Source: Massilia frigida (GTDB taxonomy: Bacteria; Pseudomonadota; Gammaproteobacteria; Burkholderiales; Burkholderiaceae_D). From it: DNA of 64,000 nucleotides. The notes beneath the pieces are model-generated. The model saw nothing but the letters and a program-made list of their open reading frames with translations, did not search any database and was not told the origin of the DNA. Below are positions 1-64,000 of the stretch, piece by piece (the stretch's first letter is position 1; each line of letters starts with the position of its first letter). The stretch covers positions 124,001-188,000 of the forward strand of contig NZ_WHJG01000006.1 in assembly GCF_011682175.1 (NCBI RefSeq), given 5' to 3'. Both the position numbers and the translations under genes were made by a program.

Positions 1-8822: not shown

Positions 8823-9248
8823 ATGTATATTAGCGAATTAGGGCGCCGGGCGAATGCGTCGCCGAAAGCGATCCGGCTGTATGAATCCCTGGGATTGCTG
8901 GGCCAGGTCGGCCGCAAGGGAAGCTACCGCATTTATTCGGAACAGAATGTGCAGCAGGTTCAATTGATTCGCCAGGTGCAGGCGCTGGGATTTCGGCTGG
9001 CGGACATGGGGCCGCTGCTGCACTCAGGCGCGGGCGCGCCGGACTGGGACCAGCTGGTGGCGCTGCTGGAGGCGCGGCGCGTGGCCTTGCGGGCCGAGGT
9101 GGCGCGCTTGCAGCAGCTTGACAGCAAGCTGGGCGAGGCCTGCGCCGAGTTGCGCGCCTGCCTGGCCGCGCCGGTCGCGCCCACCTTGGCCGATTGCATC
9201 GACCGTCCGCTTGACTCTGCCCCTGGGGACAAGCTGCATACTTCCTGA
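8823..9248 (+). CDS. MerR family transcriptional regulator
   Basis: A 141-residue MerR-type regulator. The N-terminal winged helix-turn-helix is clear (MYISELGRRANASPKAIRLYESLGLL, then GSYRIYSEQNVQQVQLI). A dimerisation helix rich in arginine, leucine and alanine follows (ALLEARRVALRAEVARL). Two cysteines lie near the C-terminus (GEACAELRACL), and another later. They could bind a metal or sense redox, but the spacing does not match the classical MerR or SoxR sets. The gene lies 20 bases upstream of a flavodoxin-fold oxidoreductase gene, which is its likely target and operon partner. Confidence 0.85.
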   Translation: MYISELGRRANASPKAIRLYESLGLLGQVGRKGSYRIYSEQNVQQVQLIRQVQALGFRLADMGPLLHSGAGAPDWDQLVALLEARRVALRAEVARLQQLDSKLGEACAELRACLAAPVAPTLADCIDRPLDSAPGDKLHTS

Positions 9249-9268
9249 AACTTTTTCAGGAGAATACG

Positions 9269-9862
9269 ATGGGTAGTAAAACAGGATCGCGCCGTGTTTT
9301 GATCGTCGCGGCGCATGCGTCGCAAGAAACCTTCGGTAGCGCCCTTGCGGCAGCCTATGCGGCGGCGGCGACCGCTGCGGGGCATGACGTGCGCCTGCTG
9401 GAACTGGACCGCCTGGCATTCGATCCGATCCTGCACCACGCTTACCAGGTGGTGCAGGAACTGGAAGCGGACTTGAAAACAGCGCAGGAGCATATTAAGT
9501 GGGCCGATCACCTGGTATTCGCGTATCCGGTCTGGTGGGGCAGCATTCCCGCGCTGCTCAAGGGTTTTCTCGACCGGATCATGCTGCCCGGCTTCGCATT
9601 CAAATACCGCAAGGGCAAGGCTTTTCCGGAAAAGCTGCTGAGCGGGCGCAGCGCGCATTTACTGGTGACGATGGATACGCCGCCGTGGTATTTCCGGCTG
9701 GTGTATCGCGCCCCCGCTATCCATCAGATGAAAAAGACCACGCTGGAGTTTTGCGGCGTGACGCCGGTCAAAACCCTGATGTGCGGGCCGGTGCTCGATT
9801 CGACGCCCGATAAGAGACGCGCGTGGCTGGACCAGGCCCGAGCCCTGGCCGCACGGATCTAA
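9269..9862 (+). CDS. NAD(P)H dehydrogenase (quinone)-type flavoprotein
   Basis: A 197-residue flavodoxin-like-fold oxidoreductase of the NQO1/MdaB/KefF type, expected to use FMN or FAD to reduce quinones with NAD(P)H. It shows the N-terminal phosphate-binding strand-loop (VLIVAAHASQETFGSAL) and the family segment WADHLVFAYPVWWGSIPALLKGFLDRIMLPGFAF-, here read as separate pieces from about residue 78 onward. The start has TTCAGGAGAATACG, an excellent ribosome site. It directly follows the MerR gene, suggesting induction by an electrophile or redox signal. Its last four bases overlap the convergent YdjM-like gene. Confidence 0.85.
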   Translation: MGSKTGSRRVLIVAAHASQETFGSALAAAYAAAATAAGHDVRLLELDRLAFDPILHHAYQVVQELEADLKTAQEHIKWADHLVFAYPVWWGSIPALLKGFLDRIMLPGFAFKYRKGKAFPEKLLSGRSAHLLVTMDTPPWYFRLVYRAPAIHQMKKTTLEFCGVTPVKTLMCGPVLDSTPDKRRAWLDQARALAARI

Positions 9863-10398
9863 GCGCGCGCCTTGCCTTGCTTGCCGGTGGCGAAGTACAG
9901 CGCCAGCCCGGCCAGCGCGGCCGGCAGCCATACCCAGAGCAGCTCCGAGATCATCACGATCATGCCGCGGGCGCCGAGCAAGGCTTTCAGCGACAGCGGG
10001 CTGACCCGGATGACGCGGACCGGGAAGAACAGGCGCGCATCGGACACCGGCCATGCCAGCGCCACGCCCATCCCGCCGGTGGTGAACATGTCGAGCAGGC
10101 CGTGCGATACGGCGGACGCGGCAACGAACAGGAAGGCGGCCAGGCGCGACGCCCGCAGTTGGCCTGCGAACGCCGCCGCCAGCAGACCCAGCACGATGGC
10201 GAACAGCGCCGAATGCGAGGCACCGCGGTGGCCCAGCTGGTCCGCGTAAAGGATTCCCAAGCGCATCCCGATGACGTCGAGATCGGGCACGATCGAGGCC
10301 ACCACGCCGGCCAGCAGCAAGCGGCCCGGAATGATGCGGGAGCCAAGCGCCAGGCCAATGGCAAGCGGAACAGCGGGGTGGGACAGGATGGTTGGCAT
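9859..10398 (-). CDS. YdjM/DUF457-like metal-dependent hydrolase, membrane protein
   Basis: A 179-residue inner-membrane protein of the YdjM/DUF457 group. Family landmarks are the N-terminal ILSHPAVPLA, the PDLDVIG motif, HRGASHSA and SHGLLDMFTTGG, a set of histidines and aspartates thought to bind metal at the membrane face. About four hydrophobic helices are present. I chose the ATG at 10398, where similarity to the family begins; an in-frame ATG at 10455 would add a charged extension. In Escherichia coli the homologue is LexA-regulated, but I saw no LexA box here. Function is unproven. Confidence 0.8.
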   Translation of the reverse strand: MPTILSHPAVPLAIGLALGSRIIPGRLLLAGVVASIVPDLDVIGMRLGILYADQLGHRGASHSALFAIVLGLLAAAFAGQLRASRLAAFLFVAASAVSHGLLDMFTTGGMGVALAWPVSDARLFFPVRVIRVSPLSLKALLGARGMIVMISELLWVWLPAALAGLALYFATGKQGKARA

Positions 10399-10518
10399 GG
10401 GAATCGGCGCAGTGCGTGGTCGGTATTGACGGGCGATATCATAGCGTTTCGCCATAGCTGATGGTCATCGCCGACCACTTTTATTTCACGTGCGAGGCCC
10501 GTTTGCCCGAGCGCCGCG

Positions 10519-11307
10519 CTATCGCGCGATTTTCGTCATATCCAGCTCGATCCATGTCGGCGCATGGTCGCTCGGTTTCTCGCGTCCGCGCACGTCGCGG
10601 TCGACATTGGCCGCCGTCAGCGCGCCGGCCAGCATGGGACTGAGCAGCAGATGGTCGATGCGCAGGCCGGCATCGCGTCCGTACGCATCCCGGAAGTAAT
10701 CCCAGAAGGTGAAGATGCGCTCGTCCGGATGCATGCTGCGCAGCGCGTCGGTCCAGCCCTGCGCCATCAGCCGGTGGAAGGCGTCGCGCGTTTCGGGCCG
10801 GAACAGGGCGTCGGTGACCCAGCGCTCGGGCTTGTAGACGTCCAGTTCGGTCGGAATGGCGTTAAAGTCGCCCGCCAGCACCACCGGCGCGCCGCTGGCC
10901 AGCAAGCCTTCGGCATGCGTGATCAGGCGCTCGAACCAGGCTAGCTTGTAATCGAACTTGGGACCGGGAGATGGGTTGCCGTTGGGCAGGTAAAGGCAGG
11001 CGACCAGCACGCCGTCGATGGCCGCTTCCAGGTAGCGGCTTTGCTCATCGGCATCGTCGCCCGGCAAGCCGCGCCGCACTTCGACCGGCGTGGTGCCGCG
11101 CGCCAGGATCGCCACCCCGTTCCAGCTCTTCTGGCCGATCCAGAGGGCCTGGTAGCCAGCCTCGTTGATTGCCGCTTCAGGAAAACGTTCCTGCGGCGCC
11201 TTGAGTTCCTGGAGGCAGGCGACGTCCGGTTGGGTTTCTTCCAGCCATTCACGCAGGGCGGGAAGCCGGCTGCCGATGCCGTTGATGTTGAAGGTGGCGA
11301 TGCGCAT
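10519..11307 (-). CDS. xth: Exodeoxyribonuclease III family (AP endonuclease)
   Basis: A 262-residue enzyme of the exonuclease III/ExoA family, which cuts DNA at abasic sites in base excision repair. Motifs appear in order: MRIATFNINGI, CLQELKAP with the metal-binding glutamate, WNGVAIL, YLPNGN, GDFNAIPTELDVY, IDHLLLSP, and the catalytic end KPSDHAPTWIEL. Length fits the family. The ATG at 11307 follows GGAGACCCC and begins the conserved first strand, so the longer upstream reading frame is not used. It stands alone, with no evident operon partner. Confidence 0.93.
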   Translation of the reverse strand: MRIATFNINGIGSRLPALREWLEETQPDVACLQELKAPQERFPEAAINEAGYQALWIGQKSWNGVAILARGTTPVEVRRGLPGDDADEQSRYLEAAIDGVLVACLYLPNGNPSPGPKFDYKLAWFERLITHAEGLLASGAPVVLAGDFNAIPTELDVYKPERWVTDALFRPETRDAFHRLMAQGWTDALRSMHPDERIFTFWDYFRDAYGRDAGLRIDHLLLSPMLAGALTAANVDRDVRGREKPSDHAPTWIELDMTKIAR

Positions 11308-11393
11308 GGGGTCTCCGCGTGAAGTGTCTGGGATGCTATTTTGACCGCAAATGCGCATCGGCTGCCGCACATGATGACCTTGGGTAGCGCCCC

Positions 11394-11963
11394 TTATTGC
11401 TCCGGCGGCCAATAGCCTTCCGGCTGCGCGTCCCCGACCGGGGGCGTGACCGTCATCGCCACGAAGCCGACAATGTCGTCGTCGCCGGTCAGGATGCCGG
11501 CTTGCAGGAATACATGGCGCCCGTTGACGAACCAGTAGCGGGTACGGTCGCTTTCGCAGTCCATCAGGGCGCCCTGTTCGTATTCCGGCGTCCATGCGGT
11601 GTCGTCGCGGCTGTCGCCCTCGTGGTCGTCGTCGTACTCCCCGACATCCATCACGCTGCTCCAGTCGCGCGGGCGGTGGCCCAGCGGCGCACCGAGCACC
11701 TGGCCGGCCTGCTCCAGCACCTGGTCGAACGCGGCCCAGATGCCCACTTCCAGTTCATAGTCATCGTCTTTTTTGGCATCCTCGTCGTACTGGAAGTCCA
11801 CGCCGTCGCTGGTGAAGACGAGCACTTTGCGGTGCGGACCGTTGCGGAAAAAATTGCTCACCCTGCTGTACAAGGTTTGGTCGACTGGTTCTCCGACCTC
11901 GGCGGGAAAGTCGGTGACGATCGCTTCTTTCAGCTGTTCAAGTCTGGCGGCGATGTCGTGCAT
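11394..11963 (-). CDS. Hypothetical protein
   Basis: A 189-residue soluble, strongly acidic protein (many D/E clusters, for example DEDAKKDDDYELEVG). It has no signal peptide, membrane segment or family that I recognise. Two cysteines are not paired in a motif. It is divergent from the downstream two-component kinase gene, with a 176-base spacer. Codon use is like that of its neighbours, so the reading frame is credible. Confidence 0.6.
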   Translation of the reverse strand: MHDIAARLEQLKEAIVTDFPAEVGEPVDQTLYSRVSNFFRNGPHRKVLVFTSDGVDFQYDEDAKKDDDYELEVGIWAAFDQVLEQAGQVLGAPLGHRPRDWSSVMDVGEYDDDHEGDSRDDTAWTPEYEQGALMDCESDRTRYWFVNGRHVFLQAGILTGDDDIVGFVAMTVTPPVGDAQPEGYWPPEQ

Positions 11964-12139
11964 AAGCTTGTTTGTCGGCGTTGTGATGGCCGGTGCAGTA
12001 TAGCGCCATGCGCCTTAGTGACGCAGCAACAACTTCCATGTGGAGATTGCTTTTAGGAATTGATAGTTTCGGATAGAATTGCTTTTTCCTGCGTACTGAC
12101 GCGCGCGCTTTCCCGAGGTACGCTGTTGTTCACTTTCCC

Positions 12140-13708
12140 ATGACCTTACGCTGGCACAGCACGCCCCTGGCGCGCACGGTCCTGGTTTGCCTGGTGGTCG
12201 GGGCGACCTGCCTGCGGCTGGACTGGCTCGCCACGCAGTCCTTCCATGCGCGCGAGCACGCACGGGTGGCCGAACATGTCGCCGCGCTGCGCTCGATGCT
12301 GGAACAGCGCCTGCACCTGCATCTGGCGCCGCTGGCGGCCGGGGCGGCCGTGATCCAGCTGAAACCGGACTTGACGCCGCAGCAATTCCAGCGTCTTGGC
12401 CAGAGCTTGCTCAAGGATGCGCCCGCCGTGCGCACCCTGGCGCTGTCGCCGCATGCCGTGGTGCGCGATGTGTTTCCTCCCGAGCAAGCGCGCGAGCTGC
12501 ATGCGATGCCCGGGGTGGAGCAAAGCGCGCGCGACGGCACGCTGCGGCTGGCCGGACCGATGCGGCTCAGCGATGGTGCGCTCGGCATCGTGGCGCGCCG
12601 CCCGGTCTACCTGGACCCGGACAGCCGCCTGCAATTCTGGGGTTTTGTCAGCGCGGTGATCGATTACGAACGCTTCATCGTGCTGGCGCGGCCCCTGCTG
12701 GCGGCGCCGGATATCGACATCGCGCTGCGCCATGTCAGTCCCTCCGGCGCGCCGGGGGCCGCGTTCCACGGTGTGCCCGCCACCTTTGATGGACTGGCGG
12801 AAACGGCGCTGATCTCCACCCCCGACGGTTTCTGGCAGGTCGGCGCGCGCCTGCGCGGCGGCTGGGACCAGCCGCGCCCGTACTCGCTGGCGCTGCGCCT
12901 GCTGATGCTGGCCGTCCTGCTGGTCACCGGCACGGCCACGTGGCTGCTGCGTGCCCGTGGTTTGCGCAACAAAATGCTGCTGCGCAAACTGGAGTCGGGC
13001 GAGGCGGCCAGGGTGCAGTGGGTGGCCGACACCTCGCACGAGTTGCGCACGCCGATCACGATCCTGGCGACCCACCTGGATGCCATGCAGGACGGCATCA
13101 TCGCGCCCACGCCGGCCAAGCTGGCGGTACTGTCGGACACGGTCAAGGAGATGGAGAGGCTGGTATCCGACCTGCACGTGCTGGCGCGCGCCGACGCGGG
13201 TGCGCAGGCGCTGCGCTGCGAACCCGTCGATCTGGCCGAGCTGTGCGGCGAGGTGGCGGCCGCCTTCGCGCCGCGCCTGGCCAGCCATCCGCTGCGCTAC
13301 AGCCTGGCTGACACCTTGCCGGCCGGCTGCGTGGCGCAGGGCGACCGCCAGCGTCTCGGCCAGGTGCTGGCCAATTTGCTGGGCAATTCCCTGCGCTACA
13401 CCGATGCCGGCGGCCAGTTGCGGGTGGCGCTGGCGCTGGAAGGCCAGCAGATCGTCATCCGTGTCGAGGATTCCGCCCCCGGCGTGCCGGATGCCGCGCT
13501 GGGGCGCCTGTTCGAGCGTTTCTACCGCGTCGACGAGTCGCGCAGCCGGGCCAGCGGCGGTTCCGGGCTGGGCCTGGCAATCTGCGAGGCCATCGTGGCC
13601 GGTCACGGCGGCCGCATGCAGGCCAGCCATTCGGCGCTGGGCGGCCTGTGCATCGACATTCTGCTGCCGGCCCACGCGCCGCGCGCCCACTACGGAGACT
13701 GCCCATGA
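12140..13708 (+). CDS. Sensor histidine kinase, BaeS-like, with CHASE-type sensor
   Basis: A 522-residue membrane kinase. An N-terminal signal/TM helix precedes a periplasmic domain of about 220 residues with CHASE-like features (RTLALSPHAVVRDVFPPE, then FWGFVSAVIDYERF). A second TM lies at about 255-275 (RLLMLAVLLVTGTATWLL). The kinase core follows, with the phospho-accepting histidine at residue 300 in DTSHELRTP, N-box LLGNSLRYT, and G-boxes ending SGLGLAICEAIVAGHGG. Its stop overlaps the start of the response regulator gene (ATGA). The signal is unknown. The RTX-like gene lies directly downstream of the pair, a possible target. Confidence 0.9.
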   Translation: MTLRWHSTPLARTVLVCLVVGATCLRLDWLATQSFHAREHARVAEHVAALRSMLEQRLHLHLAPLAAGAAVIQLKPDLTPQQFQRLGQSLLKDAPAVRTLALSPHAVVRDVFPPEQARELHAMPGVEQSARDGTLRLAGPMRLSDGALGIVARRPVYLDPDSRLQFWGFVSAVIDYERFIVLARPLLAAPDIDIALRHVSPSGAPGAAFHGVPATFDGLAETALISTPDGFWQVGARLRGGWDQPRPYSLALRLLMLAVLLVTGTATWLLRARGLRNKMLLRKLESGEAARVQWVADTSHELRTPITILATHLDAMQDGIIAPTPAKLAVLSDTVKEMERLVSDLHVLARADAGAQALRCEPVDLAELCGEVAAAFAPRLASHPLRYSLADTLPAGCVAQGDRQRLGQVLANLLGNSLRYTDAGGQLRVALALEGQQIVIRVEDSAPGVPDAALGRLFERFYRVDESRSRASGGSGLGLAICEAIVAGHGGRMQASHSALGGLCIDILLPAHAPRAHYGDCP

Positions 13709-14394
13709 CATCGCCCCTGGTTTTGCTGGTCGAGGATGAACCGCGCATTGCCGAGGTCCAGCTTGCCTACCTGCGCCAGGCAGGCATGCGCACCGAGCAT
13801 CTGCTGCGCGGCGACGAGGTGGTTGACTGGGTGCGCGCCAACAGGCCCGACCTGGTGCTGCTCGACCTGATGCTGCCCGGCCTGGATGGCACCGCCGTGT
13901 GCAGCCAGTTGCGCGCCTTTACCGATGTGCCGGTGATCATGGTCACCGCGCGGGTGGAGGAAATCGACCGCCTGCTCGGTTTCGACGTGGGCGCCGACGA
14001 TTATCTGTGCAAGCCGTTCAGTCCGCGCGAACTGGTGGCGCGCGCGCAGGTGTGCTTGCGCCGGCGCGGCAAGACGACGGCCGCGCCGCGCACGCCGACC
14101 AGTGCGCTGTCGATCGACGAGGAGCGCCAGTGCGCCACCTGGAACGGGGCGCGGCTGGAACTGACGGCGCAGCAATTCCGCCTGCTGAGCGTGATGGCGC
14201 GCCAGCCGGGACGCATTTTTTCGCGCGCGCAACTGCTGGAACTGGCGTTCGAGGCGGGCAGCGAGCGTTTCGACCGCGCCATCGATAGCCAGATCAAGAA
14301 TCTGCGCAAAAAGCTGTCCCAGCAGGTTGCGGACCAGGAATTGATTCATTCGGTGTACGGCGTCGGCTACCGCTTCGAATACCAGCCAGCCTGA
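13705..14394 (+). CDS. OmpR-family response regulator, BaeR-like
   Basis: A 229-residue response regulator. The receiver domain carries the acidic pair in VEDEPRIAE, the phospho-accepting aspartate in LVLLDLMLPGLDG and the conserved lysine in YLCKPFSPREL. The C-terminal winged helix has LTAQQFRLLSVMARQPGRIFSRAQLLELAF and ends SVYGVGYRFEYQ. The start is coupled to the kinase stop and preceded by GGAGACTGCCC. The QQFRLL and SERFDRAIDSQIKNLRKKL segments are BaeR-like. It likely binds direct repeats; a 21-base-period pair lies 40 bases past its stop. Confidence 0.92.
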   Translation: MTSPLVLLVEDEPRIAEVQLAYLRQAGMRTEHLLRGDEVVDWVRANRPDLVLLDLMLPGLDGTAVCSQLRAFTDVPVIMVTARVEEIDRLLGFDVGADDYLCKPFSPRELVARAQVCLRRRGKTTAAPRTPTSALSIDEERQCATWNGARLELTAQQFRLLSVMARQPGRIFSRAQLLELAFEAGSERFDRAIDSQIKNLRKKLSQQVADQELIHSVYGVGYRFEYQPA

Positions 14395-14433
14395 TCGCCA
14401 TAGCGGGTGCCCTCCTGGAGGCCATGCCCGAAT

Positions 14434-14473
14434 CCATCATTGCTCCACATTTCGCCATCATTGCACCACATTT
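14434..14473. repeat. 19-bp direct repeats, 21-bp period, upstream of the RTX-like gene
   Basis: CCATCATTGCTCCACATTT at 14434-14452 recurs as CCATCATTGCACCACATTT at 14455-14473, one mismatch, with two bases between copies. The 21-base period is two helical turns, so both copies face the same side of DNA. They lie between the response regulator gene and the RTX-like start, a natural position for an OmpR-family site. Confidence 0.6.
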
Positions 14474-14531
14474 GCTCTTCAATATGCAGGCTCGGCACAT
14501 ATCGATGCCATCCATGCACCAGGGAGAGAAA

Positions 14532-17500
14532 ATGAGTTTTGGAAAATGGGTCAAGAAAACAGTCAACAAGGTCGGCAAGTCGTTTAGCGATGTCGTCAAC
14601 GACACGGTCAAGGATATCGGCAGTGGCATCGACGACATCGGCAAGAGTTTCGACGACATGGGCGACGCGGCGCGCGGTATTGCCGAGGACATCGCGAAAC
14701 TGGGCTATACCAAGAAAAATTTCGGCAACGGTAACGACAATTTCACGTCCAGTTCGGTAGGCGGCAACTTTTTGTATGGGGGCGGCGGCAACGATACCCA
14801 GCGCGTCACGGCCGGGGCGTACAACGTGCTCAAGGGCGACGATGGGGACGATACGCTCAGCGTGCAGGTCGGCGGCTACAACAAGCTCGACGGCGGCAAC
14901 GGCAACGACAACCTGTCCGTCAGCGCGGGCGCCGATAACATCCTGATCGGCGGCGAAGGCGACGATACCATCTCGATCGGCGCCGGCGCGAGCGCCGAAA
15001 TCGATGGCGGCGGCGGCAACGACCGCATCAGCGTGGCCGCGGGCGGCGCGGTCAAGGTGACCGACTGGAACGGCCACAACACCATCAGCTACAACGCCTT
15101 GTCGGGATCGGTCAACACGGGCGGCGGCAACGATACCGTCACCGGCACCGGCGCCAAGAACACCATCAATACCAATGATGGCGACGACAAGGTCGACATG
15201 AGCGGCGTGAGCAACACGGTGAACGTGGGCAACGGCAACAATACCGTCAACCTGGGCGGCGGCAGCAATGTGGTCAACGCCGGCAACGGCAGCGACCGCA
15301 TCACGGTTGGCGGCGGCCGGAATGTGGTCAACGCGGGCGATGGCGCCAACGTCATCAAGGCCGATGGCATCGCCAACAAGATCGCGACCGGCAGCGGCGC
15401 CGACAAGGTGACCGTGGGTGCCGTGTCGAACGAGATCAGTACCGGCGCGGGCAACGATGAAGTTACCGCCAGCAGCGCCAGCAACATCATCGATACGGGC
15501 GACGGCAACGATACGGTCAAGCTCGACGGCGCATCGAACATTGTTCGCACCGGCAACAACGACGATAGCGTCAATGCAACGGGCGGCTCGAATGTGCTGG
15601 AACTGGGCAGCGGCAACAACAGCGCCAATGCGGCGGGCTTGTCGAACGTCATCAAGGCGGGCGATGGCAATGACAGCGTGGTGGCCATGGGCGGCGTCAA
15701 CACCGTTTCGCTCGCCCACGGCGACAACAGCGTCACCGTCGGTGGCGGCGCCAACATCGTGACGACTGGCAATGGCAACGACAAGATCAACGCTTACGGC
15801 GGCAGCAATACTTTGACCATCGGCAACGGCAGCGACAAGCTGGTGGCGCTGGGCGGCATCAACGTGGTGGTTGCGGGCGATGGCAACGACAACCTCATCG
15901 CCGGTGGCGGCGCCAACGTGATCGGCAGTGGCGGCGGCACCAACAATATCCTCGTGGGTGGCTTGCTGAACGTGGTCTACAGCGGCGGCGGCAGCAACAA
16001 GGTCGGCGCACTCGGCAATACCAACGCGCTGGTGAGCAATGGCGCGTCGAACTTGCTGGCGGCGGTCGGCAATACCAACGTGGTGCTGGCCAACGGCGGC
16101 AAGAATACCGTGCTGGCGGCCGGCATGGGCAATCTGGTCGCCAGCACGGTCGGCGGCAACACGGTGGCGGCGGTCGGCGGCGCCAATGTCATCCTGACCG
16201 AAGTGGGCGGGATGCTCGATGCCGCCAGCGGCGGCCTGGGCAAGGTGCTGGCCGGCGCGGTGCCCGACAAGACCATTGCCACGGCGATCAACAGCGCCAC
16301 CGGCAAGCTGAGCGCCGCCATCCAGAGCGGCAGCGGCAAGGATGTGGTGATCGCGGTCGGCGGCACCAACGTCATGTATACCGGCGCGCAGGATGATGTG
16401 GTCGCTGCCATCGGCGGCAATAACGTGCTGCTGGCCAACGGCGGCAATAACGTCAGCACGGCGATCGGCTCGAATAACCTGGTGATCAATACCGCCGGCA
16501 ACAACGTGATCACGACCCTGGGCAGCGCGAACGTGGTGCTGACCGGCGTGGGCGAGGGCATCACCGACCTGGCCAAAAAACTGGACAAGGCCGTGTCCGG
16601 CAGCGCCACCAGCGCGATTTCCAAATTCCTCGGCAACAATTTGGCCAAGGGCGACGGCAACGACATCGTCACCGCCATCGGTTCGGCCAACGTGGTCTAC
16701 ACCGGCACCGGCAACGACGTGATTACGACGCTCGGCTCGACCAACGTGGTGTGGGCAGGCGCGGGCAACGACGTGGTGACCACGGCTGGCTCGAACAATA
16801 TCGTGTGGGCCGACGCTGGCGTGGATATCGTCAGCGCTGCCGGCAACAATAACCTGATCGTGACCGGCAATTATGCCGAGGTGGCGGCCACCGCCGTCGG
16901 CCTGGTCGATGCGGTCGCCGCTGGCGTCGCGGCCATCGATCTGGTCGGCAAGGCCGGCCTGGCTGGCGCGGCCAGCAGCCAGGGCGGCACGGAAGTGGTC
17001 ACCGTGATGGGCAAGAACAATGTGGTGGTCGGCGCCAGCGGCGCGACCGTCATCACCGCGCTGGGCAGCAATAATCTGCTGGTGACCGGCGCCGGTGACG
17101 ATGTCATCAGCGCGGCCGGCAGCAAGACCGGCATCGTGGCCGGTGCCGGCAACGATGTGGTGACCGCGCTCGGCTCGTACAACGTGGTCGTGGCGGGCGA
17201 GGGCAACAACGTCGTCACCGCCATCGGCAAGGGCAACCTGCTCAGCGGCGGCAGCGGCAACGATGTGCTCACGGCGATCGCGGTCGGCTCCGCCGGCACC
17301 ACCAAATCGAACCTGAACGTGGTGCTCGGCGGCGACGGCAACAATGTCATGACCGTGGTCGGCAAGGACAATATCGCCATCAGCGGCAGCGGCAAGGATG
17401 TGCTGGCCATGGCATCGTACGGCTCGCAAGAGAAAACGACCGAAACCGGCAAGGAAGGCGCCGATACCACGACCACCAGCACCACCAAGTTCGACACCCA

Positions 17501-19166
17501 GTCGAACGTGGCCTGGACCGGCGGCGGCGACGACACCGCCGTGCTGTACGGCTCCCACAATGTGCTGATCGCCGACAGCGGCAACGATACCGTGATCGTG
17601 GTCAATGCCGGCAGCAAGCTCGATTACAAGAGCGAAACGACGAATGGCGCCAATGAAGTGCTGTCGTCGACCAAGGTCAGCGCCGATACGGGCTTTAATT
17701 TCGTGCACACCGGCAGCGGCAACGATACGCTGGTGCTGGCCGGCACCACCACCGTCGGCATGGGCGGCGAGGGCAATGACTTGATCGTCACCGCGGCGCA
17801 AAACAATATCGCCATCGGCGGTGCGGGCAACGACGTCATCATCGGCTTGTCGGAAATGACGGTCTTCAATGCGGTGGAAAGCCTGGTCGAGAATGACTTC
17901 GAGTCGGCCGGCGACTGGATCGGCGCGGCCATGAACTACAACTTTGTCTCGTCCCAGGTCAAGGCATTGACCAGCGGCAGCCTGAGCAAGCTCAACCTCG
18001 TCGGCAACGTGTTGCTGGGCGGCGAGGGCAACGATACCGTGTTCGCCACCAACGCCGCCACCTACATCAGCGGCGGCAATGGCGACGATGTGATGATGGG
18101 CATGGGCTGGGGTGTCATTACCCAGTTGCTGGGCAAGGATGCGAGCAAGCTGAACGGCGCCTGGACGTCGATGAGCGGCGGCTTTGCCGACCTCAGCAAG
18201 TATGTGGGCGACACCATGCTCAAGGACCTGTCGAGCGGCTGGGACCAGATGGGCGCGGGCATCAAGGCCAAGCTGGCGGCGGCAACCAGCAGCGCCGGCA
18301 GCCTGGGCGCGAGCCTGGATGGCGTGAGCGGCAAGGCGCTCGACGCGGTGTCGAACGTGAGCGGTCTGGAGCTGAGCGATTTCAGCGTCGCCGGCGGCCT
18401 GAAAAGCGCGGTCAATGGCGTGTCGGGGGGCGTGAACAGCGCGGTGGCGGGCATCGGCAAGGGCTTCAGCTATGCGGCCGATGCCGATGTGGCGGGCGCC
18501 TTGGCGGATAGCGCAAGCTTTCTCAGCAGTAAGGTTGCCGTGGGCAGCGAGGCGACCTTCGACGGGCTGGAGTGGCTGACCGACAAGCTGGGCATCGACA
18601 TGAACTTCGGCAATTTCAATGGCGCCGAAGGCCTGGTCGGCGGCTTCCTCGCCTATCTGATCGGCTACAAATATGCGGGCGACAACGACTTGCATGGCGG
18701 CGCCGGTAACGACACCTTGTACAGCGGCATGGGCAACGATGACTTGCGCGGCGACAGCGGCACCGATACCTACGTCATCTCGATGGGCGACGGCAAGGAC
18801 ACGATCTATGAAACCGCGGGCGGCAATGACATCATCAAGTTCGCGGCCAACAGCATTTTCTCGGGCGTGAAGATGGAGGCGGCCGGCGTCAAGGCCAACA
18901 TCAGTGGCAAGGACCTGGTGCTCAATTACGTCAACGACAAGGTCTCCTTCGCCAAGGTCACCATCGCCGACTATGCCAGCGTCGACCTGAAGGAAGTGCA
19001 GTTGATCGACCAGGCCGGCGCCCTCGTGTCTACTATTAGTATGCATAGCCTGATCGCCGGCGCTGGCGACAGCGACCCGTATGCGATGACTTCGGTGTGG
19101 ACCGTGAACCATCTCGATGCCTTCGCCGAGCTCATTCTTGTGGGCACGCACCAGCAGGCGGCATAA
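14532..19166 (+). CDS. Giant RTX-like solenoid protein, probably type I secreted
   Basis: A 1,544-residue glycine/asparagine/aspartate-rich protein. The start at 14532 follows AGGGAGAGAAA. Residues 1-55 form an amphipathic lysine/aspartate-rich helix. Near residues 75-200 are RTX nonapeptides such as GGEGDDTIS and GGGGNDRIS. From about 205 to 555, and in later blocks, the unit is an 18-mer close to GSNVVxxGxGNDxVxAxG, in which an Asp-type nonapeptide alternates with an Asn-type one. Helical inserts break the array (for example MLDAASGGLGKVLAGAV). The C-terminus regains canonical RTX (HGGAGNDTLYSGMGNDDLRG) and a tail of about 140 residues, as in type I secreted proteins. No hlyB/hlyD/tolC-like genes are nearby. 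Adhesin, S-layer or ice-binding-like roles are possible. Confidence 0.8.
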   Translation: MSFGKWVKKTVNKVGKSFSDVVNDTVKDIGSGIDDIGKSFDDMGDAARGIAEDIAKLGYTKKNFGNGNDNFTSSSVGGNFLYGGGGNDTQRVTAGAYNVLKGDDGDDTLSVQVGGYNKLDGGNGNDNLSVSAGADNILIGGEGDDTISIGAGASAEIDGGGGNDRISVAAGGAVKVTDWNGHNTISYNALSGSVNTGGGNDTVTGTGAKNTINTNDGDDKVDMSGVSNTVNVGNGNNTVNLGGGSNVVNAGNGSDRITVGGGRNVVNAGDGANVIKADGIANKIATGSGADKVTVGAVSNEISTGAGNDEVTASSASNIIDTGDGNDTVKLDGASNIVRTGNNDDSVNATGGSNVLELGSGNNSANAAGLSNVIKAGDGNDSVVAMGGVNTVSLAHGDNSVTVGGGANIVTTGNGNDKINAYGGSNTLTIGNGSDKLVALGGINVVVAGDGNDNLIAGGGANVIGSGGGTNNILVGGLLNVVYSGGGSNKVGALGNTNALVSNGASNLLAAVGNTNVVLANGGKNTVLAAGMGNLVASTVGGNTVAAVGGANVILTEVGGMLDAASGGLGKVLAGAVPDKTIATAINSATGKLSAAIQSGSGKDVVIAVGGTNVMYTGAQDDVVAAIGGNNVLLANGGNNVSTAIGSNNLVINTAGNNVITTLGSANVVLTGVGEGITDLAKKLDKAVSGSATSAISKFLGNNLAKGDGNDIVTAIGSANVVYTGTGNDVITTLGSTNVVWAGAGNDVVTTAGSNNIVWADAGVDIVSAAGNNNLIVTGNYAEVAATAVGLVDAVAAGVAAIDLVGKAGLAGAASSQGGTEVVTVMGKNNVVVGASGATVITALGSNNLLVTGAGDDVISAAGSKTGIVAGAGNDVVTALGSYNVVVAGEGNNVVTAIGKGNLLSGGSGNDVLTAIAVGSAGTTKSNLNVVLGGDGNNVMTVVGKDNIAISGSGKDVLAMASYGSQEKTTETGKEGADTTTTSTTKFDTQSNVAWTGGGDDTAVLYGSHNVLIADSGNDTVIVVNAGSKLDYKSETTNGANEVLSSTKVSADTGFNFVHTGSGNDTLVLAGTTTVGMGGEGNDLIVTAAQNNIAIGGAGNDVIIGLSEMTVFNAVESLVENDFESAGDWIGAAMNYNFVSSQVKALTSGSLSKLNLVGNVLLGGEGNDTVFATNAATYISGGNGDDVMMGMGWGVITQLLGKDASKLNGAWTSMSGGFADLSKYVGDTMLKDLSSGWDQMGAGIKAKLAAATSSAGSLGASLDGVSGKALDAVSNVSGLELSDFSVAGGLKSAVNGVSGGVNSAVAGIGKGFSYAADADVAGALADSASFLSSKVAVGSEATFDGLEWLTDKLGIDMNFGNFNGAEGLVGGFLAYLIGYKYAGDNDLHGGAGNDTLYSGMGNDDLRGDSGTDTYVISMGDGKDTIYETAGGNDIIKFAANSIFSGVKMEAAGVKANISGKDLVLNYVNDKVSFAKVTIADYASVDLKEVQLIDQAGALVSTISMHSLIAGAGDSDPYAMTSVWTVNHLDAFAELILVGTHQQAA

Positions 19167-19183
19167 AGCGGCTTGGCCGGGAC

Positions 19184-19219
19184 AAAAAACGCAGCGCGCG
19201 CAAGCCGCTGCGTTTTTTT
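19184..19219 (+). terminator. Intrinsic terminator after the RTX-like gene
   Basis: CGCAGCG and CGCTGCG arms flanked by A6 and T7 tracts, starting 18 bases after the RTX stop codon. The A and T tracts extend the stem and make it potentially bidirectional. Confidence 0.85.
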
Positions 19220-19337
19220 GTTGCTGGCCCTGTCGCGCGGCGTAGGCAAGGCAGTAATCTTTCCATCAGCATGGTAAAATTTCAAGATTGCCAGGGCGAT
19301 TGGCGCCATCGGCCTCTACCTTTTCCGGACGCACAAC

Positions 19338-20258
19338 ATGTCGATTTCAGAAAGCACTGTCACCTTTTTCAACAGGACGGTCACCGAGTACGATGGCGAA
19401 GAACCGGTCGAGTTGTCCGACCATATCGTCTACCGTTTGTCACTCGACTACGACGACGAGCGCACGATGACGGAACTGATCGAAGAGTTCCTCGGCCGCG
19501 TCGACAAATCCCAGCTCGACGCGCTGATTATCGGCAAGTGGAGTGATGACTGCGATGAGAGTTCGGAGTCCATCGTCAATGTCCTGGTCGCGCAAGCGGC
19601 CGAGCTGCCCGCGATGCGCGCCCTGTTCATCGGCGACATGACGTATGAAGAGTGCGAAATTTCCTGGATCATGCAGAGCGACGTGACGCCGCTGCTGAAT
19701 GCGTTTCCGCTGCTGGAAGAGTTCCGCGTGCGCGGTTCCAACCATCTGGAAATTCAACCGTTCACCCACGCGCACCTGCGCAAGCTGGTGATCGAAAGCG
19801 GCGGCTTGCCATCCGAACTGGTCGAAGCGCTGACGGCATCGACCATACCGGCGCTGACCCATCTGGAGCTGTGGCTGGGCACCGATGAATATGGTTTCTC
19901 CGGGAGCGTGGACCTGTACCAGCGCCTGGTGGCCAAGCTGCGCACCCCGACCCTGGAATACCTGGGCTTGCGCGATGCCTCCATCGCCGACGAACTGGCC
20001 GAGTGGCTGGCGCAAGACGAGGTGGTCGCTTGCCTGGACACGCTCGACCTGTCGCTCGGCATCCTCGGTGACGTCGGCGCCGAAGCCTTGTTCAACAGCC
20101 CGTACGTGCCCAAGCTGCAAACCCTGGACCTGGAACACCACTACATTTCCGAAGCGTGGCAGGAAAAGCTCAAGACCTTGCCGATCACGGTCGACCTGTC
20201 CGATCCGCAAGAGATCGACGACGAGGACGACTCACGCTACGTGGCCGTCTCCGAGTAA
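19338..20258 (+). CDS. STM4015 family leucine-rich-repeat protein
   Basis: A 306-residue acidic protein of the STM4015 type, the first gene of an STM4015-4014-4013-4012-4011 operon. The N-terminal third is mixed (VYRLSLDYDDERTMTELIEEFL). The rest shows leucine-rich repeats at irregular spacing: FPLLEEFRVRGSN, LRKLVIESGGL, LTHLELWLG, LEYLGLRDASI, LDTLDLSLGILGDVGAEAL and LQTLDLEHHYI. Such folds usually bind proteins, so it could recruit a partner or substrate. The ribosome site is weak. No catalytic motif is visible. The family name is recalled from knowledge of the Salmonella locus; its biochemical role is not known to me. Confidence 0.85.
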   Translation: MSISESTVTFFNRTVTEYDGEEPVELSDHIVYRLSLDYDDERTMTELIEEFLGRVDKSQLDALIIGKWSDDCDESSESIVNVLVAQAAELPAMRALFIGDMTYEECEISWIMQSDVTPLLNAFPLLEEFRVRGSNHLEIQPFTHAHLRKLVIESGGLPSELVEALTASTIPALTHLELWLGTDEYGFSGSVDLYQRLVAKLRTPTLEYLGLRDASIADELAEWLAQDEVVACLDTLDLSLGILGDVGAEALFNSPYVPKLQTLDLEHHYISEAWQEKLKTLPITVDLSDPQEIDDEDDSRYVAVSE

Positions 20259-20291
20259 GGTGGCGCCACTGTCCGAGCCGGGCTGGCGCGC

Positions 20292-21551
20292 ATGCTAGAC
20301 GGCATCCATGGCGAACGCAGGCCGGACGGCGAGCCGAACGCCGATCCGAACGCCGATCCGAACGCCGATCTGAACGGCAATCTGAACGCCGATCCGAACG
20401 GAAAGCCGAACGGCAAGCCGAACGGCGATCCGAACGGCAAGCCGAACGGCAAGCCCTTCGTGTTGTTGGGTGTGCGTGGCGGCAAGCGGGAAAAGCTGGC
20501 CCAGGCGGGGCGTGCCGCGCTCGGCCTGCCTGCGGCGGAACTCGTCGACTGGGCCGAGTGGCTGGAACAGCCGGCGCTGCTGAGCGCCAGACTGGCCAGG
20601 GAGCCGTGCGTGTTCAAGATTGACTCGCCGGGCGACGATGCACGCCTGCACGATATGCTGATCCGACAGGGCTGCAAGGTGCTTGGCCTCGGCATGCCGC
20701 GCTTGCCTGATCGCGGGGAAATTTCCGTATCCGGTGCATGGTTCGCCGGGTTCACCCAGGCCCTGCGGGGCTTGGCGGCGGAACTTTCGGCGCTGCCCCA
20801 TGTCCAAACGATGAACGCGCCGCATGAGCTGCTGCTGATGACGGACAAGCTGGCTTGCCAGCAGCACTTTGCTGCGCGCGGCATTCCGGTTCCCCGTTTG
20901 CTCGGTCCCATCGAGGGGTATGCGCACCTGCGCGCCGTTCTCGACGAGCACGGTCTCAATCAAGTTTTCCTGAAAACGCGCTACGGATCGAGCGCGTCCG
21001 GCGTGGTGGCGTACCGCCGCAACAGCCGCGGGGCTGAGCAAGCCACCAGTTCCGCCGACCTCGTGCACGGGGAGGGCGGGGCGCGTCTCTACAACGTCAA
21101 GCGCTTGCGCAGCTACAATGCGCAGGCCGATATTGTGCAACTGGTCGACTTGCTGGCGGGCCAGCAAACCTACGCCGAAGCGTGGATTCCCAAACCGCGC
21201 CACGGCGATGGCCATTACGACGTGCGCGTGGTGACCCTGGGCGGCCAGCCGGCGCACCGGGTGGCGCGGGTCGGCACGCGCATGATGACCAATCTGCACC
21301 TCGACAACCAGCGCGCCGACGTGGCGAGCTTGCTGGGTGAAAAGGATCATGCCGCGCTGGAACAGACCGCGCGCGCGGCAGCCGCCACTTTTCCGCAAAG
21401 CCACGTCATCGGCCTCGATATCGTCGTGCGCAAGGGACGCGCTCACGTGCTTGAAGCGAATGCCTTCGGCGACCTGCTGCCCAAGCTGTTGTGGCAGGGG
21501 CACGATACCTATGCCGCACAGTGGCACACCTTCGCATCCCATGAAGCCTGA
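20292..21551 (+). CDS. STM4014 family ATP-grasp protein with tetrapeptide-repeat N-terminus
   Basis: A 419-residue protein. From about residue 56 (FVLLGVRGGKREKL) it matches the STM4014 type. The ATP-grasp fold is seen in DKLACQQHFAARGIPVPRLLG, VFLKTRYGSSASGV, EAWIPKPR and the metal/ATP motif DIVVRKGRAHVLEANAFGD. Such enzymes ligate a carboxylate to an amine or thiol through an acyl phosphate. Residues 13-55 are tetrapeptide repeats (ADPN, GKPN), not expected in the family. The ATG at 20292 lacks a good ribosome site; a GTG at about 20460 would remove the repeats and start at the conserved strand. The following gene start overlaps its last 11 bases. Confidence 0.82.
   Translation: MLDGIHGERRPDGEPNADPNADPNADLNGNLNADPNGKPNGKPNGDPNGKPNGKPFVLLGVRGGKREKLAQAGRAALGLPAAELVDWAEWLEQPALLSARLAREPCVFKIDSPGDDARLHDMLIRQGCKVLGLGMPRLPDRGEISVSGAWFAGFTQALRGLAAELSALPHVQTMNAPHELLLMTDKLACQQHFAARGIPVPRLLGPIEGYAHLRAVLDEHGLNQVFLKTRYGSSASGVVAYRRNSRGAEQATSSADLVHGEGGARLYNVKRLRSYNAQADIVQLVDLLAGQQTYAEAWIPKPRHGDGHYDVRVVTLGGQPAHRVARVGTRMMTNLHLDNQRADVASLLGEKDHAALEQTARAAAATFPQSHVIGLDIVVRKGRAHVLEANAFGDLLPKLLWQGHDTYAAQWHTFASHEA
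20328..20456 (+). repeat. 12-bp tandem repeat (about 10.75 copies) inside the STM4014 gene
   Basis: Units such as GCCGATCCGAAC and GGCAAGCCGAAC repeat from 20328 to 20456, encoding (A/G)(D/K/N/E)(P/L)N tetrapeptides. Because the unit is a multiple of three, copy-number change would keep the reading frame. Two sub-blocks are visible: ADPN-type on the left, GKPN-type on the right. Confidence 0.9.
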
Positions 21552-22374
21552 TCCACGCTCGATTCCCGACATGAACCGGGTGGTCGGCAGTCATGACATT
21601 GTGTTCATCACGCTCGACACCCTGCGCTACGACGTGGCCCAGCGCCTGTACGAGGCGGGCGAGCTGCCGGTGCTCGGACCGCATTTGCCGCCCGGCGGCT
21701 GGGAATGCCGGCACAGCCCGGCCAGCTTTACCTATGCGGCCCATCACGCGTTTTTTGCCGGCTTTTTGCCCACGCCCGACCGTCCCGGACGGCATCCGCG
21801 CCTGTTCGCGACCGCTTTTCGCGGCAGCGAGACGACCTCGGCCCACACCCACGAATTTGCGCAGGAGAGCGTACCGGCCGGGCTGGCTGGCGCTGGCTAC
21901 CGTACCATCTGCATCGGCGGGGTCGGCTTCTTCAACAAGGAAACGGCACTCGGCTGCGTCTTGCCGGGCATGTTCCAGGAGAGCCACTGGAAACGCTCGC
22001 TGGGCGTGGAAGGCCGCGACTCGACCGAGCGCCAGGTGGCGCTGGCGATTGCGCGTTTGAACGCGCTGGGCCAGCAAAGGGTGTTCTTGTTTATCAACGT
22101 CGCAGCCATCCATTCGCCCAATCGTGGCTACCTGCCGGGCTGCAAGAGCGACAATCTCGACAGCCACGCAGCGGCGCTGCGCTATGTGGACGGGGCGCTG
22201 GCGCCCCTGTTCGCCACCTGCGCGGCGCGGGCGCCGACGTTTGCCATCGTCTGCTCCGACCACGGCAGCGCCTACGGCGAAGATGGCTTTCGCGGCCATC
22301 GCATCGCTCACGAAACCGTATGGAACGTTCCATACGCACATTTCTTTATCGACTTTAAGGGAACGACGCCATGA
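21541..22374 (+). CDS. STM4013/SEN3800 family hydrolase (sulfatase/alkaline phosphatase fold)
   Basis: A 277-residue member of the alkaline phosphatase superfamily. The first strand DIVFITLDTLRYDVA carries the metal-binding aspartate. Later motifs are FLFINVAAIHSPNRGY and IVCSDHGSAYGEDGFRGHRIAHETVWNVPYAHFF, the latter with the typical DHG metal site and a downstream histidine. No cysteine/serine of the CxPSR sulfatase maturation motif is visible, so true sulfatase activity is doubtful; phosphate or phosphonate transfer is as likely. Start choice is uncertain: ATG 21541 overlaps the previous gene, and ATG 21571 begins ten residues later. Its stop overlaps the next start (ATGA). Confidence 0.85.
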   Translation: MKPDPRSIPDMNRVVGSHDIVFITLDTLRYDVAQRLYEAGELPVLGPHLPPGGWECRHSPASFTYAAHHAFFAGFLPTPDRPGRHPRLFATAFRGSETTSAHTHEFAQESVPAGLAGAGYRTICIGGVGFFNKETALGCVLPGMFQESHWKRSLGVEGRDSTERQVALAIARLNALGQQRVFLFINVAAIHSPNRGYLPGCKSDNLDSHAAALRYVDGALAPLFATCAARAPTFAIVCSDHGSAYGEDGFRGHRIAHETVWNVPYAHFFIDFKGTTP

Positions 22375-23750
22375 ACCATCCCGCCACACCCGGCACGCTC
22401 GCCCAGCGCATGCGTCACACGCCGTACCAGGCGTATTCCTATTCCTATCCGCACAAGGCGGCCTACCGAACGCTGGCGGCGCCAGCCTCGCTGGAGGATT
22501 TATGGGCCGGACAGGACCGTTCGGCCCTGTTCGCCTATATCCACATCCCGTTCTGCGAAATGCGCTGCGGTTTCTGTAATCTGTTTGCGATGGCACGTCC
22601 GCAACCGGACATGGTGGAACGTTATGTGGCGCAGGTGGTCCAACAGATGCGTGTACTCGACAAGGTGCTGGGCGAGCGCAAGTTTGCGCGTTTTGCGCTC
22701 GGCGGCGGCACGCCCACGTTCTTGTCGGCGGCGCAGTTGCAAACGCTGCTCGATGGCGCGCGCGATATCCTGGGCATCGATTTGCAGACCACGCCGGCCG
22801 GCATCGAAGCCTCGCCCGAAACCGTGACGCCGGAACGCATGGGAGTGTGCCGCAGCATGGGCATCGACCGTGTCAGCCTGGGCATCCAGAGCTTTGCGGC
22901 GGGCGAGATGCGTTCGCTGGCGCGGCCGCAGCAGAACGAGGTGGTGACGCGGGCGATCGGCCATATCCGCGATGCGGGTTTCCCGACGCTCAACCTCGAC
23001 CTGATTTACGGCATTGGCGGGCAGACGGTGGAGAGCCTGCTGGCGTCGATCGACAGTGCGCTGGCGTTCAAGCCGGAGGAATTGTATCTGTATCCCTTGT
23101 ACGTGCGCCAGCATACGGGGCTGGGCAAGATTGCCAACAGAAAGGGGGCCGCTTCATTCGATCCGATTGTGCTCAATCAAGAAGGCGACAGCCGCATGCA
23201 ATTGTACGAGGCGGCGCGCGACCATTTGCGCGCGCGTGGCTACGTGCAGGTGTCGATGCGCATGTTCCGCGCACCCCATGCGCCTGATGACGCAGGGCCG
23301 TCCTATTGCTGCCAGAACGATGGCATGGTGGGTTTGGGTACCGGTGCGCGTTCGTACACGCGGGACCTGCATTATTCGACCGATTACGCGGTCGGGCGGG
23401 CCGACACGATCGGCATCATCGACAGTTACCTGGCGCTGGACGCCGACAGTTTTACCCATGCGCACCATGGTTTTGCACTTGGGCCGGACGAGCAGCGGCG
23501 CCGCTACGTGATTCAGTCGCTGCTGACCGATCCGGGGCTCGATCCGGCGGCGTACACGCAGCGTTTCGGCGGCGATTGCATGCAGGATTTGCCGCAGTTG
23601 CATGAGCTGGGCGAGCTGGGCTTGCTGGAAGAGGGCAGTGCGATACTGCGCCTGAACGACCGCGGGTATGAATACGCCGACACCATTGGTCCGTGGCTGG
23701 CGTCGGAAGGCGTGCGCCTGCTGATGGCTGACGGCGGCACGACATGCTGA
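22371..23750 (+). CDS. STM4012 family radical SAM protein (HemN-like)
   Basis: A 459-residue radical SAM enzyme resembling coproporphyrinogen III dehydrogenase HemN/HemW. The cluster motif is C62-x3-C66-x2-C69 within YIHIPFCEMRCGFCNLF. It is followed by FALGGGTPTFLS, GIEASPETV, RVSLGIQSF and LNLDLIYGIGGQT, all HemN-like. A C-terminal HemN-type domain of about 130 residues ends in GGTTC. Similarity to HemN suggests a radical mechanism on a tetrapyrrole or peptide, but it should not be annotated as HemN: it belongs to this five-gene cluster. Its start overlaps the hydrolase stop. The 3' end has been duplicated just downstream. Confidence 0.9.
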   Translation: MNHPATPGTLAQRMRHTPYQAYSYSYPHKAAYRTLAAPASLEDLWAGQDRSALFAYIHIPFCEMRCGFCNLFAMARPQPDMVERYVAQVVQQMRVLDKVLGERKFARFALGGGTPTFLSAAQLQTLLDGARDILGIDLQTTPAGIEASPETVTPERMGVCRSMGIDRVSLGIQSFAAGEMRSLARPQQNEVVTRAIGHIRDAGFPTLNLDLIYGIGGQTVESLLASIDSALAFKPEELYLYPLYVRQHTGLGKIANRKGAASFDPIVLNQEGDSRMQLYEAARDHLRARGYVQVSMRMFRAPHAPDDAGPSYCCQNDGMVGLGTGARSYTRDLHYSTDYAVGRADTIGIIDSYLALDADSFTHAHHGFALGPDEQRRRYVIQSLLTDPGLDPAAYTQRFGGDCMQDLPQLHELGELGLLEEGSAILRLNDRGYEYADTIGPWLASEGVRLLMADGGTTC

Positions 23751-23907
23751 GCATTTGTCCGGACGAGCGGTATTGGGTGGACAATTCCGGCGCCATCCCG
23801 CGCCCGAATGAGCGGAGCGTTGGCGGCGCAGTCCGGGGTGGGCCGTGGCTCGCCCCGGAAGGCGTACGCCTGCCGATGATCGACGGCGGCACGGCATGCT
23901 GAGCATG
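23688..23907 (+). repeat. Diverged tandem duplication at the STM4012/STM4011 junction
   Basis: The last 60-odd bases of the STM4012 gene plus the next gene's first codons (about 23688-23755) recur at about 23842-23907. Both copies encode GPWLA(S/P)EGVRL then DGGT(T/A)C, a TGA stop, and an overlapping ATGCTGAGCAT start. Copies differ at about ten positions and are offset by 154 bases. Confidence 0.8.
23744..23902 (+). CDS. Small 52-residue ORF created at the duplicated junction
   Basis: This short frame starts at the first ATGCTGAGCAT, overlapping the STM4012 stop, and ends at the TGA of the second copy, overlapping the STM4011 start. It begins MLSI, like STM4011's MLSM, and ends with a second copy of STM4012's C-terminal tail. 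Between them are about 28 residues (CPDERYWVDNSG and onward) with no match that I know. It keeps the stop/start overlap intact on both sides, so it could be translated by coupling. It may be a duplication by-product; a peptide substrate role is only speculation. Confidence 0.35.
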   Translation: MLSICPDERYWVDNSGAIPRPNERSVGGAVRGGPWLAPEGVRLPMIDGGTAC

Positions 23908-24831
23908 CTGCCGGCTGCCGCGCTTGGGCAAGCGCAAGGGGCGCAAGCGCCCGTGCAGCCGCCGCTGTTGTCGCTGCTGTATCGGGGCACTCTGTCGGGA
24001 TGCAATTACGACTGTGCCTACTGCCCCTTCGCCAAGCGGCGCGACAGCCGGGCCACGCTTGCCCGCGATGCACTCGAAGTGGCGCGTTTTGTCGCCTGGG
24101 TCGGTACGCAAGAGCGGCCCATCAGCGTGCTGTTCACGCCATGGGGCGAGGGCATGATCCGGCGCCACTACCGCGATGCCATCACGGCCCTGTCCGGCAT
24201 GGCGCACGTGCGGCAGGTGGCGATCCAGACCAATCTGTCGGGGCCGCTGGCCTGGCTGGAACAGGCCGACAAGCGCAAGGTGGGGCTGTGGTGCACTTAC
24301 CATCCGAGCCAGGTGCGGATGGAGCGCTTCGTCGAGCGTTGCGAGCGGCTGGAGCGGATGGGCGTTCATTTTTCGGTGGGCATGGTGGCGATGCGCGAGC
24401 ATTTCGACGCTATCCGCGCCTTGCGCGCCGCGCTGCCGCAACAGCATTATCTCTGGCTTAACGCCTACGACCGGCGTGGACCGGCTTACTACCAGCCCGA
24501 GGATCTGGCGTGGCTCGATGCCATGGACCCCTGGTTCGGCTACAGCCGCAATCCCGAGATGTCGCACGGGAAAGCGTGCCGCGCCGGGTCGGAAGCGCTG
24601 TCGGTTGATGGTGACGGCGAAGTGCAGCGCTGCCATTTCGTGCCGCAGCGGCTGGGCAATCTGTACGCGGATCGCCTGGACGACATGCTTGTCGAAAAGC
24701 CGTGCAGCCGCCTGAGGAAATGCGACTGCTATATTGGTTATGTGCACCGCCAGGACTTGCCGTTTTATGATGACTTCGGCGCGGGTGTGCTGGCGCGGAT
24801 TCCATTGCACTTGATGCCGGTGCGGGGGTAA
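23896..24831 (+). CDS. STM4011 family radical SAM protein with cysteine-rich C-terminus
   Basis: A 311-residue radical SAM enzyme. The cluster motif C36-x3-C40-x2-C43 lies in LSGCNYDCAYCPFAK, followed by VLFTPWGEGMI and VAIQTNLSG. Its C-terminal quarter has a SPASM-like cysteine set: KACRAG, EVQRCHF, then CSRLRKCDCYIG, enough ligands for one or more auxiliary iron-sulfur clusters. SPASM-type enzymes often modify peptides or proteins. The start ATG overlaps the TGA of the small junction ORF. No good ribosome site is seen, so translation is probably coupled. Last of the five conserved family genes. Confidence 0.88.
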   Translation: MLSMLPAAALGQAQGAQAPVQPPLLSLLYRGTLSGCNYDCAYCPFAKRRDSRATLARDALEVARFVAWVGTQERPISVLFTPWGEGMIRRHYRDAITALSGMAHVRQVAIQTNLSGPLAWLEQADKRKVGLWCTYHPSQVRMERFVERCERLERMGVHFSVGMVAMREHFDAIRALRAALPQQHYLWLNAYDRRGPAYYQPEDLAWLDAMDPWFGYSRNPEMSHGKACRAGSEALSVDGDGEVQRCHFVPQRLGNLYADRLDDMLVEKPCSRLRKCDCYIGYVHRQDLPFYDDFGAGVLARIPLHLMPVRG

Positions 24832-24854
24832 ATGCGATGCTGCCAGGAGTTGCA

Positions 24855-25379
24855 ATGCTTCAAATTACCGATCCACACCGTGTTCTCGTCGAGACTGGCA
24901 TGACGGCATGCTTTGACTCCCATCTTTTTTCCTTTGAACTGGTGCTGGGGGACGACGAAGCAATTGTCAGGTTATCCAGAGGTACCGGCAAGGACCGCAC
25001 TCGTGGGATGGCCGGCGAACACCGCGCGCCTGCAAGCGTTGCCGCCGGTTTCATCGCCAGTGTCAATGCAGTACTTGCGCGGGAGGAAAGAGAACTCGGG
25101 GGAAGGTTCACCACGCAACACTTTGCATGGATTGCCGAAGGCGAACCCGGTAGCGCGCCGCTGCTCGATATTGCGTCGAATGACATGCCCAGGGAGTATT
25201 TGGAAGACATGGTTGCCGATCCAAGGACGCAGCCCGGTTTGGCCGAACGGATGCGTACAGCGTTGTCGCAGGATTCCCATAACCGGGCTTACGCTATTCA
25301 TATGCTGGCGCAGCAATTGGCGCATACCTTGGGGTATGGCCCGATTCGTGCCCCCGCTGTCCGGGTGGCGCCCCGCTGA
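24855..25379 (+). CDS. Hypothetical protein, probable sixth gene of the STM4011-4015 operon
   Basis: A 174-residue soluble protein starting at the ATG preceded by AGGAGTTGCA, 23 bases after the STM4011 stop. An in-frame ATG at 24837 lacks such a site. It has few cysteines (one, in GMTACFDSHLF), no signal peptide and no family that I recognise. Codon choice in the first half is less GC-biased than its neighbours (for example runs of TTT, ATT and CAA), hinting at a different history. A GC-rich hairpin spans its stop codon and probably ends the operon. Confidence 0.6.
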   Translation: MLQITDPHRVLVETGMTACFDSHLFSFELVLGDDEAIVRLSRGTGKDRTRGMAGEHRAPASVAAGFIASVNAVLAREERELGGRFTTQHFAWIAEGEPGSAPLLDIASNDMPREYLEDMVADPRTQPGLAERMRTALSQDSHNRAYAIHMLAQQLAHTLGYGPIRAPAVRVAPR

Positions 25380-25396
25380 CTATCTGGCGGGGCGCC
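25367..25396. terminator. Hairpin spanning the stop codon at the end of the STM operon
   Basis: Perfect 10-bp arms GGCGCCCCGC and GCGGGGCGCC with a 10-base loop. The loop contains the TGA stop of the preceding gene. It lies between two convergent genes. There is no long T-tract (TTGGTTT follows), so it may act as a weak or two-way terminator. Confidence 0.5.
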
Positions 25397-25408
25397 GCTA
25401 GCCTTGGT

Positions 25409-26659
25409 TTACTCGAGTACGGTTGCGGTGCCCTGGCGTACCTGTTGCAGCGCCGGCGCCGGCGCCGGAACGGTGCGCGTCACCAGCCGCGCGCGCCGCT
25501 TGCGCACCCAGATGATCACCCCCGTCACGCTCAGCATGGCCACCATCACGCCCAGGAACGACAGGATGATACGGCCGGTCAGGCCTGCAATCCGCCCGGA
25601 GTGCAGGGGGAACTGGAGTTGCAGGAAGATATCGCCCGCGCTGCCGGTACCGGGTACGCGGTCGGCGATCAGCCTGCCATCCTTGCCGTCGAAATAGAGC
25701 CAGGGGTTGCCCAGGCCGACATCGCCGTGGTCGTTGCCCGGCTCAAAGAAACCGACCCCGTACAGCCCGAACGCCGACGCGTAAAACACCCCGCCCACCG
25801 GCGCTGTCCAGCCGCGTTTGGTCCCTTCGACGCGCGCCAGCGCCGCCACCTCGTTGCGGCTGAGAAGTGCCGGTATCGGTTTGTCCGGCGGATTCATGGT
25901 CCGGCTGGAGAAGGCATCCGGGCTCAGTGTGGAGACGGCGGACACCAGCGGCCGCACCACGGGATCGGTCAGGTTCATCGACACCGAGGTGATTGCCAGC
26001 ACCAGCAGCAACAGCCAGACCCACACCCCGCCGGAGCGGTGCAGGTCGAAGTTGAGCTTGTGCCCGCCGGCTTGCCAGCGGAAGGCGAAGGACTTGCGCC
26101 AACTGCGCCAGTTGGGAAACGACAGGTACAGCGCGATGACGCAATCGAGCACCCAGACCATGGCGACGATACCCATGAACCAGATTCCCAGTTCGATGCC
26201 TTTGACTTCCGGAATATGCATCGAGTAGTGCAGCTTGTAGATGAAGGGCAGCAGGTTCTCGCGCGACAGCGAAATCTCGCCCCACTGGCGTTTGGCCTGC
26301 ACCTTGCCGGTCACCGGATCGACGCCGATCTGGTTGAATCCCAGCTCGTACGGCTTGCCGGTGGCCGGATCGATCTTGCCCTCGACCGACATCTTCGAGG
26401 TGTGTCCCGGCTCGACCTCGGTCAGGACATAGCCGATGCGCAGGCGCGGATCGGCCGCTTCGATGGCGCGCGCCAGTTCGTTGCCGGGAATCTGGCGCTG
26501 GGCTGTCTCGCCGCTGTGGGCGTGAAACAGGTCCGGGTTCAGGGCCGCGTCCAGTTCATGGTCGAACGAGATCAGGGCGCCCGTTGCACCGGAAATGAAC
26601 AGGAAGATCGCTACGCCCAGTCCGAACCAGCGGTGGAGCAAGACCAGTGCAGGGCGCAT
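25409..26659 (-). CDS. PepSY-associated TM helix protein, siderophore-uptake partner
   Basis: A 416-residue inner-membrane protein of the PepSY_TM type. It opens with LLHRWFGLGVAIFLFISGATGALISFDHELDAALNP, typical of the family, here split by reading as TM1. Further helices lie near residues 155-180, 210-230 and 370-395, with HYSMHIP and NFDLHRSGGVW histidines that could bind haem or iron. It starts two bases after the TonB receptor stop, so the two form one operon behind a Fur box. Members of this family are suggested to be ferric-siderophore reductases; that role is inferred, not shown. Confidence 0.85.
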   Translation of the reverse strand: MRPALVLLHRWFGLGVAIFLFISGATGALISFDHELDAALNPDLFHAHSGETAQRQIPGNELARAIEAADPRLRIGYVLTEVEPGHTSKMSVEGKIDPATGKPYELGFNQIGVDPVTGKVQAKRQWGEISLSRENLLPFIYKLHYSMHIPEVKGIELGIWFMGIVAMVWVLDCVIALYLSFPNWRSWRKSFAFRWQAGGHKLNFDLHRSGGVWVWLLLLVLAITSVSMNLTDPVVRPLVSAVSTLSPDAFSSRTMNPPDKPIPALLSRNEVAALARVEGTKRGWTAPVGGVFYASAFGLYGVGFFEPGNDHGDVGLGNPWLYFDGKDGRLIADRVPGTGSAGDIFLQLQFPLHSGRIAGLTGRIILSFLGVMVAMLSVTGVIIWVRKRRARLVTRTVPAPAPALQQVRQGTATVLE

Positions 26660-26660
26660 A

Positions 26661-28808
26661 TCAGTATGTCCAGCTGAGGGTGGCGCTGGCGTTGCGTGGC
26701 GCCGCGTAATAAGCCTGCTTCCAGTACAGCGAGGTCAGGTACTTTTTATCCGTGACGTTGTTCAGGTTCAGGGCCAGCGTCACGTTGCGGTTGATCTCGT
26801 AGCGCGCCATCAGGCCCAGCACGGCGTAGCTATCCTGGCGCGTGACGACGCCTGGCTCCTGCTCGCGCTCGATATCGCTCTGCCAGTTGAGGTTGGCGCC
26901 GACCTTGAGCTGCGGCACGGCTGGCAAGCGGTACGTGGTCGACATGCGCAGCAGGCGGCGCGGCACGTAGGTCTTGGCGGCCTTGCCCTGGCTATCTTCC
27001 ACTTTCAGGCGGGTGAAGCCGGCGCTGGCCATCCAGCCTTTGCTCAATTCGCCCGAGAGTTCCACTTCCGCACCAGTCGATTCGGCATCGATGCCGTGAT
27101 AGTAAGTCTTGGCGCCATTCATGTCGGCCTGTTCGGCGGTATTGTTCTGGCGCGCGCGGAAGATGGCGCCGGAGAAGCTGGCCTTGCCATCGAACAGGTC
27201 GCCCTTGAAGCCGGCCTCGGCGCTGCTGCCCATGATCGGATCGAGCGCGACGCCGTTGATGTCCTGTTCGCTTTGCGGGCTAAAAATCTCGGTGTAGCTG
27301 GTGTACAGGCTGAGCTGGGGCGCCACGTCGTAGACCAGGCCCACGTAGGGCGAGGTCTTGCTGGCCGATTTTTGCTTGCTGCTGCCGTAGGACAGGCCGG
27401 TGGAATCGGCCTTGGTCGCGTTAAAGCCAGCCAGCAGCTTGACCTTGTCGGCCAGCGCGAAGCGTGCCGCCGCGTAGACGGTCTTGCGCACGTCTTCGTA
27501 GGTGCTGCCGTCGAAACGGTCATCGAATTCCGGCTGCGGATAGGCGCCGGTAAAGTCGGTGGCCGCCGTGAGCGGGGTGCCGATGCCGCGGCCGTAGCCG
27601 GACAGGTCGTCCAGGCGCGAGCGCGACCAGCTGGCGCCGAAAGCCAGGTCGTGCTGGCGGCCCGCCAAGGTGAACTGTCCGCTGGCGCCGATGTCGAACA
27701 AGGTCTGGCTGTGATCCGAGCGGTAGGCGGACGGGTAGGAAAACAAGCCGTCGCCTGTTGCTTTGTCCGGCGTGCCGTACACGTAAAACAATTTCGAGCG
27801 GGACGATTCCTTGTTGTGGCTCAGGGTCGACTTGAGCGCCCAGCCCTGGCCCAGTTGATGATTCAGTTCGGCAAAGCTGCCCTTGGTCTTGTTATCCCAA
27901 TGCGACCAGTTGGCCGAGGTGTTGGTGCCGCTCGGGTAGTTGGTCGGGCTGCCGTCTGTGTAGTACAGGGGCAGGGCGCCCCACATGCCGCCGCTGGACT
28001 TGTTGTCTTGCCAGGCGTGACCGATGCTGAGCAGGGTATCGCTGCCCAGTTTGGCTTCGACGATGCCGTAGGCGACATTTTTCCTGGTGGCGTAGCGGTC
28101 CAGGTAGGAATCGCCTTGCTGGCTGACCACCACCACGCGGCCCTTGACGCTGCCGCTGTCGTTGAGCGGGCTCGACATGTCGGCATCGAGCCGGCGCGTG
28201 TCCCACGAGCCGAGGGTCAGGCCGGCGCTGGCCGCCAGGGTGGGGCCGGGACGCTTGCGGATGAAATTGACGGTGGCGGACGGGTTGCCGGTGGACGCGG
28301 CCAGGCCGTTGGCGCCGCGCACGATGTCGACGCGGTCGAACAGGGCGGTGTCGAGCTTGCCCATCATATTGCCGAATACCAGAGGCGTGCCGACCCCGTC
28401 GACCTGGAAATTGATGATGTCGAAGCCGCGCGCGACATAATAGGTGCGGTCGGTTTCGACTTTTTCGACGGTAACGCCGGTGGTGTTGGCGAGCACGTCG
28501 TTGACGTTGTCGAGACGGAAATCGTCCATGCGCGCGCGCGTGACGACCGATACCGACTGCGGGGTTTCGCGCAGGGTCAGGTTGAGTTTGCTCGCGCTAT
28601 CGCTGTCGCGTGCCTGGTAGCCGTTCTGGTCGTTCGCTCCGGTGATTGTAATGACGGGCAAGACGGCTGCATCGGGCGCCGTAACGGGCGCCTCGTCGGC
28701 GGCGCTGGCGGCGCCGGCATGGCCGAGCGCGAGCGACAGGGCGAGAACCAGCGGGCGCAAGCGGGGATGGGAAGACGACGGGACGGACGTGTTGATACGG
28801 CGCGGCAT
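26661..28808 (-). CDS. TonB-dependent siderophore receptor
   Basis: A 715-residue outer-membrane receptor of the FhuA/FpvA/FoxA class. The start at 28808 has AGGAG seven bases upstream; a longer frame to 28883 is rejected. A signal peptide (LRPLVLALSLALGHAGAASA) is followed by the plug domain (RETPQSVSVVTRARMDD, VNDVLANTTGVTVEKVETDRT, DRVDIVRGANGLAASTGNPSATVNFIRKRP) and a 22-strand barrel ending in ATLSWTY with the aromatic terminal residue. No N-terminal signalling (STN) domain is apparent before the plug, so it is probably a plain transporter. A Fur box precedes it. Confidence 0.92.
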   Translation of the reverse strand: MPRRINTSVPSSSHPRLRPLVLALSLALGHAGAASAADEAPVTAPDAAVLPVITITGANDQNGYQARDSDSASKLNLTLRETPQSVSVVTRARMDDFRLDNVNDVLANTTGVTVEKVETDRTYYVARGFDIINFQVDGVGTPLVFGNMMGKLDTALFDRVDIVRGANGLAASTGNPSATVNFIRKRPGPTLAASAGLTLGSWDTRRLDADMSSPLNDSGSVKGRVVVVSQQGDSYLDRYATRKNVAYGIVEAKLGSDTLLSIGHAWQDNKSSGGMWGALPLYYTDGSPTNYPSGTNTSANWSHWDNKTKGSFAELNHQLGQGWALKSTLSHNKESSRSKLFYVYGTPDKATGDGLFSYPSAYRSDHSQTLFDIGASGQFTLAGRQHDLAFGASWSRSRLDDLSGYGRGIGTPLTAATDFTGAYPQPEFDDRFDGSTYEDVRKTVYAAARFALADKVKLLAGFNATKADSTGLSYGSSKQKSASKTSPYVGLVYDVAPQLSLYTSYTEIFSPQSEQDINGVALDPIMGSSAEAGFKGDLFDGKASFSGAIFRARQNNTAEQADMNGAKTYYHGIDAESTGAEVELSGELSKGWMASAGFTRLKVEDSQGKAAKTYVPRRLLRMSTTYRLPAVPQLKVGANLNWQSDIEREQEPGVVTRQDSYAVLGLMARYEINRNVTLALNLNNVTDKKYLTSLYWKQAYYAAPRNASATLSWTY

Positions 28809-28895
28809 GCAAAAACTCCTGGAGTGAGAAAGATCGTCACTGGCTTGGAGACTGCAACCTGGCTTGTCAACGATGGGGTGCACCGTCGTAAAGAC

Positions 28896-28916
28896 AAATG
28901 CGAATGATTCTCATTT
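28896..28916. promoter_or_regulatory. Fur box upstream of the siderophore receptor
   Basis: AAATGCGAATGATTCTCATTT is a 21-base near-palindrome close to the Fur consensus (GATAATGATAATCATTATC family), described here in short form by its arms AAATGCGAAT and ATTCTCATTT. It sits 88 bases upstream of the receptor start and should repress the receptor-PepSY operon when iron is plentiful. Confidence 0.85.
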
Positions 28917-29384
28917 TACCAAAAAGGGCAAGCGGGCGCAAACCTTGGGGGGTAGTGATGGGTGGTGGGCAATAGTGTGTCGACTGCGAGTGGCAGGGTA
29001 TTGAAGCGGAGCATCTGCCCAGGCCCTATTGAAGGGCCATTACCAGATCGTCCCCCCGCGCAGGCGGGAACGCATGCGTTCCCGCCCAAGGCCTGTGCAT
29101 TATCGCGGGCTTCGGAGCGGACTTGGGCCCCCGCCTGCGCGCTACACATTGCCCATATCTTTGCAATGCTCAATAAAATCAAGCACTTACAGCGGCTTTC
29201 AGTGACGCAGCCAGCTTCTACGTGTTTGATTTTTAAGCTGGTTTCAACAATGTGGGCATAGCATAGCGCCTGCGCGGGGGCGACGGCGCCGAAGAAAGCG
29301 CGCATTGTCGATCACGCCTGCTACAGCCCGCCCGCTACCCGCAACGTGGAGCATCGCAGACCGTACGGCCATCTGGGGCGATGG
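28917..29384. other. 468-base intergenic region with REP-like palindromes
   Basis: No credible gene was found here. It contains a 24-bp perfect palindrome (29063-29086) and two inverted copies of the 12-mer CGCGCAGGCGGG / CCCGCCTGCGCG at 29057-29068 and 29130-29141. These look like a REP/BIME-type element. Confidence 0.55.
29057..29141. repeat. REP-like inverted repeat element
   Basis: CGCGCAGGCGGG (29057-29068) faces its complement CCCGCCTGCGCG (29130-29141). The first arm runs into a 24-bp perfect palindrome centred on GCATGC at 29063-29086. The same 12-mer core occurs again near 35192, supporting a dispersed family. Confidence 0.6.
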
Positions 29385-29954
29385 TTAATAGTCGCAGCGG
29401 TAGAAATTCCCCATGATCGGCACCACGCGGCCGGCGCATTCGGCGAAGGGGAACAGCTCGCTGCTGGACCATGCCACGTGCCCCTTGGGCTCGGCAATGC
29501 GGCCGCTCGCATCGTAGATCACATAGGTGGTATCGGTCCCGACCGTGCCCCAGTCATAGGCCAGCACGGGACGCTTGCCGGGCGGGTGGGTTTGCATCTT
29601 TTTATCGAAGGCCTGGCCTTCCGACATCAGGTGCACCACGTTGGAGGCGCGCCCGACAGTGGCTTGCAGCAGTTCCGGCACGGAAAACAGCGCCGCCAGC
29701 ACGACGATATAGGTCGCCATCGAGGCGGCCCGGCGCCAGTGGTGGTGGTGCAGGGCGCGCACCAGTCCGAACACCGAACACAGGCCGCCAAGCAGCGCGA
29801 CCGGGAGGATCAGCATCCCCGCCACGCCCGAAAATGGCACCACCAGCACGAAGGCCAGCAGCGATGCGCTCAGGAGCCAGATGGGCCAACTGAAGTAGGC
29901 GTCGCCGCGGTGTGCGGGCGACGCGTGTTTGCTGCCGTGGGCGATAGTTGCCAT
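29385..29954 (-). CDS. Hypothetical membrane protein
   Basis: A 189-residue protein with three hydrophobic segments in its first 90 residues (WPIWLLSASLLAFVLVVPF, MLILPVALLGGLCSVFGLV, MATYIVVLAALFSVPELL) and a histidine cluster ALHHHHWRR between the second and third. The C-terminal 95 residues look periplasmic or cytoplasmic and end FYRCDY. I use the ATG at 29954; a TTG six codons upstream is also open. No family was recognised and the gene appears to be transcribed alone. Confidence 0.6.
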   Translation of the reverse strand: MATIAHGSKHASPAHRGDAYFSWPIWLLSASLLAFVLVVPFSGVAGMLILPVALLGGLCSVFGLVRALHHHHWRRAASMATYIVVLAALFSVPELLQATVGRASNVVHLMSEGQAFDKKMQTHPPGKRPVLAYDWGTVGTDTTYVIYDASGRIAEPKGHVAWSSSELFPFAECAGRVVPIMGNFYRCDY

Positions 29955-30077
29955 GATCGTAAGCTTTCGCAAGTTGACTGGCTGCGTGTTTTTGTCCTGC
30001 CCGGCCAGTGGCGTGGCCTATATTGTCACTACCTTGCCGTTAGCGCAATTTGTTTTTGCTGTCGTGCGGGCCTTCCT

Positions 30078-31013
30078 CTATACGGGCCGCTCGCGAAAAT
30101 GATAAGGCAAGGCATTGTGAATCCGGGTCGCGGCCACCGCAGCTTGCCCGGCGGCTACACTAATCTGGTTCAATCCCTGGGCTACGTCGCCGATGGCGTA
30201 CACGCCTTGCACGGTGGTGGACTGGTGCTGGTCGACCTTGAGTTCCATGCAGGCCGAGGTCTGTGCGCCGAGGGGAACCGCCAGGTCGGAACGCGCCGTT
30301 TCGCCCAGCATGGGGTAGAGCACGTCGCTGTGGTAGGACTCGCCGTCTTCCGTGTGCATGACCGGCGTCATGCGCTCGCTCATGGTCACGCCCAGCAGCG
30401 GCGAGGTGATGTAGCGGATGCCGGCCTCAAGCAGGCGCTGGCGGTCGGCCGGGTCGACCAGGGCTTCCCGGGTGCGCTCGAACAGCATCACGTCGGCGGA
30501 AAAGGTGCGCATGAACAGCGCATGCCCGACCGGGTTGGTGTCGGAGGTGACCACGGCAATTTTCTGGTCGATCACGTCGAAACCATCGCACACGGGGCAC
30601 AGCCGGACCGCGCCGCAGGCCACGGCATCGAGGAAATTTTCGATGGGCATGCCGGAATCGGCGATGCCGGTCGCCAGCAACACGGTGCGGGCGCGGATTT
30701 CTCCGCCCTCATGCGCGGCCACGAAGCAGCCGTCTTCGCGTACCAGGCGGGTCACTTCGCCCTGGATTACCTCGCCGCCGTAGCGCTGGAGCTGGTGGCG
30801 CAGTTTGTCGAGCAATGCCTGGCCGTGGATGCCGTCCGGGAAGCCGGGATAGTTATGCGTGACCGGAATCCAGCCGAGCCGGCAGTTGCCTTTGTCGACC
30901 AGGATAATATTGCGGCGGAAACGGCGCAGGTAAATGGCCGCCGTCAGCCCGCCGGGGCCGCCGCCAATGATCAGGGTGTCGTGGATGATGGGGGCGGGCG
31001 TGTAGGGGATCAT
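30078..31013 (-). CDS. Thioredoxin-reductase-like FAD-dependent oxidoreductase
   Basis: A 311-residue flavoprotein with the thioredoxin reductase fold. The FAD motif TLIIGGGPGGLTAAIYLRR is intact, as are the mid-protein ATG motif (VLLATGIADSG) and the C-terminal FAD motif VYAIGDVAQGLNQISVAAGQAAVAA. The redox site reads CPVCDG, equivalent to CATCDG in TrxB. The second Rossmann motif, normally GGGDSA, reads TSDTNPVGHA, so NADPH binding by the usual loop is doubtful. It may use another electron donor. It lies between unrelated genes, with the CDF exporter upstream on the same strand. Confidence 0.85.
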   Translation of the reverse strand: MIPYTPAPIIHDTLIIGGGPGGLTAAIYLRRFRRNIILVDKGNCRLGWIPVTHNYPGFPDGIHGQALLDKLRHQLQRYGGEVIQGEVTRLVREDGCFVAAHEGGEIRARTVLLATGIADSGMPIENFLDAVACGAVRLCPVCDGFDVIDQKIAVVTSDTNPVGHALFMRTFSADVMLFERTREALVDPADRQRLLEAGIRYITSPLLGVTMSERMTPVMHTEDGESYHSDVLYPMLGETARSDLAVPLGAQTSACMELKVDQHQSTTVQGVYAIGDVAQGLNQISVAAGQAAVAATRIHNALPYHFRERPV

Positions 31014-31104
31014 GCCGCATTATCCCAACGGCACCTCAGGCGCGGCATCGGTGCGCCTCCCGCTGTCGGGTAAGACGGGGCTTACAGCGCCACGTGACGG
31101 CGAG

Positions 31105-32019
31105 TTAGTCGTGCGACTCGGGTTGCAGGGTCACATGGTCGATGCCGTGGCGGGTCAGCAGCATCTCCTTGACCGTGGCCAGCACCTGCGGCCAGTCGCG
31201 CAGGTTGCCAATGCGCAGATGGCCGATCAGGGCCGGTTGTCCCGGCGACATATCCCACACATGCAAGTCGTGCACCGACAGCACGCCCGGCACGGCGGCC
31301 AGGTCGGCGCCGACTTGCAGGTAATCGATCTGGTGCGGCACACCTTCCATCAGCGCATGGTAGGAGTCGCGCAGGATGCCGACGGTCGACTTCAGGATCA
31401 GCATGGAGACAAAGAGCGACAGCAGCGGGTCGATCGGCATCCAGCCGGTGAAGTAAATCACGGCGCCGGCCGCGATCGCCGCGATCGAGCCCAGGATGTC
31501 GCCCATCACGTGCACCAGCGCGGCACGGGTGTTCATGCTTTCCTGGTCGCGCGAGAGCAGCCAGGCCACCAGCAGATTGATGGCCAGGCCGATGAAGGCG
31601 ACCACGAACACGGTGCCGCCCTGTACCTGCTGCGGCGCGCTGAAACGGTGCACCGCTTCAAACACGATCCAGCCGACCACGGCCAGCATGGCCAGCGCGT
31701 TGACAAAGGCGGCCAGCGCTTCGGCGCGGCCGAAGCCGAACGAGTGGCGCGCCGAGGGCGGACGCTTGGCGATCAGTTGCGCCAGCAGCGCCAGGCCCAG
31801 CGCGGCGGCATCGGTGACCATGTGGCCGGCGTCGGAAATGAGGGCCAGCGAATGGGAGAGGAAGCCGGTCAGCACTTCGATCACGGCAAATGCCAGGGTC
31901 AGGCTCAAGGCCAGGGCCAGCGCACCCTGGCTGCGGCCGACGCTGACGTGGGTATGTTTGGCATCGCCCCTGTGGTGGGCGTGCAGGTGGGCGGAGGAGG
32001 GTGTCGGTTTGGCGTGCAT
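31105..32019 (-). CDS. CDF family cation efflux transporter (ZitB/CzcD-like)
   Basis: A 304-residue cation diffusion facilitator, exporting zinc or a similar divalent metal in exchange for protons. A histidine-rich N-terminus (HLHAHHRGDAKHTH) precedes six TM segments. Metal-site residues are in the HSLALISDAGHMVTDA segment of TM2 and in VHVMGDILGS of TM5, the H/D pairs typical of zinc-type members. A cytoplasmic C-terminal domain follows (HDLHVWDMSPGQPALIGHLRI). No metal-responsive regulator gene is adjacent. Confidence 0.92.
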   Translation of the reverse strand: MHAKPTPSSAHLHAHHRGDAKHTHVSVGRSQGALALALSLTLAFAVIEVLTGFLSHSLALISDAGHMVTDAAALGLALLAQLIAKRPPSARHSFGFGRAEALAAFVNALAMLAVVGWIVFEAVHRFSAPQQVQGGTVFVVAFIGLAINLLVAWLLSRDQESMNTRAALVHVMGDILGSIAAIAAGAVIYFTGWMPIDPLLSLFVSMLILKSTVGILRDSYHALMEGVPHQIDYLQVGADLAAVPGVLSVHDLHVWDMSPGQPALIGHLRIGNLRDWPQVLATVKEMLLTRHGIDHVTLQPESHD

Positions 32020-32108
32020 GGGCAGGAGTGTAATAGAAAAAAGCGTCCGATTTCCCTGCCGCCAGCCGGGGTACTTCCTGGCGCCTGAACATCGTGTTTA
32101 AAAAGCGC

Positions 32109-32137
32109 TTGTCATCCCGGGGATGGCTCTCTATAAT
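32109..32137 (+). promoter_or_regulatory. Sigma-70 promoter of the tRNA-Val pair
   Basis: TTGTCA at 32109-32114, a 17-base spacer and TATAAT at 32132-32137, ending ten bases before the first tRNA. This is close to the consensus and would give strong, stable-RNA-type transcription. Confidence 0.85.
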
Positions 32138-32147
32138 GCTGGTCTTC

Positions 32148-32224
32148 GGGCGGTTAGTTCAGCTGGTTAGAATACTTGGTCGACATCCAAGGGGTCGGGG
32201 ATTCGAATTCCTCACCGCCCACCA
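32148..32224 (+). tRNA. tRNA-Val (anticodon GAC), copy 1
   Basis: A 77-base cloverleaf. The acceptor GGGCGGT pairs perfectly with ACCGCCC, then A73 and an encoded CCA. The D arm is GTTC/GAAT, the T loop TTCGAAT. The anticodon stem is CTTGG/CCAAG with loop TCGACAT, giving GAC for valine. Position 33, nearly always U, is C here in this fold. Confidence 0.9.
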
Positions 32225-32291
32225 GTTTTTGCAGTACAAGGTAGTAAATGCAGTAAGGCAGAGTTGTTCCAGCAACGCTCATGCTATATCA

Positions 32292-32368
32292 GGGCGGTTA
32301 GTTCAGCTGGTTAGAATACTTGGTCGACATCCAAGGGGTCGGGGATTCGAATTCCTCACCGCCCACCA
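32292..32368 (+). tRNA. tRNA-Val (anticodon GAC), copy 2
   Basis: Identical over all 77 bases to the copy 144 bases upstream, including the encoded CCA and the C33 loop. A shared motif AGTTGTTCCAGC(A/G)ACGCT lies downstream of each copy, showing that the unit was duplicated with flanking DNA. Both are probably cut from one transcript. Confidence 0.9.
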
Positions 32369-32483
32369 GAACATGCAGTACTGAGTAAGAGAGAGAAAGG
32401 CACCATGGTTATGACACCGCGAACTACGACGGAGTTGTTCCAGCGACGCTAGTCGAGGTGTTTTCTTTTGCTTATTCAAAATG

Positions 32484-32512
32484 AAAAAACGCGGCTAGTC
32501 CGCGTTTTTTTT
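32484..32512 (+). terminator. Intrinsic terminator after the tRNA-Val genes
   Basis: A6-CGCGG, loop CTAGT, CCGCG-T8. It lies 115 bases after the second tRNA and 64 bases before thrS, separating the two units. Confidence 0.85.
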
Positions 32513-32575
32513 CGTCCGCGTTTTTGTTTGCACTTTTGTTTGTACTTAAATAGCAGTTTCGTTCAGGAGAACAGC

Positions 32576-34483
32576 ATGGTTTCAGTCCGCCTTCCCGATG
32601 GTTCAGAGCGCCAGTTTGATGGCCCAGTCACCGTAGCCCAGGTCGCAGCCAGCATCGGTACAGGCCTGGCCAAAGCGGCACTGGCCGGCAAAGTCGACGG
32701 CAAAGTCGTCGATACCTCTTTCCTGATCGAGCAACATGCCGATCTGGCCATCATCACCGATAAAGATCCCGAGGGCCTGGACGTGATCCGTCACTCCACC
32801 GCCCACTTGCTGGCGTACGCGGTCAAGGAACTGTACCCGGAAGCCCAGGTCACCATCGGCCCGGTCATCGAGAATGGCTTCTTCTACGATTTCGCGTACA
32901 AGCGCCCGTTTACGCCGGAAGACCTGGTGGCGATCGAAAAGAAAATGACCGAACTGGTCAAGAAAGACGAGAAAGTCACGCGCAGCGTGCTGCCGCGCGA
33001 CGAGGCGGTGGCCTACTTCAAGTCGATCGGCGAAGCCTACAAGGCGGAAATCATTTCGTCGATTCCTGCTGGTGAGGACGTGTCGCTGTACGCCGAAGGC
33101 GGTTTCACCGACCTGTGCCGCGGCCCGCACGTGCCGAACACCGGCAAGCTGAAAGTGTTCAAGCTGATGAAAGTGGCGGGTGCCTACTGGCGCGGCGACT
33201 CCAAGAACGAGATGCTGCAGCGTATCTACGGCACCGCCTGGCTCAAGAAGGAGGACCAGGAACTCTACCTGCACAATCTGGAAGAGGCGGAAAAGCGCGA
33301 CCACCGCAAGCTGGGCAAGCAGCTCGACTTCTTCCACTTCCAGGATGAAGCGCCGGGCTTGATTTTCTGGCATCCGAAGGGTTGGTCGATCTGGCAACAG
33401 GTTGAGCAATACATGCGCAATGTGTACCAGGTTAATGGCTATCAGGAAGTCAAGGCGCCGCAGATCCTGGATCGCGGCCTGTGGGAAAAGACCGGTCACT
33501 GGGATAACTATCGCGAAAACATGTTCGTCACCGAATCGGAAAACCGTTCGTACGCACTGAAACCGATGAATTGCCCTGGCCACATCCAGATTTTCAATTC
33601 CGGCATGAAGAGCTACCGCGACCTGCCGCTGCGCTACGGCGAGTTCGGCCAGTGCCACCGCAACGAGCCGTCCGGCGCGCTGCACGGCATGATGCGGGTG
33701 CGCGGTTTTACCCAGGACGATGGCCACATTTTCTGTACCGACGAGCAGATTCCGGGTGAGGTGGCAGCCTTCCACGCGCAGGCGATGGAAGTCTACACCG
33801 CCTTCGGCTTTGAAAATATCGATGTCAAGCTGGCCCTGCGTCCGGACAGCCGCATCGGCAGCGAGGAAAGCTGGGATATCGCCGAGGAAGCGCTGCGCAG
33901 CGCGCTGCGTGCCTGTGGCGTCTCCTGGACCGAACTGCCGGGCGAGGGCGCGTTCTACGGACCGAAGATCGAGTACCACCTGAAAGACAGCCTGGGCCGC
34001 GCATGGCAGGTCGGCACGGTACAGATCGATCCCTCGATGCCGGGCCGCCTGGGCGCAGAGTACACGGCTGCGGACAACACCAAGAAGGTGCCGGTCATGC
34101 TGCACCGCGCGATCGTCGGTTCGCTGGAGCGTTTCATCGGCATCCTGATCGAAAACTACGCCGGCGCGATGCCGCTGTGGCTGGCGCCGGTGCAGGTGGC
34201 GGTGCTCAATATCTCGGACGCGCAGGCCGACTACACCCAGGAAATCGCAACGAAGTTGCGCAAACTGGGGTACCGCGTTCACGCTGATTTGCGCAACGAG
34301 AAAATTACGTTTAAAATACGTGAACATTCCGTCCAAAAACTGCCGTACATCCTCGTGATTGGCGACAAGGAGCGGGATGCCAACACTGTGGCCGTGCGAG
34401 CTCGTGGCAATGTCGATTTGGGCGTAATGTCCATCGATGCCCTGGTGGAACGCCTCAAACACGAGGTCGATTCCAAGGCTTGA
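32576..34483 (+). CDS. thrS: Threonine-tRNA ligase
   Basis: A 635-residue class II synthetase that charges tRNA-Thr. The N-terminal TGS domain starts [19 protein letters not shown]; the editing domain carries [16 protein letters not shown] and, later, the cysteine of DLCRGPHVP. The catalytic core shows [11 protein letters not shown], the zinc cysteine in MNCPGH, motif 2 ([10 protein letters not shown]...[14 protein letters not shown]) and motif 3 ([19 protein letters not shown]). The anticodon domain ends the protein. The ATG at 32576 follows AGGAGAACAGC; a longer frame to 32468 crosses the terminator and is rejected. infC follows after 49 bases. Confidence 0.96.
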
Positions 34484-34532
34484 GAGTTCATTCTCGACGC
34501 GGCTAATTCATCAGATTTTAAAAGGAAACAAC

Positions 34533-35054
34533 ATAGCTACTGACAAGTCGCATCGCATCAATGGCGAAATCACCGCCCCCGAAATGCGTTTATCCGGGGT
34601 GGAAAACGAGCCGCTTGGCATTGTGAGCCTGGCTGAGGCTTTTCGTCTGGCCGAAGAAGCGAACGTAGATCTGGTGGAAATTGCGCCAACCGCGCAACCA
34701 CCGGTATGCCGTCTGATGGACTACGGCAAGTTCAAATATTCGGAACAGAAGAAGGCGCACGAAGCCAAATTGAAGCAAAAGATCATTCTCGTGAAGGAAG
34801 TCAAATTCCGTCCGGGTACTGATGATGGCGATTACAATATCAAGCTGAAAAACCTGATGAAGTTCCTCGATGAGGGTGACAAAACCAAGATCACGCTGCG
34901 TTTCCGCGGCCGTGAGATGGCGCACCAGGACATCGGCTTCCGCATGCTGGAACGTTTGAAGGCCGATCTTGAGCCGTATGGCCAGGTCGAGCAGTTCCCG
35001 AAGATGGAAGGTCGTCAGATGATCATGATCCTCTCGCCGAAGAAGAAGAAATAA
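34533..35054 (+). CDS. infC: Translation initiation factor IF-3 (AUA start codon)
   Basis: A 173-residue IF-3, which keeps ribosomal subunits apart and checks the start codon/initiator tRNA pairing. The conserved beginning [13 protein letters not shown] is read from an ATA codon at 34533, seven bases after AAAGGA. No ATG, GTG or TTG gives the right N-terminus. IF-3 genes normally use a rare start such as AUU so that IF-3 represses its own translation; AUA fits that logic. N-terminal domain to about residue 75, lysine-rich linker ([14 protein letters not shown]), C-terminal domain ending SPKKKK. Lies between thrS and rpmI as usual. Confidence 0.95.
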
Positions 35055-35087
35055 AGCAAAGAACGGGCTGCCCAGGCAGCTTGTGCA

Positions 35088-35133
35088 AAGAAGCGCCCCG
35101 TCACGCAAGTGCCAGGGGCGCTTTGTTTTGTTT
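35088..35133 (+). terminator. Intrinsic terminator after infC
   Basis: Arms AAGCGCCCC (35091-35099) and GGGGCGCTT (35115-35123) followed by TGTTTTGTTTTG, 34 bases after the infC stop. Confidence 0.8.
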
Positions 35134-35180
35134 TGAGCGTTTGTCGTAAGCATGAGGTTGGCGTCGCGCCCATTCCCCTG

Positions 35181-35216
35181 AAACCGTCATCCCCGCCTGC
35201 GCGGGGATGACGGTTT
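35181..35216. repeat. REP-like palindrome, 16-bp perfect arms
   Basis: AAACCGTCATCCCCGC and GCGGGGATGACGGTTT enclose CTGC. It contains the 12-mer CCCGCCTGCGCG also found at 29057-29141. The form resembles widespread GTCATCCCCGC-type REP elements and could also stop transcription. Confidence 0.7.
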
Positions 35217-35287
35217 TAAGGGGAGGGGCTTCGGGGGCAACTCCGGTGTGCAAGCGTGTGTCACAAAGAAACTTTACCCCAACAAGC

Positions 35288-35318
35288 TTGCATTTGCAGG
35301 CAACTTCTGTGTTATGAT
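35288..35318 (+). promoter_or_regulatory. Probable promoter of rpmI-rplT
   Basis: TTGCAT (35288-35293), 19-base spacer, TATGAT (35313-35318). The long spacer lowers confidence, but a promoter is needed after the terminator at 35088-35133. The transcript would have a leader of roughly 105 bases. Confidence 0.5.
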
Positions 35319-35408
35319 CTCCGGCTTCCTCCTTCACTGGCGGAAGACAATGTGAAAGCAGGCATCTAAGTGCAGCACAGCGTTGCCACCTGCAATCCTA
35401 TAATGGAG

Positions 35409-35424
35409 CTGTCCGGAAGGACAG
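35409..35424 (+). promoter_or_regulatory. Hairpin holding the rpmI ribosome site
   Basis: CTGTCC-GGAA-GGACAG, seven bases before the rpmI start. The GGAAGG ribosome-binding sequence lies in the loop and 3' arm, so folding would hide it. It is a candidate site for L20 feedback on the rpmI-rplT message. Confidence 0.45.
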
Positions 35425-35431
35425 AACTGCT

Positions 35432-35629
35432 ATGCCTAAAATGAAGACCAAAAGCTCCGCGAAGAAGCGTTTTCGCGTGCGTCCAGGTGGAACCGTTAAA
35501 TCGGGTCACGCTTTCAAACGTCACATCCTGACCAAGAAAACCACCAAGAGCAAGCGCCAACTGCGCGGAATCACGAACGTCGATGCAGCGGATGTCAAGT
35601 CCGTCATGCGTATGATGCCGTCGGCTTAA
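35432..35629 (+). CDS. rpmI: 50S ribosomal protein L35
   Basis: A 65-residue, strongly basic protein beginning [16 protein letters not shown] with the family segment [13 protein letters not shown], a full-length L35. It assembles into the large ribosomal subunit. The gene precedes rplT by 27 bases. Confidence 0.96.
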
Positions 35630-35656
35630 TCTCACCACTCAATTTAAGGAGTTACT

Positions 35657-36016
35657 ATGCCTAGAGTAAAACGTGGGGTTACAGCTCGTGCCCGTCATAA
35701 GAAAATTCTTGTACAAGCTAAAGGCTACCGTGGTCGCCGCAGCCGTGTATACCGTGTTGCCAAGCAAGCAGTCATGCGCGCTGGCCAATACGCTTACCGC
35801 GATCGCCGCAACAAGAAACGCGTATTCCGCCGCCTGTGGATCGCCCGTATCAACGCCGCTTCCCGTGAGCATGGCGTAACGTACAGCGTATTCATGAACG
35901 GCCTGAAAAAAGCATCTATCGAACTGGACCGTAAAGTCCTGGCCGATATGGCTGTGATGGACAAGCCGGCCTTCGCCGCGATTGTCGCAGCAGTGAAAGC
36001 CAAGATCGCTGCGTAA
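35657..36016 (+). CDS. rplT: 50S ribosomal protein L20
   Basis: A 119-residue basic protein with the L20 signature: [31 protein letters not shown] and [20 protein letters not shown]. It binds 23S rRNA early in 50S assembly and in other bacteria represses its own operon by binding the leader. Start preceded by AAGGAGTTACT. Full family length. Confidence 0.96.
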
Positions 36017-36060
36017 GCAATGATCGATGCAAGTGCCATCTCCGGGTGGCGCGCAAAGAG

Positions 36061-36093
36061 CGGGGCAGAGGTTCAAACCTGTGCCCCGTTTTT
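36061..36093 (+). terminator. Terminator or attenuator between rplT and pheS
   Basis: Thirteen-base arms CGGGGCAGAGGTT and AACCTGTGCCCCG, one mismatch, then TTTTT. It ends 48 bases before pheS. In other bacteria pheST is attenuated by a leader peptide; I saw no convincing phenylalanine-rich leader peptide here. Confidence 0.7.
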
Positions 36094-36140
36094 GATTGTG
36101 GCGCGTGCGCCAGTCCCGCTCAACAGGAAAAAAACATCGC

Positions 36141-37157
36141 ATGAACTCCCTGGAAGAACTCGTCGTCTCGGCACAGGCTGACTTTATCGCCGCCGAAGAT
36201 GCTGCCGCACTGGAAAACGCCAAAGCCAAGTACCTTGGCAAGACTGGCCAGATTACCGAGCAAATGAAGGGCCTGGGCAAGCTCGACCCGGAACAGAAAA
36301 AGGCCCAGGGCGCGCTGATCAACGCCGCCAAGGTCCAGATCGAAAACGCCCTGACCGCACGGCGCGATGCGCTGGCTAATGCCCAGCTCGAAGAGCGCCT
36401 GAACGCCGAAGCGATCGATATCACCCTGCCGGGGCGCGGACGCTCTGGCGGCGGCATCCACCCGGTGATGCGCACCTGGGAACGGGTCGAGGAAATCTTC
36501 CGCTCGATCGGTTTCGATGTGGCCGACGGCCCCGAAATCGAGACCGACTGGACCAATTTCACGGCGCTCAACAGCCCGGAAAACCACCCGGCCCGCTCGA
36601 TGCAGGACACCTTCTACATCGAAGGCAAGGACAGCACCGGCAAACCGCTGCTGCTGCGCACCCACACCAGCCCGATGCAGGTACGCTACGCGCGCACCCA
36701 CACGCCGCCGATCAAGGTGATCGCACCGGGCCGCACCTACCGCGTCGACAGCGATGCGACCCATTCGCCGATGTTCCACCAGGTCGAAGGCCTGTGGATC
36801 GCCGAAGACATTTCCTTCGCCGACCTGAAGGGCGTGTACCTGAACTTCGTCAAGGCCTTCTTCGAGACCGACGATTTGCAGGTGCGCTTCCGTCCCTCGT
36901 ACTTCCCGTTCACCGAACCGTCGGCCGAGATCGACATTGCGTTTGGCAGCGGCCCGCTCAAAGGGCGCTGGCTGGAAGTCTCGGGCGCCGGCCAGGTGCA
37001 CCCGACCGTGGTGCGCAACTTCGGGCTCGATCCGGAAAAATTCATCGGCTTCGCGTTCGGCTCCGGCCTTGAGCGCCTGACGATGCTGCGTTACGGGATC
37101 AACGACCTGCGCCTGTTCTACGAAGGCGACCTGCGCTTCCTGAAGCAATTTAACTAA
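36141..37157 (+). CDS. pheS: Phenylalanine-tRNA ligase alpha subunit
   Basis: A 338-residue class II catalytic subunit of the alpha2-beta2 enzyme. An N-terminal coiled coil (residues 1-90) precedes the catalytic core with [53 protein letters not shown] and the motif 3 region [18 protein letters not shown]. The ATG at 36141 follows CAGGAAAAAAACATCGC; the frame upstream to 36096 enters the terminator region. pheT follows after 17 bases. Confidence 0.96.
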
Positions 37158-37174
37158 TTCAAGGTTCACTGATT

Positions 37175-39601
37175 ATGCAATTTTCCGAAAATTGGCTCCG
37201 TACCATGGTCGATCCGAAGATGACTTCGGATGAACTGGCTCACCTGCTGACCATGTCCGGCCTGGAAGTGGAAGAAGTCGAAGCGGTCGCGCCGCCATTC
37301 TCGAACGTGGTCGTGGCCGAAGTGCTGGAAGTGGCCAAGCACCCGAACGCGGACCGCCTGAACGTGTGCAAGGTCAATGTCGGCACCGGCACCTTGCTCA
37401 ATATCGTGTGCGGCGCGCCGAACGTGCGCGCCGGCATGAAGGCCATCTGCGCCATGGCTGGCGCGATCCTGCCGCCGGGCGCGGACGGCAAGCCATTCGT
37501 GATCAAGGTCGGCGAGCTGCGCGGCGTGGAATCGCAGGGCATGATGTGCTCGGCCAAGGAATTGAAACTGTCCGAGGAAACGAGCGGCCTGATGGAGTTG
37601 CCGGAAGATGCGCCGGTCGGCCAGAATATCCGCGACTACCTCGCACTGAACGACCTCAAGTTCACCATCAAGCTCACCCCGAACAAGGCGGACTGCCTGT
37701 CGGTGCTGGGCGTGGCGCGCGAAGTGTCGGCCCTGACCGGCACCCCATTGACCCTGCCGCAGACCCGTTCCGTGCCGGTCAACGGCAGCGAAATCCTGCC
37801 GGTGAAGATCAGCGCGCCGGACCTGTGCGGCCGCTTTTCGGGACGCGTCATCCGCGGCCTGAACGCCAGGGCAGCCACGCCGGACTGGATCCGCCAGCGC
37901 CTCGAGCGCAGCGGCCAGCGTCCGCTGTCGGCCCTGATCGATATTTCCAACTACGTCATGCTGGAACTGGGCCGTCCGTCGCACGTGTTCGACATGGACA
38001 AGATCCAGGGTGCGCTCGATGTGCGCTGGGGTAAGAAGGGCGAGTCCCTGAAACTCTTGAACGGCAATACCATCGAGGTGGACGACTGGGTCGGCGTGAT
38101 CGCCGACGACAAGGAACTCGAATCGCTGGCCGGCATCATGGGCGGCGACGCCACTTCGGTCTCGCTCGACACCAGCAATATCTACCTGGAAGCGGCGTTC
38201 TGGTGGCCGAACGCCATCCAGGGCCGCGCGCGCCGCTTCAATTTTTCAACCGATGCGGCGCACCGCTTCGAGCGCGGCGTCGATTTCGCCACGACCGTCG
38301 AGCACATCGAGCGCATCACCGCGCTGATCGTTGAAATCTGCGGCACCCAGGGCACCGTGGTCAGCCCGATCGACGACCAGATCGTCAACGTGCCGCTGCC
38401 GAAAGCGGTCACCCTGCGCACCGCGCGCGCGCAAAAGGTGATCGGCGTGCCGATCACCGACGCCATGGTGGCCGACATTTTCACCCGCCTGGGCTTGCCG
38501 TTCACGCAGGAACCCGGCCTGTTCTCCGTCACCGCGCCGACCTACCGTTTCGACATCGAAATCGAGGAAGACCTGATCGAGGAAGTGGCGCGCGTGTATG
38601 GCTTCGAGAACATCCCGGCGCTGCCGCCGGTGGCTGCCAGCCAGATGATCATCGCGCCGGAAAACACCCGTTCGCTGTTCGCCGTGCGCCACCAGCTGGC
38701 CGACCTCGGCTACCAGGAAGTGGTGAACATGAGTTTCGTCGATTCCGCATGGGAAACCGACTTCTCGGACAACACCGACCAGATCAAGCTGGTCAACCCG
38801 ATTGCCAGCCAGATGAACGTCATGCGTTCCTCGCTGATCGGTTCCCTGGTCGCCAACGTACGCTATAACCTGAACCGCAAGGCGGGCAGGGTGCGCGCAT
38901 TTGAAGTGGGCGCGATTTTCCGCCGCAATGCGCAAGCGCTTGATGGTCCGCTGTCGGTGGCCGGTTTCGACCAGCCCAAGCGCGTGGCGGGCATTGCCTA
39001 CGGTCCGGCGCTGGACGAACAATGGTCGCTCAAGTCGGCCCCGGTCGACTATTTCGACGTCAAGGCCGATGTGGAAGCCCTGTTCGCGCCGCGCACCCTG
39101 CGCTTCGTGAAGACGGCCCACCCGGCCCTGCATCCGGGGCGCTCGGCGGTCATCGAGCTCGACGGCAAGGATATCGGTTTCATCGGCGAACTGCACCCGC
39201 GCTGGCTGCAAAAGTACGACTTGCCGCAGGCGCCGGTCTTGTTCGAGGTGGATGCCATTGCGTTGCAGCAACGATCCGTGCCAAGCTATGAAGAGATCTC
39301 GAAATTCCCGGGCGCCACGCGCGACCTGGCGTTCGTGGTCAAAAACACGGTGGCGGCGCAAGACTTGCTCGATGCTTTTGCCGCGGAACTGCAGGTAAAT
39401 CCAGCAGGAAAGATTGTGCAAGCCATTGTTTTGTTTGATGAATATCGCGGAAAAGGGATCGAGGCCGACGAAAAAAGCCTTGCTTTCCGCTTTGGCTTGC
39501 AAGATACTCAAACCACCCTGCAGGACGATGTGGTCGAAGGCGTCATGAAGGCGCTGGCGGCCTCGGCCCAGCAGAAACATGACGCGAAGCTGCGTTCATA
39601 A
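37175..39601 (+). CDS. pheT: Phenylalanine-tRNA ligase beta subunit
   Basis: An 808-residue beta subunit. N-terminal start [14 protein letters not shown], an OB-fold tRNA-binding domain ([18 protein letters not shown], about residues 45-150), B3/B4 editing region ([13 protein letters not shown]), B5 domain ([19 protein letters not shown]) and a C-terminal ferredoxin-like anticodon-binding domain ([12 protein letters not shown]). Length is normal. Directly downstream of pheS in one operon, and 107 bases before the start I give for ihfA. Confidence 0.96.
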
Positions 39602-39708
39602 CCGATCCCACGAGCAGTAACGATACGAGGCAGGGCTGTAAAATTAATAACAACGACGTTGATTCCGCCGTACTCCAGTCGGCGCTGGCAGCCGACCTGC
39701 ACCGTGCG

Positions 39709-40056
39709 ATGCAGGTCGCCAGGGTTCGCCAGGACGCGGAGAAGAATCTCCCGACCCTGACCAAGGCCGAGCTGGCCGAACTGCTGTTCGAGCAGGTCGG
39801 CCTGAACAAGCGCGAAGCCAAGGACATGGTCGAGACCTTCTTCGACGAGATCAGGAATGCGCTCGAACGCGGCGAAGCGGTGAAGTTGTCGGGCTTCGGC
39901 AACTTCCAGCTGCGCGACAAGCCGCAGCGGCCCGGGCGCAATCCCAAGACCGGCGAAGAAATCCCGATCACGGCGCGCCGCGTCGTGACCTTCCACGCCA
40001 GCCAGAAGCTCAAGGGCATGGTCGAAGAAACCAGCCCGATGGCGCGCGCCGCCTAA
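39709..40056 (+). CDS. ihfA: Integration host factor alpha subunit
   Basis: A DNA-bending protein of the HU/IHF family. [32 protein letters not shown], described in parts, begins at about residue 15, and the DNA-contacting arm is [22 protein letters not shown]. The alpha assignment follows that arm and its place after pheT. The ATG at 39709 has no ribosome site. The same frame is open upstream through 39601 without stops, and a codon ATT at 39643 sits after AGGCAGGG; the true start may be there, adding 22 residues. The listed start is the first ordinary one. Confidence 0.9.
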
Positions 40057-40065
40057 AGTGAACCG

Positions 40066-40476
40066 ATGAACGATCGTGCGAGCAAGGCTGATCTGATCGT
40101 GCTGCCGGCTATCCCGGCCAAGCGCTATTTCACGATTGGCGAAGTGAGCGAGTTGTGCGGCGTCAAACCGCACGTACTTCGCTACTGGGAGCAGGAATTT
40201 ACCCAGCTTAAACCGGTCAAACGACGAGGAAACCGCCGCTATTACCAGCACCATGAGGTGTTGTTGATCCGTCGTATCCGTGAACTGTTGTACGAACAAG
40301 GCTTTACGATCAGTGGTGCGCGCAATAAACTCGATAGCCGCTTCGGGCAGCTGCTCGCGCCGCCGTCCGACGATGCTGGCGCGGCTGACGCCGTGGCGGC
40401 GCCGCCCAAGCTCGACCGGGCGGCGATCCGCAGCGAACTGGTCGCCATTCTGGCCCTGCTCACAGGCCCGGGCTAG
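40066..40476 (+). CDS. MerR family regulator of the pheT-ihfA locus
   Basis: A 136-residue MerR-type protein with the HTH RYFTIGEVSELCGVKPHVLRYWEQEF and wing RRGNRRYYQHHEVLLIRRI. Genes of this type are regularly found right after ihfA in beta- and gammaproteobacteria, but their regulon is not known to me. It lacks the cysteines of metal sensors. The C-terminal 45 residues are alanine-rich and probably disordered. It starts nine bases after the ihfA stop and is likely co-transcribed. Confidence 0.88.
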   Translation: MNDRASKADLIVLPAIPAKRYFTIGEVSELCGVKPHVLRYWEQEFTQLKPVKRRGNRRYYQHHEVLLIRRIRELLYEQGFTISGARNKLDSRFGQLLAPPSDDAGAADAVAAPPKLDRAAIRSELVAILALLTGPG

Positions 40477-40505
40477 GGCGGCGTGGGGGTCGCACCGTGC
40501 AGCGC

Positions 40506-40524
40506 AGGGGCCTCGTGCCCCTTT
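40506..40524 (+). terminator. Possible terminator after the merR-type gene
   Basis: AGGGGC-CTCGT-GCCCCT followed by TTGCCGTTTTT. Short stem and interrupted T-tract, so efficiency is uncertain. It is the likely end of the pheS-to-merR operon. Confidence 0.45.
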
Positions 40525-40680
40525 GCCGTTTTTGCAGCGCCGTGCGCGCGCGCCGCGCGCTGTGCTGTCATACGTGTTTGTACTGAACAGCCAGAGTGCT
40601 AGAATACTAACGCATGCGCAGTGCCGGGCGCGTGGTTTGCCTCGGCTCTTTCCTATGCAAGGATAATTTAAGGGAAGACA

Positions 40681-41313
40681 ATGATACGCGTTGCCATATG
40701 TGACGATCACCAGATAGTACGTGCAGGTTTTAAACAGATTTTTTCTTCGTCGCCCGACTTCGATGTCGTGGCCGAAGGGGCCACCGGGCGCGAAGCGCTG
40801 GACATCGCGCGTCGCGAAATTTGCGACGTGCTGCTGCTCGATATCGCCATGCCTGACCAGAGCGGCATCGACATCCTGCGCACCATCCGCCAGGGGCAGC
40901 CGAACCTGCCGGTACTGATCCTGTCCGGCTATCCGGCCCAGCAATATGCGCTGAACCTGTTCAAGATGGGCGCCAACGGCTATCTGAACAAGGAATGCGA
41001 GGCCGACGAGCTCAAGACGGCGGTGCGCACCGTGTTCCAGGGCCGCCGCTACGTCAGTTCGACCGTCGGCGAATTGCTGGCCCAGAGTTTCGACCGCGAT
41101 CCCAACACGGCGCTGCATACCGAGCTGTCGGACCGCGAGTTCCAGGTCTTCCTGCGCCTGGCCAAGGGCGCGACCGTGTCCGATATCGGCGTGGCCCTGT
41201 CGCTGAGCATCAAGACGGTGTCGACCTACCGCACCCGGATCATGGAAAAAATGGGCTTGCAGTCGAACAGCGACCTGACCTATTACGCCATGAAAAACAA
41301 CCTGCTCGACTGA
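40681..41313 (+). CDS. NarL/FixJ-family response regulator
   Basis: A 210-residue regulator. The receiver has DDHQIVRAG, the phospho-acceptor aspartate in VLLLDIAMPDQSG and lysine in GYLNKECEADEL. The C-terminal LuxR-type HTH reads LSDREFQVFLRLAKGATVSDIGVALSLSIKTVSTYRTRIMEK; the phrase VSTYRTRIMEKMGL is characteristic. A CHASE3 histidine kinase gene lies 201 bases downstream on the same strand and is the likely partner. The intergenic region between them is very C-rich and held no recognisable gene. Confidence 0.92.
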   Translation: MIRVAICDDHQIVRAGFKQIFSSSPDFDVVAEGATGREALDIARREICDVLLLDIAMPDQSGIDILRTIRQGQPNLPVLILSGYPAQQYALNLFKMGANGYLNKECEADELKTAVRTVFQGRRYVSSTVGELLAQSFDRDPNTALHTELSDREFQVFLRLAKGATVSDIGVALSLSIKTVSTYRTRIMEKMGLQSNSDLTYYAMKNNLLD

Positions 41314-41514
41314 TCCGCCGCCGGGCTGGCCCCGGCGCCGCCTGGCCCGCACCGTCCCGCCCTGCCGCCCGGCGCGGCGCCGCCATCCCCGCCGCGCAAT
41401 GCGCGCGCACCTGCCCGTCACTACCCCTTACAGTCCAGCTCGGCTGCGCCCCGGCAGTTACGGGACTATAATTGCCCCCTGGCCGGCTCTGCAGTGCGCA
41501 AAAGGATTTCCAGG

Positions 41515-43047
41515 ATGTATTTTTCCACCGAACCACCCGTCACAACCGGGTTACCGTTCTATAAGACGGTGGTGTGCCTGACGTGCGTGCTGATCCTCAT
41601 CATCAATGGCGTCAGCCTGTTCCTCAACCTCGGTTCGCTCAAGGGCGCCAACGAGATCCAGGGCCAGACCGCCAAGGTGATCGACAAGGTCCAGTATGTG
41701 AACGTGCTGATCATGGATGCCGAAAGCAGCTTGCGCGGCTATTTCCTGTCCGGTTCCGAAGTCTACCTGGGGCCGCTGCGCACGGCGTCGTCCGAGATCG
41801 ATGCCCAGTTCGGCGAACTCGACCGCCTGCTGGCCGACAGTCCTTCCCAGCGCCGCAACCTGGCCCAGCTGCACACCCTGGTCTACCGCCGGCTCGACAC
41901 CATGAACCAGGTGCTCGACGTGTACCGCCAGGGCGGGCTGGCCGACATCCTCAAGATTGCCGGGACCTCCGACAGCAAGGCCGAGATGGATGAAATCCGC
42001 CTGCAAGTGGTGATCCTGGTGCAGGAACAGAATGAATTGCTGGCTGCGCGCAGCGCCACCTTTTACCGCGAATACCAGCATGCGGTGTTTTTGGGGATCA
42101 GCATCAACGCCATGGCGATCCTGGTGCTGGCCCTGTTCTACCGCCTGATCCGGCGCAGCTACTTCGCCCGCGCCACGACCCAGCGCGCGCTGGAAAACGC
42201 CAACGACAACCTCGAATCGATGGTGGTGCTGCGCACCGAACAGCTGTCGGTGCTCTCGCGCCACCTGATCAGCGTGAGCGAGGAGGAAAAGGCGCGCCTG
42301 GCGCGTGAACTGCACGATGAATTGGGCGCCAACCTCACCTCGATCAATATCGACATGAATGCCGTGGCCGACACCGTGCGCGCCACCCAGCCCGCGCTGG
42401 CCGTGATGCTCGACCGCGCGCGCGCGACCCTGGTCGATACGGTGGAATTGAAGCGCCGCATCGTCGAAGACCTGCGCCCCAGCCTGCTCGACCACCTGGG
42501 CTTGTCCGCCGCCGTGCAAAGCTATTGCGAGGAGTTCGGCCGGGTCACGGGGCTCGATTGCGAAGCGCTGATCGATGGTGACGTCGATGTCGCCGGGCCC
42601 ATGCATGCGATTGCCGTGTTCCGCATCGTGCAAGAGTCGCTCAACAACATCGCCAAGTATGCCCAGGCGCGCCAGGTGATCGTGCACCTGGGGCGCGAAG
42701 CGGGTGGCTTGTCGCTGGAAGTGAGCGACGATGGCGTCGGCATCGAGGGCGACGCCGTGGCCAAGCCCAAGTCGCACGGCTTGCTGGGAATGCGCGAACG
42801 CGCCTTGCTGCTGGGGGGGAGTTTGCGGGTGAAGCGCGGAGTCAATAACCTGGGAACCTGCGTGGAAGCGTTCATTCCCCTGTCGCGCGTCGCCGACAGC
42901 GGCGACAACGGCAACCCGGCGCCGGAAGACCCGGCGCCGCTGCCATTTAGCGGGCTACATCCATCAGAAGGCGATCGTACTCCGTCTTTGCGACCTTATA
43001 GCATTCGCCGGCATACTCCTCCAGGCCCTGGCGGTCAATCACCGTGA
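41515..43047 (+). CDS. CHASE3-domain sensor histidine kinase (HisKA_3)
   Basis: A 510-residue kinase. TM1 is at about residues 15-35. The periplasmic helical domain shows CHASE3 hallmarks (VQYVNVLIMDAESSLRGYFLSG, then helices with RRNLAQLHTLV). TM2 is at 190-210, then a coiled coil. The phospho-accepting histidine is residue 267 in ARELHDELGANL, of the NarX/DegS class, with ATPase motifs VQESLNNIAKYA, DDGVG and GLLGMRERA. It should pair with the NarL-type regulator upstream. Its last 33 codons overlap, on the opposite strand, the end of the Crp/Fnr gene; that tail (HPSEGDRTPSLRP) is low in similarity to kinases. Confidence 0.9.
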   Translation: MYFSTEPPVTTGLPFYKTVVCLTCVLILIINGVSLFLNLGSLKGANEIQGQTAKVIDKVQYVNVLIMDAESSLRGYFLSGSEVYLGPLRTASSEIDAQFGELDRLLADSPSQRRNLAQLHTLVYRRLDTMNQVLDVYRQGGLADILKIAGTSDSKAEMDEIRLQVVILVQEQNELLAARSATFYREYQHAVFLGISINAMAILVLALFYRLIRRSYFARATTQRALENANDNLESMVVLRTEQLSVLSRHLISVSEEEKARLARELHDELGANLTSINIDMNAVADTVRATQPALAVMLDRARATLVDTVELKRRIVEDLRPSLLDHLGLSAAVQSYCEEFGRVTGLDCEALIDGDVDVAGPMHAIAVFRIVQESLNNIAKYAQARQVIVHLGREAGGLSLEVSDDGVGIEGDAVAKPKSHGLLGMRERALLLGGSLRVKRGVNNLGTCVEAFIPLSRVADSGDNGNPAPEDPAPLPFSGLHPSEGDRTPSLRPYSIRRHTPPGPGGQSP

Positions 43048-43756
43048 TATTGCCGCGGCGGTATTGAATCAAGCCATCGTCCTGCAGCTTGCCAGCGGCG
43101 GCCGTGATGCTTTCGCGGCGCACGCCGAGCATGATGGAAATGAGTTCCTGGGTCACTTTCAGTTCGTTCGATGCGGAGCGGTCGAGGCGGTCGAGCAGCC
43201 AGCGGCACAGCTTTTGTTCGATCGAGCTGTGGCGCCCGCCGACGGCATTCTGGGCCATCTGGGCAAACAGCGCATTGGTGTAGCGCATCAGCAGCTGGGG
43301 CAGTGCGCCGCCCTGGTTGAAGGCGTCGCGCAGGTACTGGGTCTTGAGGCGGTAGCCGTAGCCCGCGCTCTGGACCACGGCGCTGCACATGGCGCGTTCG
43401 CCCATGAACAGCGACATGCCGACCACGCCTTCATGCCCGACCACGGCGATCTCGGTGGTGGCGCCATCTTCCATGACGTACAGCAGGGAAACGATGGCCG
43501 TCGTCGGAAAGTACACGTTTTCGAGCTTGCTGCCGTATTCAAACAGTTCTTTGCCAAAAGGCAGGGCCACGAGTTCCAGGTGATCGAACAGGGTTTCGAG
43601 ATCGTGACGGGGAAGGGCGGCCAGCAACTCGTTCTGCTGGGTACCGCTAAAGCTGACAACGGGGCGGGACGCAACTTTTGACTCGTGCGCGTCGGCAGGA
43701 ATCTGGCCGACCGGTACTGCGTTTTGGACGGTAGCACCAAGTTGAGTGTTGTTCAT
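42947..43756 (-). CDS. Crp/Fnr family transcriptional regulator
   Basis: A 269-residue regulator with an N-terminal extension of 35 residues. A cyclic-nucleotide-binding-like domain follows (LFDHLELVALPFGKELFEYGSKLENVYFPTTAIVSLLYVMEDG...TEIAVVGHEGVVGMSLFMG). The helix-turn-helix is KVTQELISIMLGVRRESITAAAGKLQDDGLI. The iron-sulfur cysteines of FNR are absent, and the ligand pocket lacks the cAMP signature, so the ligand is unknown. GAGGAATAAAA precedes the start. It is transcribed toward the CHASE3 kinase gene and overlaps its 3' end by 101 bases. Confidence 0.9.
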   Translation of the reverse strand: MNNTQLGATVQNAVPVGQIPADAHESKVASRPVVSFSGTQQNELLAALPRHDLETLFDHLELVALPFGKELFEYGSKLENVYFPTTAIVSLLYVMEDGATTEIAVVGHEGVVGMSLFMGERAMCSAVVQSAGYGYRLKTQYLRDAFNQGGALPQLLMRYTNALFAQMAQNAVGGRHSSIEQKLCRWLLDRLDRSASNELKVTQELISIMLGVRRESITAAAGKLQDDGLIQYRRGNITVIDRQGLEEYAGECYKVAKTEYDRLLMDVAR

Positions 43757-44077
43757 TTTTATTCCTCACTATCTGAGACGGACTTCAAGGGCGCTTCACC
43801 TGGACTTGCAGTGAATCGCGATGTACGAACAGTAAAGCCTCCGTCTGTTGGCGAACATAAGACTGGCAGTCGCCCCCCTGTAGGTTCACTGCATAAATCC
43901 TTGTGGGCCCAGTCCTACTGGGGGAAATCGCTATAAATGGTCATTTTGCTAACATGTTAAGGTGGGTGAACGTACAGAACTTGCACAAAGCGACTGTTTG
44001 GGGCTGCGGCAAGGCTTGGGATTTGCCCCTGCCATGCCTCATAATATGAATATCACAACTTACAGAGAGCCACGCGC
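43757..44077. promoter_or_regulatory. Divergent promoter region, Crp/Fnr gene and tctDE-like operon
   Basis: This 321-base spacer holds both promoters. A small hairpin CCCAGT-CCT-ACTGGG lies at 43908-43922. AT-rich patches occur near 43930-43960 and 44035-44055. No confident -35/-10 pair or known operator was found. Confidence 0.4.
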
Positions 44078-44743
44078 ATGCACGTATTACTGGTCGAAGA
44101 CGATGCCGTGCTGGCCGATGGCCTGACCCGCCTGCTGCAAGGCCACGGCATGGTGGTCGACGTGGTCGGCAGCGGTACCCAGGCCGACCAGTTGCTGCAG
44201 CGCGCCGAGGTGGCGGTGGTGGTGCTCGATATCGGCCTGCCCGGCATCGATGGCTTCGAGGTGGTGCGGCGCCTGCGCGCGCGCGGCAGCAACGTGCCGG
44301 TGCTCTTGCTGACCGCGCGCGACGCCATCGAAGACCGGGTGCGCGGGCTGGAACTGGGCGCCGACGATTACCTGGTCAAGCCCTTCGCCACGCCCGAACT
44401 GGTGGCGCGCATCAAGGCCCTGGCCAGGCGCAACACGCCCAAGCCGGTCAGCCTGTCGCTGGGACGGCTGACGCTCGACACCTACACCAAGCGCGCCCGC
44501 ATCGACGAGCGCGTGATCGACCTGTCGGTGCGCGAGTGGGCCGTGCTCGAATACCTGCTGCAGCACGGCGCGCGGGTCGTGTCCAAGCAGCAGATCATCG
44601 ACGCCATCCTGCCGTGGGGCGAAGACCTGACCCTGAACGCGGTCGAAGTCTATATTTCGCGCCTGCGCCTGAAGATCGCCGACGCCGGCATCAGCATCCG
44701 CACCATCCGCGGCTTTGGCTACATGCTCGAACAGCATCCATGA
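44078..44743 (+). CDS. OmpR-family response regulator (TctD/QseB-like)
   Basis: A 221-residue regulator: receiver motifs LLVEDDAVLADGL, VVVLDIGLPGIDGFEV and YLVKPFATPEL, then a winged helix ending ISIRTIRGFGYMLE. The DNA-binding part is of the QseB/TctD type (LSVREWAVLEYLLQHGARVVSKQQIID). Its stop overlaps the kinase start by four bases (ATGA), so the two are co-translated. Confidence 0.92.
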   Translation: MHVLLVEDDAVLADGLTRLLQGHGMVVDVVGSGTQADQLLQRAEVAVVVLDIGLPGIDGFEVVRRLRARGSNVPVLLLTARDAIEDRVRGLELGADDYLVKPFATPELVARIKALARRNTPKPVSLSLGRLTLDTYTKRARIDERVIDLSVREWAVLEYLLQHGARVVSKQQIIDAILPWGEDLTLNAVEVYISRLRLKIADAGISIRTIRGFGYMLEQHP

Positions 44744-46083
44744 TCAGTATCCGGCTGCGCCTGCTGAAATGGCTGATCGTGCCGATTTTGCTGATCAATG
44801 TGGCGGGCGCGGCGCTGACCTACATGCTGGCCTGGATTCCGGCCCAGCTGGCGTTCGACCAGAGCCTGGCCGACGCCGCCGGTGCGCTGGCGGCGCGCCT
44901 GCGTCCGGGCCATGGCAGGGCCGAGATCGACCTGCCGCGCCAGGCCGAGCAAGTGCTGCGGGCCGACGATGCCGATGTCCTGTACTTCATCGTGCGCGGC
45001 GAAGATGGCAAGGCGCTGGCCGGGGACAGCGATTTTCCGGCGCTGGCCACGCCCAGTAGCCAGGCCTATGACGACACCATCCGCGGCGAACCGGTGCGGG
45101 TCACCAGCCGCATGGTGCTGGCCGGCGGCGAAAAGATCCGCATCGGCGTGGCCAAGACGCTGCGCAAGCGCAAGCAAATCCGCTCGGCCACGGTGCGCGC
45201 GCTGATGCTGGTCGAGTCCCTGTTTACCGTGGCGCTGGTCGGGCTGATCTGGTTTTCGGTCACCAACGGCCTGCAACCGCTGGCGCGCATGCGCGCCAAC
45301 CTGCTGGCGCGCGAGGGCAACGAGCTCGCGCCCATCGATGGCGCCGCCATTCCCGATGAACTCAGTCCGGTCGTCAACGCCTTCAATGAGCTGCTCGACA
45401 AGGTGCAAACCGGCGCGCGCGCCCAGCACGATTTTTTGGCCGACGTCGCGCACCAGCTGCGCACGCCCCTGGCCGGGCTCAAGCTGCAGCTTGAATGGCT
45501 GGGCGCGCGCCACCAGGCCGACCCCGACACCGTCCATTCGGTGCGCCTGATGCTGCTCTCGAACGAACGCATGATCCGTCAGACCAACCAGTTGCTGGCC
45601 CTGGCGCGCGCCGAGCCGGCCCGCTTCGAAAAAACCCGGCTCGAACGGCTCGACCTGTCGGTGCTGATCGAGCAGGTAATCCAGTATTTCGTCGACGAAG
45701 CGGGCAAGAAACGCATCGATATCGGTTTCGAGCTGCAGCCGACCCGGGTCAGCGGCGACAGTTTCCTGCTGCGCGACCTGATCGACAACCTGATCGACAA
45801 TGCCGTGCGCTACACCCCGGACGCGGGCACCGTGACGGTCCGCTGTTATCGGGAAGGCAAGTGCGGGGTGCTGGCGGTGGAAGATTCCGGCCCCGGCATC
45901 CCGCCGCACCAGCGCGCCACGGTGTTCCAGCGCTTCGTGCGCCTCGACGACAAGATTCCCGGCAGCGGCCTGGGGCTGGCGATCGTGCGCGACATCGCCC
46001 AGGCCCACGGCGCCACGGTCGAGATCGGCAACGGCCCTGGCGGCGCCGGCGTGCAATTCGTGGTCAGGTTTCCCGCCAGCTGA
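44740..46083 (+). CDS. Sensor histidine kinase, TctE-like
   Basis: A 447-residue kinase with TM helices at about residues 10-35 and 155-175 and a periplasmic domain between them of the 2CSK_N/TctE type (DQSLADAAGALAARL, then DADVLYFIVRGEDG). HAMP, then the histidine at residue 238 in DVAHQLRTPLAGL, N-box LIDNLIDNAVRYTP and G-box SGLGLAIVRDIAQAHG. TctE kinases sense tricarboxylates in other bacteria, but no TctCBA transport genes are here, so the ligand is open. The pilin operon starts 151 bases downstream. Confidence 0.9.
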   Translation: MISIRLRLLKWLIVPILLINVAGAALTYMLAWIPAQLAFDQSLADAAGALAARLRPGHGRAEIDLPRQAEQVLRADDADVLYFIVRGEDGKALAGDSDFPALATPSSQAYDDTIRGEPVRVTSRMVLAGGEKIRIGVAKTLRKRKQIRSATVRALMLVESLFTVALVGLIWFSVTNGLQPLARMRANLLAREGNELAPIDGAAIPDELSPVVNAFNELLDKVQTGARAQHDFLADVAHQLRTPLAGLKLQLEWLGARHQADPDTVHSVRLMLLSNERMIRQTNQLLALARAEPARFEKTRLERLDLSVLIEQVIQYFVDEAGKKRIDIGFELQPTRVSGDSFLLRDLIDNLIDNAVRYTPDAGTVTVRCYREGKCGVLAVEDSGPGIPPHQRATVFQRFVRLDDKIPGSGLGLAIVRDIAQAHGATVEIGNGPGGAGVQFVVRFPAS

Positions 46084-46234
46084 GCATGGTTGTCGTATTT
46101 ATCGCGCGAAAAGGCGGTTTACTTCGCCTTGTCAGCATTCTGTCAGCCTTTCCTCAGTGTAATGCAAGCTTCGTTCTTTATAATTAGCAACAACAGGGGC
46201 ATTCCGTCCCGGCTATCTACTTCAAAGGTGCAGG

Positions 46235-46819
46235 ATGATGTTATCTGCGAAACCAAACAGAGCACGCGGCTTTTCGCTCACCGAGTTGCTGGTCACGCTG
46301 ACCATTATCGGCGTGACCAGTGCCATCGGCTTTCCCATGTTGACCGAATACGTCGACGATGCGGCCGTGTCGACCCAGGCCGATCTGATGCTCGACACGC
46401 TCAATTACACCCGCTCCGAAGCGGTCAAGCGCAATACCCGGGTCACGATGTGCCGCAGCGCCACGGGCACGAGCTGCGCGGTGGGGGTCACCTCCGGCGA
46501 CTGGCGCATGGGCTGGATTGTTTTTGTCGATGACACCGTCGGCGGCACTGTCGGGCAGGTCGACGCCACCGAAACCGTGCTGCGCGCGCAATCGAAGTTT
46601 TCGGGACGCGGCCAGCTGGTCGCTACCGGCGGCGTGCAGAACTTTGTGTCGTATGCCAGCAATGGCCAGACCAGGGATCAGGCCGGGTTGGCCATTGCCG
46701 GCAATTTCTTCATGTGCGGCAAATCGGTCAAGACCAAGCGCAGGCGCATTGCGCTGACCGCCGGCACCGGCTGGGTCGGAGCGACGATCCTCAGCCCCGC
46801 AAGCAGCTGCTCAGCTTAA
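46235..46819 (+). CDS. fimT: Type IV pilus minor pilin, FimT/GspH-like
   Basis: A 194-residue minor pilin. The prepilin motif is RG-FSLTELLVTLTIIGV, with the Glu5 needed for assembly, cleaved by PilD after glycine. The C-terminal domain has the GspH/FimT pattern and a cysteine pair. AAAGGTGCAGG precedes two adjacent ATG codons; the first is used. It opens a six-gene operon that primes pilus assembly. A TATAAT at 46179-46184 could be the -10 box, with no good -35. Confidence 0.88.
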   Translation: MMLSAKPNRARGFSLTELLVTLTIIGVTSAIGFPMLTEYVDDAAVSTQADLMLDTLNYTRSEAVKRNTRVTMCRSATGTSCAVGVTSGDWRMGWIVFVDDTVGGTVGQVDATETVLRAQSKFSGRGQLVATGGVQNFVSYASNGQTRDQAGLAIAGNFFMCGKSVKTKRRRIALTAGTGWVGATILSPASSCSA

Positions 46820-46834
46820 AAAGGAGATTTAGAA

Positions 46835-47278
46835 ATGCGACGTCAACAGGGTTTTTCGATGCTTGAAGTATTGATCACGATGATCGTGATCAGTGTCGGC
46901 TTGCTCGGCATTGCCGGGCTCATCATCACCAACATGAAAGCCAACCACAGCGCCTACTCGCGCGGCCAGGCGACCATCCTGGCGATGGATATCATCGACC
47001 GCATGCGCGCCAACCGCAATATCGCCCAGGCCGGCGCGCCGTACGTGATCGATGTCAATGCGGCCACCCCGGCCGCGGCGGCGACCGTGGGCGACCGTGA
47101 CATCAAGGAATGGCGCGATGCGCTTGCCAGTGCGCTCAAGGAAGGCACCGGCGGGGTGGCCTTCGACGTCGATGGCAATGTGACCGTCACCATCCAGTGG
47201 GACGACACGCGCGCCACGGGCGACGGCGCCAGGATCGGCCTGAAGAAGCAAACATTTACGCAGGAGACGCGGTTATGA
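46835..47278 (+). CDS. pilV: Type IV pilus minor pilin PilV
   Basis: A 147-residue minor pilin with prepilin motif QQG-FSMLEVLITMIVISVGLLGIAGL, the typical PilV sequence, and Glu5. Near-perfect AAGGAG ribosome site. Its stop overlaps the pilW start. PilV, PilW, PilX and PilE form with PilY1 the tip priming complex. Confidence 0.9.
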   Translation: MRRQQGFSMLEVLITMIVISVGLLGIAGLIITNMKANHSAYSRGQATILAMDIIDRMRANRNIAQAGAPYVIDVNAATPAAAATVGDRDIKEWRDALASALKEGTGGVAFDVDGNVTVTIQWDDTRATGDGARIGLKKQTFTQETRL

Positions 47279-48087
47279 CAGTTCGTCCAAGCGCGCCGCG
47301 CCAGCTCGGCGCAAGCAAGCAGCAGGGTATCGGCCTGGTAGAAGTGCTGGTGGCCATGACGGTCGGCCTGGTGCTGCTCGGTGGGGTGGGCTATATGTTC
47401 ATCGGCTCGAAGCAGATGAACACGGCCCAGACCGATATGGTTCGCATCCAGGAGAGTACCCGCAATGCCCTCGACGTGGTTGGCACGGCCCTGCGCCAGG
47501 CCGGCTACCGGCTCAATATGAACCGCATCGAAATCGAGGGCCGGTCGGTCGAAGGCACCGTCGGTGGCGACTCGGATACCCTGATCGTGCGCCACGATCC
47601 GAACTGGGTTGTCGATACGGCCGTGCCGCCGAACCGCATGCTGGGCCGCGAGCGCAACTGCGTCGGGGTCGACATCACCTCCGACAATGCATTCAATCCG
47701 GCGACGGCGGGTGCCCAGATCAACAATAACCTGATCATCTACCAATTCAGGGTCTTGAACGGTCAGCTGATGTGCTACGCCAACGCCTCCGCGACAGCGC
47801 CCGGCACGGGCGTGGTCGTGGCCGACAATGTCGAGCGGATGAAGATCACCTACGGGATCGGCGTCGGGGGCGGCCAGGAAACGGTCACCACCTATGTGGC
47901 GGCACCGGCCGATTTCACCCACGTGTCGGCCGTGCGCGTCAGCCTGCTGTTGCGCGGCCCGTCCGGCGGCGTCACGGTCGGCCCGCAAACGGTCAGTTTC
48001 AATGGTGCCAACGTCACCACCAATGATGGCCACCTGCGCCGGGTTGTCACCGCCACCTTCAACGTTCGCAATCGGTCGAGGTTCTAA
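47275..48087 (+). CDS. pilW: Type IV pilus minor pilin PilW
   Basis: A 270-residue minor pilin with an extended leader (MTVRPSAPRQLGASKQQG) and the prepilin motif G-IGLVEVLVAMTVGLVLLGGVG. The PilW-type region IQESTRNALDVVGTALRQAGYR follows the hydrophobic helix. Start overlaps the pilV stop (ATGA), and its stop overlaps the pilX start (TAATG). Confidence 0.9.
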   Translation: MTVRPSAPRQLGASKQQGIGLVEVLVAMTVGLVLLGGVGYMFIGSKQMNTAQTDMVRIQESTRNALDVVGTALRQAGYRLNMNRIEIEGRSVEGTVGGDSDTLIVRHDPNWVVDTAVPPNRMLGRERNCVGVDITSDNAFNPATAGAQINNNLIIYQFRVLNGQLMCYANASATAPGTGVVVADNVERMKITYGIGVGGGQETVTTYVAAPADFTHVSAVRVSLLLRGPSGGVTVGPQTVSFNGANVTTNDGHLRRVVTATFNVRNRSRF

Positions 48088-48641
48088 TGTCCCACGCTAC
48101 TTTTTTCCGTCCACGGGCCACGCAATCGGGCGCCGTTCTGGTGACCGGACTGGTTTTTTTACTGGTCCTGACGATGTTCGTCCTCGCCCTGGTGCGTAGC
48201 GGCACGCTCGAAGAGCGCATGGCGCGCAATGCGCGCGACCAGCACATGGCGCGGGAAGCGGCCGAAGCGATCTTGCGCGACGGCGAAACCGTGTTGTTCA
48301 ACAAGGCGCCCTTCGATCCTTACGATTCCTCGGCGTTTTCGCCGAAGTGTCCGAATGGGCTGTGCTTCAAGCCGGGCGCCGCGTCCAGCTGGGATAGCGT
48401 CGACTGGAAGGACCCGGCCGTCACGCGCGGCTTCTCCGCTGCCGCCCTCGACCTGGCTGAGATCACGACCCAGCCACGTTATATCGTTGAAATGATCACG
48501 CCACCTGCGAAGGCAAGCAGTTCCGGAGACTGCGATTACGGTGTCGTACGGCTTACCGCGCGTGGCCAGGGTAATGGCGGCGCGACCTCCTTTGTGCAAA
48601 CCACCGTGCGCTTTCGTGTGTATTCCAAAATTTGCGATTAG
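48087..48641 (+). CDS. pilX: Type IV pilus assembly protein PilX
   Basis: A 184-residue protein with leader ATQSG followed by AVLVTGLVFLLVLTMFVLALV and the conserved PilX segment LEERMARNARDQHMAREAAEAILRDGE. The usual Glu5 is not present, as in other PilX/GspK-like proteins. It holds two cysteine pairs in the head. Linked by overlap to pilW. Confidence 0.88.
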   Translation: MSHATFFRPRATQSGAVLVTGLVFLLVLTMFVLALVRSGTLEERMARNARDQHMAREAAEAILRDGETVLFNKAPFDPYDSSAFSPKCPNGLCFKPGAASSWDSVDWKDPAVTRGFSAAALDLAEITTQPRYIVEMITPPAKASSSGDCDYGVVRLTARGQGNGGATSFVQTTVRFRVYSKICD

Positions 48642-48673
48642 TACTGCAACCACCCTTCTGCGGGAGAATTCTC

Positions 48674-51600
48674 ATGCAACTGAAAACAAAAGTCGCCGTC
48701 GGGGCGGGCCTCGTCGGCCTCGCCACCGCGGCAATCGTCACCGTCATGGCGGCAGCGCCATTCGATTCGGCCCAGCAGCCGATCGGCTATGTCGGCCAGC
48801 CGGTCGCGTCCAATAGCAATGTGGGCAGTGGCACTGCCCGGATGTTTGCCATCGATTACAACGCCGCCACCCTGGGCGGCAACGTGCACTCGTTTCCGAT
48901 CAGTACCACGGGCGCCATCGGCACCACCGATAACTGGAGCGGCGGTGCCGAGGCCATGATCGCGGCCCAGGCGCTGGCAGGCAAGCGCAATATCGTGACC
49001 ATGAGCGACGCAGCGACCCCGTCCGGTATTCCATTTACCTGGGCCACGCTGTCGACCGCCCAGCGCAACCTGGTCGACAAGGCTTCGGCCACGGCCAATA
49101 GCTCAGTGTCGCCGGTCGTCAGTTACCTGCGCGGCGTCAAGACCGGCGAAGGCACCACCTACCGTGTCCGTACCAGTTCGCTCGGCACGATCATCCATTC
49201 GACCCCGGTCTACTGGAAAGATGCGTCAGGCAATGAAACCGTGTATGTCGGCGCCAACGACGGCATGATGCACGCCATCGATGCGGTCACCGGCAATGAG
49301 CGCTTTGCCTACATTCCCCGCACCTTGTTGCCGCGACTGGAAGTACTCTCGAGCAAAACTTTCACGCCGCAATACTACGTCGATGGCCGTCTGGACGTGC
49401 GCAAGTTCAGCACCAAGACCGTTCTGGTCGGCACCCTGGGCGGCGGCGGCAAAGCCGTTTTTGCGCTCGATGTGAGCGATGGCGCGGCCGCCACCGAAGC
49501 GGGCGCCGCGGCAAAAGTCATGTGGGAAGTGAACAATACCTCCACCGGCTTTGCCAACCTGGGCGATACCTATGGCGCGCCAGTGCTGACCCGCTTGCTC
49601 AAAAAGAAGGCAGTTTTGCCAACCGAGCAAAACGAGTATTATGAAGCGCTGGTGATGGGCAATGGCTACAACAACAAGGGTACAGGTGCTGCCTCCTTGC
49701 TGGTGATCGATGCCCTGACCGGTAAGCTGATCAAGGAAATCACCACCCCGGGCGGCAGCCCGACGGCGCCGAACGGCCTGTCGTCGCCGTCGCTGTGGGA
49801 TACGGACGAAGACGGTGTCAAGGACACCGCCTACGCCGGCGACATCGACGGCAGCCTGTGGAAGTTCAATCTGAACGACCTGACGGCGGCGCCGGTGCAG
49901 GTGCACGTGCGCGAGGACAGCGATCCGGCGCGCGCCATCACCACGGCCCCGGGCCTGGTGCGCCACCCGAGCGGCGGCGTGCTGGTGGCGTTCGTCACCG
50001 GCCGTTTGTTTAATGAGGCCGACATGAAAGTGAACGATACCGTTCATTACGCTTACGGCATCCGCGACATTTCCGCCAGCAGCCTGCCGCTGCTCGAGCA
50101 GACCTTGACCGAGTACACCTTCGGTACCGGCGCCAGCGCAATCCGGGTACGGACATCGAGCAACAAGCCGATGAACTGGCTCACGAACCGCGGCTGGAAA
50201 GTAGCGCTGCCGAAAGGCGAACGCGTGGTTGGCGATGGTATCTTTATCATGGGCGATGTGTTCCAGTTCTTCAGTACCAATCCGACGGTCAGCACCACGG
50301 CCAAACCGCCTGGCGAAAACTGGTGGATGCAACTGAACTGGCTCACTGGCGGCAGTACCGGCGATGTCATTTTCGATCTGAACAGCGATGCCAAGTTTAA
50401 CTCCGATGACATGGTCAAGGAGGCCGGCACCAACCTGAACCTGCCACCGGTAGGCCGCCATATGGGTGGGGGCGTGCGTTCGCAGCTGATCGGACTGTCG
50501 GCTGGCGGCCTGGACGTATACCAGTCCAATTTCGACCAGAACGATGCACCGAAACCGGACACGATCAACGTCAGCACCGCCACCGTCGGCGGCGAGCGCG
50601 GGGTCGCGGGCGGCCACTTCGATACCGATATTTTCTGCTACGACAAGTGCGGCGGCGCCACGACCTTAGGTTACTTTGGTGGTCCGGCTTCCGCCAGCGG
50701 ACGGTACGCATTCGGGCGTGAAGCGACCACTGGTGCGGTTGCTAACCAGAACTACATTCACGTCCACGAATACGACGATATTTACGACGTGCTCGGCCTG
50801 AATATGCTGCACCCGAGCCAGGATGAGCAACGCCTTTCCTTGACCGTCGCCTCGTCGCAAGACACGTATTCGCCGAACCTGCCGCTCTTGATGAGCCAGA
50901 ACAGCGGCCCGCCGAATCCGACGATCGTGTCGACCAGCAACTGGACTGGCAAGACGTCGAATGGCCAGGCCTCGCCTTCGAGTACCTATACGGAGGGCGC
51001 ACGCACGGCTGTGGCCGGTTATCCGGTGACGGTGGTCGCCGCCGACGGCTCGATCACCTTCACGACCCAGGTCACCTATCTCACCACGCGCCGCTCCGTC
51101 GAAGTGAGGAACGTCCAAAAAGTATGGGGTACCAACAACACCTATTCGTATGAACAGCGGGTCATCGTCAGCACGTGGACCACGACCCAGACCATGGTCG
51201 ATACGATCCCGAATACGCGCTTCAAGGTATTGGTGTCGAATCAAGCTTATTCGCCGGCCATCAAACTGAGCCTCCTCGGTTCGGACGGCACCGGCACGGG
51301 TGGCACCTACAGTGGCGCGGTGACGGGTTACCAGACCGGTGCCCTGACGGTTTCCACAATGCCTGCTTACAAGATGAATGACATCAAGGACTTGCAGGTA
51401 TCGATGCCGCTCGACGCCTTCGTCGCCCGCGACTGGGGCAGCGGCATCGTGCGTAACGGCGTCCATCCGATCAAGCCGCAATGCGCCGGCGTGGTCGATG
51501 GCTACTCCGATCTGGGCCCGAAAGGCGAGTGGCGCAACGGTGCGCTGACCGTCCAGGTGGTCAAAGCCGACATCGCCCAAAGCGACGTCCAGCTCAACGT

Positions 51601-52144
51601 GGCGGGCCGTCCGGACCTGGGCTACCGCTTGGTTAATGGCAAACTGCAGGACAAGCTGGTTGCCGAGTATCTGATCTATTGGCACCATCCGACCAATCTG
51701 TGCATGGGCGATCCAGGCTGGACATTTGCCGCTGCGCCGGATAACGAGGCGTCCACCGCCATGCAAGGTTCGCCGGCACCCGGCGCGCTCGATCCGAAGG
51801 GTTCGTTCCAGCAAGGTAATGGCGATCCTGCGCCACCGACCAAGCCGGCGACCAATCCGCCACCGGTCGTCGTCGTCAATCCTGACGGCAGCACGACCAC
51901 GACGACGATCAAGTACACCGACCTGGCAAGCGGCGGTTACGTGATTGAAACCACGGTCAAGATCAGCTGGCCGGCCTCGTCGGGCAGCCCGACAACCGGT
52001 ATCGTCACGGGTGGCGCGGTCAGTCCCGGTGGGACCGACCCGTCCTGCACGGTCAACTGTGGTGGTGGTGTCGTCGATAAAAAAGGGCTACTGCAGGAAA
52101 CAGCCACACTGGGCCGTATTAACTGGAGGGAGCTGCAGCGATGA
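48674..52144 (+). CDS. pilY1: PilY1-like pilus tip adhesin/assembly factor
   Basis: A 1,156-residue secreted protein beginning [28 protein letters not shown], a signal-like helix, preceded by GGGAGAATTCTC. The PilY1 beta-propeller ([27 protein letters not shown] onward) starts near residue 190. The calcium loop DTDEDGVKD is at residues 376-384. In the Pseudomonas protein a vWA domain fills the N-terminal half and the propeller lies C-terminal. Here no MIDAS motif is visible, the propeller is N-terminal, and about 650 residues of unrecognised sequence follow. The end is proline-rich with CTVNCGGG. pilE starts in its stop. Confidence 0.88.
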   Translation: [1156 protein letters not shown]

Positions 52145-52557
52145 AACACTTTCATTTGAATCGGCCGGCCGCCGGCTTCACCCTGATCGAATTGATGATC
52201 ACGGTGGCCATCGTCGGAGTCCTGTCGGCGGTCGCGTTCGAGTCGTACACGAAGAACGTGCTCAAGTCCCAGCGTTCGGTCGCCAAGGGCGTGTTGATGC
52301 AAAACGCCCAGTTTCTCGAGCGTTACAACACGACCAAGGGCGACTATGCGGGGGGAACCCTGTCCTCGGCCACCTCGCCCAAGGACGTGGCTGTTGGGGC
52401 GGTGCGGTATAACATCACCAACACCATTTCGGCGGACGGATCGACCTTCTTGCTGAAGGCAACGCCGACCATCAAGCAGGCAGCCGATGAGTGCGGCACA
52501 TTGACCTTGAGCAACACCGGGGTCCAGGGCCCCACCACGCCGGCCGACTGCTGGTAA
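52141..52557 (+). CDS. pilE: Type IV pilus minor pilin PilE
   Basis: A 138-residue pilin with motif AAG-FTLIELMITVAIVGVLSAVAFESY, Glu5 included, and a C-terminal disulfide loop (DECGTLTLSNTG...TPADCW). PilE closes the minor-pilin operon in many beta- and gammaproteobacteria. Its size also fits a small major-pilin-like protein, but position favours a minor pilin. Start overlaps the pilY1 stop. Confidence 0.88.
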   Translation: MKHFHLNRPAAGFTLIELMITVAIVGVLSAVAFESYTKNVLKSQRSVAKGVLMQNAQFLERYNTTKGDYAGGTLSSATSPKDVAVGAVRYNITNTISADGSTFLLKATPTIKQAADECGTLTLSNTGVQGPTTPADCW

Positions 52558-52577
52558 GTAAATAAATAGCAGGACCC

Positions 52578-52600
52578 GGGCGCGGCTCTCCGCCGCGCCC
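52578..52600 (+). terminator. Hairpin after pilE
   Basis: GGGCGCGGC-TCTCC-GCCGCGCCC, perfect nine-base arms, 20 bases past the pilE stop. No T-tract follows, so factor-independent termination is uncertain. Confidence 0.45.
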
Positions 52601-52663
52601 GAATCAGTTCACACGAGCAGGGCAAGTATCGGTAAAATCCACGGTTTTGTGCGAGGCCATGTT

Positions 52664-54337
52664 ATGGCTGAGAATATGGCCAACGATACCGATACTTCCC
52701 TTCCCGATTCAGACCTTCCCGCACCGAGCGCGACGGTCGCCCCTGCGGCGATTGCCCGCGAAGTTGCGCGCCGCCGTACCTTCGGCATCATTTCCCACCC
52801 CGACGCCGGCAAGACCACGCTGACCGAAAAGCTGCTGCTGTTTTCGGGCGCGATCCAGATGGCCGGCACCGTCAAGGCCCGCAAGAGCGGCCGCCACGCC
52901 ACCTCCGACTGGATGGAAATCGAAAAGCAGCGCGGCATTTCCGTGGCCAGCTCGGTGATGCAGTTCGAGCACCGCGACCACGTCATCAACCTGCTCGACA
53001 CCCCCGGCCACCAGGACTTTTCGGAAGACACCTACCGCGTGCTCACCGCCGTCGACTCGGCCTTGATGGTGATCGACGCGGCCAAGGGTGTGGAAGCGCA
53101 GACCATCAAGCTGCTGGCCGTGTGCCGCATGCGCAGCACCCCGATCGTCACCTTCATGAACAAGATGGACCGCGAAACGCGCGATCCGCTGGACCTGCTC
53201 GACGAACTCGAATCGGTCCTGAAAATCCAGTGCGCCCCGGTGACCTGGCCGATCGGCATGGGCAAGAACTTCCGCGGCGTGTACCACCTGCTGCGTGATG
53301 AAATCATGCTGTTCAAGGCCGGCGAGGAAAAGGCCGACGGCGCCTTCGAGATCGTCAAGGGCATCGACAATCCGAAACTGGCGGCCATGTTCCCGCTCGA
53401 AATCGAGCAGCTCAAGATGGAAGTGGAACTGGTGCACGGCGCTTCGCACCCCTTCGACCTGGCGCAATTCCTGGCCGGCGTGCAGACCCCCGTGTTCTTC
53501 GGTTCGGCGATCAACAACTTCGGCGTGCGCGAAATCCTCTCGGCGCTGGTCGACTGGGCCCCGGCCCCGCGCGAGCGCGACGCCACCGTGCGCGTGGTGG
53601 CCCCGGGCGAGCAGCCATTCTCCGGTTTCGTCTTCAAGATCCAGGCCAATATGGACCCGGCCCACCGCGACCGCATCGCCTTCCTGCGCGTGTGCTCGGG
53701 GCGCTTCGAGCGCGGCATGAAGGTCAAGCACCTGCGCCTGGGACGCGAGATCAAGGTCTCGTCGGTGGTCACCTTCATGGCCTCCTCGCGCGAGCAGGTC
53801 GAGGAAGCCTACGCCGGCGACATCATCGGCCTGCCGAACCACGGCAACATGCAGATCGGCGACAGCTTCTCGGAAGGCGAGATGCTGCAATTTACCGGCA
53901 TCCCGTACTTCGCGCCGGACTTCTTCCGCTCGGTGCGGATCCGCAATCCGCTCAAGATCAAGCAGCTCCACAAGGGCTTGCAGCAGCTGGGCGAAGAGGG
54001 CGCGGTGCAGGTCTTCAAGCCGGTGCAGGGTGGCGAGCTGGTACTGGGTGCGGTCGGGGTGCTGCAGTTCGAAGTGGTGGCCAGCCGCCTGCTCAACGAG
54101 TATGGGGTGGATGCCGTGTTCGAAGGCACCAGCATCAGCAGCGCGCGCTGGGTCAGCGGCGACGACAAGCGCATCCTGGCCGATTTCGAGTCGGCGCTGG
54201 GCCACAACGTGGCCTACGATGCGGCTGGCAACATGGCTTACCTGGCCACTTCCAACGTCAACCTGCGCCTGACCGAAGAGCGCTGGCCCAAGCTGACCTT
54301 CCACGCCACCCGCGAGCACGCGGTCAAGCTGGCGTAA
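52664..54337 (+). CDS. prfC: Peptide chain release factor 3
   Basis: A 557-residue GTPase that removes RF1/RF2 from the ribosome after termination. G1 is [21 protein letters not shown]3 [16 protein letters not shown] and G4 TFMNKMDRE. The G2 region reads [21 protein letters not shown], as in RF3. N-terminal residues 1-38 are an extra acidic/alanine stretch, making it about 30 residues longer than usual. ATGs at 52664 and 52676 are both possible. Single gene, with a GGDEF-EAL gene ending eight bases away on the other strand. Confidence 0.94.
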
Positions 54338-54344
54338 GCCGACT

Positions 54345-56261
54345 CTAGGCCCGCTCGCCCCAGCTGCTGCGCTTTTCGCGCAGCAGCGCGGTCAGCTGCG
54401 CGGCCGGCATCGGCCGCGCAAAATAATATCCCTGCATGATGTCGCAGCCGGCCTGGCGCAGGAAGTCGAGCTGCGCCAGCGTTTCCACGCCTTCGGCCAC
54501 TACGCTTAACTGCAGGCTGTGTGCCATCGCGATGATGGCCGTGGCGATCGCCTCGCCGTCGCCCGGCACGTCGTGCACGAAACTGCGGTCGATCTTCAGC
54601 TGGTCGATCGGGAAGCGCTTCAGGTACGCCATCGACGAGTAACCGGTGCCGAAATCGTCAATCGACAGATGGATGCCGGCCGCCTGCAAGCCATGCAGCA
54701 GGTCCAGGTTGGCGTTCACGTTCTCCATCAGGACACCCTCGGTGATTTCCAGTTCCAGCAGGCTGGCCGGCAGGGCGGTTTCGTCGAGGATGGCGCGGAT
54801 TTCGTCCATCAGGGCGCCGTCGCGGGTCTGGCGCGCCGACAGGTTCACCGCCACGTGCACCAGCGTGTCGAGCAAACCCTGGTCGCGCCACGCCGCCGCC
54901 TGGCGGCAGGCGGTGCGCAGCACCCAGCCGCCGAGCGCCACGATGATCCCGGTCTCTTCGGCCACCGGAATGAATTCGGCCGGGCTGACGTGCCCCAGTT
55001 CGCGGCAATGCCAGCGCGTGAGCGCCTCCACCCCCACCACGCGCCCGCTGCGCACGTCGATCTGCGGCTGGTAGTGCAGTTCCAGTTCGCCCAGGTCGAG
55101 CGCGCGGCGCAGGTTCGCTTCGAGCTTGAGGCGCTTCTGGGCGCGCTGCTCCATGGCCGGCTGGAACGCTTGAAAGCCGTTCTTGCCCTTGGCCTTGGCG
55201 TGGTACATGGCGGTGTCGGCGCTGCGCATCAGGGTGCGCGCGTCGAGCGCGTCGCGCGGATAGACGGCCACGCCGATACTGGCGCTCATATGCAGCTGGT
55301 GTCCTTCCACCTGGAACGGCGCGGCCAGCGCGGCGAGGATCTTGCGCGCCACTTCATCGACTTCGTCCGGCTCTCCGGCGGCCGTCTCGCGCGGCTCGAC
55401 GATGATCACGAATTCGTCGCCGCCGATGCGGCAGATGATGTCGTTCTCGCGCAGGGTGTGCACCAGGCGCGCGGCCACCAGCTTGAGCAGGTGGTCGCCG
55501 CTGTCGTGGCCGAGCGTATCGTTGACCACCTTGAAGTTATCCAGGTCGAGCAGCAGCAGGCCGACCTCGCCCTCGGCCCGGTCGGCGCGCTCGAGCGCGA
55601 ACGGCAGGCGCTCGTTGTATTCGTGGCGGTTGGGCAGGGCCGTGACCGAATCGACGTGCGCCAGATGGTGCAGGTGCTCCTCGGCGCGGCGCACCGCGCG
55701 CCGCATCGACGACACCAGCGCATAGGCCAGCGCGAGCGACGCCAGGGCCACCGCCAGGGTCAGGCCGGCGTAGGTGAGCAGGCGCGCGAACAGCTGCTCC
55801 AGGGTGGCGCGGATCAATACCACGCCGACCCGCTGCTGGTTCACGCGCACCACGTGCACCACTTCCACCACGTCGGGCCCGTAGCGGTAACCGGCATCCA
55901 GCAGGGCGCCATCGGGTGCGGCCGGCTGGGCGCCGGTGCCGCGCTGGTAGTGCGCCAGCAGCACGCCGCGCGCGTCGAAAATGCTGGCGCTGTCCACGCT
56001 GGGCGAGACCGCCAGGCCCGCCAGCGTTTCCTCGCCCGCCTTGACATCGTTGAACAGCAGGGCCGCGCTGCTGTTGTTGCCGACGATCTGGGCCTGCACC
56101 CGCAAGTCGTCCGCCAGCACGCCGCGCATCGACAGGAACTGGAAGACGATCAAGGCCAGGCTGGCCACGAACAGCGCGGCGGCGGCCGTCAGGATGGTGG
56201 TCAGCGCCAGCTTCTTGCCGAGCAGGCGCGGAGCGCTCATGAGCGCCGGGCGCGCGCTCAC
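54345..56261 (-). CDS. GGDEF-EAL cyclic-di-GMP protein with CHASE8-like sensor
   Basis: A 638-residue membrane protein. TM1 is at about 18-45. The periplasmic domain resembles CHASE8 (AQIVGNNSSAALLFNDVKAGEETLAGL), TM2 is at 165-190. The GGDEF domain has an intact GGDEF in RIGGDEFVII, and the EAL domain has VEALTRW, VNLSARQ and DDFGTGYSS, so both synthesis and breakdown of c-di-GMP are possible. No RxxD inhibitory site is evident five residues before GGDEF. It follows the YfiR-like gene with an ATGA overlap. The layout mirrors YfiN (TpbB) regulated by YfiR. Confidence 0.92.
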   Translation of the reverse strand: MSARPALMSAPRLLGKKLALTTILTAAAALFVASLALIVFQFLSMRGVLADDLRVQAQIVGNNSSAALLFNDVKAGEETLAGLAVSPSVDSASIFDARGVLLAHYQRGTGAQPAAPDGALLDAGYRYGPDVVEVVHVVRVNQQRVGVVLIRATLEQLFARLLTYAGLTLAVALASLALAYALVSSMRRAVRRAEEHLHHLAHVDSVTALPNRHEYNERLPFALERADRAEGEVGLLLLDLDNFKVVNDTLGHDSGDHLLKLVAARLVHTLRENDIICRIGGDEFVIIVEPRETAAGEPDEVDEVARKILAALAAPFQVEGHQLHMSASIGVAVYPRDALDARTLMRSADTAMYHAKAKGKNGFQAFQPAMEQRAQKRLKLEANLRRALDLGELELHYQPQIDVRSGRVVGVEALTRWHCRELGHVSPAEFIPVAEETGIIVALGGWVLRTACRQAAAWRDQGLLDTLVHVAVNLSARQTRDGALMDEIRAILDETALPASLLELEITEGVLMENVNANLDLLHGLQAAGIHLSIDDFGTGYSSMAYLKRFPIDQLKIDRSFVHDVPGDGEAIATAIIAMAHSLQLSVVAEGVETLAQLDFLRQAGCDIMQGYYFARPMPAAQLTALLREKRSSWGERA

Positions 56262-56797
56262 TGCACGCTCCTGGCAAGGCGCAGCAGCTTGGAACTGAGG
56301 TTCAGCCGGGCCGCGCGCGCCGGCGCCATGTCGACGTCGAACACGATGCGTTCATCCATCACCGCCATGGCGATGACCACGCCGTCCGGACCGATCACGC
56401 GGTCGTCCGAGACGGTCAGCACCGGCGCGCCGGCCAGCTCGCGGCGCAGCTCGCGCCAGCGCTCGCGGTCGATCTGTTCGACCACCAGCACATGGCAGCC
56501 GCGCAGGGAAGCGCCGGCATGGCGCACCGCGATGGGGTGGCCGTTGACGACCTTGTCGTGCAGTTTGCTCAGCGACGCGAACAGCGCGCCGCCGGCGTTG
56601 GCGCACAGGCTGATCGGCGCGCCGCCTGCCAGCGCTTCCGGTGGCCACTCGGCGAACACGGTGAAATTGAAGACAAAGGCGGCCTTCATCGCGTTTTCCG
56701 GCACCGGGTCGGCGCGCGCCGCCGCTGCGGCGGCCAGGCCGGCCGCCAGCAGCCAGAAAAAGCGCCGCGCGCGTGGAGGGCGGCGTTCAGAAGGCAT
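56258..56797 (-). CDS. YfiR-like (DUF4154) periplasmic protein
   Basis: A 179-residue protein with signal peptide (RRFFWLLAAGLAAAAAARA) and the YfiR/DUF4154 pattern: NAMKAAFVFNFTVFAEWP, ISLCANAGG, GCHVLVVEQ, VLTVSDD and the C-terminal KLLRLA. YfiR represses the diguanylate cyclase YfiN from the periplasm in Pseudomonas. Here the gene overlaps the GGDEF-EAL gene downstream (four bases) and the TonB receptor upstream (11 bases), so all three are translationally linked. Two cysteines (LCANA and GCHVL) could form the regulatory disulfide. Confidence 0.88.
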   Translation of the reverse strand: MPSERRPPRARRFFWLLAAGLAAAAAARADPVPENAMKAAFVFNFTVFAEWPPEALAGGAPISLCANAGGALFASLSKLHDKVVNGHPIAVRHAGASLRGCHVLVVEQIDRERWRELRRELAGAPVLTVSDDRVIGPDGVVIAMAVMDERIVFDVDMAPARAARLNLSSKLLRLARSVQ

Positions 56798-58799
56798 ACG
56801 CCAGCCTTGCGCGCAGGCGCCGCCCGTCCTGCGCGATCACGCCCTGGCGGTGTTCGATGGAGGCGGGATCGGCATACGCGCGGTCGAACAGATTGGTCAC
56901 GCCGAGCGAGAGTTCAACATTGCGCAGCAGGCGCGCGCGCACCAGGTTCGCGTTGACCACCACATAGCGCCCGGCCGTGCCCGACATGCCATGGCGCGCG
57001 CCCGCATACTGGCCTTCGAGCGCGGCGCGCCAGCCGTCGGCGCCGAGCGGTGCGGACAGATTGAGCTTGGCCAGGCGCGCCGGCGCGTTGACCGGCTGGC
57101 CGAGCGCGTCGCTGACCCGGAACGCGCTGTAGCTGGTGCGCAGCGACAGGCCGCCCAGGGTGCCGCGTTCGTATTCGATTTCCACGCCGCGCGCGCCCAG
57201 GCGGCCGATATTTTCGAAGCGCACGCTGGCCGGCTCGTGCTGTTCGAGCGGCGCGATCAGGTTGGACAACGCGGTCCGAAATGCCGACACGCTCACGCGC
57301 GCATTCTCGCCGAACTGCCGCACCAGCGCCAGTTCGGCCGAGCGCACCCGTTCCTCGCGCAAGCCGGGATTGCCGGTCTGGCCGTCGGCGCCGGGGAAGG
57401 CATAGAATTTCTCATAACTGTTGGGCGAGCGGAAGGCAGCGCCGTAGATCGCCTTGACGGTGGTGGCGGCGGCCACATCCCAGATCAGCGCTGCGCGCGG
57501 ACTCCATACGCCGCCGCTGCCGCTGTTGCGGTCGTAGCGCAGGCCCAGGTTGAGCAGCACGGCCGCGCCCAGCGCCACCTGGTCTTGCAGATACAGGCCG
57601 GCGCGCCGCCCGCTGCGGCGGTCGTCCAGGTAGCTGTAAAACGGCGCGACGTCGAAACTGTACTGGTGCAGGCGGTAGTCGCGCTGCAGGTCGATCCCGG
57701 CCAGCACGGTGTGCCCGGCCAGGCGCGTGCTCAGCACGCTGGCGTCGATGCCCCACCAGCGCGCGCCGCTGCCGTCGTGGCTGAGCGTGCGCGCCTCGTC
57801 CTGCGCCACGTAATCGCCGAACGAATCGTACTGGCCCCAGAACAGGCGCGCCTTGAGCTGTTCGAGCGCGCCGGGATCGCTGCGCCAGGCCGCGTTGACA
57901 TAGGTCTGGCGGTCGGTGGTGGCCGGGCGCGGATCGTTGAAGCTCTGGCCGTAGGAGGCGGTCGGGATGCCCTTGACCCGGTTTGCGTGGATCAGGCTCA
58001 GGGTGGCCGCGCCGTGCGTGGCGCGCGCGAAAAAGCGCTGCCCGCGTTCGTCATCGAGGCCGCTCGCCACGCCGTGGTTTTGCTCAGGCGTATCGAATTC
58101 GGGGAAGTACAGGTCGCGCCCATCGCTGCGCCAGGCGCTGGCGGCGAGCAGGTACTCGCTGCCCTGGGGCGAGCGCCAGCCAACGCTGGCCGCCGCCTTG
58201 CGCGCGCCGTCCTGGCCCGCTTCGAGCGAGCCGCGCGTGCCGGCCAGCGCGCCCGGCTGCTTGGTGATCACGTTGATCACGCCGATGATGGCGTTCGAGC
58301 CGTAGATTGACGACCCCGGGCCGGGCACGAACTCGATGCGTTCGACCAGGTCCAGGTCGAGCGGGAATTCGGCCCCCACCGGCGCCTGGTCGTACACCGC
58401 GTCGTTGATGCGGTTGCCGTCGACCTGCAGCAGGAAGCGGGTATTGAAGTCGCCCGGCCGCAGGATGCCGCGCTGGCCAAGATAGCTGTAGTTGCGGTCA
58501 TAGCTGACCATCATGCCGCGTACACTGCGCGCCACGTCGGCCAGGGTGTTCCAGCCGAACTGGCGAATGTCGGCGGCCGTGATCACCGTCACCGACGAGG
58601 GTGCGCGGCTCGACTTTTGCATGAACCTGGAGGCGCTGTAGACCTCCATCGACATCAGCTGTTCGAGGGGCAGGGTGGTCAGGTCGGGCGTGTCGCCGGC
58701 GCGCGCGCCGGCGCTGGCGATGGCCAGCATCGACAGCGCCAAAACGCACGCATGGCGCGGCAGGCGGAGCGGGGTCGGACGGGTGGGCGCTGGCATCAT
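56787..58799 (-). CDS. TonB-dependent receptor linked to YfiR and c-di-GMP signalling
   Basis: A 670-residue outer-membrane receptor. Signal peptide (ACVLALSMLAIASAGARA), then LPLEQLMSMEVYSASRFMQ, a pre-plug segment typical of this receptor subgroup. The plug carries SSVTVITAADIRQFGWNTLADVARSVRGM and GSSIYGSNAIIGVINVITK; the barrel ends RLRARLAYAF. The start at 58799 lacks a good ribosome site. It is first in a three-gene leftward operon with the YfiR-like and GGDEF-EAL genes. Substrate unknown; similar receptors are annotated for vitamin B12 or colicin I-like uptake, and I see no Fur box. Confidence 0.88.
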   Translation of the reverse strand: MMPAPTRPTPLRLPRHACVLALSMLAIASAGARAGDTPDLTTLPLEQLMSMEVYSASRFMQKSSRAPSSVTVITAADIRQFGWNTLADVARSVRGMMVSYDRNYSYLGQRGILRPGDFNTRFLLQVDGNRINDAVYDQAPVGAEFPLDLDLVERIEFVPGPGSSIYGSNAIIGVINVITKQPGALAGTRGSLEAGQDGARKAAASVGWRSPQGSEYLLAASAWRSDGRDLYFPEFDTPEQNHGVASGLDDERGQRFFARATHGAATLSLIHANRVKGIPTASYGQSFNDPRPATTDRQTYVNAAWRSDPGALEQLKARLFWGQYDSFGDYVAQDEARTLSHDGSGARWWGIDASVLSTRLAGHTVLAGIDLQRDYRLHQYSFDVAPFYSYLDDRRSGRRAGLYLQDQVALGAAVLLNLGLRYDRNSGSGGVWSPRAALIWDVAAATTVKAIYGAAFRSPNSYEKFYAFPGADGQTGNPGLREERVRSAELALVRQFGENARVSVSAFRTALSNLIAPLEQHEPASVRFENIGRLGARGVEIEYERGTLGGLSLRTSYSAFRVSDALGQPVNAPARLAKLNLSAPLGADGWRAALEGQYAGARHGMSGTAGRYVVVNANLVRARLLRNVELSLGVTNLFDRAYADPASIEHRQGVIAQDGRRLRARLAYAF

Positions 58800-58903
58800 A
58801 GTGGGTACGTCTTGAGAATTGACGTACAACAACATCTTGGCAGCTTGTGGCTTGCTTGTACAGAAATGACCCTGCGCTTGTCGGTCCAGCGCCACAATCG
58901 TGT

Positions 58904-59290
58904 CTATTTGGCCGGGGTGGCCAGCGGCTTGCCCTGTTCGACCATGTAGACGCCGACCAGGCGCATGGTGGCGGTGCCGGGATTGTGGGCGTCATGCACG
59001 GTGCCGGCCGGGATCACGAAGGCCTCGCCGGCGCGTACCGTGCGCGGCGCGGCGCCGTCGACCAGCAGTTGGCCCTCGCCTTCGAGCACGTAGCCGATTT
59101 CGTCGCCCGGGTGGCTGTGGCGCCCGGCGCGCGCGCCGGCGGCCAGTTCGACCCGCATCACCACCGCCTCGGTGTTGGGAAAGGAGGATGCGGCCCTGAG
59201 CACCGGCGTACGCACGATGCCGCCGGCCTTTGGCGCGGCGCAGCCGGCCAGCGCCAGCACGCCGGCCGCCATCCAGCCGAGGCGGATCAT
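58904..59290 (-). CDS. Cupin-domain lipoprotein
   Basis: A 128-residue lipoprotein: signal peptide with lipobox ALAGC, then a single cupin barrel with both metal motifs, GRHSHPGDEIGYVLEGEG and, later, IPAGTVHDAHNPG. The histidines and glutamate could bind a metal. AGGAAAGTACATC precedes the start. It is translated after an overlapping small membrane protein gene. The catalytic role is unknown; cupins with a lipid anchor are uncommon but seen in this bacterial group. Confidence 0.85.
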   Translation of the reverse strand: MIRLGWMAAGVLALAGCAAPKAGGIVRTPVLRAASSFPNTEAVVMRVELAAGARAGRHSHPGDEIGYVLEGEGQLLVDGAAPRTVRAGEAFVIPAGTVHDAHNPGTATMRLVGVYMVEQGKPLATPAK

Positions 59291-59658
59291 GATGTACTTT
59301 CCTGCTTGCGTGGCGGCGCGCCCCGTTCCTGCGCGCGCGCCAGCAGCCAGGCGTCGACCAGGCTCGCCACCCAGCACGCCAGCATCACGGCGGCGGCGAT
59401 ATTCATCAGCGGCGTGGCCGTCTCGCCCTGCCGGTGCAGTTGCTCGGCGATCAGCACCGGATCGGCCGCCAGGGAACCGCTCAGCACGTCGTCGACCATG
59501 CGCGAGGCGGTGTCGACCACTTGCTTGAAAAAATAAATGGCCGCGAGCAAGGTCGGCACGATAAACAGGCAGGCGCGCGCGCGCCGGCCCAGGTAATACT
59601 GTCCGGCACCCGGAAACACCAGGCCCGACAATAGCAGGGCAACCACAGAACGATTCAT
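59287..59658 (-). CDS. Small membrane protein
   Basis: A 123-residue protein with an AAGGAAGAGAG ribosome site. The N-terminus RSVVALLLSGLVFPGAGQYYLGRRARACLF resembles small TM2/DUF6677-like proteins, with the GAGQYYLGR turn between two helices. A further helix lies near residues 88-110 (IAAAVMLACWVASLVDAWLL). Its stop overlaps the cupin lipoprotein start (ATGA-type overlap). No function is assigned. Confidence 0.7.
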   Translation of the reverse strand: MNRSVVALLLSGLVFPGAGQYYLGRRARACLFIVPTLLAAIYFFKQVVDTASRMVDDVLSGSLAADPVLIAEQLHRQGETATPLMNIAAAVMLACWVASLVDAWLLARAQERGAPPRKQESTS

Positions 59659-59849
59659 CTCTCTTCCTTGACTGATAGGCGCGATCCGCACGATTGATCC
59701 CGCGCAAACCGGCGCCCCGCGCGAACGCGTAAATTAACCTATGCGCTCAGGAAACATTGCGCCAACTCATCTTGCGCAGGCCGGCTGGCAGCCAATCATA
59801 CCTGTCCCGGCGCCCGAATGCGCGTTCACCGACGTTGAAGGACATCATT

Positions 59850-60311
59850 GTGAAGATACTCATCAAGGCTGGCATGCTGCTGGCCTGTTTCTGGAGCGGC
59901 GCCGGCTGGAGCGCCCCTGCCGTCGCCGAGCCGGACGAAAAAGACGCGGTGGCGCTGGTGGAGAAGGGCGCGCGCTTCATGAAGCTGCGCGGCAAGGAAG
60001 AAATGATCCGGCTAATCAATACCCGCGACCCCGAGTACAACCGTGGCGCCCTGTACGTGGCCATGCGCGACCTGTCCGGCATCACGGTCGCGCACCCGAC
60101 CACGGCGCTGATCGGCAAGGACTTGCGCGACGTGCCCGATGCCGACGGCAAGCTGTTCCGCCACGAAATGATCGCCATCGCCAACGGCCCGGGCCGCGGC
60201 TGGGTCGACTACAAGTTCAAGAACCCGGTCAGCGGCAAGGTCGAGGCCAAGACCACGTATGTGTTGCGTATTGGCGACGTGGCCCTGGAAGCCGGCGTCT
60301 ACAAGCACTGA
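59850..60311 (+). CDS. Periplasmic single-Cache-domain protein
   Basis: A 153-residue exported protein starting at a GTG with AAGGA upstream; ATG 59757 would add an implausible extension. A signal peptide (ILIKAGMLLACFWSGAGWSAP) is followed by one small Cache domain (sCache_2 type): VALVEKGARFMKLRGKEEMIRLIN, LYVAMRDLSGITVAHPT, LIGKDLRDVPDADGK and WVDYKFKNPVSGKVEAKTTYV. It has no membrane-anchored signalling half. The chemoreceptor gene starts one base after its stop, so it may bind the ligand and present it to that receptor. Confidence 0.85.
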   Translation: MKILIKAGMLLACFWSGAGWSAPAVAEPDEKDAVALVEKGARFMKLRGKEEMIRLINTRDPEYNRGALYVAMRDLSGITVAHPTTALIGKDLRDVPDADGKLFRHEMIAIANGPGRGWVDYKFKNPVSGKVEAKTTYVLRIGDVALEAGVYKH

Positions 60312-60312
60312 C

Positions 60313-61935
60313 ATGCTCGAGCGCCTGCGCATCGGTCCCAAGCTGCTGCTCGCACCCGGCCTGGTGCTGCTGTTGCTGATGCTTTCCTCGGGCAGCGCAT
60401 GGTATGCGATGGTGCGCCAGAACCAGGCGGTCGACATCATCGTGGGCGAGCGCGCAGCCCGCATCCGCGACGCCAATGAACTGGTGGCCGATGCGCAGCA
60501 CGCGCATGCGCGCATGTACCAGCTGCTGACCTGGATCAGCGCCAGCTTTTCCGCGCCGCGCATCGATGCGCTCGGGCAGGACATTTATCAGCGCCACGCC
60601 GCCATCGAACGCAAGTTCGCGGCCCTGGCCGGGCGCACCGGCAGCGCCGCTCCCGAGCACCGCTTCGTCACCCAGGCCGGAGCCGCGCATGGCGTCTACA
60701 TGCGCGCCATTCTCGATGTGATCGAACTGTCCCAGGTCGACCACTCGATGAGCGCCAACGCCATGTCCAAGGCCGAACAAGCGTTCGGCGTGGTGGCCTT
60801 GCGGCTGTCGGAACTGGCGCGCCTGGAGCAGGAACTGAGCGAACGCGCCTCCGCGCGCGCCGCCGCCGATTTTGCGGCGCTGTCGGTCCTGATGCCGCTG
60901 CTGGTCGCCCTGTCGGTGGCCGGCACGCTCGGCATCACCATGCTGGTGCGGCGCGCGCTGCTGCGCGAAGTGCGCGATCTCAGCGAGACCGCCGGCGAAC
61001 TGGCCAGCGGCAACCTGACGGTCAAGAAGCGCAGCTACGGACGCGATGAAATCGCCGACACCGCGCGCACGCTCGATGCCAGCATCGGCACCCTGAACGC
61101 GACCCTGAAAAGCATCCTGGTGTCGGCACGCTCGATCGACAGTGCCTCGCGCGACATCGCCTTAGGCAGTGCCGGCCTAGCCAGCCGCAACGCGGCCCAG
61201 GCCAGCGTGCTCAAACACGCCGCCAGCGCGGTCGAGGGGCTGGGCACCACGGCGGGCATGGCCGCCGACAGCGCGTACAGCGCCAACCGCCTGGCCGACG
61301 AAACCTCGGCGCAAGCCATGTGCGGCGGCGGTGTGCTCGACCGGCTGGTGCTGACCATGGCCGCGGTACGCGGCAGTTCGCAGCGCGTTGCGCAGATTAT
61401 TGGCGTGATCGACAACCTGGCTGGCCAGACCAATGCGCTGGCACTCAACGCGGCCGTCGAAGCGGCCAAGGCCGGCGAGCAGGGCCACGGCTTTGCGGCA
61501 GTGGCGGGCGAGGTGCGGATACTGGCGCAGCGCTCGGCCAGCGCCGCGCGCGAGATCAAGGAACTCATTGCGCAGGCGCTCGCCGAGATCGACGGCGGCA
61601 GCGCGGGCGCCTCGGAAGCGGGCATGCGCATGGTGGGCATCGCGCAATCGGTGCAGCAGGTGGGGGACATGGTCAGCCAGATCGGACAAGCCAGCGCGGG
61701 GCAGGCCGGCGGCATCGGCGCGGTGAGCGACGCGATCGTGCAGATGGACCAGATGACACGGCAGAATTCCGTGCTGGTGGAAGAAGCAGCATCGGCGGCG
61801 CAAAGGCTGCAGCGCCAGGCGCTGACCCTGTCGAAAGCGGTCAGCGGATTTCGCATCGACGACAGCGTGCCGGATGCGGCAGGGCCGCCGGCGAAAACCA
61901 CGCCGCATCTGCGGCTGGCCTCGCGGCGGCCCTGA
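60313..61935 (+). CDS. Methyl-accepting chemotaxis protein
   Basis: A 540-residue chemoreceptor. TM1 is at about 12-30, the periplasmic part (about 150 residues) is a helical bundle of the 4HB type, TM2 at 195-215, then HAMP and a signalling coiled coil. The hairpin tip reads NLAGQTNALALNAAVEAAKAGEQGHGFAAVAGEVR, the normal CheA/CheW contact region (quoted from parts). No C-terminal NWETF-type tether is present. Its partner is probably the Cache protein gene one base upstream. A 15-bp tandem repeat begins right after its stop. Confidence 0.92.
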   Translation: MLERLRIGPKLLLAPGLVLLLLMLSSGSAWYAMVRQNQAVDIIVGERAARIRDANELVADAQHAHARMYQLLTWISASFSAPRIDALGQDIYQRHAAIERKFAALAGRTGSAAPEHRFVTQAGAAHGVYMRAILDVIELSQVDHSMSANAMSKAEQAFGVVALRLSELARLEQELSERASARAAADFAALSVLMPLLVALSVAGTLGITMLVRRALLREVRDLSETAGELASGNLTVKKRSYGRDEIADTARTLDASIGTLNATLKSILVSARSIDSASRDIALGSAGLASRNAAQASVLKHAASAVEGLGTTAGMAADSAYSANRLADETSAQAMCGGGVLDRLVLTMAAVRGSSQRVAQIIGVIDNLAGQTNALALNAAVEAAKAGEQGHGFAAVAGEVRILAQRSASAAREIKELIAQALAEIDGGSAGASEAGMRMVGIAQSVQQVGDMVSQIGQASAGQAGGIGAVSDAIVQMDQMTRQNSVLVEEAASAAQRLQRQALTLSKAVSGFRIDDSVPDAAGPPAKTTPHLRLASRRP

Positions 61936-61995
61936 CCAGGGCGGCCCTTACCTGGGCGGCCCTTACCCGGGCGGCCCTTACCCGGGCGGCCCAGG
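61936..61995 (+). repeat. 15-bp tandem repeat, four copies
   Basis: Units of the type CCCGGGCGGCCCTTA run from 61936 to 61995, with one or two changes per copy. The run starts at the base after the chemoreceptor stop and ends 13 bases before the gcvP stop on the other strand. It may mark slippage or act as a boundary between convergent genes. Confidence 0.85.
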
Positions 61996-62008
61996 CGACA
62001 CTACAGGC

Positions 62009-64000
62009 TTACTCGTAGTCGCTGATCGGCGCGCAGCCGCAGAACAGGTTGCGGTCGCCGTACACATTGTCGGCGCGGCCGACCGGCGGCCAGTACTTCT
62101 GCTTGCGCAGCGACGCCACCGGGAAGGCAGCTACCTCACGGCTGTACTTGTGTTCCCAGACGTCGGCGGTGACCACTTCGGCGGTGTGCGGCGCACCCTT
62201 GAGCGGGTTGTCCATGCGGTCGTATTCGCCGCGCTCGACCTTGACGATCTCGGCGTGGATCGCGATCATCGCATCGATGAAGCGGTCCATCTCGGCCTTC
62301 GATTCGCTTTCGGTCGGCTCGATCATCAGGGTGCCCGGTACCGGGAAGCTCATCGTCGGCGCATGGAAACCGAAGTCCATCAGGCGCTTGGCCACGTCTT
62401 CGTTGCTGATGCCGGTGGCGTCGGTGATCGGACGCAGGTCCAGGATGCACTCGTGCGCCACCAGGCCATCGTGGCCCGTGTACAGCACAGGGTAGTGCGG
62501 CGCCAGGCGGCGCGCGATGTAGTTGGCGGCCAGGATTGCCGTTTCGGTGGCGGCGGTCAAGCCTTCGCCGCCCATCATCGCGATGTACATCCACGAGATC
62601 GGCAAGATGCTGGCCGAGCCGAATGGCGCCGCGCTGACCGCGCCGATGCCGGCTTCGTCGCGCGTGTAGCCGCTCGAACGCTGGTTCGGCAAGAACTTGG
62701 CCAGGTGCGCGCCCACGCCGATCGGACCGACGCCAGGGCCGCCGCCGCCGTGCGGAATGCAGAAGGTCTTGTGCAGGTTCAGGTGGCTCACATCGCCACC
62801 GAAGCTGCCCGGTGCCGCCACGCCGACCAGCGCGTTCATGTTGGCGCCGTCGATGTAGACCTGGCCGCCGTGCGAATGGATGATCTCGCACAGCTCTTGA
62901 ATGCCTTCCTCGAACACGCCGTGGGTCGACGGGTAGGTGACCATCACGCAGGCCAGGCTGGCGCTATGCTGTTCGGCCTTGGCGCGCAGGTCCGCCAGGT
63001 CGACGTTGCCGCGCTCGTCGCAGGCGGTGACGACCACCTTCATGCCGACCATATTGGCCGATGCCGGGTTGGTGCCGTGCGCCGAGGAGGGAATCAGGCA
63101 GATATTGCGGTGGCCTTCGCCGCGCGATTCATGGTAAGCCTTGATCACCAGCAGGCCCGCGTACTCGCCCTGCGAGCCGGCGTTCGGCTGCAGCGACACG
63201 GCGGCATAGCCGGTCAGCGCGCACAGCATGTCTTCCAGCTGGCCGATCATGTCGCGGTAGCCGACCGTTTGCGCGTCCGGCGCGAACGGGTGGATGTTGG
63301 AGAATTCGGGCCAGGTGACCGGGATCATTTCGCTGGTCGCGTTGAGCTTCATGGTGCACGAGCCAAGCGGGATCATGGTGCGGTCCAGCGCCAGGTCCTT
63401 GTCGGCCAGGCCGCGCAGGTAGCGCAGCATTTCGTGTTCCGCGTGGTAGCGGTTGAAGGTCGGGTGGGTCAGGTAGGTGCTGGTACGCGCCAGCGCTTCC
63501 GGATAGGCGTCCTGCGCGCTCGCTTCGATGGCATCAAAATCGGGCGAAGCAGGGGCGGTCGAGACGCCCTGGGCGAAGATGGTCCACAGCAGCGCAATGT
63601 CTTCGCGGGTGGTGGTTTCATCGAGCGAGATGCCGACGTGGCTGGCATCGACCTTGCGCAGGTTGACGCCATGTTCGATGGCGATCGCGTGCAGTTCGGC
63701 CGCGCGCGCACTCTTGATGGTGAGCGTGTCGAAATACGTCTTGTTGACGACGTCGTAGCCGAGCTGGCCGAGCTTGGCGGCCACGATGGCGGTGAAGCGG
63801 TGCACGCGGCGCGCGATGCGCTGCAAGCCTTCAGGACCGTGGTAGACCGCGTACATCGATGCCATCACCGCCAGCAGCACCTGCGCGGTGCAGATGTTGG
63901 AGGTGGCTTTTTCGCGGCGGATGTGCTGCTCGCGCGTTTGCAGCGCCAGGCGGTACGCCTTGTTGCCCTGGGCATCGATGGTCACGCCCACCAGGCGGCC
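62009..64000 (-). CDS. gcvP: Glycine dehydrogenase (decarboxylating), P protein, 3' part
   Basis: The C-terminal 663 residues of the P protein of the glycine cleavage system; the 5' part lies beyond the window. P protein uses pyridoxal phosphate to decarboxylate glycine and pass the aminomethyl group to lipoyl-H. Seen here: [81 protein letters not shown], and the PLP-binding lysine in [18 protein letters not shown]. The C-terminal end is [16 protein letters not shown]. gcvT and gcvH would be expected upstream of the window edge. No riboswitch can be judged. Confidence 0.97.

Follow-up and report, generated by a model that had tools for sequence, protein, structure and literature searches.

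A conserved C-terminal heptapeptide of the leucine-rich-repeat protein STM4015 as candidate substrate of the STM4011-STM4015 ATP-grasp and radical SAM cassette

We analyzed the five-gene cassette STM4015-STM4014-STM4013-STM4012-STM4011 within a stretch of 64,000 nucleotides from Massilia frigida (hereafter, the window), and we propose a candidate substrate, the C-terminal tail of STM4015, for a pathway known so far by the names of its protein families. In the leucine-rich-repeat (LRR) protein STM4015, the LRR body is followed by a linker that is acidic and variable, and then by a conserved tail, R-Y-x-x-V-x-E, which ends exactly at the glutamate. From these sequence comparisons, and with a probability of about one half, we read the cassette as a C-terminal protein-modification system, in which STM4014 would join an amine to the terminal Glu of STM4015 and the radical SAM enzymes would elaborate the tail.

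Table 1. Features of the cassette and its tail region, in window positions.
Feature	Position	Strand	Basis or remark
STM4015, leucine-rich-repeat protein, 306 aa	19338..20258	+	NF038076, 338.9 bits (cut-off 275)
Variable acidic linker of STM4015, upstream of the tail	20196..20234	+	conservation per column
STM4015 C-terminal tail RYVAVSE; stop codon (20256-20258) directly after	20235..20255	+	homolog alignment
STM4014, ATP-grasp ligase	20292..21551	+	NF038074, 333.9 bits (cut-off 175)
12-nt tandem repeat, about 12 copies, near the STM4014 N terminus	20312..20455	+	codes for a PN-rich insert
STM4013, alkaline-phosphatase-superfamily hydrolase or transferase	21571..22374	+	NF038075, 393.1 bits (cut-off 250)
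STM4012, HemN-like radical SAM protein	22371..23750	+	NF006067, 560.9 bits (cut-off 380)
68-nt copy of the STM4012 3' end, between STM4012 and STM4011	23839..23906	+	85% identical, spacing 152
STM4011, radical SAM protein with SPASM-like cysteines	23896..24831	+	NF038073, 374.6 bits (cut-off 200)

A profile search of positions 19338-24831 placed all five proteins above the curated cut-off of their own NCBIfam model, confirming the family assignments of the initial annotation; the gene order it gave, all on the forward strand, is also correct. The overlapping stops and starts it described were found at the STM4013/STM4012 junction only (ATGA, 22371-22374). The other three junctions are gapped, by 33 nt between STM4015 and STM4014, 19 nt between STM4014 and STM4013, and 145 nt between STM4012 and STM4011, the last because the copy of the STM4012 3' end is inserted there. 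The operon had been drawn from 19338 to 25379; its start holds, and the cassette itself stops at 24831. The ORF that lies beyond it (24837-25379) gave no family match in NCBIfam, Pfam-type and PADLOC profile searches, and has a single homolog, in Massilia atriviolacea (L070), among 89 other loci (L061-L149). As for the gene starts, STM4013 most likely begins at the ATG at 21571 rather than with the longer mechanical ORF, that of STM4011 was set at the first in-frame ATG within the duplicated segment (23896; the next is at 23905), and the reading frame of STM4014 opens with the PN-coding repeat array.

The cassette is present in eight phyla. Our set of 81 loci comprised 80 located through STM4013 plus the window; all five genes lie within the fetched stretch in 64 of the 81, and in 54 of these 64 they are adjacent, in canonical order and on one strand, proportions which indicate that the arrangement is not due to chance. 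Six annotated plasmid cassettes have the same gene order as the window. The co-inheritance of the genes, asserted at the outset, was borne out in one actinomycete family of 121 genomes, where STM4014 occurs in 58 (about half) and every genome with STM4011 also carries STM4014 and STM4015 (57/57). Weak matches to the STM4015 and STM4013 models, which look like generic LRR or alkaline-phosphatase-superfamily noise, were left out of the counts, except in two genomes (G001 and G270) whose STM4015 copies score below the cut-off and, in G270, lie beside STM4014 or STM4011. Three genomes carry STM4015 without STM4014 and STM4011; the C-terminal Glu is kept in all three and the whole tail in two. The tail is likewise retained at one locus (L149) with no STM4014 in the fetched stretch.

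The terminal Glu is the tail position most often constant by count, being present in 134 of 140 STM4015 homologs and missing from 6, while the full pattern R[YF]xx[VL]xE-stop fits 120 of the 140. Within a smaller set of 117 STM4015 ORFs, 113 end in E, and R, Y and V are kept in 110, 105 and 99, respectively; when the bodies were clustered at 50% identity, 26 of the 28 representatives were still E-terminal. As controls, only 5 of 326 proteins from the other four cassette families and none of 14 generic LRR proteins end in this residue. Ranked by column conservation, the four key positions fall at the 95th (R), 89th (Y), 81st (V) and 94th (E) percentiles and the remaining three tail columns at the 48th-60th; of nine aligned linker columns, seven rank no higher than the 14th percentile, and two reach the 27th and the 47th. 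In four copies of greater divergence the C terminus reads YVSVGE (two copies), YVSASE or YTSVGE. The Salmonella protein, with the tail MNAMYTE, keeps only the Glu and a small residue before it, and has no Tyr at -6.

The same pattern emerges among paralogs. A genome may hold up to eight STM4015 copies, some distant from the cassette, and the tail is mostly kept, away from the cassette too. For paralogs on one stretch, the bodies are on average 49% identical and the four key tail positions 84%; in 70 of 79 pairs the seven tail columns show higher identity than the bodies. A pentapeptide-repeat protein adjoining two STM4015 genes has a similar tail, HRYELVGE. In Herpetosiphon, three copies end in RFAAVTE, RYIAVSE and RYIAVSE, and a fourth has lost the tail. 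A degenerate DNA search located the window's own tail pattern (G000:C222:144235), and returned 131 matches in 20 genomes vs 131 for the reversed control; a further count gave 35 vs 38. Because the pattern is no commoner than its reversed control, the tail is a feature of the family and not a genome-wide tag. From these searches, only plausible matches picked by eye were inspected, in five stretches from the first and ten from the second. The five contained three STM4015 homologs (one in L150, two in L151), an 87-aa STM4015 remnant (L154) and, in L152, one tail-bearing ORF of 81 aa that looks unrelated to STM4015; no tail-bearing ORF was found in the ten. The conservation of the tail speaks for the LRR protein being target or carrier; of the two roles first left open for it, recruiter or target, the second gains ground.

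By profile and fold, STM4014 appears nearest to the RimK/LysX class of ATP-grasp proteins, whose members attach amino acids to C-terminal glutamates, without being a member of that family: it scores far below the curated cut-offs, with 26 bits vs 143.4 for rimK_fam and 15.1 vs 275.6 for LysX. In a PDB profile search LysX, ArgX/LysX and RimK rank first, weakly, and among 45 STM4014 members rimK_fam matches 28, MptN 16, LysX 8 and the best Ddl model 3. The Pfam ranking differs, with ATPgrasp_ST matching 27 of the 45 and YheC/D 19 vs 5 for RimK. Alignment with hhalign gave a probability of 97% (E 1.1e-10, 175 columns) against three RimK/LysX sequences, vs 58% and 82% against three and six Ddl sequences, respectively, over 59-68 columns, and only 45% against LysX alone. 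Foldseek places two chains of ArgX with LysW, together with LysX, in its top three, the ArgX-LysW complex being the best match; RimK also belongs to the leading structure matches, and DdlB comes fourth by fold with an E-value about 12-fold higher. STM4014 has invariant residues at the usual ATP-grasp catalytic positions, and a conserved GSSASG stands at the place of the LysX GSWGR.

The predicted model of STM4013 (pLDDT 92) matches EptC, EptA, MCR-1, sulfatases and NPP in fold, and the Pfam sulfatase model PF00884 matches it above threshold; the initial label of an alkaline-phosphatase/sulfatase-fold hydrolase therefore stands as a fold. As a sulfatase it does not, since Thr54 replaces Cys/Ser: this residue is invariant (35/35 aligned), so the Cys or Ser needed for formylglycine conversion is absent. 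We take Thr54 to be the nucleophile position, with Thr presumably serving as in phosphodiesterases and phosphoethanolamine transferases, and Cys or Ser in sulfatases. The sulfatase reading was dropped on account of the invariant Thr and of best folds that include phosphoethanolamine transferases, though sulfatases too; a role on a phospho group is our guess. STM4012 matches HemN (1olt, E 1.6e-52) and the methyltransferase NocN (E 5.9e-36). STM4011 members show weak matches to several peptide maturases, among others, and SPASM-type radical SAM proteins mostly modify peptides.

A separate peptide substrate was also considered. There is little room for its gene inside the cassette, where the median spacing of neighbouring matched domains is 15-53 nt and exceeds 300 nt in only 6 of the 54 canonical loci. 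Clustering of flanking ORFs of at least 60 aa showed that, among the 45 largest clusters, only DUF6745 (29 loci) and a partner of roughly 100 aa (24 loci) recur across distant groups, most of the others occurring only in Janthinobacterium or in Streptomyces and its relatives. The 6-kb flanks of the window contain neither of the two recurring genes, and at the four loci checked neither the DUF6745 proteins nor their partners bear an STM4015-type tail. We set aside a small precursor peptide as improbable within this ORF size limit; beyond these two, no conserved small gene of the kind that the initial annotation suggested looking for recurred across distant groups among the 45 largest clusters. 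An anti-phage defence function was likewise set aside, PADLOC having returned only one weak radical SAM cross-match.

In the mechanism we favour, STM4014 would bind the STM4015 tail, activate a carboxylate of its terminal Glu with ATP and join an amino compound to it. STM4011 (SPASM-like) and STM4012 (HemN-like) would then alter the added residue, conserved tail residues or both, Tyr at -6 being the obvious candidate among the latter, and STM4013 would remove or transfer a phospho group. The modified end would stay on the LRR protein, so that varied LRR recognition modules would share a single end made by the same enzymes. Such a lasting modification is probably the better reading than release of a small molecule, since as many as 7-8 diverged LRR proteins share a single enzyme set and none of the five genes encodes a peptidase. 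The original idea of an ATP-grasp and radical SAM pathway acting on a protein is supported as likely; the C-C, C-S or C-O bond making that it included is a possible chemistry. A bolder version, possible but doubtful, is that the cassette represents an unprecedented class of maturation, in which one ATP-grasp ligase, two radical SAM enzymes and a phospho-hydrolase would equip diversified LRR (occasionally pentapeptide-repeat) proteins with the same group on the C-terminal heptapeptide, a common, non-genetic chemical head for variable recognition modules. Several observations run against the mechanism we favour: the genomes lacking STM4014 and STM4011, as well as L149, keep the Glu or the tail, and the sub-threshold RimK score, the Pfam preference, the hhalign result against LysX alone, the fold rank of DdlB, the Salmonella tail and the homologs without Glu point the same way.

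Release of a product is the main rival, and an unlikely one. Here STM4015 would be a reusable carrier whose terminal Glu is loaded by STM4014; while the amino acid is bound, STM4013 and the radical SAM enzymes would convert it, and a peptidase encoded outside the five genes would then free a small product. Precedents exist: a passage in PMC10433800 describes LysX, of the class that STM4014 resembles, loading the Glu of the LysW motif EDWGE, and one in PMC9303977 describes the pearlins, for which biosynthesis on an amide-linked carrier, including a radical SAM step, is established. Moreover, Herpetosiphon has, besides tailed STM4015 copies, an ORF ending in EEDWGE beside LysX (L208), which we called LysW-like from its motif and place. 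Nevertheless, a carrier for a single pathway would have no need of as many as 7-8 divergent LRR paralogs in one genome, the release peptidase is absent from the five genes, and an LRR body of 300 aa is large for such a role.

Alternatively, the conserved tail may serve for docking or sorting and not be modified itself: it would recruit the enzymes, or a membrane or partner protein, the LRR body would offer a different substrate, and the chemistry would take place elsewhere. Short conserved C-terminal peptides behind flexible linkers commonly act in this way, and the whole tail persists in two genomes that lack STM4014 and STM4011; we nonetheless find this quite improbable, since the residue most constant by count is the terminal Glu, kept even in Salmonella, and the cassette ligase is nearest the class that reacts with a C-terminal Glu. 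Least probable of all is that STM4015 is an unusually large RiPP precursor, with the LRR body as leader and the heptapeptide as a core in which the radical SAM enzymes would form cross-links before it is cleaved off as a peptide or a redox cofactor (the heptapeptide contains Tyr and Glu; compare PQQ and mycofactocin). The peptide preference of SPASM-type proteins, the maturase matches of STM4011 and the several STM4015 copies per enzyme set, as is usual for RiPP precursors, would fit, but profile searches detected no peptidase or recognition-element domain in the five proteins, the presumed leader would be an LRR domain of about 250 aa that is itself well conserved, and the Tyr at -6 is missing in Salmonella.

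If our preferred reading of the tail as the modified site is true, the seven C-terminal residues of STM4015 are the substrate, the first step falls to STM4014 as a ligase of C-terminal Glu, and a single mass spectrum would be enough to open up the pathway. A widespread five-gene pathway would gain a concrete substrate to test and, to our knowledge, the first case in which radical SAM chemistry elaborates the C-terminal end of a folded repeat protein. The literature searched contained no product, substrate or hypothesis for the pathway, in line with the initial statement that its product is unassigned; the STM4011-STM4015 family names are absent from it, and the gene names do occur, in two papers.

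Among known systems, the NCBIfam STM4011-STM4015 models, to which all five window proteins belong, offer names only, in which neither the C-terminal tail nor the ligase class figures. The LysW pathway is similar in that STM4015 also ends in an acidic stretch and a conserved short motif with a terminal Glu, and in that STM4014 is nearest the ATP-grasp class of LysX and ArgX. However, LysW is a small zinc-binding carrier with EDWGE, whereas STM4015 has an LRR body and ends in RYxxVxE (RYVAVSE in the window), with neither the EDWGE motif nor the LysW zinc-binding cysteines. The cassette also has radical SAM enzymes, from which the usual LysW-pathway enzymes differ, and many candidate carriers per genome. 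RimK, which is among the structure matches of STM4014, is a ligase acting on a C terminus, as we propose for STM4014; the cassette differs in its proposed LRR substrate and in its additional two radical SAM enzymes and hydrolase. PEARL ligases are not known to be ATP-grasp proteins, and profile searches found none among the five cassette proteins. The RimK target described in a passage of PMC7343187 is the C terminus of ribosomal protein S6 (RpsF). In the pearlins, a system for 3-thia-amino acids, PEARL ligases, as part of PMC9303977 recounts, use aminoacyl-tRNA, and an amino acid is amide-bonded to the C terminus of a carrier and then remodelled, once by a radical SAM enzyme; that carrier is a short peptide, whereas STM4015 is an LRR protein.

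NCBIfam profile searches placed every protein of the window's five-gene cassette above its curated cut-off, which bears out the five family calls of the initial annotation, and Pfam agreed with them at the level of fold (see table). The overlapping stops and starts also described there hold for the STM4013/STM4012 junction only, the other junctions being gaps of 19-145 nt. The window lies on contig C222 of a 7.79 Mb genome whose nearest named relative is Massilia atriviolacea (92% identity in STM4013). At the locus of that species (L070), the PN-coding repeat of the window's STM4014 is absent, and STM4012 and STM4011 abut or overlap instead of being separated. The 180-aa ORF that follows STM4011 matched no family in NCBIfam or Pfam, and among the 89 other loci compared its only homolog was found in L070.

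Features of the cassette region and of one comparison locus
Feature	Position	Strand	Pfam match	Remark
RTX protein	14424-19166			1580 aa, RTX calcium-binding repeats; just upstream of cassette
Cassette (STM4015, STM4014, STM4013, STM4012, STM4011)	19338-24831
STM4015			LRR	score under threshold
STM4014			ATP-grasp
Start of STM4014 frame	20312-20455			12-nt tandem repeat; PN-rich low-complexity stretch before ATP-grasp domain
STM4013			Sulfatase	267 aa
STM4012			Radical_SAM, HemN_C
Duplicated STM4012 3' end	23687-23906			68 nt, 85%; copy separates STM4012 from STM4011
STM4011			Radical_SAM, SPASM	both just under threshold
180-aa ORF	24837-25379			5 nt past STM4011
Pentapeptide-repeat gene, locus L127	5476-5988	-		tail HRYELVGE

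A genome scan with STM4013 returned at least 566 relatives, and the best 80 of these, together with the window, formed a set of 81 loci. By organism name, these best 80 belong to Pseudomonadota, Myxococcota, Cyanobacteriota, Chloroflexota, Actinomycetota and Planctomycetota, to which plasmid records add Deinococcota and Bacillota, giving eight phyla in all. Strong matches are rare in the window's own phylum, where STM4013 exceeded its cut-off in 1 of 398 genomes, the window's own, and STM4015 did so in 1 of 274 genomes of its class; these cut-offs are strict, because clear STM4015 copies of genomes G001 and G270 score below theirs. A plasmid tblastn with STM4012 matched 23 records, and six of the nine inspected carry complete cassettes (Streptomyces, two Deinococcus, Methylobacterium, Paenibacillus and Salmonella). 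The Streptomyces SAT1 plasmid holds STM4012 alone, and on Rhizobium and Cupriavidus plasmids (L066, L067) an STM4012-like radical SAM gene is coupled to a class I methyltransferase, with the remaining cassette genes absent beside it. The R. tropici pair adjoins pseudoazurin and cbb3 oxidase genes.

Within the DNA stretch fetched for each locus, all five genes were present in 64 of the 81 loci, and in 54 of these 64 they are adjacent, in canonical order and on one strand. Contig ends truncate 12 of the 17 incomplete loci. Flanks are complete at L094, L106, L109 and L112, which nonetheless miss one or two cassette genes, and L149 has no STM4014 despite 10 kb examined upstream. The several kilobases around STM4013 contain no other cassette gene in L090, L101 and L128 and only STM4011 in L141; STM4013 can therefore occur apart from the cassette, or the cassette's parts can be dispersed, and these four relatives are possibly free-standing. 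Co-inheritance, taken as known in the initial annotation, was supported by a screen of 121 genomes from the Yinghuangia family (G662), taken to be Streptomycetaceae, where STM4014, STM4011 and STM4015 exceeded their cut-offs in 58, 57 and 61 genomes, respectively, and all 57 STM4011 genomes also hold the other two. The chance of STM4011 falling within STM4015 in this way would be about 10^-29 for independent genomes, which these are not. In the odd STM4014 genome (G677, locus L160), the frames of STM4011, STM4012 and STM4013 are broken and those of STM4015 and STM4014 open, reflecting either a decaying cassette or sequence errors.

A DUF6745 protein lies beside the cassette in 29 loci between L061 and L148, and its partner of about 100 aa recurs in 24; the two range across Actinomycetota, Deinococcus, Methylobacterium and Chloroflexota.

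STM4015 proteins share a conserved C-terminal tail. In a first set of ten sequences from four phyla, the final Glu was the sole invariant residue after the LRR body. It was found in 113 of 117 STM4015 ORFs, with the consensus R-Y-[VICAST]-[AESQ]-V-[GSA]-E, and in 134 of 140 after copies from further genome stretches were added. Of the six exceptions, those in L103, L106, L113, L133 and L151 adjoin other copies that end in Glu, and the one in L159 is diverged, with its tail lost. When the bodies were clustered at 60%, 50% and 40% identity, 54/57, 26/28 and 9/10 representatives, respectively, ended in Glu, and 44, 22 and 6 fitted the whole tail. The linker before it is mostly poorly conserved (7 of 9 columns rank no higher than the 14th percentile, by a measure that also penalises gaps). 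In the controls, terminal Glu was found in 5 of 326 partner enzymes and in none of 14 generic LRR proteins. Two ORFs not called STM4015 bear such a tail, out of 19,754 at these loci (a total that counts STM4015 as well): one looks like an STM4015 remnant, and the other is a pentapeptide-repeat protein whose gene directly adjoins two STM4015 genes, all three in the same orientation.

Loci carry one to six STM4015 copies (none in the stretch examined for 11 of 81), and genomes up to eight (G683), some far from the cassette. Between paralogs within one stretch, identity averages 49% over the body but 84% at the tail's four key residues, R, Y, V and E (79 pairs, 30 loci). The tail is also kept in copies away from the cassette (L150, two of three in L151, and L161-L167, with one key position deviating in RYVAAGE of L165). 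Three of the 121 genomes screened with the three models have STM4015 and lack STM4014 and STM4011; their tails are intact in two and decayed to PRHVAVEE in one.

STM4012 aligns with HemN over nearly its whole length (E 1.6e-52) and, in its core region, with the methyltransferase NocN (E 5.9e-36), and retains CxxxCxxC. STM4011 retains three radical SAM cysteines and five C-terminal cysteines; its weak relatives are mixed and include NrdG2, MoaA, viperin and such peptide or protein maturases as HxsB, PapB, AmcB and the anaerobic sulfatase maturase. STM4013, of the alkaline phosphatase superfamily, is called a phospho-hydrolase or transferase because of invariant Asp, Thr and His positions, whose roles we presume, and its matches to EptC, EptA, MCR-1, sulfatases and NPP. 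Two papers among those searched name genes of the cassette: STM4013 appears in the binding-site table of a sigma-54 study, and a positive-selection table enters STM4015 for Ty, taken to be Typhi, at 0.0693. Neither the STM4011-STM4015 family names nor the combination of ATP-grasp, radical SAM and leucine-rich repeat gave a match in the literature search, whose scope was journal papers outside subscription.

For STM4014, no solved close relative was found in the PDB. A 45-sequence profile retrieved LysX, ArgX/LysX and RimK first, weakly (E 0.001-0.003), with inositol-phosphate kinase also among the top matches. Across 45 STM4014 members, the matching NCBIfam models were rimK_fam (28), MptN (16), LysX (8), GAK (7) and CofF (5), the best Ddl model matching 3. 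Profile-profile comparison gave 97% against three RimK/LysX sequences (E 1.1e-10, 175 columns), 96% against two RimK-like ones and 45% against LysX alone; Ddl reached 58% with three sequences and 82% with six, over 59-68 columns, and a putative GshB group stayed below 2%. In fold comparison, the predicted model (pLDDT 95) matched ArgX bound to LysW first, LysX third and DdlB fourth. The class assignment is not unanimous, because Pfam ranks ATPgrasp_ST and YheC/D nearest.

Judged from sequence, the core of the argument is a Glu placed exactly at the C-terminus together with a putative ligase whose nearest class works on C-terminal Glu. The carboxylate that would be used, the amine that would be joined, the radical SAM steps and any leaving of the product are all steps that we infer. 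A product might be released from STM4015, or the protein might itself be lastingly modified; we favour lasting modification, since the LRR proteins that a single enzyme set would serve are many and diverged and the five cassette genes include no peptidase.

According to PMC10433800, the GSWGR element of LysX reads the EDWGE tail of LysW, and the Asn-Thr pair of its ITNTARGG loop is tied to substrate choice. In alignment with the Herpetosiphon LysX, GSWGR falls on a conserved GSSASG of STM4014, and the ITNTARGG loop on TNLHL, an invariant stretch of the STM4014 family. Both elements may be family-specific replacements, as would be expected if tail and amine differ from those of the LysX system.
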